Shown here one piece after another: positions 1 to 64,000 of a stretch of DNA of 64,000 bases. A program made the position numbers and the translations under genes. The DNA comes from an uncultured Rhodospirillales bacterium (GTDB taxonomy: Bacteria; Pseudomonadota; Alphaproteobacteria; Azospirillales; Azospirillaceae): the NCBI GenBank assembly GCA_903920145.1, contig CAIXKV010000065.1:1-64000 (forward strand), in the 5' to 3' direction. Positions within the stretch are counted from its first letter, which is position 1. Every line of letters starts with the position of its first letter. The notes under the pieces are model-generated. The model was not told the DNA's origin. It did not search any database and saw only the letters and a list, made by a program, of their open reading frames with translations.

Positions 1-12
1 CTCCGCCGCGCT

Positions 13-3000
13 ATGCTCCCGCCGGAAAAACCACGCACCCATCTCGGCCCCCGTCAGTTAGTTGTGCCAGACAAGGACGTATCTACCACATCTGGGAACA
101 TCGGGGGAATCGTATTACCCAAAGGCGTCGCGATCCGACACGCTGGCTGCGTCAATATCGGGCTGGCCACATCCGAAATGGTGGGAGGCTTCCTGCCGGA
201 TGACCGGATTGCACTGGTCGCCATGCCCGGCTTCGATGCCTCCTTGTGGGAACTGGGGATGGCGCTTCTCAACGGCAACGCCGTTGTACCGATCTCCCAG
301 GATTTGCGGAATGATCCTTGGGCGCTGAAGCCCTTCTATCGGGATTTGGGTGTTACGGTGGCGTTTCACGCGCCATCCTACCTCCGGGTCAGCAAGACGG
401 TTCCGTTCGAGGGCCTGCGGGTTCTGATTGCTGGCGGCGAAGCGCCTAACCACGACGACGCCCGTCATCATGCCAATCCATTATCTTTTTTCAATGCCTA
501 TGGCCCGACCGAAACAACCATCATCGTTTCGTTGGGGCCGGTTGTGCCGACCTGCGGCGCCTCGACTCCCATTCCCGCCGGTCGGCCCGTACCCAACACC
601 CGCCTGACCTTTCGCCGCCCGGATGGCACGCCGGTACCGCCGGGCGTGGTCGGGGAGCTATGGATTTCTGGTATCGGCGTTGCCGACGGCTATCTCAACC
701 GCCCGGCCCTGACCGCCGAGCGGTTCGTCGACACGGATGGAAGCCATTTCTACCGCTCCGGCGACCTTGGCCGCTGGACCCCGGACGGCCAACTCGAGCT
801 GTCAGGCCGCGTGGACGATCAGGTTAAACTGAACGGTCAGCGCGTCGAACCCGCCGAAATTGAGCATGTACTGGCGTCTCATCCGGCCGTGGCCACCGCC
901 GCCGTGTTGGTCGACACCACCGCCACCAGCGGCGTTCGGGTGCTGCGTGGCTTCGTTCAATTGAACGAAGAGGCCAAGTCTCTATACGAAAAGGCCAGAC
1001 TCCCGGATTGGCGTGTGTATCTTGGCAATCGTCTGCCGGCGTTCATGGTGCCGGCCAGCGTCACCGTCGTTCCCGCCATTCCCCTGACACCCGCCGGCAA
1101 GATCGATCGCGCGGCCTTGCTGGCTGTGGTGGCTGCCGATGGCCCACAGGAAACCCGCGAGGCTCCCCAGGGCGAACTGGAAATCCGCATTGCCGCCTTG
1201 TGGGCCGAGGGCTTCGGTGTCGAGGTGTCCCGTCAGGACAATTTCTTTGCTCTTGGCGGCAACAGCCTGCTGGCCGTCACCCTGGCCCACCGTCTGTCGG
1301 CGGTGTTGGGGCTGCCGGTGCCGGCACGGGTGCTGTTCGGGGCTCCAACCCTAGCCGGCTTTGCCAGCAAGGTGGCCGGTCTGGCCCCGATTGACCTTTC
1401 GTTCCCCCCCGCCGAAAGCGATCTGGCCACCGAAGGCGAGCGCGAATTCCGAATCGCCGAAGCCGCCGGGTTAGAGACCCGTCACTTCAACATCCCTGTG
1501 CATCGTCTGGTTGAAGGCAAGCCGCCGCCGCCGGAACGCTGGACCGCCGCTTGGACCCAACTGGCGGCCCGTTATGAAAGTCTGCGGACCTATTTCGAAG
1601 AGGACGAATACGGGGTTCTGCGCCGCCGCGTTCTGCCGGATCTGACCGTAACGCTGACATTCACCACCTCACCCGACCGCAAATCCGCCCTAGCTGAAGC
1701 CCGTGTTCGCCAGGGAGAGCCCTTGACCATAGCCGTTCCGCCGTTATGGCGGGCCGGTTTGATCACGGTTGCGGACGGTTCCGCGCCGGTGTTCTGGATG
1801 GCCCTACATCACGCGGTGGGCGATGGCCAGTCGCTGGGCCTTCTGCTGGACGAGATGACAGCCCTACTCTTGGATCAACCGCTGTTACCGGCCCCCGTGG
1901 GTTGGAGCGCCCTTGCCGCGCGCGAGCATGCTTATTTGGCCGGTGCCGATGGCGCCGGAGACGCCCAGTACTGGCGCGACCGGCTCGCCGAACTGCCGGA
2001 TGATGCTTTCGAGGACTGGGCGCTTGATATCCCTCGGTCGTCAGCAACGCCAGCGGGAACCCATCGCTTTGAGCGGCTATTAGATGCCAACACCTCGGAG
2101 GTTTTAAAAGGATTGGCCCGTCGTCACCATGTCAGCATGCACGCCCTCATGGTGGCTATGCTGTCCATGGAAATCCGGCGACGGACTGGCCGCACGGTTT
2201 TCACCGTCGGGACCGCCGCTTCGACCCGAGAAACCGCCGAAGACGCCCGCGTGGTCGGCAGCGGAGCCAATATGCTGCCGCTGGCCATCCGCTTGGAAAC
2301 AGAGGACTCCTTTGCCAGCCTGTTGGTCACAGCCCAACGGGTGTTGGCCGGAGCGTTGCAGCACGCCCGCTATCCCTTTGCACGGATCTACCAGGAATTC
2401 CGCGCTCAACGGTCGTTGCCTCGACATCCGACCCGCTATCCGTTGTTCGACTTTGCCGTCACCGAAGTCCCGACGGTTCGGCCATCAACAGAAACGGCGC
2501 TGCGTTTGGTCCGTCCAGAAACGCCCAGCGAAGCGATCCTGCACGAGTATGTCGACCGCTCGCCAGCCCAGGATCTGGTGCTGATCCATGAAGAAATGAG
2601 CGATGGCCGCCTGTTGCTTCAATGGCATGTCAACGCCGCAGTTTATGGCCAAGAAACCGGCCTGACTTGGTTCCACGCCCTCGCCGGCTGGATGCGCTGG
2701 CTGGCCGAAGATGCAGATCGAGCGCCGACCCTACCGCCGCCTCTCCTGCCCGAAGAAGAGGCGCTGTTGACGGCCTGGGAACAGGGTGAAACCATCGTTC
2801 GCCCGCCCCTGCGCTTTCACGAGCTGTTCGAACAACGGCTTGATCGCTCTGATGCCGGTCAGGGCGACCGGCCAGCGGTCCTGACCGATGGCGGCGTCAT
2901 CACATGGCGGGCGCTCGAAGAGGCGGCCAATGTCATCGCCCATGCTCTGCTAGAGCGTGGCGTCGGGCGGGGCCGAACGGTGGCAGTGTTGACCGGTCGC

Positions 3001-6000
3001 TCGCCGGACCTGCCAGCAGCGCTGCTCGGTATCTGGAAAGCCGGTGCAATCTATCTGCCTCTGGCGGCGGATCTACCGCCCGAGCGGCAGACTTTTATGA
3101 TCCGCGATAGCGGCGCCGCGCATCTGTTGGTGTTGAACGGGCTAGCGGTACCCGAAGCCCTGAGCCATGCGGTGCCGACGGTGCTGCGACCCGAGGCGCT
3201 GGACGACGAGGCTCGCCAATCCGGCATCCACCGCCCGAACCGTCCGGGAGACCCCGACGATATCGCCTATAGCCTCTATACGTCAGGATCCACCGGCCAA
3301 CCCAAAGGAGTCCTGATCAGCCACGCGAGCTTTGTCAATGTGGTCCTGGGAGCGGGAGAAAGACTGGGCTTCACCGCCGATGACCGCTCACTGATGTTCG
3401 CCTCGCCGTCTTTCGATGTGTCGCTGTCCGATATCGGCATCCCGCTTGCCTTCGGTTCGACGCTCTGCTCCATCCCCTTCGATGTGTTGAGTACCCCCAG
3501 CCGGTTCCTGTCATGCCTGCGCGACCTTAACGTCACGGTTGTCGACATCACGCCCACTTACTTAAGGCTGTTTGAAGGGGCCGAGCTTCCGAATGTGCGC
3601 GTCCTGATCACCGGAGGCGAGGCGCCGTTCCCATCGGATGTGGCGGTGTATGCGGCCCGGCATTCGTATTTCAACGCTTATGGTCCGACCGAAAACACCA
3701 TCACCAGTACCATGGGGCTCCTGTCTGCCGATGATGGCGGATTTCTGTCCGGTGGCCGCCCGATGCCCAACACCAGCGTCCAAATCCGGGATGCTGCCGG
3801 CAACCCGGTGCCGCCCGGCGTGGTGGGGGAAATTTGGCTGGGCGGAGCCGGTCTGGCCCAAGGCTACCTGAATCAGCCCGCATTGACCGAAGCCTGTTTC
3901 AGGGAAACCCCGACAGGGCGGCGTTATCGCTCTGGCGATCTCGGTCGCTGGCGGGCGGGCGGCGCACTGGAAATCGTCGGGCGCATCGACGAGCAGGTGA
4001 AGCTAAACGGCATTCGCATCGAGCCGGGCGAGATTGAGCACGCCCTCTCCACCCATCCCAACGTGGCACAAACCGCCGTCATCACCGGGGGCGAAACCGG
4101 CAAAACCCAATACTTGTGGGCCTTCATCCGTCCGGCGGAACACCGGACAGCGCCGGTTGAATCCGATTGGCGGGCTTGGCTGGCGGATCGCCTGCCGTCC
4201 TACATGATCCCATCGACGGTGGTTTCTATTCCGACCATACCACTCACGGGGTCCGGCAAGGTGGACCGAGCGGCCCTGCGGGCACTGATGGCCAAGCAGC
4301 TTCGTTCCCCTTCGGGCGGCAGCGCACCCCAAGACGATTTGGAGCGCCAGATTGCCCGAACCTGGAGCCGTGTCCTGGGTCACGAGACGGTTCACCGCGA
4401 AGACAGTTTCTTTAGCCTGGGCGGGCATAGTCTGTTGGCCATCACCATGACGCAACGGCTGGAGGCGGCCTTGGGCCACCCGGTCCCAGCCCGCGAACTG
4501 TTCGCCGAACCGACATTGGAAGGCTTTACCCGACGGGTTCGCCAGCTTCAGAGCCCCGAAAACCGCTCTTCTACCACCATCGGAGCCACATCGGATCGCG
4601 CCACCGAAGGACAGGCGGAATTCTGGACCGCCGAAGCCTCCGACTTTGACACCCGTGGCTTCAATATCACACTCACCCTGTCCGTGCGGGGAACGATTCC
4701 GTCGGTGGACCGCTGGCACGCCGCCTGGGACCATTTGGTGATGCGGCATGACGCTTTGAGGACCGGATTCCACGAGGATGAAACCGGCAGGCTGCGCCGT
4801 GTCGTTCTCGAATGGGTGAGCAACCGCCTGGAGATACGGGAAGCCCCCGACTTGACAACGGCTCTGGCAGACATCTCGGAGCGCCAAACCGAGCCCTTCG
4901 CCATGGCAAACCCGCCCTTATGGCGAGCTGGTTTGACCCAGATCGCCGAAACCAGAATCGAAGGGGAGAAGACCGAGCCCGGAGAAACGGTGTTCTGGTT
5001 GTCCTTGCATCATTCGGTGGGGGACGGCCTATCGTTGGGGATTTTGCTGGGCGAACTCGCAGCGGGATTGTTAGGCCGGTCACTGCCGCCCCTGCTCGGC
5101 TCGTTCGACCGTTCGGCGGCACATGAAGAAATCTATTTGGCCGGTGATGCCTGCCGGGAAGACGCGGCATGGTGGGATCGGACGCTTTCCAGTCTGGCGC
5201 GGAGCACCGATGCTTTTGATGAGTGGCCGCTGGATTTCCCACGACCGGCAGGGCGGACAACAGATCACGGCAAAGGCAATCACCTGCTCCGCGCTCGCCT
5301 GGACAAGGCCACCACCGAGGGGCTGCGCGCTCTGGCCAGACGCAATGGCGCCAGTTTACACGCCGTGATCCTGACCTTGCTGGCGTTTGAGGTCGGGCGG
5401 CGCACAGGTCGGTCGGAGTTCCTGCTCGGCTCCACGGTTTCCACCCGTGAAACCGTCGCCGAGGCCGGTATTGTCGGCTATTACGTCAATATGCTGCCGA
5501 TCGTCTGCCAAATCCGGCGCAGTGACCCACTCGAACAGGCCGTGCGCGCGATGCAGCGCGCTCTGGGCGAAGGGCTCCGGCACAGCCGCTATCCGTTTTC
5601 GCGCATTTACCAAGACTTCCGGCGCAACCACCCCGGTTTGGTGCATCCGACCCGCTATCCTCTGTTTGATTTTTCGGTCACCGAGAATCCGCGCGTGGCG
5701 GTCGGGGCCGACGGCGGCCTGTGGTTCACGACTCCCGCCCCCTTGGTGGCTAGGCTCCCGGATGAAGCCGATGACGACGCCACGCACTATGAATTCCGTG
5801 CCACCGGGCCGACCCAGGATCTGGTGGTGGTCCACGAGAGCATGCCCGATGGCGGGTTGGTCTTGGCGCTGTACGTCAATGCCGCGCTCTATGAGGCAGA
5901 AACCTCGAAAGCTTGGCTTCGCTCGCTGGCGGGGTGGGCTCGGGTGGTGGCCGATGCCGAGCGCCAGCCCGATACGCCGCTGCCAGCCCTGCTGACCTGG

Positions 6001-9000
6001 GAAGGCGCGATCCTAGCCCGCTGGCAGCAGGCTGCAACCCGCCCCCTCCCCGCTCAGACCATCTCCGCGCTCTTCACCCGCCAAACCAACGAGCGTCCAG
6101 ACCGAGCGGCGCTGGTGACGGAACGCGGCGTGGTGACGTATGCCATGCTCGAGGAGCGAGCCAATACGATTGCCCATGCTTTGCTGGCGTGCGGCGTGGT
6201 CCAGGGTCAGCCGGTCGGCGTCCTGACCGAGCGTTCGGCGGCCCTGCCGGAAGCAGCCCTGGGGATCTGGAAGGCCGGAGCCTGCTATCTGCCTTTGGCC
6301 TACGACCTGCCGGCGGAGCGTTTGGCTTACAGCGCCCGTGATGCCGGGGTGCGGGTGATGCTGGCCCTAGACGGACTGGAGCCGCCGCCGGCTCTGTCCG
6401 AAATCGGTTGCACCCTGCTACGGCCAGAGCTGTTACCCCCTCGCGAGCCCCCGCTCACCGAGCCCGCACCGGCGCCCTCCGATCCCGCTTGCATTCTCTA
6501 TACCTCCGGCTCCACCGGCACCCCCAAAGGGGTTGTGCTGCATCACCAGGGAATCATGAATCTGGCCGTGGGCGTCAGCGAGATGTTGGGTGTTCATCCT
6601 GGTGACCGGGTTTTGTTGATGGCCTCCCCGTCCTTTGATTTGTGGCTCTCGGATCTGGTGATGACCTGGAGAGTCGGGGGGGCGCTGGTTCCGGTGCGGC
6701 GCGAAGAGATGGATGATATTGCCGGCCTTCGGGCCAAACTGGTCCGTCTGGGCGTGACCTGCGTGTCCCTGTCTCCATCCTATCTCCGCCTGTTTGAACA
6801 GGCAGAGCTGCCGGGCGTCCGGGTGTTGATGACCGTGGGAGAGCCGCCCCACATCGCCGACGCCCTGCATTACGCAGCCCGTCTTGCTTACTTCAACGGC
6901 TACGGCCCCACCGAAAACACTGCCGCAACCGCCATCGGCAGGATTGCCCCTGGTGCCCAACGCATCACCGCCGGTCGACCGCTGCCCAACAGTACCGCCC
7001 ATATCCTGGACCGGGACGGCCTGCCGGTGCCGCCGGGTGCCGTCGGTCAGCTCTGGATTGGGGGACTGGGACTGGCCACCGGGTATCTCAACCGGCCCGA
7101 CCTGACCACCGCCGCGTTCGTGGAGACTCCAAACGGGCGGCTGTACCGATCGGGCGATCTGGTCCGTTGGACGCCCGAAGGCGAATTGGAAGTCCTTGGT
7201 CGTATCGATACCCAGGTCAAACTGCGCGGCCAACGCATCGAATTAAGCGAAATCGAACACGAGTTGGAGCAGTATCCAGAAGTGCAGCAGGCGGTGGCCC
7301 TAGTGGACACGCAGGCCGACGGGAGTCAAACGCTCTGGGCCTTTGTTAGTCTCGGCGCCGGAGCCGTCGAGCCCGCAGCCGCAGATTGGCATGCCCGTCT
7401 AGCCGCCCGGCTTCCGTCCTACATGGTGCCAGCGGCGGTGATCCGGGTTCCAGCCATCCCGGTCATGATCTCGGGCAAGGTGGACCGGGCACAGCTCTTG
7501 CGGACTTTGCCCGGTTCGTCCCAGCCCAACACCGATGTTGCCCTAGAGAAAACCCGCACGCCGCCCCGCACGCCGGCAGAAAAACGGATCGCTGCTCTCT
7601 GGGCCGAACTGTTCGATCGGCCTTCCGTCAGCCGCGAGGATAATTTCTTTGAACTGGGAGGCGACAGTCTCCGGGTAATCGCCATGGTCAGCCGCCTTCG
7701 CCGGGATTTTAGTTGCAAAATCAATGATTTATATGAGAATCCAGTCCTAGCCGACTTCGCCCGCGTGTGCCATTCCCGTTCGGACCACATGCGGGCGCTG
7801 ATTCGCTCGGCGCGCAGTCATTGGCAAGCCTACCGCGACGACCTGACGGCCTATGACGCCCAACGTGCCGCTGCCTTGGAAGAGAGCCAAAACCGTTACG
7901 CCAGCCGCATCCGGCGGGATCTGGCGCATGATTTTGGCCCACGCCGCACCTATGGCCGGGTGCTGTTGACCGGGAGCACCGGCTATCTTGGCAGTTATTT
8001 GGTCCGCGCGCTTTTGGCCGAGCCTCATTCGATCGGGCCTGATCCGACCAGGCCCGATCGGATCGTGACGGTACTGGTTCGGGGCAGCGACGATGCGGTC
8101 GCTCGGAACCGGCTGGAACAGGTGTTGTGCGGCTATTTCGGCGCCGAAGAGGGCACAGCCCTGGTGCAGGACTCCCGATTGGAGGTGCTGGCCGGAGATC
8201 TCCGCCGTGACGATCTGGGGCTGCCGGTCAGCACGGTTGATCGGCTGGCCCAAACGATCCAGGCGGTCTTTCACTGTGCCGCCAAGGTCGATCATTTCGG
8301 CCATTACAGCGACTTCCACGCCGACAATGTGGCCGCCACCCGGCGGTTGCTGGCCTTGGCGGCCCGAGGGCCGGAACCGGCGGATTTTCATTTTGTGTCC
8401 ACCCTGTCGGTGGCTGGCAGGGCTCCCGACCAGGGGTTCCGCCTGTTTACCGAATTCGATCCGGTGCCCGAGACGCTGGATGAAAACTACTATGTCCGCA
8501 CCAAACAAGAGGCCGAACGGCTGGTGGTGGCAGCCCGCAGCGAGTTGGCCAACGCCTCGATCCATCGCGTCGGCAATATCATGTTTGCCACCGAAGGCCA
8601 GGCGTTGCAGCGCAACCTGAAGGACAACGCCTTTTTCCGACAACTGGCTGCCTTTATCCGGCTGGGCGCCGTCCCCGACGACCTGCATCTCTGGCCCTGC
8701 CACGTCAATCTAGCAGCCCGCGCGGTGGTGGTCCTGGCGGAATCCCGCGCTCTCGTCAACGACACACACCACATCGAGCATGCCCGACAAAGCACGGTGG
8801 CTGACTTCATCACCACCGGCGCCGGCCTAGAGCAGGTCCACGCGACCTCTTTCGGGGCGTTCCTTGATCGGCTGTTGGCGGCAGTAGACGAACCCGAAAT
8901 GGAAGCGGCTTTGACCGGAACGATGGAGACGTTCGGGCTATACAGCGGCTTGTCACCGCAGGGGCGGACGCGACGGTTGGATGTTGTCACCGATCGAACC

Positions 9001-9096
9001 CAGGCGCTGTTAAGCCGGCTGGGGGTGTTGTGGCCGACTCTGCCGAGAACCGGACAAACGCTGATGCTACAGGCCGCTGCGCGGTTCTTTTCATGA
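13..9096 (+). CDS. Nonribosomal peptide synthetase, A-PCP-C-A-PCP-C-A-PCP-reductase (5' end probably outside window)
   Basis: Multimodular NRPS that activates, tethers and condenses at least three amino acids and ends in an NAD(P)H-dependent thioester reductase, so the peptide should leave as an aldehyde or alcohol. Residues are numbered from the ATG at 13. A1 spans about 20-370 (NAYGPTE near 161, YRSGDLGRW near 248, PLTPAGKIDR near 357). PCP1 has Ser418 in LGGNS. C1 has HHAVGDG at 599-605. A2 has TSGSTGQPKGV from 1090. PCP2 has Ser1473, C2 has HHSVGDG from 1666, A3 has TSGSTGTPKGV from 2164, and PCP3 has Ser2552. The reductase has TGSTGYLG from 2653 and a Tyr2827-x3-Lys2831 SDR pair. No epimerase or thioesterase domain is present. 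The frame is open to base 1, so the ATG at 13 is probably internal. The A1 P-loop is abnormal (TSGNIGG, then PKGV after an insertion). The substrates are not known. Confidence 0.95.
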   Translation: MLPPEKPRTHLGPRQLVVPDKDVSTTSGNIGGIVLPKGVAIRHAGCVNIGLATSEMVGGFLPDDRIALVAMPGFDASLWELGMALLNGNAVVPISQDLRNDPWALKPFYRDLGVTVAFHAPSYLRVSKTVPFEGLRVLIAGGEAPNHDDARHHANPLSFFNAYGPTETTIIVSLGPVVPTCGASTPIPAGRPVPNTRLTFRRPDGTPVPPGVVGELWISGIGVADGYLNRPALTAERFVDTDGSHFYRSGDLGRWTPDGQLELSGRVDDQVKLNGQRVEPAEIEHVLASHPAVATAAVLVDTTATSGVRVLRGFVQLNEEAKSLYEKARLPDWRVYLGNRLPAFMVPASVTVVPAIPLTPAGKIDRAALLAVVAADGPQETREAPQGELEIRIAALWAEGFGVEVSRQDNFFALGGNSLLAVTLAHRLSAVLGLPVPARVLFGAPTLAGFASKVAGLAPIDLSFPPAESDLATEGEREFRIAEAAGLETRHFNIPVHRLVEGKPPPPERWTAAWTQLAARYESLRTYFEEDEYGVLRRRVLPDLTVTLTFTTSPDRKSALAEARVRQGEPLTIAVPPLWRAGLITVADGSAPVFWMALHHAVGDGQSLGLLLDEMTALLLDQPLLPAPVGWSALAAREHAYLAGADGAGDAQYWRDRLAELPDDAFEDWALDIPRSSATPAGTHRFERLLDANTSEVLKGLARRHHVSMHALMVAMLSMEIRRRTGRTVFTVGTAASTRETAEDARVVGSGANMLPLAIRLETEDSFASLLVTAQRVLAGALQHARYPFARIYQEFRAQRSLPRHPTRYPLFDFAVTEVPTVRPSTETALRLVRPETPSEAILHEYVDRSPAQDLVLIHEEMSDGRLLLQWHVNAAVYGQETGLTWFHALAGWMRWLAEDADRAPTLPPPLLPEEEALLTAWEQGETIVRPPLRFHELFEQRLDRSDAGQGDRPAVLTDGGVITWRALEEAANVIAHALLERGVGRGRTVAVLTGRSPDLPAALLGIWKAGAIYLPLAADLPPERQTFMIRDSGAAHLLVLNGLAVPEALSHAVPTVLRPEALDDEARQSGIHRPNRPGDPDDIAYSLYTSGSTGQPKGVLISHASFVNVVLGAGERLGFTADDRSLMFASPSFDVSLSDIGIPLAFGSTLCSIPFDVLSTPSRFLSCLRDLNVTVVDITPTYLRLFEGAELPNVRVLITGGEAPFPSDVAVYAARHSYFNAYGPTENTITSTMGLLSADDGGFLSGGRPMPNTSVQIRDAAGNPVPPGVVGEIWLGGAGLAQGYLNQPALTEACFRETPTGRRYRSGDLGRWRAGGALEIVGRIDEQVKLNGIRIEPGEIEHALSTHPNVAQTAVITGGETGKTQYLWAFIRPAEHRTAPVESDWRAWLADRLPSYMIPSTVVSIPTIPLTGSGKVDRAALRALMAKQLRSPSGGSAPQDDLERQIARTWSRVLGHETVHREDSFFSLGGHSLLAITMTQRLEAALGHPVPARELFAEPTLEGFTRRVRQLQSPENRSSTTIGATSDRATEGQAEFWTAEASDFDTRGFNITLTLSVRGTIPSVDRWHAAWDHLVMRHDALRTGFHEDETGRLRRVVLEWVSNRLEIREAPDLTTALADISERQTEPFAMANPPLWRAGLTQIAETRIEGEKTEPGETVFWLSLHHSVGDGLSLGILLGELAAGLLGRSLPPLLGSFDRSAAHEEIYLAGDACREDAAWWDRTLSSLARSTDAFDEWPLDFPRPAGRTTDHGKGNHLLRARLDKATTEGLRALARRNGASLHAVILTLLAFEVGRRTGRSEFLLGSTVSTRETVAEAGIVGYYVNMLPIVCQIRRSDPLEQAVRAMQRALGEGLRHSRYPFSRIYQDFRRNHPGLVHPTRYPLFDFSVTENPRVAVGADGGLWFTTPAPLVARLPDEADDDATHYEFRATGPTQDLVVVHESMPDGGLVLALYVNAALYEAETSKAWLRSLAGWARVVADAERQPDTPLPALLTWEGAILARWQQAATRPLPAQTISALFTRQTNERPDRAALVTERGVVTYAMLEERANTIAHALLACGVVQGQPVGVLTERSAALPEAALGIWKAGACYLPLAYDLPAERLAYSARDAGVRVMLALDGLEPPPALSEIGCTLLRPELLPPREPPLTEPAPAPSDPACILYTSGSTGTPKGVVLHHQGIMNLAVGVSEMLGVHPGDRVLLMASPSFDLWLSDLVMTWRVGGALVPVRREEMDDIAGLRAKLVRLGVTCVSLSPSYLRLFEQAELPGVRVLMTVGEPPHIADALHYAARLAYFNGYGPTENTAATAIGRIAPGAQRITAGRPLPNSTAHILDRDGLPVPPGAVGQLWIGGLGLATGYLNRPDLTTAAFVETPNGRLYRSGDLVRWTPEGELEVLGRIDTQVKLRGQRIELSEIEHELEQYPEVQQAVALVDTQADGSQTLWAFVSLGAGAVEPAAADWHARLAARLPSYMVPAAVIRVPAIPVMISGKVDRAQLLRTLPGSSQPNTDVALEKTRTPPRTPAEKRIAALWAELFDRPSVSREDNFFELGGDSLRVIAMVSRLRRDFSCKINDLYENPVLADFARVCHSRSDHMRALIRSARSHWQAYRDDLTAYDAQRAAALEESQNRYASRIRRDLAHDFGPRRTYGRVLLTGSTGYLGSYLVRALLAEPHSIGPDPTRPDRIVTVLVRGSDDAVARNRLEQVLCGYFGAEEGTALVQDSRLEVLAGDLRRDDLGLPVSTVDRLAQTIQAVFHCAAKVDHFGHYSDFHADNVAATRRLLALAARGPEPADFHFVSTLSVAGRAPDQGFRLFTEFDPVPETLDENYYVRTKQEAERLVVAARSELANASIHRVGNIMFATEGQALQRNLKDNAFFRQLAAFIRLGAVPDDLHLWPCHVNLAARAVVVLAESRALVNDTHHIEHARQSTVADFITTGAGLEQVHATSFGAFLDRLLAAVDEPEMEAALTGTMETFGLYSGLSPQGRTRRLDVVTDRTQALLSRLGVLWPTLPRTGQTLMLQAAARFFS

Positions 9097-9140
9097 TCAG
9101 GCACGCCCGGCCCATCGACCAACGCTTAAGAGAGACGACG

Positions 9141-10142
9141 ATGAAGCACGTTCTGGATTTAGGCTACCGTGCCGCCGAATTCTCCATGCAGGCCATCCGA
9201 GACGAGGAGATTACGGCGATCCCGGCTGTTCTGGCCCACTGGTACGGACCGGGGGCCGATCCAGCTTCACTGGATCCCCATGACGATGAAGCCGGCTTGC
9301 GGGCCGCCCTAGAACGGGTAGCGCCCGGTCTGGCCGCCCTCGGGCACATTCTCCGCGACCGGCTCGAAGCCGAGTGCAGCGGCCTGCTCATCCCCAGCCT
9401 GGGAATGGCGGATCGCCCCCTGTCAACCCGTCGCGGCGTCCTGTTGGCCCTTGGTCTGTTCATCGGCAGCCCGACCGCAACCGATAAAATCGACCGCCGG
9501 ATGCTCTGGGACATCAAGGTTTGCACCAGCGGCTTGGTTTCGACCTTCTCACAACATGCCTATGAAGCCGATTTTCATACCGATACCCAATATTATCCGA
9601 ACCCCGAGCGTTATTTGATGCTGTATTGCGTTCGCCCGGCGGCATGCGGGGGTGGGGTTTCCACCTTCCGGGATGTCCGCTGCATCGAACGGGGATTGTC
9701 ACGAACCGAGGCCGGCCGTTGGGCACTGGCGCTGCTCTCGAGCTGCGAACTGCCGTTCCGCATTCCCGCCGTTTTCACGAAGACGGGATCGCCCGACACG
9801 GTGGAAGTAACCTTTGCCCGTATCTTCGGCAGCAGGCCACGCATTCGCTTTCGAACCGATACCCTACGGATGGGCCTTCAAGCCTTCCCCGCGTCTGAAA
9901 CGCCGGACATCCGCCGGGCGCTAGCCCTTCTTCAAGCCGAACTGGACGACGAAAGCTCGATCCTGAAAACCGTTCTTCCGGCGGATTCCTTGCTGGTGGT
10001 CAACAATCACGAGGCACTGCACGGTCGCTCGGCTTTCACCGACCCCGAGCGGCATATGCTGCGGCTCCGCATCACCGATGGGCTGCCCCAGGATCCGGCA
10101 CGGGTCGTTTGCCCTTCTGTTGCCAATCCCGCCGCCTCATGA
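9141..10142 (+). CDS. TauD/TfdA-like Fe(II)/2-oxoglutarate-dependent dioxygenase
   Basis: Probable non-heme iron oxygenase of 333 residues that hydroxylates an amino acid, either free or bound to the NRPS; the tailoring role is inferred from position. The facial triad is visible: HTD at 146-148 (His146, Asp148) and the distal His294 in NNHEALHGRSAF, followed by an arginine-rich RHMLRLRI segment expected to bind 2-oxoglutarate. This order is typical of the TauD/clavaminate synthase superfamily, which includes SyrP-like NRPS tailoring enzymes. Two starts are possible. An ATG at 9093 overlaps the NRPS stop as ATGA, and the ATG at 9141 has an AAGAGAG ribosome site just upstream. I chose 9141 because the extra 16 residues look unconserved. 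Its 3' end overlaps the next gene by ATGA. Confidence 0.82.
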   Translation: MKHVLDLGYRAAEFSMQAIRDEEITAIPAVLAHWYGPGADPASLDPHDDEAGLRAALERVAPGLAALGHILRDRLEAECSGLLIPSLGMADRPLSTRRGVLLALGLFIGSPTATDKIDRRMLWDIKVCTSGLVSTFSQHAYEADFHTDTQYYPNPERYLMLYCVRPAACGGGVSTFRDVRCIERGLSRTEAGRWALALLSSCELPFRIPAVFTKTGSPDTVEVTFARIFGSRPRIRFRTDTLRMGLQAFPASETPDIRRALALLQAELDDESSILKTVLPADSLLVVNNHEALHGRSAFTDPERHMLRLRITDGLPQDPARVVCPSVANPAAS

Positions 10143-11788
10143 ACCTGATCCGCCTGTTTGGCCGTCTTGACCCGGTCTCGATCCGCCGCTTGTTGCTCAG
10201 TGCCACGGTCTCGGCCCTGGCTAGCACCGCCGTATTGGCCATTATCAACGCTGCCGCGCAAGAGATTGCCACCGAAAAGAAGGATTCCGTCAATCTGGCG
10301 CTGGCGGCGGTGTTTGTCGTCTGTGTGATGATCTATTGGGTCTCGGAAAGTCGGATGGTGGCGTGGATGGCCGCCGACGTGGAAGAAGCCATCGATGGCT
10401 TACGCATGACTTTGCTGGACCGTTTGCGTAAGGCTGATCTGCGCAAGCTGGAATGTTTTGGTCAGACCTCTCTTTACGAAAGCATCACCCAAAGCTGTCA
10501 GGTCATTTCCCAGAACTCACAGTTCTTGGCGGTGACATTGCATTCGGCAATCTTGACCGTGCTGATTCTTGTCTACATCGCCTCGGTGTCGATGCTGGCT
10601 TTTGCGCTGATCGGAGTGCTGCTGGGGGTTGGAACGGTCGCTTATGTCAAGCTGGGCCAAGCCCTCGATGCCCGACAGAACCAACTGTCCGCCGAAGAAG
10701 CACAGATGTTCGAGAGCGTATCCGATTTATTCGACGGTTTTAAAGAACAGCGATTGAACAGCGCCCGCAGCAACGATTTAAACGAGACCTTTGCCGCCGT
10801 CTCCGTGGCCACCAATCAGGCTTCCAACACCGTCCATATGCATTCGTGGCAACAGTTTGTATTCGGTGAAACCGCCTTTAATCTGATGTTGGGCGTCGTG
10901 GTGTTTGTTGTTCCGGCGTATTCCCAGGCGTTTGCTGGCGATTTGGTCAAAATTGCCGCCGCTGTGCTGTTTCTGGAAGCTCCGGTTTTCGCCCTGATGC
11001 AATCCCTGGCCATCATGCGTGCCGCTGAAGCTGCTGCCGGACGGATGCTCGATCTCGAAGCGCCATTGACGGCGCTAGCCGAAGCCGGCAGCGACGGGCG
11101 GGGTTGCCCCGTACCGTCCGATTTCTCTGAACTCGTCTTGGCCGGGGTGGAATTCGCCTTTCCCGCCCCGGAAGGAGAATCACCCTTTGTCGTCGGTCCC
11201 TTTGATCTGACCATCCGTCGAGGCGAGGTGGTTTTCGTGACCGGCGGCAACGGTTCAGGCAAATCAACCTTTATCAAGCTGCTGACCGGCCTGTATCGCC
11301 CGATACGCGGGACTCTGACCGTGGATGGCGTGGTGATTGGGTCGGAACGGCTGGCGGCCTATCGCGAGCAGATGGCAACCGTCTTTGCCGATTTCCACTT
11401 GTTCGCCCGTCTCTACGGCATGGATCCGCCCGATCCACAGGAAGCCGATGCTCTGATGCGGCGCGTGGAGATGAACCGCATAACCGCGTTGGTGGGGGAC
11501 CGCTTTGAACGCAACGATCTATCCACAGGTCAGCGCAAACGGCTGGCGCTGGTGAGCGCGCTGCTGGAGAAAAAGCCGATTTTGATCCTGGACGAATGGG
11601 CCGCCGATCAGGATCCGCATTTCCGCTTCACATTCTACCGTGAAATTCTGCCGTACCTGAAGAGCTGTGGGCTCACCATCATCGCCGTAACCCATGATGA
11701 CCGTTACATCGACGTGGCAGATCGTCGTCTGCACATGAAGGAAGGGCGCTTGATCGAGTTACCACCCGTGGTAGAGGCTCCGATATGA
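10139..11788 (+). CDS. PvdE/SyrD-type peptide export ABC transporter, first copy
   Basis: Half-transporter of 549 residues: about six N-terminal membrane helices (roughly 15-320) fused to an ATPase domain. The Walker A GGNGSGKST begins at 369, the signature LSTGQRKRLALV at 461, and the Walker B is followed by DEWAADQDPHFR near 485. That last string and the variant signature (STGQ rather than SGGQ) are characteristic of the cyclic-peptide/siderophore-precursor exporters PvdE and SyrD. The start at 10139 forms ATGA with the preceding stop, and the 3' end forms ATGA with the second transporter, so the genes are translationally coupled. Most likely it exports the NRPS product or a precursor from cytoplasm to periplasm. 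A siderophore is possible, but no iron-uptake gene is visible. Confidence 0.88.
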   Translation: MNLIRLFGRLDPVSIRRLLLSATVSALASTAVLAIINAAAQEIATEKKDSVNLALAAVFVVCVMIYWVSESRMVAWMAADVEEAIDGLRMTLLDRLRKADLRKLECFGQTSLYESITQSCQVISQNSQFLAVTLHSAILTVLILVYIASVSMLAFALIGVLLGVGTVAYVKLGQALDARQNQLSAEEAQMFESVSDLFDGFKEQRLNSARSNDLNETFAAVSVATNQASNTVHMHSWQQFVFGETAFNLMLGVVVFVVPAYSQAFAGDLVKIAAAVLFLEAPVFALMQSLAIMRAAEAAAGRMLDLEAPLTALAEAGSDGRGCPVPSDFSELVLAGVEFAFPAPEGESPFVVGPFDLTIRRGEVVFVTGGNGSGKSTFIKLLTGLYRPIRGTLTVDGVVIGSERLAAYREQMATVFADFHLFARLYGMDPPDPQEADALMRRVEMNRITALVGDRFERNDLSTGQRKRLALVSALLEKKPILILDEWAADQDPHFRFTFYREILPYLKSCGLTIIAVTHDDRYIDVADRRLHMKEGRLIELPPVVEAPI

Positions 11789-13416
11789 GACTCTGGCATC
11801 TGATCCAACGCGAGGTTCCCGAGCATCTGCGAACCATGATGCTGATGAATGTCTTGGCTGCCGTCGCCATGGCGGCTCTGCTGTGGATCGTGGATCTGGC
11901 CTCTAAGGCTGCAGCGGAAGGAAATGTCAGTCCTCGACTGGTCTTGATGTTCGTGATCGCCACCACATTGATTGCGGTGACTCACAATTATGTGCTCACC
12001 ACGTCATCTTTTGACGCCGAGCGGATGATTCTCAATATGCGTAGGCGCCTGTTCGACTTGGCACGGCGCAGCGACTTGTTAACGGTGGAACGCATCGGAC
12101 GGGCCGCCCTGCATACCGTGCTGATCCAAAACACCCAGGCACTGGCCCGGATTCTGCCGCTGTTGGCGATCGGCGCACAGCAGGCCGTGATGCTGGTCTT
12201 TGTCGGCGGCTATCTGGCCTGGCTCTCGCCGCCGGCTTTTCTGATTGCGTTTGGCTTCGGCGGCATTGCAGTGATGGTGCGGATGGGTCGGGCGGTCTCG
12301 CTACGCCGCATGCTGCGCAAAGTGGGAGACGCCGAATCCCGTGTCTTCAACGGCCTGACCGACCTGTTGCAGGGCTTCAAAGAAGTTCGGATGGAGCGCC
12401 GCCGCGCCGATGGCGTGCTGCATGAACTGGCCGAAGCCTCAACCGTCGCACGCACCGCCAACAGCATGATGAAGACTCAATGGGGCTATGATTTTGCACT
12501 GATCGAGTCTCTCTTCTTTGCGTTGATCGGCCTTATGGTGTTCGTCGTACCGCTGTTCGCCACCGGCTATTATGAAGTGGTGGTCCCGGCAACCACAGCC
12601 GCTCTGTTCGTGGTGGGGCCGATTGCCACGGTGTCCTATGTCGCTCCGATGATGACCCAAGCTGAAATGGCGTTGGCCAGCCTTGAGGAGATGGAACAGA
12701 AACTGCGAGCCCCCGCCCTGTCTGCTGCACCAGAAGTCGGAAGCGAGCCGCCGTCATCCATCGCCCTGAAGGATGCCGTGTTCGCCTATCCCGGCCCTGA
12801 CGACCAGCCGGTGTTCTCGGTTGGACCGTTGTCGGCCCTCTTCCGGGCCGGCGAGATCACGTTCATTACAGGCGGGAACGGCTCGGGCAAATCGACCATG
12901 CTGCGCTTGCTGACGGGCTTGGTTCCGCTGGAAGGCGGTGCTCTGCTGGTTGACGGCATCCCGGTGGCAACCGAGCGCATGCAAGCCTATCGCGATCAGA
13001 TTTCAGCGATTTTTTCTGACCATCACCTGTCTCGCCGGCTTTATGGCCTATCGCATGTCGACCCAGCCCGCGTTCGCCGGCTGCTGGAACAGTTGGAAAT
13101 GCAGGACAAGGTCAGTGTGCGAAACGGCGCCTTCAGCACAGTCACTCTCTCCACCGGCCAACGCAAACGCTTGGCGCTGGTGGTGGCCTTGCTGGAGGAC
13201 AAGCCGGTGATGGTCCTGGATGAATGGGCTGCCGACCAGGATCCGCACTTTCGGCAGGTTTTTTATGAAACTCTACTGCCCGAGATTCGGGCCCGGAACC
13301 GGATTGTCATTTGCGTGACTCACGACGACCGCTGGTTTGATCGTGCCGACCGGATCTACCACCTCAACGAAGGCCGCATCGATCTGACTCGAGAACGGCA
13401 GAAGGAGGAACTGTGA
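11785..13416 (+). CDS. PvdE/SyrD-type peptide export ABC transporter, second copy
   Basis: Second half-transporter of 543 residues, paralogous to its upstream neighbour, with the same membrane-domain then ATPase layout. Walker A GGNGSGKST starts at 363; the LSTGQRKRLALVVALLEDKP signature region and the DEWAADQDPHFRQVFYE Walker B region follow. Both copies keep Walker A lysine, signature and Walker B acidic residues, so both look catalytically competent. Two adjacent half-transporters may form a heterodimer, or two homodimers for different steps; PvdE-type proteins are usually encoded once per cluster. It is the last gene of the NRPS operon and is followed by an AT-rich gap. Confidence 0.87.
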   Translation: MRLWHLIQREVPEHLRTMMLMNVLAAVAMAALLWIVDLASKAAAEGNVSPRLVLMFVIATTLIAVTHNYVLTTSSFDAERMILNMRRRLFDLARRSDLLTVERIGRAALHTVLIQNTQALARILPLLAIGAQQAVMLVFVGGYLAWLSPPAFLIAFGFGGIAVMVRMGRAVSLRRMLRKVGDAESRVFNGLTDLLQGFKEVRMERRRADGVLHELAEASTVARTANSMMKTQWGYDFALIESLFFALIGLMVFVVPLFATGYYEVVVPATTAALFVVGPIATVSYVAPMMTQAEMALASLEEMEQKLRAPALSAAPEVGSEPPSSIALKDAVFAYPGPDDQPVFSVGPLSALFRAGEITFITGGNGSGKSTMLRLLTGLVPLEGGALLVDGIPVATERMQAYRDQISAIFSDHHLSRRLYGLSHVDPARVRRLLEQLEMQDKVSVRNGAFSTVTLSTGQRKRLALVVALLEDKPVMVLDEWAADQDPHFRQVFYETLLPEIRARNRIVICVTHDDRWFDRADRIYHLNEGRIDLTRERQKEEL

Positions 13417-13727
13417 CCCACGCATCGTTTACAACGCGGGTGGCCTTTCGTAACAGGTTTATCTTCACAGAAACCGCTATTACATGCCAATGTATTCTTA
13501 TATAAATGTTTCAAATCATTAAGAATGGAAGGCCGATATCATTTTTGACGTGACCTATTCCGATAAAAATGCGATCTTATTTTACGGATATAGCTGTTAC
13601 GACTTTATTTATTTGGTCTTAAGAGGATTGCCCCAGCCGAAGCTGACGGCAACCTCATCATGATCGAACATGGCGGCTGGCCGATCGGCAGGCCGTACTC
13701 ATGACCCCTCGCTTGGAGCCCAATCCC
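13417..13727. other. AT-rich intergenic gap after the NRPS operon
   Basis: About 310 bases with no convincing gene. The stretch from roughly 13450 to 13620 is much richer in A and T than either side. It may hold the end of the NRPS transcript and the promoter of the following DUF697 gene, but I cannot assign a convincing -35/-10 pair or a terminator. It marks a compositional boundary between the peptide cluster and the next operon. Confidence 0.5.
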
Positions 13728-14435
13728 ATGGCCACGAAGCCCTCCTCTCGTACTGGCAACGAAACCCCAGACAACCATGATGCCGCCCCCACCGCTCCTG
13801 AAGCCGTCGCGGGAACGCCCACCACCGACGCCACGACTGACGGCCTCCACATCGCCGAGACCGTGGTGAGTCCCCACACCGCCGAAACGGCGGCAAGCGA
13901 CAGTCCGACCGCTATCGCCCCAGCCGAGATCGCCGAGGAACGGGCGCGGCACGCTGCCACCATCATTCGCAACCATGTTCTCCTGGCCGCTGCGTCCGGT
14001 GTCATCCCCGTCAATTATCTTGATGCGGTTGCCCTGGCAGGCGTGCAGATCCGCATGTTGAACGAGTTGGCGAAGCTGCACCACCAAGAGTTCCGCGCCG
14101 ATATCGGCAAGTCGCTGATCGGAACCCTGCTGGCAACCGTAACGCCGACCTCGCTGGCGGGCGGGCTGGTTGGGTCTTATGTCCTGCGCAATAGCCTGTA
14201 TGCCCTGCCGGTGATCGGCCCCTTGGCACGAATCATCACCGAGCCGTCCCTCAACGGCGCCTTTACCTATGCGCTGGGCGCAACCTTTGATCGTCACTTT
14301 GCTTCGGGTGGGACACTCCTGACCTTCGATCCCGAGACGACGAAAGTCTATTTCCGCACAAAATACGATGAAGCTCGCAGTTACTTCAAAAAGAACCCGA
14401 CCGCTGAAACGGTTCCTGCCGTCGCTGCCGCCTGA
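13728..14435 (+). CDS. DUF697-family membrane-associated protein
   Basis: Predicted 235-residue protein. Residues about 1-80 form a low-complexity Thr/Ala/Glu-rich segment. The rest, from EERARHAATIIRNHVLL through GVIPVNYLDAVALAGVQIRML, matches the DUF697 pattern (His-Ala-Ala-rich helix, then a G-x-I-P-x-x-x-x-D turn and hydrophobic helices), known from YcjF-like and GTPase-associated membrane proteins. Two or three hydrophobic helices are visible. I place the start at 13728, where TTGGAG lies nine bases upstream; an in-frame ATG at 13701 is the alternative. It leads a small operon with a 66-residue membrane protein and an SPFH protein. The biochemical function is unknown. Confidence 0.7.
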   Translation: MATKPSSRTGNETPDNHDAAPTAPEAVAGTPTTDATTDGLHIAETVVSPHTAETAASDSPTAIAPAEIAEERARHAATIIRNHVLLAAASGVIPVNYLDAVALAGVQIRMLNELAKLHHQEFRADIGKSLIGTLLATVTPTSLAGGLVGSYVLRNSLYALPVIGPLARIITEPSLNGAFTYALGATFDRHFASGGTLLTFDPETTKVYFRTKYDEARSYFKKNPTAETVPAVAAA

Positions 14436-14512
14436 TCCGTACCGGGTTGAAGGAGTGGCGGCATCGCGGCTGCTCCTTCGTCTGGCTTGTCCCTTTGACC
14501 GGATCTTGGATC

Positions 14513-14713
14513 ATGCCCTCTGTTATCATCCTTCTTTACCTGACCGCGTGTGCGGTCTGTGGTTTCATGGGACGCAACACCGCCTTCGGCTTCATGGGGC
14601 ACTTTTTGTTGTCCCTGTTCCTGACTCCGGTCTTGGATTTCGTCATCCAGGCGGTGGGGCGTCCAAGCACACGGTTGCTCGATAAATTCCTGTCACAGCA
14701 GAAGCGACTATGA
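14513..14713 (+). CDS. Small membrane protein, 66 residues
   Basis: Short hydrophobic protein with two predicted membrane helices (about 3-17 and 28-48) separated by a GRNTAFG turn, ending in a basic tail (QQKRL). The frame extends upstream to 14447, but the ATG at 14513 removes a non-hydrophobic leader and follows a purine-rich stretch. The 3' end overlaps the SPFH gene by ATGA, which supports it being a real coupled gene. The function is not recognised. Two-helix proteins of this sort beside SPFH genes may act as partners, but that is inference. Confidence 0.6.
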   Translation: MPSVIILLYLTACAVCGFMGRNTAFGFMGHFLLSLFLTPVLDFVIQAVGRPSTRLLDKFLSQQKRL

Positions 14714-15741
14714 CCATTGTTGATCACTCGTCCGAACCTTATTCTTGGTGGTATCGTGCACGGTTATGGGGAAATCGGCATGCTGTTTCTATCTATGCGC
14801 TGATTCTGACCCTTTTGCTGGGATTGATCGCGCTGGCCCCCTGGATGTTTATCGATGTGCCTGCGGGTCAGGCCGGGGTGTTGTGGTTGCGATTCGGAGG
14901 CGGAACCGTCACCACCCGCGCCTTGGGGGAGGGCATCCATTTCGTGGCACCTTGGAACCGGATCGTCCCGTATGATGTTCGTCTACACAACGAGACCAGA
15001 ACCTATGAGGCTCTCGTTAAAAGCGGCCTGCGGGTTGAGGTTGAAATTGCCGTGCGCTATCGTATCAATCCCCCGGCGGTCGGCCTGATCCACAAACTAG
15101 TCGGCAAGGATTATGCAGAAAAACTAGTCTATCCAGAAATCGCCAGTCTTGTTCTGCTCTTTGCTTCGCAATATACAGCGGAAGAATTTTACTCGATCGA
15201 CCGCAAGGTCATTCAAAATTACCTGCTAGAACATGCTCGCGAAAAATTCGATGCCCCGCCAAGCGACATGGCCAGCCTGCCGGTTAATTTTCGTCAAGAC
15301 GATGGCCGGGGCCGCATGACGATGATCCGCATCGAAAATGTGCTGGTCTCGCGCATCACGCTGCCGCCGCTGGTGCGTCAGGCCATCGAGAGGAAGATCG
15401 AACAACAGCAGATCATGGAAGAATACGACTTCCGCATCGCCCGCGAGGAAAAAGAGCGCGTGCGGAAACGAATCGAGGCGGAAGGCATCCGGGATTTCCA
15501 GAAGACCGTGGCCTATACGATCACCAACGAATATCTGCGCCTACGCGGTATCGAAGCCACCCGAGCCTTTGCCGACTCTCAGAATAGCAAAACCATTATT
15601 ATCGGTGGCCGCGATGGCTTGCCGGTGATCCTTAATACCGGCGATGAAGCCAAGCCTGCGGCTTCAGCAACCCCGACCCCGACCCCGGCTCCAACGCTCC
15701 CGACTCTGGCTCCGGAAACCTTGCCAAGCAAAGCCCCGTAG
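14710..15741 (+). CDS. SPFH/band-7 (prohibitin-like) membrane protein
   Basis: Predicted 343-residue protein with one N-terminal membrane helix (about 26-48), then an SPFH domain beginning VPAGQAGVLWLRFGG with the TRALGEGIHFVAPWNRIVPYDVR segment (about 50-280), a helical region rich in charged residues (IEQQQIMEEYDFRIAREEKE), and a Pro/Thr/Ala-rich tail after about 310. SPFH proteins form large ring or cage assemblies in membranes and often modulate proteases or membrane domains. It is translationally coupled to the small membrane gene upstream. The specific role here is unknown; an HflK/HflC-type protease link is possible but not shown. Confidence 0.85.
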   Translation: MTIVDHSSEPYSWWYRARLWGNRHAVSIYALILTLLLGLIALAPWMFIDVPAGQAGVLWLRFGGGTVTTRALGEGIHFVAPWNRIVPYDVRLHNETRTYEALVKSGLRVEVEIAVRYRINPPAVGLIHKLVGKDYAEKLVYPEIASLVLLFASQYTAEEFYSIDRKVIQNYLLEHAREKFDAPPSDMASLPVNFRQDDGRGRMTMIRIENVLVSRITLPPLVRQAIERKIEQQQIMEEYDFRIAREEKERVRKRIEAEGIRDFQKTVAYTITNEYLRLRGIEATRAFADSQNSKTIIIGGRDGLPVILNTGDEAKPAASATPTPTPAPTLPTLAPETLPSKAP

Positions 15742-15805
15742 GAGCGTCCCGCCCTGGAAGCGCGAGCGGGGCCCCTGCTCCCGAACGGACCCCAAACCAT
15801 CTCAT

Positions 15806-15952
15806 ACCAACGGCCCTAGACAATGATCCGTGCCGTTGGTATCGGGCCGCGACGGCGGCCCTGCGTCCTCGTGGAGGCGAAGCCAAGGGCGCGGATGCGC
15901 CCGCCCGGCGTCTGAGGGCGCCGCAGACGTGTCAACGTCCAAGGCCATTGGT
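15806..15952. repeat. Structured palindromic intergenic element, copy 1
   Basis: A 147 bp element bounded by ACCAACGGCC (15806-15815) and its imperfect complement GGCCATTGGT (15943-15952). It contains several hairpins in series: ACCAACGGC/GCCGTTGGT (15806-15840), a GC-rich core around GGCCGCGACGGCGGCC, GGGCGCggatGCGCCC, and GTCTG/CAGAC. The two outer blocks are found almost base for base, inverted, at 29988-30147, while the GC-rich core differs. It lies between convergent genes (SPFH protein and chemoreceptor). It resembles a REP- or MITE-like dispersed element; the family name is unknown to me. Confidence 0.85.
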
Positions 15953-15958
15953 GTCAGG

Positions 15959-17998
15959 TTATCCCCTGTTGGCAAACTGAAAACGCTCAACCTCGGCACG
16001 GGTCTGATTGGTCAGGCGGGCCAATTCGACCATCGTCGCCGTCACCTCTTCCGACGCGACCGCATTACTCTCACCGATGCGGGCCAAGTCTTCGACACTG
16101 GTCCGAATTTGTTCGATGGAATGGGCCTGTTGCTCCATGGCGGCAGCAATCGACGCCGCCATCTGGTCGCTTTGAGCCACCACCCGCGAGATCAGGTCGA
16201 TGCTGTGACCAACCACCTCAGCCGCCCGAACGCCTTCGACGGTCTCGGCATCGGCCCGCTCGATCACCGCGTTAATGTCCTCCACGGATCGCCCGGAATG
16301 CTCGGCGAGCTTCCCGACCTCTTCGGCCACCACAGCGAAACCCTTGCCGGCCTCACCGGCCCGCGCCGCCTCGATCGCGGCATTCAGGGACAGCATGTTG
16401 GTCTGGTTAGCGATACGGTCGATCACATCCGTGATCTTGGAAATTTCCCGCGCATTACCGGCAATGGCACTGACCGAATGAGCCAAACCAGCAATGGCTT
16501 CCCGTCCTTCGGACACCAAACGAGTCGCCTCACGGGCCTGACCGCTGGTCTGGCGGGCACTTTCTGAAACGTCCTCGATAGCGCGGGCGCTTTGCTGAAC
16601 CCCAACCGAGATGGTTTTGACGGCGGCAAGTTGACCTTGAGCACCATCGGAAATCTGACTGACCGTGCCCGAAACCTCTCCCGCTGCCACCGCAACCTGA
16701 CGAATGCTTTGCACTACTAAAAGGAGAGTATCCGACAGAGTTTCCAAAGATCGATTGATGTTGCCCTTGATCGTCGCCAAATCGCCCTTGGCCACCACGT
16801 CCACCCGCGCCGACAAATCGGCTTCGGCCACACGGGACATGGTCGCGCCAATGGCAAACACAACACCGCCAAGATCGGCCAACAACGCGTTAAAGGCTCT
16901 GGCTGTGACGCCAATTTCGTCATTGGCCTGCACCGGCACCCGCAGACCCAGATCGCCTGTGGCATCGATCTGTTGGATGGTCGCCGAGAATCCCGACAGA
17001 CTCGACAGAATATGGCGCAAGGTCAGCAGCGCCAGAGCTGCGACCAAGCCAACCCCAACCAGCATACCCAGAATGGCCACCCATAACGCCCCTCTAGCCT
17101 GATCCTCCCGAGCCGCTGCGCCCTCGATCAAATGCGCGGCCAACTGATTTTCAATCGTCTTCAAGGCCTCAATCCGCGTGGTGGCGGCTTGAAACCAGCC
17201 CGTCGCCGTCGCTTGCCCGATGGAGCCCGACGTCACGCTGTCCAAAGCCATCTGACGGAACTTTTCCACCTCGGGCAGAGTTGTTTCCTCGCTGCGCGTG
17301 TAGGCCTGAACCAGATCCGTCGACGCCAATGCCTTGAACGCCCCGAACCAAGCCTCTTGGGCACCCGCCAGCACAACAAAGCGGTGATACAGCGCCCCAT
17401 CAAACCGACCAGCGGCAAAACCGGCGCCGCCGGTCGCGCGCTCCTGCCCTGCCCGCTCTTTACCCTGCAAAAAATTGATGTAGGCGGTGGCATCCTGGGT
17501 AGTCGCAGCATCATCGGCCACGCTAACCAAGCTTTCGTTGAGCCGTAACAGCGCAAAGATTACTTCGGTATAGGTAGAAAACGAAGCCGAACCATCGACA
17601 GACAGCACATCCACCCGCCCTCTGAAGTCATCGATGCCATGAAGCTTGTTGAGAACCGCCTGAATAGCCTCGTGAAAGGCCCCATCCGCTTTGGCCTGTG
17701 CCAAGGCAACTGTAGTTATTTCAAAAGCTCGGGCAGCTTGATCCGATTCATGGCGCTTGGCCTTCAATTCTTCGACAAAATGTTGCCCTTTGCTGGCAAT
17801 CACGATGGCCGTGGCGCCTCGCTCCTTTTGCAACTCATGCACCAGGGCGCCGACCGATGTCGACAGCTTCATGACACGCACAATCTGGGCCGCAGATGAC
17901 AGGTGAGACCCGGTTTGGCCAATGATAACGGCTCCAAAGACCAGCATACCGATCATGCTCAGACCAATCAGCGTCAACAGCCGGGCCTTGATACTCAT
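15959..17998 (-). CDS. Methyl-accepting chemotaxis protein with nitrate-sensor (NIT) domain
   Basis: Transmembrane chemoreceptor of 679 residues. It has TM1 at about 8-28, a periplasmic helical domain containing [16 protein letters not shown] (about 56-71), which is the hallmark of the NIT nitrate/nitrite-sensing domain, a second membrane helix near 305-330, a HAMP segment ([18 protein letters not shown]), and a C-terminal signalling domain with the conserved hairpin tip [20 protein letters not shown]. It should relay ligand binding to CheA/CheW. The start at 17998 was chosen over the upstream in-frame ATG at 18058 because a GGGGAT/GCGGAG region precedes it and the protein then begins directly with a membrane helix. 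Nitrate as ligand is inferred from the family. Confidence 0.9.
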
Positions 17999-18112
17999 CT
18001 CCGCGATCCCCCTCGCAACCCTACGTCTCAACACCCGTGCACACGGACGAGCCCCCATCAGTGCGCCGCCGGTCTTCCATCGCGATGCGTCGTCCTCATC
18101 ACGATTAGATAT

Positions 18113-19795
18113 TTATGGCACCATATCCGCGCGAACCACCGGAAACCAACGACGGGCTTCAAAATCGATGCCGCACAAGCCATCCCACAGGCCGTATCGA
18201 TCGACCCAGGCAACCACCGCCCGACGATAGCCCATCCGATCGGTGGGGTCGAATAAGCCCCAACCCTCGGGTGCCAAACCACTATAGCCGTTGAGAACCG
18301 GCAATCCCCAGGACTGAGCCAATAACACCGCGTCAAGCTGATGTGACCAACGGTGATAGGCCGGTGGCGGGGTCTGCGGCAACAGCACCGCCGCCCGACA
18401 GGCCGGCGGCGGAGCCGGCATGGCTTCGATCCCTGCGAAATCACGGGAGCGACTCAGGGTTCCGGGCAGCGTATTGGTCTGCTCAATCAGCAACAGCGCC
18501 ACCACGCCCCCAACACCCAGCCGAATGACCTTGTTGCTCTTTGCACCAACCCAAGCCGCATGGATCCCAATCGCCGCCACCACCGCCACCGAAAAGGACA
18601 GCACCAGATTAAACCGGAACACCGAGCGAATGCTGCATCCTCCCGGTACGCCCTGATACATCATAAACCAAGCGGACCCGGCGCCTTCCCGCAGCAACAG
18701 CGACCAGCACACCAACACACTGATCCCCAGCACCAGCCCCCATCGCCGCAACTCGGGAGACAAGCCGGCCACCGGCCACCGCGCTGCGCCCGCCCCGGCC
18801 ACCGTTGCCGCAAAGACCAACAGCAGCCCCCAACTCAACCCCTTTCCCAGTTCCCCGCCCTCGTTTGAGAGCCCCGGCCAGATCGCTTCGGCCACAGGCC
18901 CCCACACGAGGTTGCCTCGTGCTTCCAGCCATTGGCGGATGTCCGGCAACGTCCGCACCACTTCCGCCCAAGGTCTTCCATCGTGATGCTGAAGGGCTAC
19001 CGGGCCGTAGATCAGCAGGAACGGCACCAATCCCAGCGCCAAAGAAACTCCGGCAACCAGCAAGGACCAACGACGCGCCCTAAGCCAGGCGCCAGCCCCA
19101 GCCCGTGCCGCTTGAGGACCAACCAAAACCAGCGCCATGACCAATCCCAGACCGGCCATAACCAGCAATTGAAGCCCCAAGAACCATCCGACATAAAACG
19201 AGGTCAGCAAGATCATGGTCAGCAATAGCGCCGCACCGCTTGCTGCCACCGTCCCTCCCCGGCGAAGAGAGTGCCAAACCAGAGCCGCAAACCAGGGCAA
19301 TGCCTCGATGGCCATCATCTGCACATGGCCAATGGCTAGCGATTGAGACAGCGCGGTTCCGGTAGCAAAGGCACCGGCTCCCGCCATCGCCGCTGGCCAC
19401 ACCAACCTTAGGGAACGGCGTAAAAACCAAATCATGCCGGCAAAGCCCACCGCCGAGGCCGTCGCCAGCGTCACCGCCAGGGCTGGAACCATCCCCAGCC
19501 CGCTCCAGCGCCCTGCCACATAGGCAGGCGCCAACAGCACCAGGGCATCGCTGTAGCCAAGCGCATCCGGCACCGGGAAATAATAATCAGGGGATCGCCA
19601 CGACTCGGCAGCCAACGTCACCCGATACCAATGTTCCAGAACCGCCAGATTAAATCGGCCATCCCCCAGGTCTCCCGGCACTGCGTCCCAACCCGAGAGC
19701 AAAAGGGTCCGATTGAACACCACCAAAGCGGCTCCAGCCACCGCCATGATGGCCAAGCCTGTCCATAATCGGCGTCGCGGCTCGACCACAGTCAT
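18113..19795 (-). CDS. Polytopic membrane protein, GT-C glycosyltransferase-like
   Basis: A 560-residue integral membrane protein with about ten to twelve hydrophobic helices. After the first helix, a loop reads PGDLGDGRFNLAVLEHWYR; an acidic first loop of this kind is typical of GT-C-fold membrane glycosyltransferases that use polyprenyl-phosphate sugars. The C-terminal 120 residues are more soluble, with AGIEAMPAPPPACRAAVLLPQTPPP. This resembles uncharacterised dolichyl-phosphate-mannosyltransferase-like proteins, but I see no family-defining motif beyond the loop, so the function is tentative. It reads on the minus strand behind no obvious operon partner; the chemoreceptor start lies 115 bases downstream. 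Confidence 0.6.
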   Translation of the reverse strand: MTVVEPRRRLWTGLAIMAVAGAALVVFNRTLLLSGWDAVPGDLGDGRFNLAVLEHWYRVTLAAESWRSPDYYFPVPDALGYSDALVLLAPAYVAGRWSGLGMVPALAVTLATASAVGFAGMIWFLRRSLRLVWPAAMAGAGAFATGTALSQSLAIGHVQMMAIEALPWFAALVWHSLRRGGTVAASGAALLLTMILLTSFYVGWFLGLQLLVMAGLGLVMALVLVGPQAARAGAGAWLRARRWSLLVAGVSLALGLVPFLLIYGPVALQHHDGRPWAEVVRTLPDIRQWLEARGNLVWGPVAEAIWPGLSNEGGELGKGLSWGLLLVFAATVAGAGAARWPVAGLSPELRRWGLVLGISVLVCWSLLLREGAGSAWFMMYQGVPGGCSIRSVFRFNLVLSFSVAVVAAIGIHAAWVGAKSNKVIRLGVGGVVALLLIEQTNTLPGTLSRSRDFAGIEAMPAPPPACRAAVLLPQTPPPAYHRWSHQLDAVLLAQSWGLPVLNGYSGLAPEGWGLFDPTDRMGYRRAVVAWVDRYGLWDGLCGIDFEARRWFPVVRADMVP

Positions 19796-19877
19796 GATGC
19801 CTACCCAAAAAACCTAATCCCCGCTATGGTCGAGGCGCCCGGCCATCCGGGCACCATAAGGCCAACGGCTGAATCTG

Positions 19878-20105
19878 ATGTCCGACACCGTGAGAATTGG
19901 CGACCGCTTTCGTCGCCCCGGCATTTTCCTGGAGATTTATCAGGTTATTGCCCTCCACGCCTATGACCGTCATCTGGTGCTCGCCGACCTGATTTTGGAA
20001 GGCATTGAACGGACCGAAAGCGTGGAAACCTTGGAAAACGACGTGATGACAATTCCGGTCTCGACGCTGTTAAACCCCAAACAGTGGCGCCCTGTCGGCG
20101 GATAG
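19878..20105 (+). CDS. Hypothetical protein, 75 residues
   Basis: Small soluble protein beginning MSDTVRIGDRFRRPG and ending in TLLNPKQWRPVGG. It has no membrane segment and no motif I recognise. The pattern of beta-strand-like segments (FLEIYQVIAL, HLVLADLIL, VMTIPVSTLL) suggests a compact beta-rich fold. Codon use matches the neighbours, which supports it being a gene. It is divergent from the GT-C-like gene and convergent with mrdA, whose stop lies 28 bases beyond. No clear ribosome site is visible. Confidence 0.55.
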   Translation: MSDTVRIGDRFRRPGIFLEIYQVIALHAYDRHLVLADLILEGIERTESVETLENDVMTIPVSTLLNPKQWRPVGG

Positions 20106-20106
20106 T

Positions 20107-20127
20107 CCCCCTCTACCAAAGGGGTGG
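20107..20127. terminator. Possible hairpin between convergent genes
   Basis: CCCCC, a nine-base loop, then GGGG lies in the 27 bases between the stop codons of the 75-residue protein and mrdA. It could act as a bidirectional terminator, but there is no T-run on either side, so the assignment is weak. Confidence 0.3.
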
Positions 20128-20132
20128 GGTTA

Positions 20133-22037
20133 TCATGTGGACTTGGGCCGCCCGACCTCTCCGGGACTGCCAGAGCCGGCCCCCGGACTGGCTCCAGCCT
20201 CGGCGTTGGGCGACGACCGGGCCGGATTGCGACGCTGGCACTCCTCCAGGATATCCCGAACAATCGGCGCCGCCACCGCAGAGCCGCCACCGCCATGCTC
20301 GACCACCGCCGCCACGGCGTAACGCGGCGCATCCACGGGCGCAAACCCGATAAACAGCGCATGATCGCGCTCTCGCCAGGGCAGATCCTCGTTTTTGATC
20401 ACCCCGGTCGACCGCTCGGCCATGCTGATCCGCCGAACCTGGGACGTTCCGGTCTTGCCGCCCATCTCAAAACCCGGCTCGGTGATCCGCGCTTTGTAGG
20501 CGGTGCCGTGAGGATGATTCACCACCAGATTCATCCCCTGAACAACCATGTCCAGATTGGCTTTATCGACCCCGATCTCCGGCCAAACCGTCTGTTCGGC
20601 CACCCCTTGCCGAATCTGTTTGACCAAGTGCGGCTTAACCGCATAGCCGCCATTCACTAAGCGGGCACACATCACCGCCAATTGCAACGGCGTGGTCAGA
20701 ACATATCCTTGTCCAATGGCGGCCACCAGCGTCTCCCCCTGCTGCCAGGGAACCCCGTATGTCGCCTGTTTCCACAGGCGGGACGGCACGAGGCCCGACC
20801 GCTCACCAGGGAGATCCAAGCCCAGCGTCTCTCCCAGACCAAAGCGGTGGCACATCTCGGCGATCCGATCGATGCTCATCCGGCGGGCTAGATCGTAGAA
20901 ATAAGTGTCACAGGATTGACGCAGGGCGTCACTCATATCCACGGTTCCGTGCCCGCCTCTTTTCCAACAATGGAAGCGGTGATCACCCAAATCCATGTAA
21001 CCGGGACACACGACCGTATGGTGGGCCCCAATCACACCCGACTCCAGCGCCGCCAAAGCGACCACTGTTTTGAGGGTTGATCCCGGAGAATAAAGGCTCC
21101 CGGTGGTTTTATTGGTCAGAGGAGCGTTTGGATTGGACAAAAGCTCTTCCCAAACCTCGGCATTAATCCCCGTGGAAAAACGGTTTGGATCGTAGCTGGG
21201 ATTCGAGGCCATCGTATAAATGCCGCCGGTATGGACATCCATAACCACGGCGCACGCGCTTTGTTCGTCAGCCAAACGTTTTTGGGTAAATTGTTGCAAG
21301 GCCAAATCCAGAGTCAAGGTGACTTCGTGCCCCGGTTGCCCCTCGTCCCGAGACAGCTCCCGGATCACCCGCCCCACCGCATTGACCTCCAACTGGCTGG
21401 TTCCGGCAACTCCTCGCAATTCCTTTTCCCAATATTTTTCGATACCCGTTTTGCCGATCCGAAATCCTGGCAACGACAACACCGGATCGCCCTGAACCTC
21501 CGACACCGCCACCGCACCGACATAGCCCAAGATATGGGCTGTGGCCTCGCCATAGGGATAATTGCGGATCTCGCCAACCTCGATGGAAACCCCCGGCAAA
21601 TCCGGCGTGTTGGTCTCGATCTGCGCCACCTGATCCCAACTGAGATTTTCTTTAACCGTCACCGGCACAAAACGGCGCTTGCGCTGCATTTCACGCAAAA
21701 TCCGCCGCCGATCGGTATCGGACAGCGGCACGATCTGAGTCAGAAGCGTTAATGTCCCTTCGATATCCCGAACCCGCTCCTGAACCAACACCACCCGGTA
21801 ATTTTGCTGATTGACCGCCAGCGCCACCCCCAGCCGGTCAACGATCAATCCCCGCGACGGCGCCACCAGCCGTAAACTGATCCGATTTTCGTCGGCCAGC
21901 ATCGTATAACGGGCAGATTCGACCACCTGAAGGTAGTATAAGCGGGCAACAAGAGTTGATAACAACCCAAGCTTGATACTGCCGAGAACCAACACGCGCC
22001 GAGTCAAAGTGCGGTAGCGGTCGGTATCACGGTTCAT
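20133..22037 (-). CDS. mrdA: Penicillin-binding protein 2 (peptidoglycan D,D-transpeptidase)
   Basis: Elongasome transpeptidase that cross-links lateral-wall peptidoglycan; 634 residues anchored by one N-terminal membrane helix (VLVLGSIKLGLLSTLVARLYYL). The dimerisation domain is followed by the transpeptidase with SPGSTLK (SxxK nucleophile), SCD in LRQSCDTYFYDL (the SxN-equivalent motif, as SxD in PBP2 proteins) and KTGTSQ. The start at 22037 follows a clear GGAGG; an in-frame ATG 21 bases upstream lacks one. It is the last gene of mreB-mreC-mreD-mrdA. The usual partner rodA does not follow; a convergent small gene does instead. Confidence 0.95.
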   Translation of the reverse strand: MNRDTDRYRTLTRRVLVLGSIKLGLLSTLVARLYYLQVVESARYTMLADENRISLRLVAPSRGLIVDRLGVALAVNQQNYRVVLVQERVRDIEGTLTLLTQIVPLSDTDRRRILREMQRKRRFVPVTVKENLSWDQVAQIETNTPDLPGVSIEVGEIRNYPYGEATAHILGYVGAVAVSEVQGDPVLSLPGFRIGKTGIEKYWEKELRGVAGTSQLEVNAVGRVIRELSRDEGQPGHEVTLTLDLALQQFTQKRLADEQSACAVVMDVHTGGIYTMASNPSYDPNRFSTGINAEVWEELLSNPNAPLTNKTTGSLYSPGSTLKTVVALAALESGVIGAHHTVVCPGYMDLGDHRFHCWKRGGHGTVDMSDALRQSCDTYFYDLARRMSIDRIAEMCHRFGLGETLGLDLPGERSGLVPSRLWKQATYGVPWQQGETLVAAIGQGYVLTTPLQLAVMCARLVNGGYAVKPHLVKQIRQGVAEQTVWPEIGVDKANLDMVVQGMNLVVNHPHGTAYKARITEPGFEMGGKTGTSQVRRISMAERSTGVIKNEDLPWRERDHALFIGFAPVDAPRYAVAAVVEHGGGGSAVAAPIVRDILEECQRRNPARSSPNAEAGASPGAGSGSPGEVGRPKST

Positions 22038-22085
22038 CGTGCCTCCGTTAAACGCCATCCACCTGTTCCTAAATACCCGTCGGGT

Positions 22086-22601
22086 TTACAGTTCTTTCAA
22101 AAACGCTCGGTGAACACGAATGAACAACCAAGCGAAGATCGGAAACAAAGCCAGCGTCAGGGCGGCCTGACACAAGGCGGCTTCCAGCGGCATCACCGTC
22201 AGCGCCAGCATGGAAAAGGCCAACCACTGCACCAACGCAGCGCCAAACACGATAAAGGCAAAGCCAACCCACAACAAAACAAAGGAATTGGCCAAAAAGA
22301 AGCTCCGCTGGGACACCACCACCCAGTGACACAACACCAGCACCAGCGCGGTCATACCCAACGGCGCCCCCGTCAACATATCCTGCAGCAATCCGATTGC
22401 GAAGGCTACGCTGGGGCGAATGAGGTCAGGACGATGAATCGCCCAGTAATAGACCGACATCAAGGCCAACGCCGGCGCCACGGTTTCATAACCGGGCAGA
22501 TACAACGGCACCATCGCCAACAGCAGCAACATCACCGTCACCGCCAGCGGTGCCAAGCTGCGCCCCGCCTGATCAAGTCTGTGCCAAACACTGACCGTCA
22601 T
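22086..22601 (-). CDS. mreD: Rod shape-determining protein MreD
   Basis: Integral membrane protein of 171 residues with about five hydrophobic helices and no large soluble domain, matching the MreD family in size and in the segment LMSVYYWAIHRPDLIRPSVAFAIG. It bridges MreC and the cytoplasmic MreB/RodA-PBP2 elongation machinery. It lies ten bases downstream of mreC and 48 bases upstream of mrdA on the same strand, so it is almost certainly co-transcribed. Confidence 0.93.
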   Translation of the reverse strand: MTVSVWHRLDQAGRSLAPLAVTVMLLLLAMVPLYLPGYETVAPALALMSVYYWAIHRPDLIRPSVAFAIGLLQDMLTGAPLGMTALVLVLCHWVVVSQRSFFLANSFVLLWVGFAFIVFGAALVQWLAFSMLALTVMPLEAALCQAALTLALFPIFAWLFIRVHRAFLKEL

Positions 22602-22611
22602 CGGGCGACCG

Positions 22612-23487
22612 TTATCTCACGCCAGAGAGCCCCGTCTCCCCGACCAGCCCTCCAGGCAAGCCGAAGTCCACCAACTCCACATGCTCCAATTTGCCCAAAT
22701 CCACCATCGTCTTGACCTTGATCACCCGATCTTCGACCGCCGCCACGACTCCGATCGGCAAACCGACCGGAAACAGCCCGCCCTCACCAGACGTCACCAC
22801 CCGATCTCCGACCGATACCGAGGCTTCAGGCGGCAAATACAGCAGCCGGGGCTCGTCCGAATTGTCGCCAGCCAGAACCGCCCGCTGCCGGGTGCTATTG
22901 TCCAACAGCACCGGCACCCGCGCATTAATATCGGTAATCAACAGAACCCGCGCCGTCCATTCGCCGACTTCGACCACCCGCCCGATCATCCCCGCTCCGG
23001 CAATCGCCGCCTGCCCTCGACGAACCCCATCCCGGCGCCCGGCAGTCACCAGCACATCGCGCAGAAACGGCCCGCCCGGCGCCGCAATCAGGCGAGCCGA
23101 AATAAACGCGGCGCCCGGCTCCGGCTTGTAGTGCAACAGCGAGCGCAGGCTATTGTTCTCGGCCTCCATCCGTAGCGCCACCTGCTTCCACTGCAGCAGG
23201 CGAGCATTTTCCAACCTCAGTTCGCTGTTTTCACGATGGATTTCGCTGATCTCGACCACCGTCTCAACCGCTCGTGCCGCCGTGGCCGCCGGTCGGGAAA
23301 TGGCGTCGAGAATGGGCACGAAGGCGTCGGTGACATGAGACCGGGCCTCTTCAACCAGCGACGGATCAATTTTGCCCAGCATCATCAAAGCGATCGATGC
23401 CGTGACCAACAACAAAAACGAAAACCGCTGAACCAGCGCCCTTAACGCCGTCAGCCGGGTCATCGGTCTTGCGGTGCGTGGTTTCAC
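22612..23487 (-). CDS. mreC: Rod shape-determining protein MreC
   Basis: Periplasmic scaffold of the elongasome, 291 residues: a short basic N-terminus, one membrane helix (LLLVTASIALMMLG), a coiled-coil (EISEIHRENSELRLENARLLQWK, about 80-105) and two beta-barrel-like domains with the conserved GRVVEVGEWTARVLLITD segment. The frame starts with GTG at 23487; an ATG at 23463 would give a 283-residue form. I prefer GTG because the MKPRT-type N-terminus is usual in related proteins. It follows mreB by about 115 bases. Confidence 0.92.
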   Translation of the reverse strand: MKPRTARPMTRLTALRALVQRFSFLLLVTASIALMMLGKIDPSLVEEARSHVTDAFVPILDAISRPAATAARAVETVVEISEIHRENSELRLENARLLQWKQVALRMEAENNSLRSLLHYKPEPGAAFISARLIAAPGGPFLRDVLVTAGRRDGVRRGQAAIAGAGMIGRVVEVGEWTARVLLITDINARVPVLLDNSTRQRAVLAGDNSDEPRLLYLPPEASVSVGDRVVTSGEGGLFPVGLPIGVVAAVEDRVIKVKTMVDLGKLEHVELVDFGLPGGLVGETGLSGVR

Positions 23488-23601
23488 GATAATATTCCAT
23501 AATTATCGTTCAAGGCCAGCCGCGCTGAATACCTGTATCGATGCCCCAACCGCGCCTTGATTCGGGCGCGATTTCAAAAACACAGGCGGCAGGATACAAG
23601 A

Positions 23602-24678
<1,077 letters not shown>

Positions 24679-24689
24679 TCAGGGACCGG

Positions 24690-24714
24690 CGGGTGCGAAC
24701 CGTCGTCGCACCCG
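24690..24714 (-). terminator. Strong inverted repeat between leuA and mreB
   Basis: A perfect nine-base stem, CGGGTGCGA/TCGCACCCG, with a seven-base loop sits in the 110 bases between the leuA stop and the mreB start. There is no T-run after it on the minus strand, so it may be a terminator lacking a U-tract, an RNA-stability hairpin or a protein site. Confidence 0.45.
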
Positions 24715-24752
24715 GCCTCCCCCCCGTTCCATAGAGCAACAGCCAGGGCCAC

Positions 24753-26357
24753 TCAAGCACAGAGTGGCGACGGCGCGGTTCGTTGACGTTTGACCAGCAG
24801 CTTGTTCAGAGCATGGACGTAAGCCCGGCAGGACGCCACCAGGGTATCGCTGTCGGCACCGCGCCCAACCACGCCGCGATCCTCGTCCTCCAGACGCACC
24901 GTGACCTCGGCCTGGGCATCGGTCCCCGCTGTCACGGCGTGAACCTGATACAGCTCAAGCCCGGCCTCATGAGGATACAGCGCCTTGATTGCATTGAAAA
25001 TTGCATCCACCGGACCGTTACCACCAGCCGAGGTTTCCCGCCTCTCGCCGTCGACCACCAGCACCAGATCCGCCTGCTGAGGCCGCTTGGAGCCGGCCAG
25101 CACCTCCAGCGAAATGAACTGAATCCGGTCTTCGGAATGACCAATCTGGTCGTCCACCAACGCCACCAGATCTTCGTCGAAAATCTCTTTCTTCTTGTCG
25201 GCCAATTCCTTGAATCGCCTGAATGTTTCATCGATTCCGGCGTCATCCAGGACATACCCCAAATCCTTCAGCCGAGTCCGGAAGGCGTTGCGGCCAGAAT
25301 GCTTGCCAAGCACCAACCCGCCCTTGTCGGCGGCGGCGCGGACCAGCCCTACCGATTCTGGGGTCATGATCTCGTAGGTTCCGGCATGCTTCAGCATGCC
25401 ATCCTGATGAATGCCCGATTCGTGGGCAAACGCATTGGCGCCGACGATGGCCTTGTTGGGCTGCACCACAAAGCCCGTAATGACCGACACCAACCGCGAC
25501 GCTTTGGTGATGGTCTCGGTATGAATACCCGTGGTGTAGGGCAATCGATCATGGCGGGTCCGCAGCGCCATCACCAGCTCCTCCAGAGCGGCATTGCCTG
25601 CCCGTTCGCCCAAGCCATTGATGGTGCATTCGACCTGACGGGCGCCGTGGCTGACCCCAGCCAGAGAATTCGCCACCGCTAAACCCAAGTCATTGTGACA
25701 ATGGACCGATAACACCGCTCGGTCGATATTGGGCACTCGGTTGCGCAGCATGGAAAACAGCGCGCCGTATTCTTCAGGCACGCCATATCCGACCGTATCG
25801 GGAATGTTGATGGTGGTTGCGCCGGCGGCAATCGCCGCTTCTACACAGCGGCACAGGAAATCATGCTCGGTACGCGAGCCATCTTCGGCGCTCCACTCCA
25901 CATCTTCGACCAGAGATCGGGCGTAACGCACGCTTTCAGTGATGGCCTCCAAGACCTGCTCGGGGGGCATCTGAAGCTTATACTTCATATGCAGCGGGCT
26001 GGTTGAAATGAAGGTATGAATACGCTTACGAACGGCACCGGCCAGGGCTTCGGCGCAACGATCGATATCCCGACGTTGGGCGCGGGCTAGTCCTGCCACC
26101 GTGGTCCGTTGTAGCAACCGACTGATGGCGGACACGGCTTCGAAGTCGCCATTCGAAGCGATGGGAAAGCCGGCTTCGATCACATCGACGCCCAGCTCCT
26201 CAAGGACTCGAGCGACTCGGAGTTTCTCCTCGAGATTCATCGAAGCCCCTGGCGATTGCTCACCGTCGCGGAGCGTGGTGTCAAAGATGACGATACGCTG
26301 ATCGGCGGGCTCGCCAACGGCAACCGCCGGGGCGCAGGTCGCGGAAACGATGGTCAT
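24753..26357 (-). CDS. leuA: 2-isopropylmalate synthase
   Basis: First committed enzyme of leucine synthesis, condensing acetyl-CoA with 2-oxoisovalerate; 534 residues. The HMGL-like TIM barrel starts with [18 protein letters not shown] (from 25), carries the metal-binding [15 protein letters not shown] and the [13 protein letters not shown] segment, and is followed by the C-terminal LeuA dimer (leucine-feedback) domain. The ATG at 26357 was chosen because AAGGA precedes it by eight bases; the frame runs 52 codons further upstream without conserved sequence. I looked for a leucine-rich leader peptide upstream and did not find one. It is the only leucine gene in the window. Confidence 0.95.
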
Positions 26358-26587
26358 AACGGAAATCCTTACAGGGGTTGCTCTCGGTACCTGGGAGTGG
26401 CCCTTTCTCGCAAGAAAATTTGGGGCTTGGCTGCAACGCGCTCGAGTCGCCCCCCCAAAAAACCACCGGATCCCAGACACCATCGAGCCTTGATGGTTCT
26501 TTACGTGACCCACCCTGTCATAAACTGCTAATCTCCGCGCAGGCCGGAGGCGCCAAGCGTGTAGGTGGATACGAGGAAAGCAGAGTC

Positions 26588-27097
26588 ATGAGCGCATCGG
26601 CAAGCCTCAAGCCTCAGAAGGTTGGAAAAGCCGAGCTGAAGGCCAATATCACCGACCTCAAGGCCGAGTTAAAAGCCGAAAAGATCGAGCTGAAGGCCGA
26701 CTTCGCCCATGTCAAAACGGAACTTGAAGCCAGTATTGCTGACATAAAAGCCGAGCTAAAGACTGATATTATTGAAACTAAAGCTGAATTAATAACCAAT
26801 ATCACCACCCTTGGAACCAAATTAAAAGCCGACGTCAACGAAATTAGAACTGAAATAAAAATCGATGCCGATAACCTTAAAATTAAAACAATGACTAACA
26901 TTGACGAAGTTATGGCTGATTTAAAGACCAACATCACCCACCTTAAAACCGAATTAAAGGCCGAGATCGCCGAAACTAGAGCTGATATTTTATCTTCTAA
27001 AGTCTATTTATTAAAAGTTATTATCTTGGCGACAGCCGTTAATGCTACCGTTGTGCTTGGCGGCTTATTTGGCCTTATCAAGTTCCTGGGACACTGA
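26588..27097 (+). CDS. Membrane-anchored hendecad-repeat coiled-coil protein
   Basis: A 169-residue protein built almost wholly from consecutive 11-residue units: AELKANITDLK, AELKAEKIELK, ADFAHVKTELE, a 7-residue ASIADIK interruption, then AELKTDIIETK, AELITNITTLG, TKLKADVNEIR, TEIKIDADNLK, IKTMTNIDEVM, ADLKTNITHLK and TELKAEIAETR. One C-terminal membrane helix follows (VIILATAVNATVVLGGLFGLI) with a short GH tail. An 11-residue period predicts a slightly right-handed coiled coil, with the rod in the cytoplasm if the protein is tail-anchored. The DNA is much richer in A/T than its neighbours, especially 26740-27020. AGGAAAG lies seven bases before the ATG. The function is unknown. Confidence 0.75.
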   Translation: MSASASLKPQKVGKAELKANITDLKAELKAEKIELKADFAHVKTELEASIADIKAELKTDIIETKAELITNITTLGTKLKADVNEIRTEIKIDADNLKIKTMTNIDEVMADLKTNITHLKTELKAEIAETRADILSSKVYLLKVIILATAVNATVVLGGLFGLIKFLGH

Positions 27098-27132
27098 GCC
27101 GAGGTGAAATCGGCGCCAACAGACCAAAACTG

Positions 27133-27158
27133 AAACCGAAAAATGCGATCGGGTTTTT
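27133..27158 (+). terminator. Possible intrinsic terminator after the coiled-coil gene
   Basis: AAACCGA, a nine-base loop, then TCGGGTTTTT forms a short stem followed by five T residues 36 bases after the coiled-coil gene stop and before ribE. The stem is short and slightly mismatched, so the call is tentative. Confidence 0.38.
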
Positions 27159-27201
27159 GGGCGACTTGGCCCAACCCGCTCCAAGCTGCTAAGGTGCCAG
27201 C

Positions 27202-27789
27202 ATGTTTACTGGAATCATCACACATATCGGCGAGGTTTCCGCCATCGAGCGTGGACCCGACATCCGATTCATCATCGCCAGCGGCCTTGACACCGCTGAG
27301 GTGCCGCTGGGCGCGTCGATTGCCTGTAATGGCGTCTGCCTGACCGTGGTCGACCGCGACTTCGGCTGGTTTGCCGTCGAAGCTTCCAAGGAGACCCTTG
27401 ATCGGACCACGCTGTGCGCGTGGACCGAGGGAACGCCGGTCAACTTGGAACGATCCTTGCGGCTTGGCGATGAATTGGGCGGCCACTTGGTGTTCGGCCA
27501 TGTGGACGGGGTCGCCGAAGTGATCGAAATCACGCCCGTAGGCGGCAGCCTGCGGTTTGACTTCGAAGCTCCGCCCGAATTCGCCCGCTTTATCGCGGTC
27601 AAAGGCAGTGTGGCCCTTGACGGCGTGTCCCTGACGGTCAATGAAGTGGCTGGCCGTCGTTTTGCCATCAACATCATCCCCCATACTCAGCAATGCACCA
27701 CATTCGGCTCCATGACTCCGGGACGGGCGATCAATCTCGAAGTGGACATGCTGGCGCGCTATGTCGCGCGCCTGACCGAGGCAGCATGA
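27202..27789 (+). CDS. ribE: Riboflavin synthase alpha chain
   Basis: Converts two 6,7-dimethyl-8-ribityllumazine molecules to riboflavin plus the pyrimidinedione; 195 residues. It shows the internal duplication of two lumazine-binding barrels. The first starts MFTGIITHIGEV and contains IACNGVCLTVV; the second contains VALDGVSLTVNEV and INIIPHTQQCTTFG. It opens a ribE-ribBA-ribH-nusB operon, and its stop overlaps ribBA by ATGA. The deaminase/reductase gene ribD, often just upstream in alphaproteobacteria, is not here. No FMN riboswitch signature is visible in the 100 bases before it. Confidence 0.95.
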   Translation: MFTGIITHIGEVSAIERGPDIRFIIASGLDTAEVPLGASIACNGVCLTVVDRDFGWFAVEASKETLDRTTLCAWTEGTPVNLERSLRLGDELGGHLVFGHVDGVAEVIEITPVGGSLRFDFEAPPEFARFIAVKGSVALDGVSLTVNEVAGRRFAINIIPHTQQCTTFGSMTPGRAINLEVDMLARYVARLTEAA

Positions 27790-28958
27790 CGCCGTATCTC
27801 GCCGCCGCTCTGTCTTCAACCGAGGAAATCATCGAAGAGGCCCGACAGGGCCGTATGGTGATTTTGGTTGATGACGAGGACCGGGAAAACGAAGGCGATC
27901 TGTTCATCCCCGGTGACGCTGCATCCGCAGAAGCGGTCAATTTCATGGTCCGCTTTGGGCGCGGCCTCGTGTGCCTGGCCTTGCCCCGAGAGCGCGTGGA
28001 CCAGTTGCACCTGCCGCTGATGACTCGGCACAACCAAACCCGCCACCAAACCGCCTTTACCACCTCCATTGAGGCTCGAGTCGGTGTCTCCACCGGCATT
28101 TCCGCTGCCGACCGCGCCCGAACCATCCAGGTTGCCATTGATCCCACCGCCGGTGCCCATGATCTGGTCAGTCCCGGCCATGTGTTCCCCCTGGTGGCAC
28201 GAGAGGGGGGGGTGTTGGTGCGAGCCGGTCATACCGAAGCGGCGGTCGACATCGCCCGCATGGCCGGACGGTCCCCTGCTGGCGTGATCTGCGAAATTCT
28301 TAACGAAGACGGCACCATGGCGCGGTTGCCGGATCTGGTTCCCTTTGCCCAATATCACGGGCTGAAAATCGGCACCATTGCCGACTTGATCAGTTATCGC
28401 CGACGCACCGAAACCCTGATTAAACGGACCCTCGACACCGAGATCGTCAGTCGCTACGGCGGGCGCTTTCGGTTGGTCACCTACCTCAACACCGTCTCGG
28501 GAATTGAGCATGCGGCGCTGATCCGTGGCGATGTGGGCGACGGGGCTCCGGTTCTGGTGCGGATGCACGCCCACGACCCGCTCGACGACGTCATCGCCGA
28601 ACAAAGCGCCGGACGCGACGCCAATCTTCAAGCCGCCATGGCCATGATCGCCGAAGCCAACCGAGGTGTGGTGGTGATGTTGTGCGATCCGCCCGAAAAA
28701 CCCCTGGCCGAACGGCTGCAAGCACGGCTGTCGGGAACCGCACCGCCGGGGGCCGAATTGCGCGATTATGGCGTCGGGGCTCAAATACTCCTGGACCTGG
28801 GGGTTCGGCATATGATCCTGCTGTCCAATCATCGCCGGACCATCATCGGACTCGACGGCTATGGCCTGACGGTGGTCGGTCATCGCCCGATCGCGGTCAA
28901 TGAGGCATTGTCCGGAGCCCATAAAACCACTATCGGGGAAACCGCCGTCGATGGCTGA
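27786..28958 (+). CDS. ribBA: 3,4-dihydroxy-2-butanone-4-phosphate synthase with degenerate GTP cyclohydrolase II-like domain
   Basis: 390-residue fusion. The N-terminal half (about 10-210) is DHBP synthase, with VDDEDRENEGDLFIP, the MVRFGRGLVCLAL strand, TRHNQTRHQTAFTTSIEA, and GHTEAAVDIARMAG. It turns ribulose 5-phosphate into the four-carbon lumazine precursor. The C-terminal half resembles RibA, but the Zn-binding cysteine cluster normally seen as C-x10-C-x-C after the GDV segment is missing; only one cysteine (VVVMLCDPP) is present. The second domain is therefore probably not a working GTP cyclohydrolase, as known for several alphaproteobacterial RibBA proteins. It overlaps ribE (ATGA) and ribH (8 bases). 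Confidence 0.9.
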   Translation: MTPYLAAALSSTEEIIEEARQGRMVILVDDEDRENEGDLFIPGDAASAEAVNFMVRFGRGLVCLALPRERVDQLHLPLMTRHNQTRHQTAFTTSIEARVGVSTGISAADRARTIQVAIDPTAGAHDLVSPGHVFPLVAREGGVLVRAGHTEAAVDIARMAGRSPAGVICEILNEDGTMARLPDLVPFAQYHGLKIGTIADLISYRRRTETLIKRTLDTEIVSRYGGRFRLVTYLNTVSGIEHAALIRGDVGDGAPVLVRMHAHDPLDDVIAEQSAGRDANLQAAMAMIAEANRGVVVMLCDPPEKPLAERLQARLSGTAPPGAELRDYGVGAQILLDLGVRHMILLSNHRRTIIGLDGYGLTVVGHRPIAVNEALSGAHKTTIGETAVDG

Positions 28959-29415
28959 CACACCCACGCTGCTGATCGTCGAAGCCCGCTTCTACGAAGA
29001 TATCGCCGACGAACTGGTTCGTGGCGCGGTGGCCGAAATCAACCAGGCCGGCGCCACCTACGAGCGCCTGTCGGTGCCCGGCGCCTTCGAAATTCCGGCG
29101 GCGATTCGCTATGCCGTGACCGCGATGGATCATTATTCCGGTCGTCGTCGGTTTGACGGATATGTCGCCCTTGGCTGCGTAATCCGGGGTGAAACAACCC
29201 ACTATGATTACGTCTGTGCCGAAAGCGCGCGGGGCCTTCAGGATTTGGCCTTAACTCATACCTTGGCCATCGGCTACGGCATTCTCACCGTTGAAAACCG
29301 AGAGCAGGCTTGGGCACGGGCCTCGGTCAAGCACAAGAACAAGGGCGGCGGTGCGGCCCGCGCGTGCTTGGACATGATCGAATTGAAGCGCCACTTCCGG
29401 CTTTATCCCCGATAA
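28951..29415 (+). CDS. ribH: 6,7-dimethyl-8-ribityllumazine synthase
   Basis: Penultimate riboflavin enzyme, 154 residues, normally an icosahedral or pentameric assembly. Family landmarks in order: LLIVEARFYEDIADELVRGA, VPGAFEIPAAI, YVALGCVIRGETTHYDYVC and the IGYGILTVENREQAWAR strand. The catalytic histidine of the GETTHYDYV segment is present. The start at 28951 lies inside the end of ribBA (8-base overlap), which indicates coupled translation; an in-frame extension to 28900 is not needed. Confidence 0.95.
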   Translation: MADTPTLLIVEARFYEDIADELVRGAVAEINQAGATYERLSVPGAFEIPAAIRYAVTAMDHYSGRRRFDGYVALGCVIRGETTHYDYVCAESARGLQDLALTHTLAIGYGILTVENREQAWARASVKHKNKGGGAARACLDMIELKRHFRLYPR

Positions 29416-29425
29416 TCGGACCCCC

Positions 29426-29965
29426 ATGGCTCCCCCCAGTAAGACAGCCGGTCGTAACCGGCGTGGCCGTGGTTCAGCCAAAGCGCGGCGCGGCGCGGCA
29501 CGGCTGGCTGCGGTTCAGGTGCTGTACCAGATCGAGCTTCTCGGCGCAGAACCGGAGGCCGCGCTGGCCGAATTCCTTCAACATCGGCTTGGTCACGAGG
29601 TCGACGGCGTCTCCTATGTCGCCGCCGATCCACCATTGCTCTCGGCCATCGTTCGCGGCGTCAGCGCCCGGCGAGCCGACATCGACGGTATTCTTTCGGC
29701 GGCCCTTGACGCACGAATGCCGCTGGATCGAATTGAGTTGCTTTTGCGCGCCATCCTGCGGGCCGGGGCTTTTGAATTGCTCGCCCATGGCGACATTCAC
29801 CCGCGCATTATCCTGAGCGAGTATGTTGAAATCGCTCACGCCTTCTATCAGGGGCGTGAACCGGGAGTGATCAACGGTGTCCTGGATCACGTCGCCCACC
29901 GATTGCGGGCCGAGGAACTCAGCCGACCGGAACCCCGTGGAGAGGAAGCCGAGGGTGATCACTAG
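29426..29965 (+). CDS. nusB: Transcription antitermination factor NusB
   Basis: All-helical RNA-binding protein of 179 residues that joins NusE on boxA RNA to prevent premature termination in rRNA operons. Typical elements are ARLAAVQVLYQIEL after a basic N-terminus, the RIELLLRAILRAGAFELL helix, and the terminal PRIILSEYVEIAHAF-GVINGVLDHVAHRLR block. It is co-directional with ribH, 10 bases away, as in many proteobacteria. The usual follower thiL is replaced by a structured repeat and an aldolase gene. Confidence 0.95.
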   Translation: MAPPSKTAGRNRRGRGSAKARRGAARLAAVQVLYQIELLGAEPEAALAEFLQHRLGHEVDGVSYVAADPPLLSAIVRGVSARRADIDGILSAALDARMPLDRIELLLRAILRAGAFELLAHGDIHPRIILSEYVEIAHAFYQGREPGVINGVLDHVAHRLRAEELSRPEPRGEEAEGDH

Positions 29966-29987
29966 GCTTTGCCCCCCGGCTCCCAAG

Positions 29988-30147
29988 ACCAATGGCCTTG
30001 GACGTTGACACGTCTGCGGCGCCCTCAGACGCCGGGCGGGCGCATCCGCGCCCTTGGCTTCGCGCCATGGGGGGCGCGGCGGCGGGGGGCGCGGCGGCGG
30101 TCGCCGCCGGATACCAACGGCACGGATCATTGTCTAGGGCCGTTGGT
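29988..30147. repeat. Structured palindromic intergenic element, copy 2 (inverted relative to copy 1)
   Basis: A 160 bp element bounded by ACCAATGGCC (29988) and GGCCGTTGGT (to 30147). Its reverse complement matches 15806-15952 nearly perfectly over both outer blocks, including the ACCAACGGC/GCCGTTGGT hairpin and the GGGCGCggatGCGCCC hairpin. The central block is different and longer, made of repeated GGCGGCG-type units. A long open frame runs through it into the aldolase gene, but this is a GC-rich artefact. It sits directly after nusB. Confidence 0.85.
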
Positions 30148-30189
30148 CTTAGGCCGTGCCGGCTCACCAAAGACAAAGGGTTCCTCTTG

Positions 30190-30969
30190 ATGCGCGATAA
30201 TCTCCTGAAACAGCGGTTGGCGGCAGGTGGGCGGGCGTTAGGCTGTTGGCTGGACATGGTCTCGCCGCTGGCCGCCGAGATCGTGGCGTTGGCCGGTTAT
30301 GACTGTGTGATGATCGATCACGAACATGGTCCGGGGAGCCTGATGGACGCCGTCGGGCAGATTCATGCCATCTCGGGAACCCCGACCACGCCGCTGATGC
30401 GTGTGCCCTGGAACGATTCTGTGATGATCAAGCGGGCCTTGGATATCGGCGTCGAAGGCCTGATGATTCCGGCGGTCAGTTCGGCGGAAGAGGCGCGGGC
30501 GGCGGTGGCGGCGTGCCGGTATCCGCCGGCTGGCGGGCGCGGCGCGGCTTACGGGGCGATTCGGGCATCCCATTATGGGCTTGATCGCGAGGACTACCGC
30601 AACCGGGTCAACGATCAACTGCTGCTGATCTGTCAAATCGAAACGCTCGAGGGCGTCGAGGCGATTCCCGATATTGCTCGAGTTCCCGGAGTCGATGTCC
30701 TGTTCATCGGCCCTTATGACCTGTCCGGCAGTGTTGGCAAGCTGGGCGGCTATGACGATCCCGAAGTGCGGTGGGTGATTGATCGGGCCGAGCAGGCCAT
30801 TCTCGAGAGTGGCGTTTGCTACGGCGGAATCCCGTCGCCGGTTCGCACCATGGCCCAGTTGCTCGATGTCGGCTGCCGGCTGGTGATTGCGGGCAGTGAT
30901 GTGGGCTTTGTTCGCAATGGGGCCTTGCAAGAGGTTCAGACGTTTCGGGCGCTGACCGGGGAACGGTAA
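30190..30969 (+). CDS. HpcH/HpaI-family class II aldolase
   Basis: 259-residue TIM-barrel protein of the HpcH/HpaI (2,4-dihydroxyhept-2-ene-1,7-dioate aldolase / macrophomate synthase-like) family. It should cleave or form 2-oxo-4-hydroxy acids with a divalent metal and pyruvate enolate. Visible motifs are MIDHEHGPGS (catalytic His near 46), VPWND, MIPAVSSAEEARAAV, CQIETLEGVEAI with the metal-binding Glu, FIGPYDLSGS and the terminal GSDVGFVRNG. The ATG at 30190 lies just past the structured repeat; upstream in-frame starts are inside the repeat and rejected. The physiological substrate is unknown. Confidence 0.88.
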   Translation: MRDNLLKQRLAAGGRALGCWLDMVSPLAAEIVALAGYDCVMIDHEHGPGSLMDAVGQIHAISGTPTTPLMRVPWNDSVMIKRALDIGVEGLMIPAVSSAEEARAAVAACRYPPAGGRGAAYGAIRASHYGLDREDYRNRVNDQLLLICQIETLEGVEAIPDIARVPGVDVLFIGPYDLSGSVGKLGGYDDPEVRWVIDRAEQAILESGVCYGGIPSPVRTMAQLLDVGCRLVIAGSDVGFVRNGALQEVQTFRALTGER

Positions 30970-31015
30970 AGGCCGGGCTTCCAGAAAACCAGGACAGGGC
31001 GGGAGCGTAGAGCCA

Positions 31016-32581
31016 ATGGAGAGGACGCCAGTGGATGAGGCGAGAGGCGCAGCTCTTCTTTCGGTAGCCGAGATGGGGCAAGCCGATGCCTTAGCGATTG
31101 CCAGCGGTGTTCCCGGCATCGCGTTGATGGAGGCCGCCGGAGCCGGGGTGGCTCAGGCGATTCAGGGGCGTTGGTCCCGGCGTCCGGTGGTGGTGCTGTG
31201 CGGGCCGGGCAATAATGGCGGCGACGGTTTTGTGGTGGCGCGCCATTTGGCTGAGGCGGGCTGGCCGGTGCGCTTGGCGTTACTGGGGACGCGGGAGGGG
31301 ATGCGGGGGGATGCCGCGTGGGCTGCCAGCCATTGGTCGGGGGCGGTCGAATCGCTGGCGACGGTGCTGGATGGAGGCGGGTCAGATGGCGGCGAGCAGG
31401 CGCCGCTGGTGGTGGATGCCCTGTTCGGCGCTGGCTTGACCCGGCCCTTGGACGGTGTCGCCCGTGCTGTGGTCGAAACGGTGGCGACTCGTGGATTGCC
31501 GGTGGTGGCGGTGGACGTCCCAAGCGGGGTTCATGGCGACACTGGCCAGGTGTTGGGAGCCGCGCTTCGTGCCGATCTGACGGTGACGTTTTTTCGCAAA
31601 AAACCTGGCCATCTGTTGTTGCCAGGCCGGCTTCATTGCGGCGCGTTGCAGGTGGTGGAGATCGGAATTCCAGCGACGGTGCTGGATCAAATCGATCCGA
31701 TCGCGGTTGAAAATGGTCCTGAAGGCTGGTTGAGCTGCTTCCCCTGGCCGCATTTGGAGGGGCACAAGTTCCAACGCGGCCATGTGTTGGTGGCCGGCGG
31801 AGGGCGGATGACCGGCGCCGCACGGTTGGCGGCACGGGCGGCACTGCGAGTCGGGGCCGGATTGGTGACGCTGGCTTGTCCTGTCGAGGCCTTTCCCCTC
31901 TATGCCGCTGCGCTGACGGCGGTCATGGTGGAGCCGGTGAGCGATGTTGCCGGGTTTGCGGCTCTTTTGGCTGATCCCCGGCGGAATGCGGTGTTGCTGG
32001 GGCCGGGAGCCGGGGTAACGCCGGCTTTGCGGCGGCGTGTGTTGGCGGTGCTGAAGGCCGGACGAGCCACCGTTCTGGATGCCGACGCGCTGACGGTGTT
32101 CGCCGGGGCTGCCGAGGCGTTATTCCAGCGGTTGACCCCGCGCTGCCTGTTGACGCCCCATGGTGGCGAATTTGCCCGGCTGTTTCCGGTCGAGGTGGCC
32201 GAGAGTCCGACTCGGGATGACAAACTCGCTCGGGCACGAGCGGCGGCCGTGCGGGCAGGTGCCGTGATGGTGCTTAAGGGTGCCGATACCGTCATTGCCG
32301 CTCCCGATGGCCGGGCCGCCATCAACACCAACGCGCCCGCCCATTTGGCGACCGCTGGTGCCGGTGATGTGCTGGCTGGCTTGGCGGTCGGCCTGATGGC
32401 TCAAGGCATGCCGACATTCGAAGCCGCCTGCGCCGCCGTTTGGATGCATGGCGAGGTCGCCGCTGGTTTTGGTCCGGGTTTGATCGCTGAAGACCTGCCC
32501 GAGGGGCTGCCATCGGTGTTGATCCGGTTGCAAAACTGGACTCGGGACCGGATTCGTGGGCCCGTCAACGGGGGGGAGTGA
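31016..32581 (+). CDS. nnr: Bifunctional NAD(P)H-hydrate epimerase / ADP-dependent dehydratase
   Basis: Metabolite-repair enzyme of 521 residues restoring damaged NAD(P)H. The N-terminal YjeF epimerase domain carries CGPGNNGGDGFVVARHL (about 62-78) and VDVPSGVHGDTG. The C-terminal ribokinase-like dehydratase (from about 235) shows KFQRGHVLVAGGG, LLGPGAG, LLTPHGGEFARL and the nucleotide-binding ATAGAGDVLAGL near 445. The length fits the fused YjeF proteins. It follows the aldolase by 46 bases on the same strand and ends just before a short terminator-like hairpin and tRNA-Leu. Confidence 0.95.
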   Translation: MERTPVDEARGAALLSVAEMGQADALAIASGVPGIALMEAAGAGVAQAIQGRWSRRPVVVLCGPGNNGGDGFVVARHLAEAGWPVRLALLGTREGMRGDAAWAASHWSGAVESLATVLDGGGSDGGEQAPLVVDALFGAGLTRPLDGVARAVVETVATRGLPVVAVDVPSGVHGDTGQVLGAALRADLTVTFFRKKPGHLLLPGRLHCGALQVVEIGIPATVLDQIDPIAVENGPEGWLSCFPWPHLEGHKFQRGHVLVAGGGRMTGAARLAARAALRVGAGLVTLACPVEAFPLYAAALTAVMVEPVSDVAGFAALLADPRRNAVLLGPGAGVTPALRRRVLAVLKAGRATVLDADALTVFAGAAEALFQRLTPRCLLTPHGGEFARLFPVEVAESPTRDDKLARARAAAVRAGAVMVLKGADTVIAAPDGRAAINTNAPAHLATAGAGDVLAGLAVGLMAQGMPTFEAACAAVWMHGEVAAGFGPGLIAEDLPEGLPSVLIRLQNWTRDRIRGPVNGGE

Positions 32582-32584
32582 TCG

Positions 32585-32602
32585 TCCGGGCTCGGATTTT
32601 TT
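32585..32602 (+). terminator. Probable intrinsic terminator after nnr
   Basis: TCCG, a GGCT loop, CGGA, then six T residues immediately after the nnr stop codon. The stem is only four base pairs, but the position and T-run fit a weak intrinsic terminator. Confidence 0.45.
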
Positions 32603-32607
32603 GGTAA

Positions 32608-32637
32608 TTGGCCTATTTGCGGCGGAATTGTTATGCT
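32608..32637 (+). promoter_or_regulatory. Possible sigma-70-type promoter for tRNA-Leu
   Basis: TTGGCC, an 18-base spacer, then TATGCT lies about 60 bases before tRNA-Leu. Both hexamers match four of six consensus bases. It would also serve tig if the transcript reads through the tRNA. Confidence 0.4.
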
Positions 32638-32698
32638 ATAGACACCGTCGCGCCGACCGACCGGTGGGCGAGACGTCGTGTGTGCCGCGATTGCCATC

Positions 32699-32783
<85 letters not shown>

Positions 32784-32846
32784 TGGCGGTTTCGCTTGCG
32801 GTCCCGGTCGGGAACGGGTGTTCTTTTCGGATAGGCTTTCAGTCAC

Positions 32847-34184
32847 ATGCAAATTACCGAGACCAGCGTCGACGGCTTGAAGCGCGAATTCAAAGTTGTT
32901 GTTGCCGCCCAGGAGATCGACGCCAAAATCCAGGCCAAGCTCCAGGAATTGACCCGGACGCTCAAGTTGCCAGGCTTTAGGCCGGGCAAGGTGCCGTTGG
33001 CGGTGGTGAGCCAGCGGTTTGGGGGCTCGGTTGCCCACGAAGTGGTGGAAGCTGAGGTTGGCGCCGTCTCTCGGCAGGCCATTAGCGATCGCGGATTACG
33101 CATCGCGGTGCAGCCGGAGTTTGAAGTATCTCCCTACGAGCCGGGGCAGGATCTGGATTTTATTCTTCGGGTTGAGACGCTGCCGGATATCGAGCCCGTC
33201 GACTTCGGGACCATCGAGTTGGAACGTTTGGTGGCCGAGGTTGACGATGCCGCCGTCGAGACCATGGTGACCAGTCTGGCGGAGTACTCCCGGAGCAGCG
33301 AGCCTGTGACCGAGGATCGGGGGGCCGTTTCTGGAGATATTCTGGTGATTGATTTCGCCGGGACCGTCGACGGCAAGGCCGAGGAAGGCATGAGCGCCAT
33401 CGGTCACGAGCTGCCGTTGGGACAGGGAACCTTCCTGCCAGATTTTGAGCAGGGGTTGGATGGCGTCCGGGCCGGCGAGCATCGCCAAGTGCGGGTCACC
33501 TTCCCCGAAGGCTACAGCGCCAGTCATTTGGCCGGACGCGAGGCGGTGTTTGAAATCGATGTCAAGGAGCTGCGCCGTTCGGTGCCGGCCGTGGTCGATG
33601 ACGCGTTGGCCAAGCGATTCGGTCTGGAGGATGTGGCGGCGTTGCGGGCTTCGGCTCGGGATCGCTTGACCAAGGAATATGAGAACCTCAGCCGTCGCCG
33701 TCTAAAGCGGGCTTTGCTTGACCGTTTGGCCGAGCTGCATACCTTCCCAGTGCCGCCATCCATGGTGGATGTGGAGTTCGAAGGCGCCTGGGCCATGTGG
33801 GAGCAGGAAAAGGAAGCCGGGCGTTTGCCCGCCGCCGAGCTGGAGCGCGATCTGGAGACCAACAAGGCCGAATATCGGGGGATCGCCGAACGGCGCGTCC
33901 GTCTTGGCTTGTTGCTGTCTGAAATCGGGCGCCGAAATGCCATCAAGGTCACGCAGGAAGAACTGAATCGGGCGGTGATCGCCGAGGCTCGGCGCTATCC
34001 CGGTCACGAGCGCGAGGTGGTGGACCTGTTCCGGAAAAACGAGCAGGCGGTGGAGCGGTTGCGGGCGCCTTTGTACGAGGACAAGACCGTTGACTTCATT
34101 TTGGAGCTGGTCCGTCTGACCGATCGCAACATATCCATCGAGGACTTGCGCCGCGAGCCTGACGAAGAGGGGCAGGCGGCGTAA
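32847..34184 (+). CDS. tig: Trigger factor
   Basis: Ribosome-bound chaperone and prolyl isomerase of 445 residues. The N-terminal ribosome-docking domain contains LPGFRPGKVPLAVV (about 42-55), with the FRxGK signature. The FKBP-type domain (about 150-245) shows GDILVIDFAGTVDG, LPDFEQGLDGVRAGE and GYSASHLAGREAVFEI. A long helical C-terminal chaperone domain follows. It is 64 bases after tRNA-Leu and heads the tig-clpP-clpX-lon block, the standard proteobacterial order. Confidence 0.97.
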   Translation: MQITETSVDGLKREFKVVVAAQEIDAKIQAKLQELTRTLKLPGFRPGKVPLAVVSQRFGGSVAHEVVEAEVGAVSRQAISDRGLRIAVQPEFEVSPYEPGQDLDFILRVETLPDIEPVDFGTIELERLVAEVDDAAVETMVTSLAEYSRSSEPVTEDRGAVSGDILVIDFAGTVDGKAEEGMSAIGHELPLGQGTFLPDFEQGLDGVRAGEHRQVRVTFPEGYSASHLAGREAVFEIDVKELRRSVPAVVDDALAKRFGLEDVAALRASARDRLTKEYENLSRRRLKRALLDRLAELHTFPVPPSMVDVEFEGAWAMWEQEKEAGRLPAAELERDLETNKAEYRGIAERRVRLGLLLSEIGRRNAIKVTQEELNRAVIAEARRYPGHEREVVDLFRKNEQAVERLRAPLYEDKTVDFILELVRLTDRNISIEDLRREPDEEGQAA

Positions 34185-34237
34185 CCATCTCGTGTTTTTA
34201 AGAGACTCTGACCGGGGAACGGGGAGAGCGATCAGCG

Positions 34238-34864
34238 ATGGATCCCTTTGAGACGCACATGAATGCTCTGGTGCCGATGGTCGTCGAACAGACCAATCGG
34301 GGCGAACGGGCTTTCGATATCTACTCCCGGCTGCTTAAGGAGCGTATTATCTTCCTGGTCGGCGGCGTCAATGACGCCGTGGCCAGCGTGATCTGCGCCC
34401 AGTTGCTATTCCTCGAGTCCGAGAATCCGAGCAAGGATATCTCGTTCTACATCAATTCGCCCGGCGGAGTCGTGACCTCCGGCTTGGCGATTTATGACAC
34501 CATGCAGTATATCCGCCCCGATGTTTCGACGGTCTGTATTGGTCAGGCGGCATCCATGGGCTCTTTGCTGCTGGGGGCCGGTGCCAAGGGCAAGCGGTTC
34601 TGCTTGCCCAATGCCCGGATCATGCTGCATCAGCCATCGGGCGGAACTCAGGGCCAGGCTGCCGACATCGAGATTCAGGCCCGAGAAATCCTGAATCTGC
34701 GTCAGCAGTTGAATGAGATTTACGCTCATCATACCGGACAAACGCTGGACGTCATTGAAGCGACCATGGAACGGGATAAGTTCATGTCGCCGGATCAAGC
34801 CAAGAGTTTTGGCTTGATCGATGAGGTGGTGAGCAAGCGTCCGAGTCCGTCCAATGATGTGTAA
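34238..34864 (+). CDS. clpP: ATP-dependent Clp protease proteolytic subunit
   Basis: Serine peptidase of 208 residues forming the tetradecameric chamber that works with ClpX. The catalytic triad is Ser106 (GQAASMGS), His131 (MLHQPSGG) and Asp180 (MERDKFMSP); the spacing of 25 and 49 residues equals that of the E. coli enzyme. The N-terminus ([33 protein letters not shown]) is typical and may be processed. GGGGAGAGCGA precedes the start. Confidence 0.97.
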
Positions 34865-35122
34865 ACGGTCGTTGGGCTCGCCCCAAGACCGGGGCTCGCG
34901 TTGCGGGCGTCGGCCTTGGGCGGGCCGCGACATAGGACGGTTGCAACAAATTATTGAACGTCGCCGCAGAATTGGTGTTGAATAACCGATCGGCGCGTTT
35001 ACGCTTGCTGTCGCCGGGCCGATCGGTGGCCGTGGCCAGCGTTGGCGACGGGGTGAACCGGCGCGGCGTTGGCAGTGCGAAGGGCCGGGGCGTGGGCAGG
35101 GCAGCAGGGTTACGGAGTTGAT
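34865..35122. other. clpP-clpX intergenic region with two hairpins
   Basis: 258 bases without a gene. The first hairpin, at 34866-34891, pairs CGGT-TTGGG with CCCAA-ACCG just after the clpP stop. A second inverted repeat pairs ACCGATCGGC (34985-34994) with GCCGATCGGT (35018-35027). Neither has a T-run. They could attenuate or stabilise the transcript, or the second could be a protein site; separate clpX transcription is likely but no promoter is clear. Confidence 0.5.
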
Positions 35123-36373
35123 ATGAGCAAGTCCAGCAGCAGCGATTCCAAAAATACGCTCTACTGCTCGTTTTGTGGCAAAAGTCAGCATGAGGTTCGC
35201 AAGCTGATTGCAGGCCCGACGGTTTTCATCTGTGATGAATGCGTCGAGCTGTGCATGGACATTATTCGCGAGGAGAGCAAGACCACGCTGGTCAAATCTC
35301 GCGATGGGGTTCCGACGCCACGCGATATTAACGCTGTGCTTGATGATTATGTGATTGGCCAGACTCACGCCAAACGTGTTCTTGCCGTGGCCGTTCACAA
35401 TCATTACAAGCGGCTGGCCAACAGCAATAAGCATGGTGATGTTGAGCTGGCCAAGTCCAACATTCTTCTGGTTGGCCCGACCGGAAGCGGCAAGACGCTG
35501 TTGGCCCAGACTCTGGCGCGGATCATCGATGTGCCGTTCACTATGGCCGATGCCACGACCTTGACCGAGGCCGGTTATGTCGGCGAAGACGTAGAGAATA
35601 TCATTCTCAAGCTGCTTCAGTCTGCCGATTATAATGTCGAGCGGGCCCAGCGTGGGATTGTCTATATCGACGAAGTCGACAAGATCAGCCGGAAGTCGGA
35701 CAACCCATCAATCACCCGTGACGTGTCGGGCGAGGGGGTTCAGCAGGCTTTGCTCAAGATCATGGAGGGAACTGTTGCATCGGTGCCGCCCCAAGGTGGG
35801 CGCAAGCACCCCCAACAAGAATTCCTTCAGGTTGACACCACCAACATTCTGTTCATTTGCGGCGGTGCCTTTTCCGGGCTGGAAAAAATCATCGCCCAGC
35901 GTGGGCGTGGCACTTCGATTGGCTTTGGTGCCGATGTTCGGGGCCCTGACGAGCGCGCGACGGGCGAGATCCTGCGCGATTGCGAGCCCGAGGATTTGCT
36001 GAAGTTCGGCCTGATCCCAGAATTCGTTGGTCGATTGCCAGTGGTGGCGACTCTGACGGATTTGGACGAAAGTGCGTTGATGGAGATTTTGACCAAGCCG
36101 AAAAATGCCTTGGTCAAGCAGTATCAACGGCTATTTGAGATGGAGGACGTGACCTTGGAGTTCGCGGAAGATGCGCTGAAGGGGATTGCTCATAAGGCGA
36201 TCGCGCGCAAGACCGGGGCCCGAGGGTTGCGTTCGATCATGGAAGGGATTCTGCTCGAGCCGATGTTCGAGTTGCCCGGCTTGCAGGGTGTGGATCAGAT
36301 TATGATCAATAAAGAAGTGGTCGAAGGGCGGACCAAGCCCCTGTACATCTATTCGGATCGACGGAGCGCCTGA
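35123..36373 (+). CDS. clpX: ATP-dependent Clp protease ATP-binding subunit ClpX
   Basis: AAA+ unfoldase of 416 residues that recognises substrates and feeds them to ClpP. The N-terminal zinc-binding domain has Cys15, Cys18, Cys37 and Cys40. Walker A GPTGSGKT is at 118-125, Walker [11 protein letters not shown] follows, and the [12 protein letters not shown] and [12 protein letters not shown] segments are characteristic. The ATG at 35123 follows GGAG by a few bases and yields the standard [10 protein letters not shown]-type start; the frame open to 35069 is not conserved. Confidence 0.97.
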
Positions 36374-36510
36374 CATCGTTCCGGCTGAAGGCCCGAGCGG
36401 GGGAACGATAGCAGACTCCCGAAGGTCGGCAGCGGGTGCGGATCGGTGCGCCGTGGTTTGTGGGCTTGTGGAAGCCGTTGGCGGGAGAGGGACAAGAATG
36501 CTCGCCCACC

Positions 36511-36541
36511 CTTGAAGCCTCCCAGAGCCTGTGCCACGTTA
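36511..36541 (+). promoter_or_regulatory. Possible heat-shock (RpoH) promoter upstream of lon
   Basis: CTTGAA at 36511-36516, then 17 bases, then CCACGTTA resembles the CTTGAA/CCCCATnT pattern of sigma-32 promoters. It lies about 100 bases upstream of lon, a classic RpoH target. The -10 match is imperfect. Confidence 0.35.
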
Positions 36542-36639
36542 GTATCCGAGACGATAGGCGGTTACCACGCCCCAGGGCGGGGCGGATTCACGTTTAGTCC
36601 GATGGGCTGACGGCGTACACACCCAAGAGGCACGTTCTC

Positions 36640-39048
36640 ATGTTCGAAATTTCCCGTGGTGCCCTTTTTCCAGTTCTGCCGCTGCGCGACATTGTCGTTT
36701 TCCCCCATATGATCGTTCCACTGTTCGTTGGACGCGAAAAGTCGGTGCGTGCGCTGGAAGACGTCATGAAGGACGACAAGCAGATACTGCTGGTCACCCA
36801 AAAGAACGCCGCCCAAGACGATCCTACGCCGGCTGATATCTTCAATGTGGGGACAGTCGGTACGGTACTGCAACTTTTGAAGTTGCCTGACGGTACCGTT
36901 AAGGTTTTGGTTGAAGGCGGGCAGCGGGCGGCCATTACGAGCTATTCCGAAAATGATGATTTCTTTCAGGCAACGGCAGAACTGATCGAAGAAAAAATCG
37001 GTGAAGTCCAGGAACTGGAAGCCCTTTCGCGCGCAGTTGTTTCCCAATTTGAACAGTATATTAAGCTGAATAAGAAGATTCCTCCCGAGGTTCTGGTTTC
37101 CATTAACCAGATTGAGGAGTCTGGGAAGCTTGCTGATACTGTTGCTTCTCATCTTGCGCTGAAAATTCCAGAAAAGCAGCAGTTGCTGGAATGTGCCGTG
37201 GTTAGCGAGAGGCTGGAGCGGGTCTATGCCTTCATGGAAGGCGAGATCGGCGTGCTTCAAGTTGAAAAGCGCATTCGCAACCGCGTTAAGCGTCAGATGG
37301 AGAAGACTCAGCGGGAATACTATCTGAACGAGCAAATGAAGGCGATTCAGAAAGAGCTGGGCGAGAGTGAAGACGGGCGGGACGAAGCCGCCGAAATCGA
37401 GGAGCGGATTAACAAGACCCGGTTTTCTAAAGAAGCCCGGGAAAAGGCCTTGGCCGAACTCAAAAAATTGCGTTCGATGAGTCCCATGTCGGCAGAAGCC
37501 ACGGTGGTTCGCAACTATCTGGATTGGATGCTGAATATTCCGTGGAAGAAGCGGACCAAGGTTAAGCGCGACATTAAGGCTGCCGAGGCTGTTCTTAACA
37601 ACGATCACTACGGGTTGGAGAAAGTCAAGGAACGTATCCTTGAGTATCTGGCGGTCCAACAGCGTATGGTGAAAGTCAAAGGGCCGATTCTGTGCCTCGT
37701 TGGCCCCCCTGGTGTCGGCAAGACCTCGCTTGGCAAGTCGATCGCCGGGGCAACCGGGCGTAATTTCGTCAGGATGTCGTTGGGCGGGGTGCGCGACGAG
37801 GCCGAGATTCGCGGCCATCGGCGGACCTATATCGGTTCGATGCCCGGCAAAGTGATTCAGGGCATGAAGAAGGCCAAAGCGTCCAACCCACTGTTTTTAT
37901 TGGACGAAGTGGACAAACTTGGTTCTGATTGGCGCGGGGATCCGTCGTCGGCGCTGCTAGAGGTTCTGGATCCTGAGCAGAATGCCACTTTTGCCGATCA
38001 TTATTTGGAGGTCGATTACGATCTTTCGGATGTCATGTTCGTGTGTACCGCCAACACGCTGCGGATGCCTCAGCCTTTGTTGGACCGGATGGAGATCATT
38101 CGGGTTGCGGGCTACACCGAAGATGAAAAGGTCGAGATTGCGCGGCGTCATCTGTTGGATAAGCAGACCAAGTTGCATGGCCTTAAGAAGAGTGAGTTCT
38201 CGATCTCGGATGAGGCGTTGCGCGATATCATCCGGTATTACACCCGAGAGGCTGGCGTTCGGAATCTGGAACGCGAGATTGCCAATCTGGCTCGTAAGTC
38301 GATCAAAGATATCTTGATGAAGGGGATCGATAAGGTTGCGATTACTCGTCGTAACCTTGATAAATTTGCCGGTGTGAAGCGGTATCATTTTGGCGAAGCC
38401 GAACTGGAAGATCTAATCGGCGTGACCACCGGCTTGGCGTGGACCGAAGTCGGCGGCGAGATATTGTCCATTGAGGCTGTGACGCTGCGGGGCAAAGGCC
38501 GGATCACGACGACCGGCAAGCTAGGCGAGGTCATGAAGGAGTCGGTGCAGGCGGCAGAGAGCTATGTCAAATCTCGCGCCACCGAATTTGGCATCAGGCC
38601 GCCGATCTTTGAACGTCGGGACATTCACGTTCATGTGCCGGAAGGGGCGACGCCAAAGGATGGGCCATCGGCCGGTGTGGCCATGATCACTTCGATTGTC
38701 TCGGTGCTGACCGGTATTCCGGTGCGTAAAGACGTGGCAATGACCGGCGAGATTACGCTGCGAGGACGGGTTCTGCCGATTGGCGGCTTGAAGGAAAAGC
38801 TTCTGGCCGCGCTTCGGGGCGGGTTAAAGACCGTTCTGATTCCAAAAGACAATGAGAAAGACCTGGCTGAAATTCCCGATAATGTGAAGCGTGGCCTGAC
38901 TATTGTTCCGGTTGCGACCGTTGACGATGTGTTGCGAAACGCTTTGACCAAGCCCTTGGTTCCGATTGAATGGGCGGAGCCGGTGGAGGTCGATACGGTT
39001 GCTCCGAAGGTGAGCGATTCGGATCACGAGGACGTGATTCGTCATTGA
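36640..39048 (+). CDS. lon: ATP-dependent Lon protease
   Basis: Cytoplasmic AAA+ serine protease of 802 residues degrading misfolded and regulatory proteins. The N-terminal LON domain begins FPVLPLRDIVVFPHMIVPLF, followed by a coiled-coil linker (QREYYLNEQMKAIQKELGE). Walker A GPPGVGKT is at 355-362. The catalytic dyad is Ser677 (DGPSAGVAM) and Lys720 (GGLKEKLLA), with the 43-residue spacing of E. coli Lon. A 266-base gap separates it from clpX, consistent with its own promoter. No hupB gene follows, although this is the common order. Confidence 0.97.
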   Translation: MFEISRGALFPVLPLRDIVVFPHMIVPLFVGREKSVRALEDVMKDDKQILLVTQKNAAQDDPTPADIFNVGTVGTVLQLLKLPDGTVKVLVEGGQRAAITSYSENDDFFQATAELIEEKIGEVQELEALSRAVVSQFEQYIKLNKKIPPEVLVSINQIEESGKLADTVASHLALKIPEKQQLLECAVVSERLERVYAFMEGEIGVLQVEKRIRNRVKRQMEKTQREYYLNEQMKAIQKELGESEDGRDEAAEIEERINKTRFSKEAREKALAELKKLRSMSPMSAEATVVRNYLDWMLNIPWKKRTKVKRDIKAAEAVLNNDHYGLEKVKERILEYLAVQQRMVKVKGPILCLVGPPGVGKTSLGKSIAGATGRNFVRMSLGGVRDEAEIRGHRRTYIGSMPGKVIQGMKKAKASNPLFLLDEVDKLGSDWRGDPSSALLEVLDPEQNATFADHYLEVDYDLSDVMFVCTANTLRMPQPLLDRMEIIRVAGYTEDEKVEIARRHLLDKQTKLHGLKKSEFSISDEALRDIIRYYTREAGVRNLEREIANLARKSIKDILMKGIDKVAITRRNLDKFAGVKRYHFGEAELEDLIGVTTGLAWTEVGGEILSIEAVTLRGKGRITTTGKLGEVMKESVQAAESYVKSRATEFGIRPPIFERRDIHVHVPEGATPKDGPSAGVAMITSIVSVLTGIPVRKDVAMTGEITLRGRVLPIGGLKEKLLAALRGGLKTVLIPKDNEKDLAEIPDNVKRGLTIVPVATVDDVLRNALTKPLVPIEWAEPVEVDTVAPKVSDSDHEDVIRH

Positions 39049-39084
39049 GCTTGTCGTCGGACGTTCTGTGTGAGAAAAAGAGTT

Positions 39085-39114
39085 CGCCGCGTCCGGGCGT
39101 TGACGGGCGCGGCG
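39085..39114 (+). terminator. GC-rich hairpin after lon
   Basis: CGCCGCG (39085-39091) pairs perfectly with CGCGGCG (39108-39114) within 70 bases of the lon stop. The downstream sequence is only mildly T-rich, so it may be a Rho-assisted or weak terminator. Confidence 0.4.
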
Positions 39115-39222
39115 GCTTGTGCTTATCTCGCCGAGAGCAAGGCATGGACGGGGTTGGTTTGGCTAGGCTGTGCCGATTTGGGGCGGCTTGCCGTAGGTCT
39201 GTTCCTCCTCTCTCGAGGGTTA

Positions 39223-39297
39223 GGGCGATTAGCTCAGGGGTAGAGCGTCTCGTTTACACCGAGAATGTCGGCGGTTCGATCCCGTCATCGCCCACCA
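39223..39297 (+). tRNA. tRNA-Val (anticodon TAC)
   Basis: 75 bases including encoded CCA. The acceptor stem GGGCGAT pairs with ATCGCCC; the D-arm is TAGCTCAGGGGTAGAGC, the anticodon arm CTCGT-TTACAC-CGAG carries TAC, and the T-arm is GGCGGTTCGATCCCGTC. Lies between lon and an orphan gene. Confidence 0.97.
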
Positions 39298-39477
39298 TCC
39301 CACGCGGTTCCGGTTTCAGTTCGGGTCGACTCGTGGTGAGCGGTCAAGTGTGATTTTTCAGTTTTCGATGGAATTTGGTGTTCGGGGGAGAGTTCGGTCG
39401 CTTTGGGTGGCTGGGCTTGTCGGGGCGTGCCGCGCATTTGGTCGTTCTCGGGTTTGAACACAACAGGGGAGGGGCGG

Positions 39478-39840
39478 ATGACGGAAGACTTGCGATTGGA
39501 TGAGCGCACAGTGCGGTTGCTAGAGTCGGCGATCGATCGGGGGGATGCCGACATTATCGACCTGCTGAAACGGGCCGCAGCGCAGGCTGTGGAAAGGGCG
39601 CCGCCTGTGATGGCGTCCTTGGGGGATGAGCGTCGGTTGGGGGATCGCATCCTCTGGGCGCTGGAATTGGCGCTGGACCAGGAAAACCTGGAGGTGGCGG
39701 AACATCTGGCTTTAGCTTTTGAGGCCGCGATGACTCGATTTGGTGGGCCGGACGCTGTGGAGCAGCGCGAGCTTCCGGAAGGCATGCTTCGTGTTTACGA
39801 GAGGCTCGATGCGCTGCGTCGCCAGCGTTACCAAACTTGA
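39478..39840 (+). CDS. Hypothetical helical protein between two tRNA genes
   Basis: 120-residue, soluble, strongly helical and acidic protein (MTEDLRLDERTVRLLESAIDRGDADIIDLLKRA...). The phrases AIDRGDADIIDLL and LDQENLEVAEHLALAF loosely resemble paired-helix repeats, but there is no family I recognise. GGGGAGGGGCGG precedes the ATG at 39478, a strong ribosome site. An intrinsic terminator overlaps its stop codon. It interrupts the tRNA-Val/tRNA-Asp pair upstream of nuoA. Confidence 0.7.
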   Translation: MTEDLRLDERTVRLLESAIDRGDADIIDLLKRAAAQAVERAPPVMASLGDERRLGDRILWALELALDQENLEVAEHLALAFEAAMTRFGGPDAVEQRELPEGMLRVYERLDALRRQRYQT

Positions 39841-39867
39841 CCCACTTGGGATCAATCATTTTTTTTT
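39837..39867 (+). terminator. Intrinsic terminator overlapping the stop codon
   Basis: TTGA-CCC, loop ACTT, GGG-A-TCAA, followed after three bases by nine consecutive T residues. The stem begins within the TGA stop of the 120-residue protein. Good intrinsic terminator despite one bulged base. Confidence 0.7.
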
Positions 39868-39876
39868 AATCTCGCA

Positions 39877-39905
39877 TTGACAAGGCGTTTCGGCTCCGCT
39901 AAAAC
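39877..39905 (+). promoter_or_regulatory. Sigma-70-type promoter upstream of tRNA-Asp
   Basis: A perfect TTGACA (39877-39882), a 17-base spacer and TAAAAC (39900-39905; four of six matches). It lies just past the preceding terminator and about 74 bases before tRNA-Asp. Confidence 0.55.
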
Positions 39906-39978
39906 CCGCTTCGTCCTTCGGGGCAACGGCGGGCCTCAAAGAAAAGGGCGCCGGTCGCAACGGAAGAATGCGCTTTAA

Positions 39979-40055
<77 letters not shown>

Positions 40056-40074
40056 TTTCCTGTCCCATACTGTT

Positions 40075-40109
40075 GAGCTTGCCGCATACTCGTGAGCGGG
40101 CTCTTTTTT
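40075..40109 (+). terminator. Intrinsic terminator after tRNA-Asp
   Basis: GAGC and CCGC pair with GCGG and GCTC, with a small bulge on the left arm, followed by six T residues (40104-40109). It begins 20 bases after the tRNA CCA and separates it from the nuo operon. Confidence 0.65.
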
Positions 40110-40167
40110 GGTGTCGTAGTGGTGTGTCTAGGGGTGTTGGTGTTCGACGGTTAGCGCGAGGATCGCT

Positions 40168-40536
40168 ATGAGTAACCCACTGCTTTACGACTATTTGCCG
40201 ATTTTGATATTTCTTGCCATTGCTGTGGTGATTTCTGGTGGGGCGATCTTTGGCTCCTACTTGGTGGCGCGGCAGAATCCTGATAGTGAAAAGCTGTCGC
40301 CTTACGAATGTGGTTTTGAGCCGTTTTCGGATTCTCGTACAAAGTTTGATGTTCGTTTTTACTTGGTCTCGATTCTTTTTATTCTCTTTGATTTGGAAGT
40401 TGCTTTTCTGTTTCCTTGGGCCATCTCGCTTAAGGATATTGGGATGTTCGGCTTCTGGTCGATGATGATCTTCCTTGGTATCTTGACTATCGGCTTCATT
40501 TACGAATGGAAGAAGGGAGCGCTGGAATGGGAGTGA
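40168..40536 (+). CDS. nuoA: NADH-quinone oxidoreductase subunit A
   Basis: Membrane subunit of complex I, 122 residues, three helices. The first ([24 protein letters not shown]) is followed by the conserved loop [25 protein letters not shown], which lies near the quinone cavity, then [12 protein letters not shown]. It is the first gene of a complete nuoA-N operon in canonical order and overlaps nuoB by about ten bases. Confidence 0.97.
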
Positions 40537-41087
40537 TACCAGCCACCGTGGCGCCCGCTGGTGGTGGCCTTCCGGTTCCCGTCGCAGGCCAAGAGGCGTT
40601 GTTCAGGGCGATCAATCAAGAAATTGAGCAAAAAGGGTTTTTGCTCACCCAGCTTGATGCGGTTCTGAACTGGGCGCGGGCCGGTTCGATGTGGCCAATG
40701 ACGTTCGGTCTTGCCTGTTGCGCGGTGGAAATGATCCATGCGTATATGGCGCGCTATGACCTTGATCGCTTTGGCATTATTCCTCGCCCGAGTCCTCGTC
40801 AATCCGATATCATGATCGTCGCCGGAACGCTGACCAATAAAATGGCGCCAGCGTTGCGTAAGGTTTACGATCAGATGCCGGAGCCTCGTTGGGTCATCTC
40901 GATGGGGAGTTGTGCTAACGGGGGTGGGTATTACCACTATTCGTATTCGGTGGTGCGCGGTTGTGACCGGATTGTCCCTGTTGACATCTATGTTCCAGGA
41001 TGCCCGCCCACTGCCGAAGCCCTGATCTACGCCCTGCTTCAGCTTCAGACCAAAATCCGCAACGGTGGCAAGCGTATTTCCCGCTAG
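40527..41087 (+). CDS. nuoB: NADH-quinone oxidoreductase subunit B
   Basis: Peripheral-arm subunit, 186 residues, holding the terminal [4Fe-4S] cluster N2 that reduces quinone. Ligands are visible as the adjacent cysteines in [14 protein letters not shown], with further cysteines in [13 protein letters not shown] and [14 protein letters not shown]. The ATG at 40527 is preferred over 40506 because AAGGGA lies about ten bases upstream; either start overlaps nuoA. Confidence 0.97.
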
Positions 41088-41138
41088 AAATTCGTAACGG
41101 GTGCTCACCGCAGCAGAACTCACCGGCGGCAGACCATT

Positions 41139-41768
41139 ATGACCAATCAATCGCTTATGGATTTGGGGGCTCACATCGCGGCTAAACTTGGCGGCGATGT
41201 TCTCTCTACGGAAGTCAGGCTTGGGGAGTTGGTGTTGGTCGTGCGTCGGGACGCCCTGATCGGGGTTCTGACGTTTTTGCGTGACGACCCTTTATGTCTT
41301 TTCCAAGAGCTGATGGATGTCTGCGGTGTCGATTGGCCAAACCGCGAGGAGCGGTTTGATGTCGTTTACAATCTTTTGAGCATCAAGCGCAATCAGCGCG
41401 TCCGCGTGAAGCTGTCCACTGGAGAGGGCGTTCCGGTGCCGTCGGCCACGGATTTGCATCCCGGTGCCAATTGGTTCGAGCGGGAAACTTGGGATATGTT
41501 TGGTATCCTGTTTTCCGGTCATCCGGACTTGCGGCGGATCCTTACAGATTATGGGTTTGAGGGTCATCCGTTGCGGAAGGATTTTCCGGTCACCGGGTAT
41601 GTTGAGGTCCGTTACGACGATGGGTTGAAGCGCGTTGTTTACGAGCCGGTGAAGCTAATCCAGGATTTCCGTGCCTTTGATTTTCTGAGCCCCTGGGAAG
41701 GTCTGACCGATGTCATGCTTCCGGGTGATGAGAAGGCTGGAGTCGTTAAGACCGGGAGCAACCCCTGA
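41139..41768 (+). CDS. nuoC: NADH-quinone oxidoreductase subunit C
   Basis: Peripheral-arm 30 kDa subunit, 209 residues. It carries the family signature [25 protein letters not shown] and the following [22 protein letters not shown]. It has no cofactor of its own and packs between NuoB and NuoD. Its stop shares one base with the nuoD ATG (TGATG), indicating coupled translation. NuoC and NuoD are separate genes here, unlike the fused form of E. coli. Confidence 0.96.
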
Positions 41769-42970
41769 TGACCGCCGTCGTCGATACCCAAGAAGAAGAG
41801 ACCCCAATCAAGACGTATACCGTCAATGTTGGGCCTCAGCATCCAGCCGCCCATGGCGTCTTGCGGTTGGTGGCCGAGATGGCGGGCGAAGTGGTGGAGC
41901 GAGCCGATCCCCATATCGGTTTGCTGCATCGCGGTACGGAAAAGCTGATCGAGTACAAAAGCTATTTGCAGGCGATGCCGTACATGGATCGTCTGGATTA
42001 TTGCGCTCCGATGGCGATGGAGCATGTGTTTGTGCTGGGGGTTGAGAAGCTGTTGGGCATCAAGGTGCCCCCCCGCGCGCAGTATATTCGGGTTCTTTAT
42101 GCCGAAATTAGTCGGTTGATGAACCATCTGTTGTGTATCACGACGGGCGCCCTGGACGTCGGTGCGACCACCCCGGCTCTGTGGGGATTCGAAGAGCGCG
42201 AAAAGTTGATGGAGTATTCGGAACGAGTCTCTGGCGCCCGGATGCATGCCAACTATTTTCGGGTTGGTGGTGTTGCCCTAGATTTGCCGGCGGGGCTGTC
42301 CGAAGATATCTATTCGTTTACTGAGACCTATCCAAAATATATTGATGATTTGGATGCGTTGCTGACCAACAACCGGATTTTCAAGCAGCGCACGGTTGAT
42401 ATCGGCGTTGTTAGTAAAGAGCAGGCGTTGGCTTGGGGTATGAGTGGTCCGATGCTGCGGGGGAGCGGCGTTCCTTGGGATCTTCGTAAGTCTCAGCCTT
42501 ATGACGCTTATGATCAGATGGATTTTGATGTGCCCGTTGGTTTGACCAATGACTGTTGGGCGCGTTATTTAGTCCGCATGGAAGAAATGCGGCAGTCCGT
42601 GAAGATCATACGTCAGTGCCTGGAGAAAATGCCGGATGGCCCAGTTCGGACTGACGATCATAAGGTTACTCCCCCGAAACGAGGTGAGATGAAGCGCTCC
42701 ATGGAGGCGTTGATTCATCACTTCAAGCTTTACACCGAAGGATTCCATGTCCCGGCAGGGGAAACCTATACGGCAGTTGAAGCGCCCAAAGGTGAACTCG
42801 GCATCTATTTCATTGCCGATGGCACCAATCGCCCCTATCGCTGTCATATTCGCTCCCCTGGCTTTGCCCACTTATCGGCGCTCGCGTTCATGTCGAAAGG
42901 GCATATGCTCGCCGACGTGGTGGCTATGATCGCCTCCCTCGATATCGTTTTCGGAGAAATCGATCGATGA
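41768..42970 (+). CDS. nuoD: NADH-quinone oxidoreductase subunit D
   Basis: 49 kDa subunit, 400 residues, related to hydrogenase large subunits and forming the quinone site with NuoB. Hallmarks are [17 protein letters not shown] at the N-terminus, [18 protein letters not shown], and the C-terminal [14 protein letters not shown] and DIVFGEIDR. It overlaps nuoE by ATGA. Length and order are those of the alphaproteobacterial and mitochondrial enzyme. Confidence 0.97.
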
Positions 42971-43626
42971 GCACGCCTGCCTCGGTTGGTGCCGTAGAAG
43001 CCTCTTCCCAGCCGGAAAGCTTCGTTTTTACACCTGAGAATGTGGCGGTGGCGGAGACGATCATCTCGCGCTACCCCTCTCAAAAGCGTGCCAGCGCGGT
43101 CATTCCGTTGTTGCATTTGGCCCAGCGTCAACATGCCAATTGGTTGCCTCGGGTGGCGATGGATTACGTTGCCGACTATCTGGGGATGGCGCGGATCCGG
43201 GTGTATGAAGTCGCTACTTTTTATACCATGTTTAACAAAGAGCCCGTTGGTAAACACCTGATCCAGGTTTGTACCACGACGCCTTGTTGGTTGCGCGGCT
43301 CCGATGAAGTTCTTGGGGCTTGCAAAAGACGGCTTGGTATTGGCCCTGGGGAAACAACCTCGGACGGTCAATTTACGGTTGTCGAAGTTGAATGTGCAGG
43401 GGCTTGTGTTAATGCGCCTGTGGTTGCAATTGGTGATGACTATTATGAAGATTTAGATGGGCCAGCGATGGTTGCGCTGCTCGATCAATTGGCTCGGGGA
43501 GAGGCACCTACGCCTGGTTCTCAAACCGGGCGTCGTGGTTCCTGCCCGGCGACGGGGCCGACCACGCTGACCAATCAACCGTCGCTACCGGCTTCGGCCG
43601 GCGCTGTGACTGGTGCCGACGACTGA
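42967..43626 (+). CDS. nuoE: NADH-quinone oxidoreductase subunit E
   Basis: 24 kDa subunit, 219 residues, carrying the [2Fe-2S] cluster N1a in a thioredoxin-like fold. The four ligands lie in [20 protein letters not shown] and [15 protein letters not shown]. The last 45 residues are a Gly/Ser/Pro/Thr-rich tail beyond the usual core, as often seen in alphaproteobacteria. It starts inside the nuoD stop. Confidence 0.96.
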
Positions 43627-43647
43627 TCGCCCAAGGGGGACGGTGGT

Positions 43648-44928
43648 ATGCTGCGCGACGAAGACCGTATTTTTACCAATCTCTACGGTTTTGAAAGTCC
43701 AGGTCTGAAGGCCGCGCAGGTGCGCGGCGATTGGGCCGGAGCGAAGGATATCTTGCTCAAGGGGCGGGATTGGGTGGTCTCCGAGATCAAGGATTCGGGG
43801 CTCCGTGGACGTGGAGGGGCGGGATTTTCGACCGGTTTGAAGTGGTCGTTCATGCCCAAGAAGAGCGATGGCGGCCCGGTTTATTTGGTGGTTAATGCCG
43901 ATGAAGGAGAGCCCGGAACCTGCAAAGATCGCGATATCCTACGACATGACCCGCATAAGTTGGTTGAAGGCATCTTGTATGCGTCTTTTGCGATAGGAGC
44001 CACTGCCGCTTATGTTTATGTTCGGGGCGAATTTGCGCGGGAAATTCAGCGGCTTCAGGTTGCGGTCGATGAGGCTTACGAAGCCGGGTTGGTTGGCAAG
44101 AATGCCTGTGGCGCGGGCTATGACTTAGATGTTTATGTCCATTCCGGGGCCGGTGCGTATATCTGTGGCGAAGAGACCGCGTTAATCGAAAGCATTGAGG
44201 GGAAAAAGGGGCAGCCGCGCAGTAAGCCGCCGTTCCCGGCTCAGGCAGGTTTGTATTCGCGTCCGACTACCGTCAATAATGTCGAGACCATCGCCGCCGT
44301 GCCGACGATTTTGAGGCGTGGTGCGGGGTGGTTCGCAGGGATTGGGCGGCCCAAAAATGCTGGAACGAAGTTATTTTGTATTTCTGGCCACGTTAATAAC
44401 CCCTGCAATGTTGAAGAAACGATGGGGATACCGCTGCGTGAGCTGATTGATAAGCACGCGGGCGGGGTTCGTGGCGGTTGGGACAATTTACTTGCGGTTA
44501 TTCCCGGAGGGTCTTCGACTCCAGTTATTCCTCGCTCCGTGTGTGAGACGGTGTTGATGGATTACGATGGGTTGTCGGAGGTGAGGTCGGCGTTGGGGAC
44601 GGCGGGTGTCATTGTCATGGACAAGTCCACCGACATTGTTCGCGCCATTGCTCGTTTGTCCCGGTTTTATGCTCACGAAAGCTGCGGTCAGTGTACCCCT
44701 TGTCGTGAGGGGACGCCGTGGATGTCGAAAATAATGGATCGCTTGGTCGAAGGGAAAGCGCGGGTCGAGGACATCGACTTGCTGTTTGACATCAGCAAGC
44801 AAATTGAGGGTCGCACGATCTGTGCTCTTGGCGATGCCGCTGCTTGGCCAGTTCAAGGGCTGATCCGACACTTCCGGCCCGAACTGGAGAGTCGCATTGC
44901 TGCGGCTCGCCAGAGCGCCGCCGCCTAA
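43648..44928 (+). CDS. nuoF: NADH-quinone oxidoreductase subunit F
   Basis: 51 kDa subunit, 426 residues, binding FMN and NADH and holding cluster N3. It shows the glycine-rich [20 protein letters not shown] (NADH site), [16 protein letters not shown] (FMN site), [17 protein letters not shown] and the cluster motif [16 protein letters not shown] with a distal [14 protein letters not shown] cysteine. Lies 21 bases after nuoE. Confidence 0.97.
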
Positions 44929-44960
44929 CGGCCACCGGTCTTGAAAGGCAAGAGGCTCGC

Positions 44961-47024
44961 ATGCCGAAATTGACCATCGACGGGATGGAAGTCGAAGTCG
45001 AAGCGGGGACGTCAGTGCTTCAAGCCTGCGAACAGCTGGGCATTGAGGTTCCACGTTTCTGTTACCATGAACGGCTCTCGGTGGCTGCGAACTGCCGGAT
45101 GTGCTTGGTTGAGATGGAGCGTTCGCCGAAGCCCATCGCGAGCTGTTCGATGCCTTGTGCTGATGGCATGGTCATTCGCACGAATACCGAGCAGGCTCAA
45201 AAGGCTCGGAAAGGGGTGATGGAGTTGATTTTGATCAACCATCCCCTTGATTGTCCGATTTGCGACCAAGGCGGTGAGTGCGATCTGCAAGATCAGGCTG
45301 TTGCCTATGGTTATGATCGGAGCCGGTATGCCGAGGAGAAGCGCTCGGTTCAGGACAAAGATTTTGGTCCTCTGATCAATGCCGAGATGACGCGTTGCAT
45401 ACATTGTACGCGCTGCGTTCGATTCTGCGATGAGATTGCAGGTGTCGCGGTCCTAGGCGCGGTTGGGCGCGGAACGCATACGGAAATTTCGACTTATGTC
45501 GAGCGGGCCATCACGTCTGAGTTGTCTGGAAACTTAGCCGATGTTTGCCCTGTCGGAGCCCTGACCAGTAAGCCGTATCGCTTCAAGGCGCGGCCTTGGG
45601 AGTTGCGTAAGACCGAGACTGTCGATGTGCTGGACGCTGTTGGCTCGAACATTCGGGTCGACGCGCGCGGCGGTGAGGTTCTGCGAGTTCTGCCTCGACT
45701 TAACGAAGACGTTAATGAGGAGTGGATTTCCGATAAGACTCGTTTTGCCTGTGATGGTCTGAAGAGGCAGCGGTTAGATCGTCCCTATGTTCGTCGTAAC
45801 GGCAAGTTGGAGCCGGTGAGCTGGGATGAGGCTCTTGATGCTGTCGTTGCACGGTTACAAGGCCTTGACGGCGCGCGGATCGCTGGGTTGGCCGGTGACC
45901 TTGTTGATGCCGAAGCCATGATTGCCTTGAAGGATCTGTTGCTGTCGTTGGGATCGCCTCATCTCGATTGTCGCCAGGATGGCGCCCGTTATGATGTGTC
46001 GGAACGGGTTGGTTATCTGTTCAATACGACGATCGCAGGCATCGAACAGGCCGACGTTATCGTGTTGGTTGGTACCAATCCGCGTCTTGAGGCCCCCCTG
46101 GTTAATGCCCGAATTCGCAAGCGGTATCGGGAGGGAGGGCTGAAGGTTGGTGTGATTGGGCCGTCAGTCGAGCTTGGTTACGTCTACGAGCATCTCGGTT
46201 CTGATGCTGGGGTGCTTGCGGCAATCGCGGAAGGAAGCCATCCGCTGGCGGCGACGCTGAAGGCGGCCAGTCGTCCGATGATTATCCTTGGGGCCGGTGC
46301 CTTGGTGCGCGAAGATGGGCCCGCTGTTCAGGCCGTGGCGCGAGAGATTGCCGCTCGCTACGATTTGGTCAGAGACGGCTGGAACGGCTTTAATGTGCTC
46401 CATCTGGCGGCGGCTCGGGTGGGGGCGCTTGATCTGGGCTTCCTGCCTCAAGTCGGGGGGCGCGATACGCGCGGTATCCTTGACGGGGCGAAGGCTGGAG
46501 ATATCGAGGTCGTCTATCTGTTGGGGGCAGACGAAATCGATGCAAGCCGTCTGGGCAACGCTTTTGTGATTTACCAGGGACATCACGGCGACCGTGGTGC
46601 GCATCGGGCCGATGTCGTTTTGCCCGGAGCCGCCTATACCGAGAAAAACGGGACGTATGTCAACACCGAGGGGCGGGTTCAGCAGGCTCGGATGGCGGTG
46701 TTCCCGGCGGGAGAGGCTCGTGAGGACTGGAAGATTCTGAGGGCGCTTTCGGAGAGGTTGGGGCGGCGGTTGCCGTATGACAACCTTGGCCAGATTCGGG
46801 ATCGTTTGGTTGCGGTTAATCCCTTGTTTGCAACGAAGGGAGACGTTCAAGCGGCGCCTTGGCGTCCGTTCGGAGTCTCCGGCGCTTTGCTGGAAGAGCC
46901 GTTTCAGCCGGCGGTTGACAATTTTTATATGACCGACCCAATCAGCCGGGCGTCGTTGACGATGGCGAAATGCACCGACGCCTTTGTGCCCAGCCGCGAG
47001 GGGAAGACCGGGACCCATGGCTAG
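44961..47024 (+). CDS. nuoG: NADH-quinone oxidoreductase subunit G
   Basis: Largest peripheral subunit, 687 residues. The N-terminal ferredoxin domain has cysteines in [22 protein letters not shown]. Next comes the His/Cys region [19 protein letters not shown] and the [18 protein letters not shown] cluster, then a molybdopterin-oxidoreductase-like domain without the cofactor. The ATG at 44961 follows AAGAGG; the frame open to 44844 overlaps nuoF and is not conserved. The stop overlaps nuoH by eight bases. Confidence 0.96.
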
Positions 47025-48045
47025 CTTCTGGACGTTTGTTTGGCCGCTGATCGTGATCGTTGCCGCGATTGTGGCGATCATCATTCCGGTTTTGATCGGT
47101 GTGGCCTATCTCACCTACGCAGAGCGGAAGGTCATGAGCGCCATGCAGCGCCGGCAAGGGCCGGCGCTGGTGGGCCCGCTCGGATTGCTGCAACCTGTTG
47201 CTGACGGCCTTAAGCTGTTCGGCAAAGAGATGGTTATTCCATCTGGTGCCAATCCCGGCGTGTTCTTATTTGCGCCGTTCTTGACTTTCGTGTTGAGTTT
47301 AGTCGCTTGGGCGGTGATGCCGTTCGGGGCGCACTTGGTGCTGTCAAATATTAATGTCGGCATCCTTTATCTCTACGCGATCTCCTCCCTCGGTGTGTAT
47401 GGGACGATCATGGCGGGGTGGGCGTCGAATTCTCGATACGCCTTTTTGGGCGGTTTACGCTCCGCTGCGCAGATGGTTTCTTACGAAGTGTCGATGGGAT
47501 TGATTATGGTTACAGTGCTGCTGTGCACTGGATCGTTTAATCTCTCTGAGATCGTTCTGGCGCAGCAGACCGTGTGGTTTGCGGTTCCGTTGTTCCCGAT
47601 GTTTGTGATTTTCTTTATCTCGATCCTGGCAGAGACGAATCGGGCGCCTTTTGACTTGCCAGAGGGTGAAGCGGAGTTGGTCGGCGGCTTCTTTACTGAG
47701 TACTCCTGCATGAATTTTGCATTGTTCATGCTGGGAGAATACAGCAACATGATCCTGATGAGCGCCATTGCGGTGGTGCTATTCCTGGGCGGTTGGTTGC
47801 CTCCGCTAAACTTTGGTCCTTTTGCGCCGATCGTTAACTTGGTTCCTGGACCGATCTGGTTTGCGTTGAAGATAGCCTTTGTGTTGTTCTTCTTCATTTG
47901 GATGCGGGCTGCCTTCCCTCGTTATCGCTATGACCAGTTGATGAGGCTCGGTTGGAAAATATTCTTGCCGTTCACGCTGCTTTGGGTGATCGTGACTGCA
48001 TCGGCTCTTGAAATCTTTGGTTGGCTACCTGCGGTCGTTCCGTGA
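47017..48045 (+). CDS. nuoH: NADH-quinone oxidoreductase subunit H
   Basis: Membrane subunit, 342 residues, eight predicted helices, lining the quinone tunnel. Landmarks are [37 protein letters not shown], the acidic loop [26 protein letters not shown], and [18 protein letters not shown] near the end. The start lies within the end of nuoG. No extra domains. Confidence 0.97.
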
Positions 48046-48099
48046 ACGGTGGTCGTGCGGTGACGGTGAACAGGCAAGTAAATAAGGAGACGAGACGTC

Positions 48100-48588
48100 A
48101 TGGCGTTTATTGACCGCACAGCGCGCGCCCTGCTTCTCACGGAGTTGGTGGCTGGCATGGCGTTGACCTTTCGCGCTATGTTTAAACAAAAGGTCACTCT
48201 AAACTACCCTCATGAGAAGGGGCCAATTAGCAGCCGCTTCCGGGGAGAGCATGCGCTGCGGCGTTATCCCAATGGCGAAGAGCGGTGCATTGCGTGCAAG
48301 CTTTGCGAAGCCGTTTGCCCGGCTATGGCGATCACGATTGAAGCCGAGCCTCGGTCGGACGGAAGCCGTCGGACCACACGGTACGATATCGATATGACGA
48401 AGTGCATCTATTGTGGTTTATGTCAGGAAGCCTGCCCAGTCGACGCTATTGTTGAGGGGCCCAACTTTGAGTATTCGACTGAAACGCGGGCTGAGTTGTA
48501 CTACGACAAGGAAAAGTTGTTGGCAAATGGAGATCGTTGGGAGGTTCGGTTGGCTGCGAATTTAGCGGCAGAGGCTCCTTACAGGTAA
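48100..48588 (+). CDS. nuoI: NADH-quinone oxidoreductase subunit I
   Basis: 23 kDa ferredoxin-like subunit, 162 residues, holding clusters N6a and N6b. Two [4Fe-4S] motifs are clear: [15 protein letters not shown] and [15 protein letters not shown]. An amphipathic N-terminal helix attaches it to the membrane arm. AAGGAGACGAG precedes the ATG. A 139-base gap follows before nuoJ, the largest in the operon. Confidence 0.97.
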
Positions 48589-48701
48589 GGTGTATTCGAT
48601 CATTCTGCGGTCGTGAGGTTGTGTGGCCTTAACGGTTTAAGTTCTGTGCCAGTCCCTCGTGAGATCAGCAACCACTAAGGCGCCAACGGGCGGTACTTAA
48701 C

Positions 48702-48716
48702 CCTCCGCTGGGGAGG
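48702..48716 (+). promoter_or_regulatory. Hairpin that may mask the nuoJ ribosome-binding site
   Basis: CCTCC (48702-48706) can pair with GGAGG (48712-48716), which is the likely ribosome-binding site 11 bases before the nuoJ ATG. The loop is five bases. This could tune nuoJ translation, but a short local stem may also be chance. Confidence 0.3.
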
Positions 48717-48727
48717 CGGGGAACGCG

Positions 48728-49342
48728 ATGATTGTCGAAAACCTGGTGTTCTACACGTTTTCCGCCATATTGCTGGTATCCAGCATAATGGTAATATCCG
48801 CCCGAAATCCGGTTCACGCGGTTCTGGCGCTTGTCGCCACGTTTTTTTTAGGGGCCGGCCTGTTTGTGTTGTTAGGTGCCGAATTCCTGGCGATGACCCT
48901 GGTCATCGTTTACGTTGGTGCTGTAGCTGTTTTGTTCCTGTTCGTCGTGATGATGCTGGACATAAGCTTTGCCGAGCTGCGCCAAGGGTTCTTGCGTTAT
49001 TTACCCGTTGGCGGTTTGGTTGGCTTGGTTTTGGTGGTGGAGTTGGTTCTGGTTGAACTCCATTGGACAGTTACGCCGAAGGTGTTGGATAAGCCGGCTG
49101 CCCCGATCCCGCCATCAGATCAAGTCTCAAATAGTCATGCTCTGGGGCATATTCTGTACACGCAGTACTTCTATTTGTTTCAGGCATCGGGCTTGATTCT
49201 GCTGATCGCCATGATCGGAGCCATCGTACTCAGTTTGCGCAGTCGGGCCCACGTGCGTCGTCAGTCGGTTGCAGCGCAGGTGGGGCGTCAGACTGCAGAC
49301 GCAGTGGCGGTGCGGCAAGTCTCGACCGGAGGAGGCGTTTGA
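48728..49342 (+). CDS. nuoJ: NADH-quinone oxidoreductase subunit J
   Basis: Membrane subunit, 204 residues, five helices. The third carries the pi-bulge region [25 protein letters not shown], a conserved hinge in proton-pump coupling. The hydrophilic C-terminal tail (about 30 residues after [11 protein letters not shown]) is longer than the core family. Its stop shares a base with the nuoK ATG. Confidence 0.95.
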
Positions 49343-49650
49343 TGGAAATCGGACTCGGGCATTACTTAACCGTTGCCGCGATCCTATTTACAATTGGGGT
49401 CTTTGGCATCTTTTTAAATCGAAAAAACGTCATCACGATCTTGATGTCAATTGAGCTGATGTTGCTCGCTGTGAATATCAATCTTGTGGCGTTTTCTGCT
49501 TATCTGCATGACTTGGTGGGGCAGGTCTTCGCCATGTTCATTCTGACGGTCGCAGCGGCCGAGTCGGCGATTGGTCTTGCCATTCTGGTCGTGTATTTCC
49601 GCAACCGCGGTTCGATCGCGGTTGAAGACATCAACATGATGAAGGGCTAG
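49342..49650 (+). CDS. nuoK: NADH-quinone oxidoreductase subunit K
   Basis: Membrane subunit, 102 residues, three helices, related to MrpC. Two membrane glutamates needed for proton transfer are visible in [19 protein letters not shown] and [16 protein letters not shown]. The ATG at 49342 overlaps the nuoJ TGA; a TTG one codon earlier is a less likely start. Ten bases separate it from nuoL. Confidence 0.97.
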
Positions 49651-49660
49651 GACGGCCGCC

Positions 49661-51592
49661 ATGGAACTTGCCGCTGTCTTTCCGCCTCTTTTGGGCTCGA
49701 TTATCGCCGGATTTTTCGGGCGCTGGATCGGTGTTCGGGGCGCGCAGATCATTTCCTGTGCCGGCGTTGTGAGCGCCGCACTGACGTCGGCCTGGCTGTT
49801 CAATGATGTGGCCTTGCAGGGGCACGCTCGAACGGTTGAGGTGTTCACCTGGATCAAGTCGGGTAGCTTCGTTGCGCCGTGGGCGCTGAGGTTTGATACC
49901 CTGACCGTGGTGATGCTGATCGTCGTCACCTTTGTGTCCTCGTGCGTCCACATCTATTCCATAGGTTATATGGAAAAGGATCCGCATCGGCCCAGGTTTC
50001 AGTCGTATCTGAGCCTGTTTACCTTTGCGATGTTGATGCTGGTGACCTCGGACAACTTCATCCAGCTCTTTTTTGGCTGGGAAGGGGTTGGCCTGATGTC
50101 CTACCTTCTCATTAACTTCTGGTATCATAAGGCAAGTGCCAATGATGCTGCGATCAAGGCTTTCATTCAAAATCGGGTGGGAGACTTAGGTTTTGCTCTT
50201 GGTATTTTTGTCGTGTTTTACCTATTTCATGCCGTTGATTTCGGAACGGTGTTCGCTGCGGTGCCGGGAGTTGCGGTCCAGCAGATCCACTTCCTCGGCT
50301 TTGAGGTTAATGGCCTGACGTTGGCGTGTTTGCTGCTCTTCATGGGGGCGGTCGCGAAGTCAGCTCAGGTTGGTCTGCATAGCTGGCTAATTGATGCCAT
50401 GGAAGGTCCGACCCCAGTGTCGGCCCTAATCCATGCGGCGACCATGGTGACGGCAGGCGTGTTCATGGTCGCGCGGTTGTCACCGATGTTTGAGTTTTCG
50501 CCAACGGCTTCGGCGGTGGTGACGGTGTTTGGTGCGACGACGGCGTTCGTTGCGGCGACGATCGGCATGACACAGTTTGATATCAAGCGAATCATCGCTT
50601 ACTCGACCATGAGCCAGCTTGGCTACATGATGTTTGCTTGCGGTGTTTCGGCGTACAACGCCGCAATTTTTCACTTGATGACGCACGGCTTCTTTAAGGC
50701 GCTGTTGTTTCTCTCGGCAGGCTCCGTGATTCATGCCATGTCGGATGAACAGGATATTCGTAAGATGGGCGGCTTGTGGAAGCTGATCCCTGTTACCTAT
50801 GTGGCTCTTTGGATTGGTAGTCTGGCGTTGGCAGGTATTCCGTTGTTCGCGGGTTACTTCTCAAAAGATATGGTCTTGGAGGCAGCCTATGCTGCGGGGA
50901 CGCCTGTTGGGACTTATGCCTACTGGCTGGGCATTATAACCGCAGGGCTAACGGCGTTTTACTCGTGGCGCTTGCTGCTGTTGACTTTCCACGGAAAGCC
51001 GCGTGCCGATCATCACGTCATGGATCATGTTCATGAATCTCCGGCTGTGATGCTGTTGCCGATCAGCTTCTTGGCTGCGGGGGCTGTGTGTGTTGGTTTC
51101 CTGGCTTACTCCTGGTTTGTGGGCGGGGATCGGGTTGGCTTCTGGCATGATGCGGTGCTGATTTTACCTGGGCATGACAGTGTTGCTGCGGTTCAACACG
51201 GGGCTGTGCCGGCGTGGGCTGAGAATTTGCCGACGATGGTCGCGCTTGCGGGAATTGTCAGTGCGTACTTGTGCTACATGGTGTGGACGGGGCTGCCTGG
51301 TTTCTTCTGCCGGACGTTTAAGCCGATCCATCACTTCCTGTATAACCACTGGTACTACGATATCTTAGTGGATCGCTTTATTGTCGAACCGTCCTTGGCT
51401 TTGGCTCGGGGGGTTTGGAAATTGGGCAATGGAACCACGCTCGATGGCTTGGGGCCGCGTACCTTGGTGGCGGCGACCCAGTATGTTGGTCAAAGAGCTG
51501 TTCGCTTGCAGTCTGGTTACGTGTTCCACTACGCGTTTGCCATGGTGATCGGCCTCGTTGTGCTGGTCTCGTGGTTTTACGTGAACGGCTAA
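49661..51592 (+). CDS. nuoL: NADH-quinone oxidoreductase subunit L
   Basis: Largest antiporter-like subunit, 643 residues, at the distal end of the membrane arm. It has the family core FFGWEGVGLMSYLLINFWY, SAQVGLHSWLIDAMEGPTPVSALIHAATMVTAGV and the MTHGFFKALLFLSAGS helix. The final about 110 residues form the long lateral helix and last membrane segment (FAMVIGLVVLVSWFYVNG). Confidence 0.97.
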   Translation: MELAAVFPPLLGSIIAGFFGRWIGVRGAQIISCAGVVSAALTSAWLFNDVALQGHARTVEVFTWIKSGSFVAPWALRFDTLTVVMLIVVTFVSSCVHIYSIGYMEKDPHRPRFQSYLSLFTFAMLMLVTSDNFIQLFFGWEGVGLMSYLLINFWYHKASANDAAIKAFIQNRVGDLGFALGIFVVFYLFHAVDFGTVFAAVPGVAVQQIHFLGFEVNGLTLACLLLFMGAVAKSAQVGLHSWLIDAMEGPTPVSALIHAATMVTAGVFMVARLSPMFEFSPTASAVVTVFGATTAFVAATIGMTQFDIKRIIAYSTMSQLGYMMFACGVSAYNAAIFHLMTHGFFKALLFLSAGSVIHAMSDEQDIRKMGGLWKLIPVTYVALWIGSLALAGIPLFAGYFSKDMVLEAAYAAGTPVGTYAYWLGIITAGLTAFYSWRLLLLTFHGKPRADHHVMDHVHESPAVMLLPISFLAAGAVCVGFLAYSWFVGGDRVGFWHDAVLILPGHDSVAAVQHGAVPAWAENLPTMVALAGIVSAYLCYMVWTGLPGFFCRTFKPIHHFLYNHWYYDILVDRFIVEPSLALARGVWKLGNGTTLDGLGPRTLVAATQYVGQRAVRLQSGYVFHYAFAMVIGLVVLVSWFYVNG

Positions 51593-51613
51593 GCGTAAGA
51601 GGGGGGTTTTGCC

Positions 51614-53146
51614 ATGGCCGGCTGGCCGATTCTGTCTCTGACGACCTTCCTGCCTCTGGTTGGAGCCGCCTCGATCCTGGCGATTCGTGGTGATGCGGCT
51701 ACAGTGGCACGCAACGCAAGGAACATCGCGCTGTGGACAACGCTGGCGACATTTCTTTTGTCGTTGCTGTTGTGGGCGGGATTCGATCCCAACGTGACGG
51801 GGTACCAGTTCGAAGAGCGGGCTGATTGGATACCGGCTTTCAATATCTCCTATCACATGGGGATCGACGGTATCTCTCTGTTCTTCGTGCTGCTGACGAC
51901 TTTCGTGACGCCGCTGTGCATCCTAGCGAGTTGGGAACGCATACAACACCGGGTGAAGGAGTTTATGATCGCGTTTCTGGTCTTCGAAGCTGCGATGACT
52001 GGGATTTTCTGCGCGCTTGATTTCCTTCTCTTTTACCTGTTTTACGAAGCTGTGTTGCTGCCGATGTTTATTATCATCGGTGTTTGGGGCGGTCCACAGA
52101 GAGTTCCGGCGGCACTACGCTTCTTTCTCTATACCATGGCCGGTTCGGTCTTCATGCTGATCGCCCTGCTGGTATTCTATTTCAACTTTGGCACCACTGA
52201 TATCCCGGTCCTGATTGCTCAGGGGCACACGTTGTCAAGCAGCACTCAGATATGGTTGTGGTTGGCCTTGGCGGCTTCGTTTGTGATCAAAATACCGGTG
52301 TGGCCGGTGCATACGTGGTTGCCTGATGCCTATGCCGAGGCGCCTGGTGGGGCCGCTGCGTTGCTGGCTGGTGTGTTACTCAAGGTTGGCGGCTATATTT
52401 TCTTGCGCTTCTCGATCCCGATGCTTCCGATTGGGAGTGAGGTGCTGGCGCCTTTGGTTTATGCGCTGGCGGTGATCGCTCTAATCTATGTGTCAGGTGT
52501 TACGGTGATGATTACGCTGGCATATGGTGACCTGAAGAAATGGGTTGCTTATGCGACGCTCGCTCACATGGGTTTTGGCTACATCGGCATGTTTACCATG
52601 ACGACTCAGGGATTGCAGGGCGCGGTGATCGTCATGCTCTCCTATGGATTGATTTCAGTCGCGCTCTTTTGCTGCGTTGGTATGCTTGAGGAGCGAGCGA
52701 ATACACGGGATATTGCTCGGTTCAGTGGCGTTGTCGAAACCATGCCGGTCTTTGCCTTTGCAATGATGGTCTTTATGTTGGCCTCGTTGGGGGTTCCTGG
52801 GACCAGTGGTTTTGTTGGCGAGTTCTTGGTTCTGGTCGGGGCATACCAAGCGAGCAGTTGGTTGGCGTTGTTCGCTGGGACCATCCTGGTCTTGGGTTGC
52901 ATTTACTTTCTATGGATGTACCGCTTGGTGGTGTTCGAGAAGGCAGAAAGGGCGGACAGCTCGGGCCTCAAAGACCTCAACTGGCGTGAGGTGGCCATTG
53001 TTGTTCCATTGGTGCTGGTCATCCTTTGGATTGGCATTTATCCGGACAGCTTTATCCACGAAACCACCGCGACGGTGGGCGATCTCATCAACCATTACCA
53101 GACCGCGCTGGCTCAGGCTGGCAGCGTGGCTGTTGCTCTTCATTAA
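51614..53146 (+). CDS. nuoM: NADH-quinone oxidoreductase subunit M
   Basis: Antiporter-like proton-pumping subunit, 510 residues, about 14 helices. It shows YHMGIDGISLFFVLLTTF, FYEAVLLPMFIIIGVWGG with the conserved membrane Glu, and PVWPVHTWLPDAYAEAPGGAAALLAGVLLKVGGY with its lysine. Lies 21 bases after nuoL. Confidence 0.97.
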   Translation: MAGWPILSLTTFLPLVGAASILAIRGDAATVARNARNIALWTTLATFLLSLLLWAGFDPNVTGYQFEERADWIPAFNISYHMGIDGISLFFVLLTTFVTPLCILASWERIQHRVKEFMIAFLVFEAAMTGIFCALDFLLFYLFYEAVLLPMFIIIGVWGGPQRVPAALRFFLYTMAGSVFMLIALLVFYFNFGTTDIPVLIAQGHTLSSSTQIWLWLALAASFVIKIPVWPVHTWLPDAYAEAPGGAAALLAGVLLKVGGYIFLRFSIPMLPIGSEVLAPLVYALAVIALIYVSGVTVMITLAYGDLKKWVAYATLAHMGFGYIGMFTMTTQGLQGAVIVMLSYGLISVALFCCVGMLEERANTRDIARFSGVVETMPVFAFAMMVFMLASLGVPGTSGFVGEFLVLVGAYQASSWLALFAGTILVLGCIYFLWMYRLVVFEKAERADSSGLKDLNWREVAIVVPLVLVILWIGIYPDSFIHETTATVGDLINHYQTALAQAGSVAVALH

Positions 53147-53164
53147 GGCGCGGGGGCGGGAGAC

Positions 53165-54619
53165 ATGACGATGGCCGAAATTCCTAGCATCTTGCCGGCG
53201 ACGCCTGAGATATTCTTGGCTTGTTCTGCGTTGGCTCTTTTGTTGCTGGGTGTGTTTAAGGGGGATTGCGCCACTCGGTTGGTCTCCCACTTGGCGGCTG
53301 CTGCGCTGTTGGTGGCGGCAATTCTCGTGCTGAGCCATAGCGGCGCTCGCGTCTTCGCATTCAACGGCATGTTTGTGGTCGATGGGTTCGGGGTCTTCAT
53401 GAAGACCCTCGTTCTGATTGGCGCTGCGGCGGTCGTGATGGTTGGGCAGGGGTATGCTGCCCAGCAGCGCATGAATCGGTTCGAACTTCCGGTTTTGATC
53501 GTCCTGTCGACAGTCGGCATGATGATGATGATTTCGGCCAACGATTTGATGGCGCTGTACATGGGGTTGGAAACGCAGAGCTTGGCGCTGTATGTGCTGG
53601 CGGCATTCCGGCGTGATACTCAGACTTCGACCGAAGCTGGTTTGAAGTATTTCGTGTTGGGAGCCTTGTCGTCAGGGTTGCTGTTGTTCGGAGCATCCTT
53701 GATTTACGGGTTTACCGGCACGACGAACTTTGACCGGATCGTTGCCGTGCTGGCTTCGGCACCAAAGGCCGAGATTGGGATCGTCGTCGGCATGGTCTTT
53801 ATGATTGCCGGCTTGGCCTTCAAGGTTGCCGCAGTGCCGTTCCACATGTGGGCGCCCGACGTTTATGAAGGATCGCCCACTCCGGTGACGGCCTTCTTTG
53901 CGGCGGCGCCGAAGGTGGCGGCTGTGGCTCTGCTGCTGCGCGTGTTGATCGATCCGTTTGGTGGTCTTACGGATCAATGGCGTCAGATCATCACCTTCAT
54001 GGCCGTGGTTTCGATGGTTTTGGGGGCGGTTGGCGCCATTCAGCAGACCAACATTAAGCGGCTCTTGGCGTATGGCTCAATCGGGCATGTCGGCTATATC
54101 TTCCTCGGCCTTGCGGCTGGAAGTGAGCAGGGGGTGCGGGGTATCCTGATATACTTGGCGGTATATTTGGTTATGACCGTTGGCACCTTTGCGGTTGTCC
54201 TTTCGATGCGTCACCAGGGGCGCCCGGTGGAAAATATCGCCCATTTTGCCGGGCTGTCGCGGACGCATCCGATGATGGCTTTGGTGATGGCGCTGTTCAT
54301 GTTCTCGATGGCTGGCATCCCGCCGTTGGCTGGCTTCTTCGGTAAGTTCTATGTCTTCCTGGCTGCCATTGAAGGTCATCTCTACGGTTTGGCGGTGATC
54401 GGTGTTTTGACCAGTGTGATCGCAGCGTTCTACTACCTGCGTATTGTTAAGCTGATGTATTTCGATGAGACCCCAGTAGAGTCGATTGATCAGCAGAATG
54501 ATGGTGCGGTCACTGTGGTTTTGGTCGGCTGTGGCGTGTTTACGGCCCTGTTCTTCTTCTTCCCGGTTCCAATCATGAGCGGTGCTGCTTCTGCCGCAGC
54601 TTCGTTGTTTGCCGGATGA
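53165..54619 (+). CDS. nuoN: NADH-quinone oxidoreductase subunit N
   Basis: Antiporter-like subunit, 484 residues. Landmarks are [70 protein letters not shown] and [17 protein letters not shown]. It completes the 14-gene complex I set. Its stop overlaps the birA start, coupling the respiratory operon to four unrelated genes, a linkage common in alphaproteobacteria. Confidence 0.97.
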
Positions 54620-55434
54620 ATGAGGCTTTGGTCATTTCCAGTCGAGGTGATGACGCGTTAGCCTTGGTTCTTAGGACGCTAGTATTTGAGTGTTTGGACA
54701 GTACCAATGATGAGGCTCGGCGTCGTGCAGAATGCGGCGCCGAGTCTGGTACGGTGGTATGGGCGCGCCGGCAGTCGGCTGGTCGTGGTCGTCGGGGGCG
54801 GTCCTGGGTTTCCCTGGAAGGAAATGTGTATTGTTCCGTCCTACTGCGGCCCTGTTGCCCTTTGGCAGCAGCGGCCCCGTTGTCTTTCGTGGCGGCTGTT
54901 GCCGTGGCTCGTGCCGTGGGCGAAATGTTGCCATCTGAAAAGCGTGTTCAACTCAAATGGCCGAATGACGTCCTGATCGATGGCCGCAAGGTTTCTGGGG
55001 TGTTATTAGAGTCCGGTACGGATTCATCGGGCAACGTGGACTGGGTCTCGGTTGGCGTTGGCATTAATGTCTGCCATTTTCCCGAGGAAACCGACTATCC
55101 GGCGACGTCGTTGGTTGCTGAAGGGCTGGTAACTTGGGAGGTCGAGGCGGTTTTGAAGAGCTTTCTTGATCATTTTGTCCAGTGGTATCGGATATGGCAG
55201 ACGTTTGGTCCGGCACGGGTGCGCGCCGCGTGGCTTGAGCAGGCGGTTGGGGTTGGTGCATTGATTTCTGTCCGTTTGCATCGAGAGACCCTGACGGGGA
55301 CGTTCGTCGGTTTGAGCGAGGATGGCGCTTTGCTCCTGGCTCCGTCAGAGGGGGGGCCGATTCGCTTGGTCTCTGCGGGGGATGTTTTCTTTCCTGGGAT
55401 GGTCGCAGCGCCGACCGTTGTCCCGGTTTTTTAA
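54616..55434 (+). CDS. birA: Biotin-[acetyl-CoA-carboxylase] ligase, no DNA-binding domain
   Basis: Attaches biotin to the carboxyl-carrier protein of acetyl-CoA carboxylase; 272 residues. The catalytic domain shows [12 protein letters not shown], the biotinyl-AMP loop [31 protein letters not shown] and [10 protein letters not shown], with a C-terminal SH3-like domain ([16 protein letters not shown]). The N-terminal helix-turn-helix of E. coli BirA is absent, so it is not a repressor. ATG overlaps the nuoN stop. Confidence 0.95.
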
Positions 55435-55451
55435 GTTTTGGGCCTAACGCG

Positions 55452-56240
55452 ATGCTGCTAACCATTGATGCAGGGAATACCAACGTCGTTTTCGCGGTGT
55501 ATGAGAATGGAACGCAACGCGGATTGTGGCGTTGTGCCACGGATGCCAAGCGAACCGCAGACGAATATGCAGTGTGGTTAACGCAGCTTTTGACGCTTCG
55601 TGGTTTGTATCCTAAACAAATCTCCGATGCCATTATCGCCAGTGTGGTTCCTGGGGCGACCTTTAATCTGAAAAGGTTGTGTAAGGATCATTTTCGCTGC
55701 GAGCCTTTGATTGTCGGCGATGCTCGCCTTGACCTTGGGGTCAAGGCCGTGGTGGGGCGGCCCGAGGAAGTTGGCGCTGATCGGCTGGTCAACGCCTATG
55801 CGGCGGCGCAAGCGTATCGTCCGCCTTTAATTATTGTTGATTTTGGCACCGCGACGACCTTCGATGTGGTTAATAGTGACGGTGATTATTGCGGCGGAGT
55901 GATTGCGCCGGGCATTAATTTATCACTGGAGGCTTTGGATCGCGCTGCGGCTAAGTTGCCGAGGGTGGAGATTGTCCAACCGGCTCGGGTCATCGGGACC
56001 AGCACCGTGGCCTGTATGCAGTCCGGTATCTTTTGGGGTTATATTGGTTTGATTGAAGGTCTTGTTGGGCGGATTCGAAATGAATTTCTGGCCGAAGTGC
56101 CGGCGGCGGCGATGCCGGTAATCGCCACAGGCGGGTTGGCGGTTTTGTTTGCCCGTGCAACCCCTGTCATCGATCATGTCGATGCTGAACTTACTTTGCG
56201 AGGGCTGGTGCTGATTCACAATCGTAACAGGTTATCATGA
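55452..56240 (+). CDS. coaX: Type III pantothenate kinase
   Basis: First step of CoA synthesis, 262 residues, ASKHA fold. Motifs are [19 protein letters not shown] (phosphate 1), [17 protein letters not shown] with the substrate-binding region, [25 protein letters not shown] (phosphate 2) and [12 protein letters not shown] near the end. Eighteen bases after birA; its stop forms ATGA with the ribonuclease J gene. Confidence 0.96.
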
Positions 56241-57925
56241 CCCGAGCAGTCGCTGCGCATCGCCCAGGCGCCGACGCCCTGTATTTCCTGCCACTCGGCG
56301 GATCGGGCGAAATTGGTATGAATCTCAACCTCTACGGCCATGATGGAAAATGGCTGATGGTTGATCTTGGCATTGGTTTTGGTGACGAGACTATGCCGGG
56401 AATCGATATCTTGGTTCCGGATTTAACTTTTATCCGAGAGCGTCGCGATGATCTGGTGGGGTTGGTGTTGACCCACGCCCACGAAGATCATCTTGGCGCC
56501 GTTGGTCGTCTGTGGCGGGAGTTGGAGTGTCCGGTTTTTGCTGCGCCTTTTACGGCGGCGGTGCTGCGTCGGAAGCTTCATGAATACGGATTGAGTGGCC
56601 GTCTTCCGATCACTGAGGTTGTGGGTTCGAACAGAGTCGACGTTGGGCCGTTTCAGATCGAGATGATCGGTGTGACTCATTCGATTCCGGAGTCGCGGGT
56701 TTTGGTGATTCGAACCGCCGCCGGAACGGTCGTTCATACCGGGGACTGGAAGCTAGATCCAGAACCTTTGGTCGGCTCGGTGACCGATGAAGCGGCGTTG
56801 GCAGGACTTGGGGACGAGGGGGTGTTGGCGTTGGTCGCGGATTCGACCAATGCCTTCGTTCCTGGCTCTTCGGGGTCCGAGGCATCGGTGCGGGACGGTT
56901 TGACCGAACTGATCGGGCGTTATTCTGGCCGCGTGGCGGTGACGTGCTTTGCGACCAATGTTGCTCGGCTGGAAAGCATCGCGGTAGCGGCGGCGGCTCA
57001 TGACCGGCGGGTGGCGTTGGTTGGCCGTTCGCTGTGGCGTATCTTTGAGGCGGCGCGGAGCTGCGGGTACTTGGCCGGGGTTCCTGAGTTTCTTTCGGAA
57101 CATGACGCAGGATACTTACCGCGCGACAAGGTTGTGTTGATTTGTACCGGCAGTCAAGGGGAGCCGCGTTCGGCGTTGGCGCGGGTTGCCGCAGGTGACC
57201 ATCCGCACGTTACGCTCAATGCGGGAGACGTGGTTATTTTCTCGAGCCGCGACATTCCAGGAAATGAAAGGGCGATTGGAGAGGTTCAAAATCGCTTGAT
57301 TCGGCAAGGGATCGAAATTGTAACTCGCCATCGGGCGCATGTGCATGTCTCTGGGCATCCAGCACGCGATGAAATGACGCGTATGATCAATTGGGTACGT
57401 CCGCGCATTGCGGTGCCGGTGCATGGCGAGCGCAGGCATCAGGTTGAGCACGCTCAATTGGCGAAAGATTGCCAGATTCAGGACGTGATCATCCCTAGCA
57501 ATGGCTCCTTGATTCAGTTGGCTCCAGGGCCGGCGGAGGTCATTGCCGAGGTGGCCCATGGTCGGTTGGCTGTGGATGGAAAGCGCTTGGCCCGGCTGGA
57601 TGGGGGCGCGATGCGGAGCCGGCATCGAGTCATCCATAACGGTGCTGCGGTGGCGACAGTGGTTTTGAATCCGCGCGGCGAATTGGCTGTAGCCCCTCGG
57701 TTGGCCGCCTTGGGGCTGGTGGACGAGGACGAGGATCGGGATCTCCTGTTGGATACTGTAGACGCCATTCGCGAAGCCGTGGCGGCTGTGCCAAAGTCCG
57801 CGCGGCAGGACGATCAGGTGGTGATTCAGGCGGTGCGAAGTGCCGTTCGGCGGGCCTTTAATGCCAGTCATGGTAAGAAACCGCAGACGGAAGTGCATTT
57901 AATTCGGCTTCCAACTCTTGTTTGA
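56237..57925 (+). CDS. rnj: Ribonuclease J
   Basis: Metallo-beta-lactamase/beta-CASP ribonuclease with endo- and 5' exonuclease activity in mRNA decay and rRNA maturation; 562 residues. Metal ligands appear in [13 protein letters not shown] (about 77-89) and [12 protein letters not shown]; the beta-CASP part has [42 protein letters not shown] and VPVHGERRH. The coaX-rnj pair is typical of alphaproteobacteria. Confidence 0.95.
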
Positions 57926-57961
57926 TGGGCCGTGGTTGAACTGGGATAGGGAACAGTCGTC

Positions 57962-58366
57962 ATGATCGGAAAGCTCAATCATGTGGCTATCGTTGTGCCG
58001 GACTTGGCGGCGGCGACGGCTCTGTATCGGGATACGTTGGGCGCCACCGTTTCGGCGCCGGTTGATCAGCCGGCCCATGGGGTCACGGTGGTTTTCGTTG
58101 AATTGCCGAATACGAAAGTCGAATTGTTAGCGCCACTCGGGGACACTTCACCTGTTGCCAAATTCCTGATCACGAATCCTACTGGGGGTATCCACCATAT
58201 TTGTTACGAGGTGGAGGACATTCTTGTCGCCCGGAACACGCTTCAGGCGGCAGGCGCGCGGGTGCTGGGAAATGGTGAGCCGAAGATCGGCGCCCATGAC
58301 AAGCCTGTATTGTTTCTGCATCCTAAAGACTTTCTGGGGACTTTGGTTGAATTGGAACAGGCCTAG
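57962..58366 (+). CDS. mce: Methylmalonyl-CoA epimerase
   Basis: Interconverts (R)- and (S)-methylmalonyl-CoA in propionate metabolism; 134 residues, glyoxalase fold with two beta-alpha-beta-beta-beta units. Metal ligands are visible in KLNHVAIVVPDL (His7), GGIHHICYEVEDI and the terminal LVELEQA Glu. It is the last gene of the nuo-birA-coaX-rnj-mce cluster; the proline-tRNA ligase gene often next is not here. Confidence 0.93.
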   Translation: MIGKLNHVAIVVPDLAAATALYRDTLGATVSAPVDQPAHGVTVVFVELPNTKVELLAPLGDTSPVAKFLITNPTGGIHHICYEVEDILVARNTLQAAGARVLGNGEPKIGAHDKPVLFLHPKDFLGTLVELEQA

Positions 58367-58477
58367 AGAGGGCTAAGGTTGGGGCGCGAGGTCTTTCTTA
58401 CAAGAGCGATGGCGCGCGCTATGGACCGCTAACCTGCGGCAGGTCTGCACGATCAAATGAGAGAAGGCAGTCGGGAC

Positions 58478-60223
58478 ATGTTCAGATTTCTGTTTCGTCT
58501 GTTCGCCCTCTTTGGGTTTGTGGTGGTGGTTGCAGTTGGGGTTGGTGGCTTTTCCTTGTATAAGGTCTTGTTTCCGGTATCAGACATACCGGAGACTGTC
58601 GTTCTATCGATTGATCTTGATCAGAAGATGGTCGAGCTGTCTTCCGATGACTCGATGTCTGGGGGGCTATTGGGCGGAGGCGCGAGTCTTCGCGATGTGA
58701 TCGATGCCCTTGATCGCGGCGCGGGCGATCCGCATGTCAAAGGGGCGGTGCTGCGGCTGGGGGATGACGGCGTGGGGATGGCCCAGGCCCAGGAGGTCCG
58801 GGCGGCATTGGCTCGATTCCGCACGGCTGGAAAGTTTACGACCGCTTATGCGGATTCCTTCGGGGAATTCGGGCCGGGGAATCAGAGCTATTATTTGGCC
58901 AGTGCCTGTGATCAAGTTTGGTTGCAGCCGGTGGGGCTGGTTGGGCTGACCGGGTTGTCTGCGGAAATGCCCTTTGCCCGTAAGATTTTAGACCAGTACC
59001 ATATCCTTCCAGAAATCGAGCATCGCGAGGAATATAAGAGCGCGACGGAGACATTGACCGAGCCGACCATGTCCAGGCCGCATCGGGAAATGTTGGAAAG
59101 CTTGCTTGATGACATGACGGGACAGTTGGTCGATGGTCTTTCGGCCTCGCGCAAGCTGGAGCCGGCGGCGGTGCGTCGATTGATCGATGATGGCCCTTTT
59201 GTGGACCGGGAAGCCAAAGAGGCTGGGCTGATCGATCGTATTGGATATTACGACGAATTGGTGGACGAGACCTTGGATAAGGCCGGCGGCGATTCCGGTC
59301 TGGTGACGCCTGGTGATTATCTGGAGGTTGCCGGGGAACCCCACGAGAATGGGCCGACCGTTGCCTTGATTTTTGTGGTTGGCGGCATTGAGCGCGGTGG
59401 TGGGGGCGTCAATCCGATACTGGGCGGGGAAACCGTCGGTTCGGATGCCGTGGTTTCGGCCTTTCAGGAGGCGATGGACGACGACGATGTGCGCGCGATC
59501 CTGCTGCGGATTGATAGTCCCGGTGGTTCGGTGGTGGCATCGGAAACGATTCGGCGTGCCGTGTTGCAAGCCAAGGCTGCGGGCAAGCCGGTCATTGTCT
59601 CCATGTCTGACACGGCGGCTTCTGGCGGTTATTGGATCGCCATGGACGCTGATCGGATCATCGCCGAGCCGGCGACCTTGACGGGTTCCATCGGTGTGAT
59701 TGTGGGGAAAGTTGCGACCGGCGGGTTATGGGACAGTCTGGGGGTGAGTTGGGATAGCGTTAGGCGCGGGCAGAATGCGGGCATCTGGTCCAACATCAAT
59801 GGCTACAGTCCGAGCGAACGTGCCCGTGTGACCGCTATCACCGACGATATTTACGCCACTTTTACTCGGAATGTTGCCGAAGCCCGTCATCTTTCGGCTG
59901 ATCGGGTGCGGGAGATTGCGCGCGGGCGGGTGTGGACCGGCCAACAGGCGCTTAAGTTGGGGTTGGTGGACGAGTTGGGAGATTTGGACTTAGCTTTGCG
60001 GCGGACGCGGGAAGCGATCGGTTTGGCGGCAGACGCCCCGGTGAGTTTAGATGTTTATCCCCGTCCACGCAGCGGGATCGAGCGTTTGGTTGAACTCATT
60101 TCGAACAGTGCCGCTGGGGTACGGGCTACAGCTCAAGCCGTGGCTCCAGTGGCTCGGGCGGTGGCGCCACTTGTTCGCAGCGGCCAGGACGCGCGGATGC
60201 CTTCGACCGGGCTGACCCCGTAG
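58478..60223 (+). CDS. sppA: Signal peptide peptidase SppA, 67 kDa type
   Basis: Membrane serine protease of 581 residues that degrades cleaved signal peptides. One N-terminal membrane helix (LFALFGFVVVVAVGVGGFSLY) precedes two ClpP-like domains. The catalytic dyad is Lys187 (REEYKSATE) and Ser382 (DTAASGGYW), matching the Lys-Ser arrangement of E. coli SppA (K209/S409). The start at 58478 puts the hydrophobic helix near the N-terminus; an ATG seven codons upstream is possible. Convergent with an ArsR-type gene. Confidence 0.93.
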   Translation: MFRFLFRLFALFGFVVVVAVGVGGFSLYKVLFPVSDIPETVVLSIDLDQKMVELSSDDSMSGGLLGGGASLRDVIDALDRGAGDPHVKGAVLRLGDDGVGMAQAQEVRAALARFRTAGKFTTAYADSFGEFGPGNQSYYLASACDQVWLQPVGLVGLTGLSAEMPFARKILDQYHILPEIEHREEYKSATETLTEPTMSRPHREMLESLLDDMTGQLVDGLSASRKLEPAAVRRLIDDGPFVDREAKEAGLIDRIGYYDELVDETLDKAGGDSGLVTPGDYLEVAGEPHENGPTVALIFVVGGIERGGGGVNPILGGETVGSDAVVSAFQEAMDDDDVRAILLRIDSPGGSVVASETIRRAVLQAKAAGKPVIVSMSDTAASGGYWIAMDADRIIAEPATLTGSIGVIVGKVATGGLWDSLGVSWDSVRRGQNAGIWSNINGYSPSERARVTAITDDIYATFTRNVAEARHLSADRVREIARGRVWTGQQALKLGLVDELGDLDLALRRTREAIGLAADAPVSLDVYPRPRSGIERLVELISNSAAGVRATAQAVAPVARAVAPLVRSGQDARMPSTGLTP

Positions 60224-60250
60224 GCGTTAGGGCTGGGTCTTTCGAGTGGA

Positions 60251-60310
60251 AGGGCCGCCGTCGCGGCCCGATACCGGCGATGTGTCAGTATCAGGGCTCG
60301 CCGGTAAAAC
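60251..60310. repeat. Partial/variant member of the structured intergenic element
   Basis: AGGGCCGCCGTCGCGGCCCG plus ATACC (60251-60275) is the exact reverse complement of the GC-rich core in copy 1 near 15838-15865. It is followed by a new hairpin, ACCGGCGA/TCGCCGGT, in the position of the ACCAACGGC/GCCGTTGGT hairpin. It lies between the convergent sppA and ArsR-family genes. The outer conserved blocks are missing. Confidence 0.65.
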
Positions 60311-60341
60311 CCAGGAAAGCCAGTCTCGGAGTGCTACGGAT

Positions 60342-60677
60342 TTAGGGCGAACAAGGCGGCGTGCCGCTGTCAGAGTCGTGGCCGCCCGCGCAAAAGGTCT
60401 CGTACAGAACCGCGATGATTCGCGCCGCCGCCGGACTGTCGAAGGTGTAGAAGACGGTCTGGCCCGCGCGCCGGGCGCTGACCAGCCGATCTTTGCGTAA
60501 CAGCGCCAAGTGCTGGGACACGGTGGTTTCACGAATCCCGATCAGGGTCGCGATTTGTCCTACCGACTTCTCACCTTCAATCAAATGGCACAGAATCTTG
60601 AGCCGATTCGGGCTGGCGAGAGCCTTCAGGAGGTCGCTGGCGGCGTTGGCCGCATGATCCAACTCGTTTTTCATCAT
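60342..60677 (-). CDS. ArsR/SmtB-family transcriptional repressor
   Basis: Small winged-helix regulator of 111 residues. The fold is clear: ALASPNRLKILCHLIEGEKSVGQIATLIG, the recognition helix ETTVSQHLALLRKDRLVSARRAGQTVFYTF, then a C-terminal helix. The tail FCAGGHDSDSGTPPCSP has two Cys and one His that could bind metal or sense thiol redox state, though canonical ArsR metal sites are not evident. ATG codons at 60677 and 60674 are adjacent; frame extension to 60746 is unlikely. Its target is unknown; no metal or arsenic gene adjoins it. Confidence 0.88.
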   Translation of the reverse strand: MMKNELDHAANAASDLLKALASPNRLKILCHLIEGEKSVGQIATLIGIRETTVSQHLALLRKDRLVSARRAGQTVFYTFDSPAAARIIAVLYETFCAGGHDSDSGTPPCSP

Positions 60678-60684
60678 ATCTTCA

Positions 60685-60713
60685 TAGTTACGAAATCGCA
60701 CGGTCAATGTCAA
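60685..60713 (-). promoter_or_regulatory. Possible promoter of the ArsR-family gene
   Basis: On the minus strand, TTGACA, a 17-base spacer, then TAACTA lies just upstream of the start codon. The -35 box is perfect and the -10 box poor. It implies a very short leader, so autoregulation at this spot is plausible. Confidence 0.4.
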
Positions 60714-60746
60714 GTCGCGACCACTACGCGATAATGTTGGGATCAT

Positions 60747-61166
60747 TGCGGAAGGCTCAGGTGATGTTTACGGGGGGTTCGGTGATGTTGCTTCTCTGTT
60801 TTGATTAACCACAACTAAAGATAATGGCGACGCCTGAACCCGCCTAGGCTCTTGTCGAGCTTTTGATGGAAACGCAAAGGCCATCGTTAAATTGTAGAAT
60901 AGGGTTGGCTTCCAGCGTGTAGTTTATCCATTTCTCACCGATTCTGGCTATGGAAAATTTTCTGAAAATGACGTGAAATTGTGTGTATGGGATTCGGCAA
61001 GAGCCAACACCGCGCCGATCCTCGGCCTGCGCCCGTAGCCCCGCACGCTCGCCCGGCGTCTGGGCAGCCTTGATGGGGCAACATCAAGGCGCGCCGATCT
61101 GGCATGCATCATGATTGGGTCTGACGAAGCCTCTTGTTCTTGACGCTAAGTGAGTGAGGGCTTACT
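60747..61166. other. Divergent intergenic region with an 8 bp dyad
   Basis: About 420 bases without a gene between the divergent ArsR and TetR regulators. The only clear structure is CCTTGATG-GGGCAA-CATCAAGG (61068-61089), a perfect eight-base dyad with a six-base loop, about 90 bases before the TetR gene. It could be an operator or an RNA hairpin. Nothing else is recognised. Confidence 0.5.
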
Positions 61167-61175
61167 TTGCACATC

Positions 61176-61904
61176 ATGGCTAAGATTCGTATGGATGGAG
61201 CCGCACGTCGGCGGATGATCGTGGAGAGCGTGACGCCAGTCTTTGCGCGAAAAGGCTTTACGGGCGTGACCACCAGAGAAATTGCCGAAGCGGCGGGGGT
61301 CTCTGAGGCCCTGCTGTTCAGGTATTTCCCGACCAAAGCTGCGTTGTATGAAGAAATCCTCAAGCTCGGGTGCTCTGCCGATCCCCAATTGGCCCGATTG
61401 GAGACATTGCCGCCGTCAACCGATACATTGATCCTGATGACCTATGGCATGTTATGGCATCTGGTCTTGGGGGTTTTGGGTGATCGGCAATTGACGGTGG
61501 CGCGGCAGCGGTTGGTGTTGCACAGCATGATGGAGGATGGCGAATATGCCCGATTCCATTTTGCGGATGTCGAGAAGCAAATTCTGACAACCTATACCGC
61601 CAGCCTGCGGGCCGCTGAACGGGCCGGTGATGTGCTGCCGGGAGGGCCGGCACCGGCCAACGCTTTTTGGTTCGGCTGCCATGTTGCCTCCCAGATTGCC
61701 CTGGGGCGGTTATCTGGAGAAGGGGTCTATCCCTACCAGGGCGATTTGGAGACAGTGGTGACCGAAGCGGCCCGTTTCATCCTGCGCGGCATTGGCCTGC
61801 GCGAGTCGGTGGTGGCGGTACCGTTCGAGACTCAGCGGTTGGCGATGTTCGCCAATTGTCATCAGGACCGTGCCGCCGAGGCGGTGTGCGTCGAAGACCA
61901 ATGA
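61176..61904 (+). CDS. TetR/AcrR-family transcriptional regulator
   Basis: 242-residue repressor. The N-terminal helix-turn-helix reads SVTPVFARKGFTGVTTREIAEAAGVSEALLFRYFPTKAALYEEIL, with a helical ligand domain after about residue 60. It likely represses the MFP-RND efflux operon it overlaps (ATGA at 61901). Start uncertain: a TTG at 61167 has GAGGG six bases upstream, while the ATG at 61176 is farther from it; I use the ATG. Confidence 0.88.
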   Translation: MAKIRMDGAARRRMIVESVTPVFARKGFTGVTTREIAEAAGVSEALLFRYFPTKAALYEEILKLGCSADPQLARLETLPPSTDTLILMTYGMLWHLVLGVLGDRQLTVARQRLVLHSMMEDGEYARFHFADVEKQILTTYTASLRAAERAGDVLPGGPAPANAFWFGCHVASQIALGRLSGEGVYPYQGDLETVVTEAARFILRGIGLRESVVAVPFETQRLAMFANCHQDRAAEAVCVEDQ

Positions 61905-61930
61905 TCGATGGGGTAGGGGAGTCAGCAAGC

Positions 61931-63127
61931 ATGGATAGCGTCTCATCGGAACACATTGCCGAGACTGCGCGGAAAGAGCGGGTGCCGCCGAGCCGAGGGA
62001 AGGTGGCATTCCGTTTTGTGCTGATGGCGTTGGTGTTGACTCTGGTCGGGGGTGGCTTGTACGGATTCGACCAGTTCAGAAAGGGAATGATTGCCAAATT
62101 CTTTGCGGGAAACGTTCCTCCACCGGCTGCGGTTAGTGCTGAAGTGGCGGTTTCTGAAGCGATGCCTCGCATGCTCGACGGAATCGGGACCGTGGCCGCA
62201 GTTCATCAGGTGACGGTGGCCCCGGAAGTTGGGGGGCGTGTGACGGCTATTTTCTTCGAGGCTGGCGCTACGGTTTCAGCCGGGGCTCCCTTGGTTCAAT
62301 TGAACGATGGGCCGGATCGCGCCGATCTGGCTGCCGACCACGCCCAGGCGACCTTCGCGCAACTGACGCTGGACCGTTCGAAGACTTTGGCGGCCAAGAA
62401 GTTTGGAACCCAGGAAGCGGTGGATCAGGGGCAAAGTCAATTGGATGCGGCGAAAGCAGCCATTGCCCGTGCTGAAGCCGTGATCGCCCAAAAATTGGTG
62501 CGGGCCCCATTCGCTGGACAACTTGGCGTTCGACAGGTGGAAGTGGGCCAGTATTTGGCGGCTGGAACGGCTGTGGTCACATTGACCGATCTTGAACAGC
62601 TCTATGTCAATTTCACACTGCCAGAACAGGCGCGCAGCGTCTTATCTGTCGGGCAATCCGTTCAGTTCAAGGCCGATGCCTTCGCCGATCGCACCTTTAG
62701 CGCCACGGTCAGTACTGTCGAACCTCAGGTCGACAGTGGCACCCGGACCATTAAAGTTCAGGCGAGTCTGCGAAATCCGGGGCATTTGTTGTTGCCTGGT
62801 ATGTTTGCCAAGGTTCAAGTGGTGTTGCCGTCTCAATCCAATGTGGTGACGATCCCTGAAACGGCGGTGGATTACACCGCCTATGGCGAGTTGGTGTATC
62901 TGGTGCGCGATGCCGGGGCCGACGCCAAGGGACAGCCGTCACTCAAAGCGGTGCAAAGCTTTGTCAAGACGGGGAGCCATCACGACGGCAAGGTTGCAAT
63001 TCTGGAAGGGGTAGTCGCGGGAGATCGTGTGGTCAGTGCGGGCCAAGTCAAGCTTCATAATGGAGCTGCGGTGGTTTTGGCCAACGATACGGCTCTGATC
63101 AAACCGACGGTTACACCGCTCAACTGA
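61931..63127 (+). CDS. RND efflux periplasmic adaptor (membrane fusion protein)
   Basis: HlyD/AcrA-type adaptor of 398 residues linking an inner-membrane RND pump to an outer-membrane channel. One N-terminal membrane helix (VLMALVLTLVGGGLYGF) anchors it. It has the lipoyl halves VTVAPEVGGRVTAIFFEAGATVSAGAPLVQL and KLVRAPFAGQLGVRQVEVGQYLAAG around an alpha-hairpin, then a beta-barrel (LYVNFTLPEQ). AGGGGAG nine bases before 61931 decides the start; an ATG at 61901 overlapping the TetR stop is the alternative. Confidence 0.93.
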   Translation: MDSVSSEHIAETARKERVPPSRGKVAFRFVLMALVLTLVGGGLYGFDQFRKGMIAKFFAGNVPPPAAVSAEVAVSEAMPRMLDGIGTVAAVHQVTVAPEVGGRVTAIFFEAGATVSAGAPLVQLNDGPDRADLAADHAQATFAQLTLDRSKTLAAKKFGTQEAVDQGQSQLDAAKAAIARAEAVIAQKLVRAPFAGQLGVRQVEVGQYLAAGTAVVTLTDLEQLYVNFTLPEQARSVLSVGQSVQFKADAFADRTFSATVSTVEPQVDSGTRTIKVQASLRNPGHLLLPGMFAKVQVVLPSQSNVVTIPETAVDYTAYGELVYLVRDAGADAKGQPSLKAVQSFVKTGSHHDGKVAILEGVVAGDRVVSAGQVKLHNGAAVVLANDTALIKPTVTPLN

Positions 63128-63164
63128 ACAAAATCAAAAAAGCCGGCAGTTTTGGGGGCTCCAC

Positions 63165-64000
63165 ATGCGTCTTACCGACCTTTTTATCCGCCGGCCTGTG
63201 TTGGCCACGGTGGTCAGTCTGCTGATTTTGTTGATTGGCATGAGAGCGTTCTTTGATCTGCCGATTCGTCAGTATCCGAGGTTGGACAACACCGTCATCA
63301 CGGTGACCACCACCTATCCTGGAGCCTCGCCCGAGTTGATGCAGGGCTTTATTTCGCAGCCGATCGCCCAGGCGGTGGCTTCGGCGGAGGGGATCGACTA
63401 TCTGACCTCGTCCTCGACTCAGGGCAAAAGCGTCGTCACAGCCAATATCAAACTCAATTACGACCCTACCAAATCAATGACCGAGGTCATGGCTAAGGTC
63501 AATCAGGTCAAGTACCTGATCCCGAAAGAAGCAAATGATCCCATTATCCTCAAGTCAACCGGGCAGACCACAGCCGTTATGTATATTGGGTTCTCCAGCC
63601 CAACTTTATCCAATGCGGCAATTTCAGACTATTTGAGTCGAGTGGTTCAGCCGTTGTTGGCCACGGTGGATGGTGTTGCCTCGGCGGATATCTTAGGCGG
63701 TCAGACCTTTGCCATGCGGGTTTGGTTGGACCCGGCCAAAATGGCCGCCCGAGAAATCACCTCTACCGATGTCTCCGTGGCGATTCAGGCCAATAATTTT
63801 CAGTCGGCACCAGGACAAACCAAGGGTTACTTCACCATCTCGAATATCCGGGCCGATACGGGGCTGACCAATCTGGACGAATTTCGGCGAATGGTGGTCA
63901 AGGCCAAGGATGGTGCCTTAGTTCGGCTGGAAGATATTGCAACCCTTGATCTGGGAGCCCAGAATACCGATTCATCGGTGATGATGAATGGACAACAAGC
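63165..64000 (+). CDS. RND efflux transporter, AcrB family (3' end outside window)
   Basis: First 278 residues of a proton-driven multidrug-type pump, cut by the window edge. It begins MRLTDLFIRRPVLATVVSLL and continues with the first membrane helix, the PIRQYPRLDNTVITVTTTYPGASPELM porter segment and GIDYLTSSSTQG. The phrase LIPKEANDPIILKSTGQTT is characteristic of the MexK/VexK-like subgroup. GGGGG lies about nine bases upstream. Co-directional with the adaptor, 37 bases away. Confidence 0.93.
   Translation, partial: MRLTDLFIRRPVLATVVSLLILLIGMRAFFDLPIRQYPRLDNTVITVTTTYPGASPELMQGFISQPIAQAVASAEGIDYLTSSSTQGKSVVTANIKLNYDPTKSMTEVMAKVNQVKYLIPKEANDPIILKSTGQTTAVMYIGFSSPTLSNAAISDYLSRVVQPLLATVDGVASADILGGQTFAMRVWLDPAKMAAREITSTDVSVAIQANNFQSAPGQTKGYFTISNIRADTGLTNLDEFRRMVVKAKDGALVRLEDIATLDLGAQNTDSSVMMNGQQ

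Follow-up and report, generated by a model that had tools for sequence, protein, structure and literature searches.

The 3' half of a putative five-module reductive-release NRPS operon of the Azospirillaceae, apparently split by an IS-like element

Closest described systems and layout of the locus

AusA (aureusimine) and other R-terminated nonribosomal peptide synthetases (NRPSs) carry a terminal NAD(P)H reductase (R) domain in place of a thioesterase. The AusA R domain gives an aldehyde and then a pyrazinone, and the R domain of MxaA is a four-electron one. AusA is a two-module line and is not known to have a dioxygenase or an exporter pair such as the one described here. The closest layout that we found is on plasmid ABSP7_p2 of Azospirillum brasilense Sp7 (AMK58_RS23740-RS23775; NZ_CP012916), with an NRPS ending in R, a TauD gene, two exporters, a DUF697 gene, a small membrane ORF, and an SPFH gene in this same order. 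The Sp7 NRPS is annotated without a product, and we know of no product of the cluster. It has four modules and is unbroken, whereas that of the genome studied here has five and is split. The Sp7 locus also differs in having a type II thioesterase between the exporters and DUF697 and no detected adjacent phosphopantetheinyl transferase (PPTase). NRPS loci of Thalassospira, which may be of the thalassospiramide type, have SPFH (51-54%) and DUF697 genes within ∼4 kb of the NRPS; the one examined ends in A-MT-PCP-TE, unlike the R of our locus, and may correspond to the published ttc cluster.

We examined a stretch of 64,000 nucleotides (here, the window) of an uncultured Rhodospirillales bacterium (GCA_903920145.1), which begins with the first base of contig C65 in a draft assembly of 269 contigs. 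In the protein of ORF 1-9096, Pfam finds three AMP-binding domains, two condensation domains, three carrier domains, and a single NAD_binding_4 (R) domain. Behind the resulting order, (A)-PCP-C-A-PCP-C-A-PCP-R, come a TauD-type dioxygenase and then two TIGR01194 half-exporters (Table 1), and the Pfam and TIGR01194 matches thus agree with the order given in an earlier note on this DNA. The repeated C-A-PCP units have all their phosphopantetheinylation serines and HHxxxDG motifs by motif reading, and the C-terminal R domain has an intact NAD(P)H motif (GSTGYLG), STL, and YxxxK, with the T/Y/K residues in place. The loss of essential PCP or R residues that the earlier note had considered is therefore not seen. 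ATGA overlaps at 9093, 10139, and 11785 form the starts of the TauD gene and of exporters 1 and 2; the note had reported those at the exporter junctions, and the NRPS/TauD and TauD/ABC junctions overlap as well as that between the two exporters. Because of these overlaps, all four genes look translationally coupled.

Both exporters have ABC ATPase domains (Pfam) and fuse a transmembrane domain with hydrophobic segments to a nucleotide-binding domain with Walker A, signature, and DE motifs. They resemble the SyrD/PvdE-type cyclic peptide exporters in scoring above the TIGR01194 cutoff and differ from them in standing in tandem and being linked to DUF697/SPFH genes. A PADLOC search gave no credible defense match, and its exporter matches look like generic ATPase matches.

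We give a probability of roughly 0.7 to the reading that the window holds the 3' half of a five-module reductive-release NRPS operon of an Azospirillaceae lineage, split here by an IS-like element, with the exporters and a membrane cassette belonging to the locus.

Table 1. Features of the window (positions in nucleotides).
Feature	Position	Strand	Evidence
Right end of multicopy mobile (IS-like) element; in-frame start of 5'-open ORF	1..114	+	Repeats and inverted termini
TTA, probable 3-bp target-site duplication (other copy at C137 junction)	115..117	.	Flank comparison
C-terminal part of A3 (Leu-like pocket DAWFIGAIIK)	115..1122	+	Begins where C137 half ends; A type same as A2
Carrier domain, module 3 (LGGNSL)	1183..1380, limits approximate	+	Domain and motif match
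Condensation domain, module 4 (HHAVGDG)	1477..2700	+	Domain and motif match
Adenylation domain A4 (pocket DVSDIGAITK)	2842..4260	+	Pfam, pocket alignment
Carrier domain, module 4 (LGGHSL)	4348..4536	+	Pfam, motif
Condensation domain, module 5 (HHSVGDG)	4603..5679, C-terminal part runs further	+	Domain and motif match
Adenylation domain A5 (pocket DLSSMVGAAK)	6046..7500, limits approximate	+	Pfam, pocket alignment
Carrier domain, module 5 (LGGDSL)	7591..7785, limits approximate	+	Pfam, motif
Terminal thioester reductase (R) domain: GSTGYLG, STL, Y-x3-K	7966..9093	+	Pfam, motifs, relatives with solved structures
TauD/clavaminate-synthase-like Fe(II)/2OG dioxygenase	9093..10142	+	Start overlaps NRPS stop (ATGA); Pfam, motifs, model
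Half-size ABC exporter 1, TIGR01194	10139..11788	+	289.7 bits vs cutoff 286.2
Half-size ABC exporter 2, TIGR01194	11785..13416	+	296.5 bits vs cutoff 286.2
DUF697 membrane protein	13701..14435	+	Conserved with operon
66-aa hydrophobic protein	14513..14713	+	58-71% identity to the counterparts in four relatives; overlaps SPFH gene at ATGA
SPFH/Band7 (prohibitin-like) protein	14710..15741	+	Conserved with operon

Modules, substrates, and release

ORF 1-9096 is a fragment that lacks the beginning of the NRPS; the first bases of the window, at the contig end, belong to a multicopy mobile element. Contig C137 reads A1-PCP-C-A2-PCP-C and then part of an A domain, which breaks off at its SGTTG core; the window takes up the domain from there. 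Because the two A3 halves are complementary and have their best match to the same A type, and because condensation domains occur in this genome only on C137 and C65, the most economical interpretation is a single five-module NRPS that an IS-like element interrupts in A3. The three modules noted earlier thus stand as described within the window, but the full line would have five, the others lying on C137. We infer that the two contigs are physically joined, although the assembly keeps them apart and we did not recover the element's interior.

An Sfp-type PPTase gene lies on C137 (L006:10873-11685), divergent from the NRPS and ∼0.2 kb from its start. The earlier note had seen neither a PPTase nor an MbtH gene; the window indeed has no PPTase and the whole genome no MbtH, but the PPTase is present beside the NRPS start. 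Thioesterase-family matches are weak across the genome, with one barely over the cutoff (26.9 versus 26.4 bits), and none is on C65 or C137. A gene for a phytochelatin-synthase family protein (L006:7439-8137) lies upstream of both the PPTase gene and the DUF4175 gene, with no evident link to the cluster.

Pocket codes were read by alignment to a GrsA core that returns its known code, DAWTIAAICK. A1 reads ILRLIAVGAK and A2 DAWFVGGIAK; those of A3 to A5 are in Table 1. At the position of GrsA Asp235, A1 has Ile instead of the Asp of amino-acid-activating A domains, as do the aligned A1 domains of Azospirillum (ILRLLAMGTK). Since this amine-binding Asp is absent, A1 would ancestrally have loaded an acid other than an alpha-amino acid, and since the domain is otherwise conserved at 62-66% with Azospirillum, it is probably a working starter domain for an acid lacking an alpha-amine. 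The pockets of A2 and A3 resemble Leu-type codes and are tentatively assigned to them. The two domains are 70% identical, and relative to Azospirillum one module has been added. For A4 and A5 we know of no matching code, and a literature search for codes of the A2, A4, and A5 types found nothing. Modules 2 and 3, as a duplicated pair, would then add Leu-like residues, and modules 4 and 5 one residue each.

The R domain (PF07993, 129 bits) is related to R domains with solved structures, including those of AusA and MxaA, and the protein falls well below the level of the AusA equivalog NF047350 of NCBIfam (950 versus 2500 bits). With this domain intact and terminal, the reductive release proposed earlier is well supported, and in the intact Azospirillum relatives the peptide is probably released as an aldehyde or alcohol. 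Release of the chain by the R domain, using NAD(P)H, would give an aldehyde that could be kept, reduced to an alcohol, or cyclized; both this final form and the peptide sequence are predictions from the domains. That the aldehyde is not kept, so that the product is an alcohol, a macrocyclic imine, or a pyrazinone and not an aldehyde protease inhibitor, is a serious possibility, if somewhat short of an even one. The relatives of the R domain include the four-electron MxaA as well as AusA, whereas a starter without a free alpha-amine makes a head-to-tail imine unlikely.

The 2OG dioxygenase would hydroxylate one residue or a precursor. The protein (PF02668, 64.3 bits) has the HxD...H iron site and the Arg for 2OG of Fe(II)/2OG enzymes, both invariant in 11 homologs, and its model (mean pLDDT, 68.5) is nearest to TtnM, clavaminate synthase, OrfP, VioC, and KDO1. 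Beta-hydroxylation, as suggested earlier, is possible. No R domain lies near the TauD relatives of Streptantibioticus, Piscinibacter, and two Azospirillum genomes, and so this TauD subfamily is wider than the operon.

Distribution of the operon and its membrane cassette

Among 82 Azospirillaceae genomes, a search with the TauD protein located the operon in 21, which belong to four genera, and we drew out its layout in 13 of the 20 relatives. The layout that the earlier note did not recognize is therefore that of a conserved family and not an oddity. Within the window's genus, TauD had no match in the remaining four genomes. The Azospirillum NRPS has four modules; in two genomes (G009 and G033) it is encoded by a single ORF of ∼4,200 aa. 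In a Niveispirillum-like genus (g11; L052 and L053, in G071 and G075), the homologous NRPS seems to pass from a C domain to a carrier with no A domain between. Literature searches of partial coverage found nothing on an Azospirillum NRPS with a reductase domain, and a broader one for Azospirillum NRPSs gave no title on this cluster; the operon apparently represents an uncharacterized family of reductive-release NRPSs.

The earlier note ended the locus at 13416, but the conserved part continues through DUF697, a 66-aa membrane ORF, and SPFH/Band7 to 15741. DUF697 and SPFH adjoin the NRPS operon in all 21 genomes, with DUF697 3.6-4.5 kb behind TauD. Close orthologs of the two occur in exactly the same 24 genomes, and the other 58 of the 82 have no close one. 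The three extra genomes, all Azospirillum, have similar exporters, a thioesterase, and the cassette behind a different NRPS; in G021, the only one of the three scanned with Pfam, this NRPS ends in an MT-containing A domain, PCP, and TE. Co-occurrence of cassette and operon has a Fisher P of ∼1e-16 among genomes that are related, and so the four genera and the switch of NRPS partner are the stronger arguments.

We also scanned public genomes with an SPFH alignment and considered the 80 best-scoring loci, which are not a random sample. A TIGR01194-like exporter gene adjoins the SPFH gene in 23 of them, from Alpha- and Betaproteobacteria, Desulfobacteraceae, Lentisphaerae, and Opitutaceae. We write "TIGR01194-like" because two of five such exporters checked were under the cutoff. 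Of the 41 DUF697-positive loci, 14 have NRPS A and C domains within 10 kb, versus 1 of the 39 others, with Bacteroidetes loci, a different lineage, accounting for much of this negative set.

The two half-transporters would export the peptide, perhaps as a heterodimer, and the cassette would serve them or protect the producer. We tentatively propose, at somewhat less than even odds, that DUF697, the 66-aa protein, and SPFH form a dedicated membrane platform for TIGR01194-type NRP exporters, in export or producer self-protection, which is reused behind unrelated NRPSs and has a simpler exporter-SPFH(-DUF697) form across several phyla. The predicted structure of DUF697 is of low confidence. Literature searches of the same partial coverage on DUF697 with NRPS, DUF697 with SPFH, SPFH with NRPS, TIGR01194 with Band7, and peptide-aldehyde self-resistance found nothing. 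It is unlikely that the three genes are instead bystanders of ancestral synteny, outside the system. The cassette follows a 0.28-kb gap, may be a separate transcription unit, and in Sp7 is preceded by the intervening thioesterase gene; against this, DUF697 and SPFH keep to the same 24 genomes across four genera, even where the NRPS partner has switched in three, and in other phyla relatives of SPFH lie next to similar exporters.

Many Azospirillum genomes have a second, distant set of DUF697-exporter-SPFH-exporter genes (L067, G009:C2:18001-38000; L091-L101); where examined, a stand-alone gene of the thioester-reductase-like kind and a solute-binding protein gene lie beside it. In another genome of the window's genus (L068, G002:C79), DUF697, an ABC exporter, and SPFH lie beside C39-peptidase ABC transporters with no NRPS in view, and there the set might be used for ribosomal peptides as well.

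That the cluster makes a metallophore such as a siderophore, with TauD making a hydroxylated ligand residue and the PvdE-like exporters secreting the product, is very improbable: the exporters are of the SyrD/PvdE type, and such exporters and a TauD enzyme occur in pyoverdine-type clusters, but Sp7 has no annotated TonB receptor or iron gene within ∼7 kb upstream or 20 kb downstream, and the pocket codes are unlike those for Asp or Orn.

Probable interruption in this genome and significance

In this strain the NRPS gene is split in A3, and the contig ends on either side carry the ends of a mobile element. Window bases 1-114 have identical copies close to the ends of C154 and C155, and the end of C11 carries a further copy of the final 138 bases of C137. 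The element termini on C65 and C137 are inverted repeats (TACGATTCCC / GGGAATCGTA). TTA flanks the element on both NRPS sides, and other copies are flanked by TTA or TAA. The element had no plasmid match, and its full end was found in no genome of the family (82 Azospirillaceae). An NRPS uninterrupted in the living strain, the element ends being assembly artifacts or an insertion in part of the population, would fit a draft of 269 contigs without the element interior, but it is very improbable, given matching inverted termini and TTA flanks that adjoin the NRPS on both sides and recur with TTA or TAA elsewhere.

One condensation domain on C137 (C2) holds two in-frame repeat inserts, which could already be impairing it. 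A dispersed palindromic repeat with a 16-base core, CCCGGCGTCTGAGGGC, has 529 copies in the 4.26 Mb of this genome (reversed control, 0), at 15904 (+) and 30021 (-) in the window and at 69, 6963, 9374, 10824, 17397, 18225, and 18348 in L006. It lies in frame within protein genes, twice in NRPS C2 and once in the DUF4175 gene, much like the in-frame insertions of Rickettsia palindromic elements.

Because the mobile element sits in A3 with a 3-bp target duplication, the interrupted line is probably inactive in this genome and would be intact only in relatives. Plant-associated Azospirillum strains, among them the model Sp7, carry the operon, which is directly testable there. As it is strictly linked to DUF697 and SPFH, these two membrane protein families, both poorly understood, may have a part in natural-product export or immunity.

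Follow-up and report, generated by a model that had tools for sequence, protein, structure and literature searches.

A CCDC90-like (DUF1640) stalk-and-anchor gene between leuA and ribE of an uncultured Rhodospirillales bacterium that has probably lost most of its head

The stretch of DNA analysed here, referred to below as the window, comprises 64,000 nucleotides of one contig from an uncultured Rhodospirillales bacterium. On its forward strand, at 26588..27097, the ORF list and a profile search place a frame for a head-less CCDC90-like (DUF1640) stalk-anchor protein, and both these coordinates and the length of 169 residues agree with the earlier note on this DNA. Reading by eye places an AGGAA at 26574-26578, ahead of the ATG. 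The divergent upstream neighbor is leuA (2-isopropylmalate synthase, 24753..26357, minus strand), for which the ATG at 26357 was picked by eye, the mechanical ORF extending to 26513. Downstream lies ribE (riboflavin synthase, 27202..27789, plus strand); both neighbors were named with NCBIfam. Within the gene, all on the plus strand, the first 13 codons (26588..26626) are a remnant of the family head and are followed by the junction (26626..26627), where the neck and the remainder of the head have dropped out without a shift of frame, and then by the stalk (residues 14-134, 26627..26989). The C-terminal anchor, delimited by hydropathy and by alignment with the counterpart in a sister species, covers residues 136-169 (26993..27094). 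Its best 19-residue membrane segment, residues 139-157 (27002-27058), has a mean Kyte-Doolittle value of 2.13, in agreement with the C-terminal membrane helix proposed earlier. Between 20000 and 34000, only a tRNA at 32699-32780 reached its gathering score, with no known structured RNA near the gene, and promoter and terminator scans stayed at chance level. On a larger scale, the cumulative GC skew reaches its lowest point near 30 kb (in the stretch 26000-31000), near a switch in gene direction from minus to plus; this minimum could reflect a replication-related switch or gene orientation only.

The stalk consists of eleven hendecads, as the earlier note had it, and these are contiguous, without the 7-residue break that it described. 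Of the 11 units, 10 have I, L, M, F or V at hendecad position 4, 10 at position 11 (hydrophobic in 20 of 22 cases combined) and 7 at position 7; together these three positions form the core. Every unit has D, E or K at position 10. The hydrophobic periodicity peaks at 3.66 residues per turn, with a power of 4.1 at 11/3 versus 0.3 at 7/2 (none of 2000 shuffles as strong), and the self-similarity at lag 11 was matched by none of 5000 shuffles. The phase is consequently hendecad rather than heptad, as had been proposed, though the profile search does name a known family. According to a passage of a study of such proteins (PMC4786415), hendecads are slightly right-handed. An AlphaFold single-sequence model shows a loose N terminus followed by one helix over residues 14-168, with a mean pLDDT of 87.7, a value which for one long helix in a single-chain prediction carries little information on assembly.

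The best relative of the protein among 59 genomes (51% identity, E 4e-27) is encoded on contig C55 of the sister species G001, between divergent leuA and ribE as in the window. This contig is identical, over the 1500 bases compared, to CAIYNU010000055.1 (L078), from an uncultured Rhodospirillales metagenome-assembled genome. The G001 protein has 209 residues, with a stalk of 10 hendecads and 4 heptads, and is modeled from its single sequence as a helix at 3-11, a turn and a helix at 16-207. The two proteins align without gaps over the first 13 and the last 34 residues. Other paralogues in the window genome match the G001 protein better than the window copy does (C118 with 64% identity over 9-170, C238 with 74% over 2-109); consequently, the orthology of the two slot genes rests on the slot and on the two ends.

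In the earlier note no family was recognized; the protein proves to be a diverged member of the Pfam CCDC90-like family (PF07798, DUF1640), with a full-length counterpart in the G001 slot. PF07798 matches it with an E-value of 1.9e-7 and 31.6 bits over profile positions 45-171 of 175, which is 1.9 bits short of the whole-protein cut-off of 33.5, whereas the G001 protein passes this cut-off with 46.2 bits. In a genome scan with the same profile, the best stretch at the window locus scored 28.5 bits. The window genome holds seven loci above the cut-off, the window locus below it and one fragment at a contig end, and three to ten CCDC90-like genes occur in each of four of the five genomes of the genus. 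Also in the window genome, contigs C215 and C84 both end (L009 and L022) inside a CCDC90-like gene whose AAVKT/AAVKA repeats are near-perfect; these two ends probably join within the repeat. At an E-value of 1e-4, PF07798 finds matches in five of 34 genomes, four of them in the genus (the window genome included), and in none of 14 controls. At an E-value of 1, it finds matches in 12 of the 14 control genomes, none above the cut-off. The profile thus picks up coiled coils loosely, and weak matches mean little. The window protein itself has matches at 1e-5 in six of the 59 genomes, its own included, and an NCBIfam search with it came close to no cut-off. Searches against plasmids and phages returned weak matches only, all below 60% identity. 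Two plasmid-borne proteins, annotated as coiled-coil domain-containing or DUF1640, match window residues 38-155. The G001 protein weakly matches 16 phage records (below 60% identity), some annotated as DUF1640, tail or head proteins, among them Hamiltonella phage APSE-1 (NC_000935.1, 32372-32767) and Bacillus phages.

The lowest Pfam E-value belongs marginally to another profile, PF01442 (Apolipoprotein; E 1.7e-7, likewise 31.6 bits), and the best PDB sequence match, in a list of apolipoproteins, keratins and one enzyme, is apolipoprotein A-IV (5.9e-5). These matches would fit an amphipathic helix of 11-residue repeats lying on a membrane or lipid surface, in the manner of an apolipoprotein or perilipin, rather than a coiled coil. 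Helices on lipid surfaces carry basic residues on both flanks of the hydrophobic face. In the window stalk, the hydrophobic, basic and acidic stripes are centered at -81, -10 and 164 degrees (none of 5000 shuffles for each), so that basic residues flank the hydrophobic stripe on one side and acidic residues on the other, and the stalk contains no proline. This one-sided arrangement, which the G001 slot protein shares, fits parallel helices with salt bridges and not a lipid-surface helix. Moreover, the PF01442 score is only a third of the cut-off of 90 bits, and the counterpart in G001, itself above the CCDC90-like cut-off, has as its best PDB match 6h9l ('Uncharacterized protein', E 0.0014), which is taken here to be a prokaryotic homologue of the CCDC90-like family. 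A lipid-surface helix is therefore improbable.

Of the features of the CCDC90-like family, the window protein possesses the coiled-coil stalk, with its eleven hendecads and period of 3.66, and the C-terminal membrane anchor. The N-terminal helical head is represented by 13 residues only. These residues, MSASASLKPQKVG, are nearly the same as the MSASAVLKLQKVG of the G001 protein, and 33 of 40 bases are identical in the underlying DNA. In G001 they are followed by 26 residues, FTIDQVEALADFMDTQAASKTDLMEV, comprising the rest of the head and AASKTD, and then by the repeats, while the window protein passes from residue 13 directly into KAEL. According to a passage of PMC4786415, the stalk of DUF1640 proteins opens with a beta-layer motif, [aliphatic]-A-T-K-[polar]-[DE]. 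AASKTD is a relaxed match to this neck motif; the window protein contains neither a strict nor a relaxed one. Across four genomes of the genus, 27 family members were counted, and all except the window protein carry an N-terminal head (26 of 27). These head calls were made by a simple pattern for 24 proteins (24 of 28 listed) and by eye for C210 and C231 of G002. The count covers neither members outside the genus (G009, G013, G015) nor the weak matches on C6, C195 and C92 of the window genome. Also left out are C84b of that genome (a contig end at which the N terminus is not visible), its C243 (a coiled-coil protein with neither a CCDC90-type head nor such an anchor) and C182 and C263 of G004, which are matched by the G001 protein and not by PF07798. 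Given this distribution, the missing head is most simply explained as a derived in-frame deletion of about 26 codons; the actual deletion may exceed 26 residues, because the repeats leave the alignment ambiguous. The protein thus departs from the family in score, head and neck, yet it is a CCDC90-like member by descent. That the head is missing through an assembly error is quite improbable: the genome is fragmented into 269 contigs and the family is rich in repeats, but the DNA repeats of the window copy are diverged and the reading frame continues intact through the junction.

The slot between leuA and ribE differs across the genus. In G003 it holds a scrap of about 50 nucleotides, which blastn aligns collinearly with the anchor of G001 (E 2e-6, 40 of 50 positions identical); the same search did not report it against the window copy. 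Another G003 contig (C120) carries a headed paralogue whose anchor is of this kind. G002 and G004 have no ORF of the family within 1.4-1.5 kb upstream of ribE. The slot copy is consequently restricted to a single sub-clade, with at least one loss. In G004, the position before ribE is occupied by an unrelated ORF of 159 residues with a GC-poor middle (L037, on C40). The 5' end of leuA in G003 (L035 / L079) carries a unit of about 33 nucleotides three times in tandem, which is single in the window. The earlier note described the slot as one often taken by ribD. This holds among relatives, with a RibD motif within 1.5 kb upstream at no fewer than 14 of 28 ribE loci, a lower bound as the motif misses at least one fragment (in L049), but not within the genus (none of five). 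A role for the window gene as a replacement of ribD was rejected, since an intact ribD lies on contig C244 of the window genome (L061), beside the serine hydroxymethyltransferase and nrdR genes and apart from ribE.

The A/T-richness noted earlier is indeed striking: the GC content of the gene, 0.416, is the minimum of the window, and of 6349 sliding windows of 510 bp, the 13 with a GC content this low or lower all overlap the gene. A contrast with surroundings of about 0.6 might suggest an AT-rich foreign gene of recent acquisition. This is highly improbable, since the sister species has the same slot, start and anchor and the intergenic DNA flanking the gene is 57% GC. A headed paralogue in the window genome (L020, C247:17047-17412), with a full head and an anchor resembling the window protein's, is equally GC-poor (0.42); the G001 slot gene has a GC content of 0.59. 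The earlier suggestion that repeat number varies by slippage or recombination stands insofar as the stalk differs between the two species (121 residues in the window versus 138 in G001). For the window copy, slippage is the weak part of the suggestion. Tandem Repeats Finder found no 33-nt array in it, even at a score of 30. A separate repeat search gave only 17-18-nt families with 72-83% identity to their reference copy, and slippage would not be easy in DNA repeats so diverged. The G001 gene has 54-nt and 33-nt arrays, with 93% and 86% matches.

The loss of the head raises the question of whether the gene is still maintained. The deletion may have inactivated the window copy, which would then be decaying toward the state seen in G003, where only the anchor scrap is left; the lack of such an ORF in G002 and G004 points the same way. 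At the two ends of the window copy, differences from G001 run to 30 AT-for-GC versus 11 GC-for-AT, and the copy diverges faster than its neighbors. Over the 47 terminal codons that align unambiguously, dS is about 2.0, which is nearly saturated, versus 0.60 for ribE and 0.90 for leuA; this excess makes replacement by a diverged allele possible. The drift toward AT is nevertheless partly general (37 versus 18 in ribE), and low GC also marks the headed C247 paralogue. Against decay, the frame of 169 codons is intact, with its hydrophobic core positions kept. In the same 47 codons, dN/dS is about 0.14 (pS 0.70, pN 0.23), with an excess of silent changes (Fisher p 1e-6); for scale, dN between the two species is 0.034 for ribE and 0.042 for leuA. 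Neutral drift was simulated by evolving the 138-codon G001 stalk to 40% GC under three mutation biases, with 400 runs each, the G001 stalk being a stand-in for the true ancestor that is 17 codons longer and possibly homogenized with other paralogues. The simulated stalks acquired a mean of 5.4, 6.1 and 6.9 stop codons under the three biases; one of 1200 runs was free of stops, three kept the core as well as observed, and none did both. Because of the low dN/dS and the 5-7 stops expected under neutral drift, the gene looks functional. It evolves much faster than its neighbors and is yet constrained, although most of this constraint may date from before the loss of the head. Decay is accordingly a possible but doubtful explanation.

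Sequence alone establishes the hendecad repeats, the hydrophobic C-terminal segment, what is left of the head, the existence of a headed counterpart between leuA and ribE in G001, and a signature of coding constraint. The favored explanation, held to be reasonably probable, is that the protein is a CCDC90-like member by descent from which an in-frame deletion of about 26 codons removed the neck and most of the head, so that the stalk and the anchor survive. Its C-terminal segment would insert into the inner membrane, leaving the stalk in the cytoplasm. Hendecad positions 4, 7 and 11 would supply the stripe through which parallel stalks could then associate, with the basic and acidic stripes on opposite flanks forming salt bridges between helices, and the product would be a rod about 18 nm long and almost straight (121 residues at 0.15 nm each). 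Without a partner-binding head, such a rod might serve as a spacer or a tether, and hetero-oligomers with the seven headed paralogues of the same genome would be the likeliest way for it to do so. Yeast Put6 and Put7 are described as matrix-facing and hetero-oligomeric in a passage of PMC7519068. A more specific proposal, which is unlikely, is that the head-less subunit regulates its headed paralogues, co-assembly through the shared stalk diluting or spacing the heads, as a dominant-negative or length-setting partner. The portions of the open-licence literature surveyed gave no function for bacterial relatives of mitochondrial MCUR1/CCDC90B. A family member in this genus that is head-less and seemingly under selection provides a natural experiment on the role of the head and on possible co-assembly of paralogues.

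Among known systems, the closest is the CCDC90-like or DUF1640 family (PF07798), which includes human MCUR1, CCDC90B, yeast Put6/Put7 and prokaryotic homologues. The window protein resembles it in the long stalk followed by a C-terminal membrane anchor, in the profile match over positions 45-171 and in having headed relatives within the genus, one of them in the same slot. It differs in lacking the neck motif and all but 13 residues of the head, in having a stalk of hendecads only and in a score just below the Pfam cut-off. The Bdr proteins of Borrelia are membrane-anchored, and a tblastn search picked up one of them (E 6e-4, 37% identity across 41% of the query), but this similarity is weak and repeat-driven, and Bdr proteins are plasmid- and prophage-borne. 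The repeat number of bdr varies between orthologues, according to a passage of PMC3303823, and a table row in a Borrelia paper (PMC6856195) names DUF1640. The repeats of apolipoproteins A1/A4/E (PF01442) share the amphipathic 11-residue unit, whereas the window protein is set apart by its one-sided charge layout, its membrane anchor and a score that reaches a third of the PF01442 cut-off.
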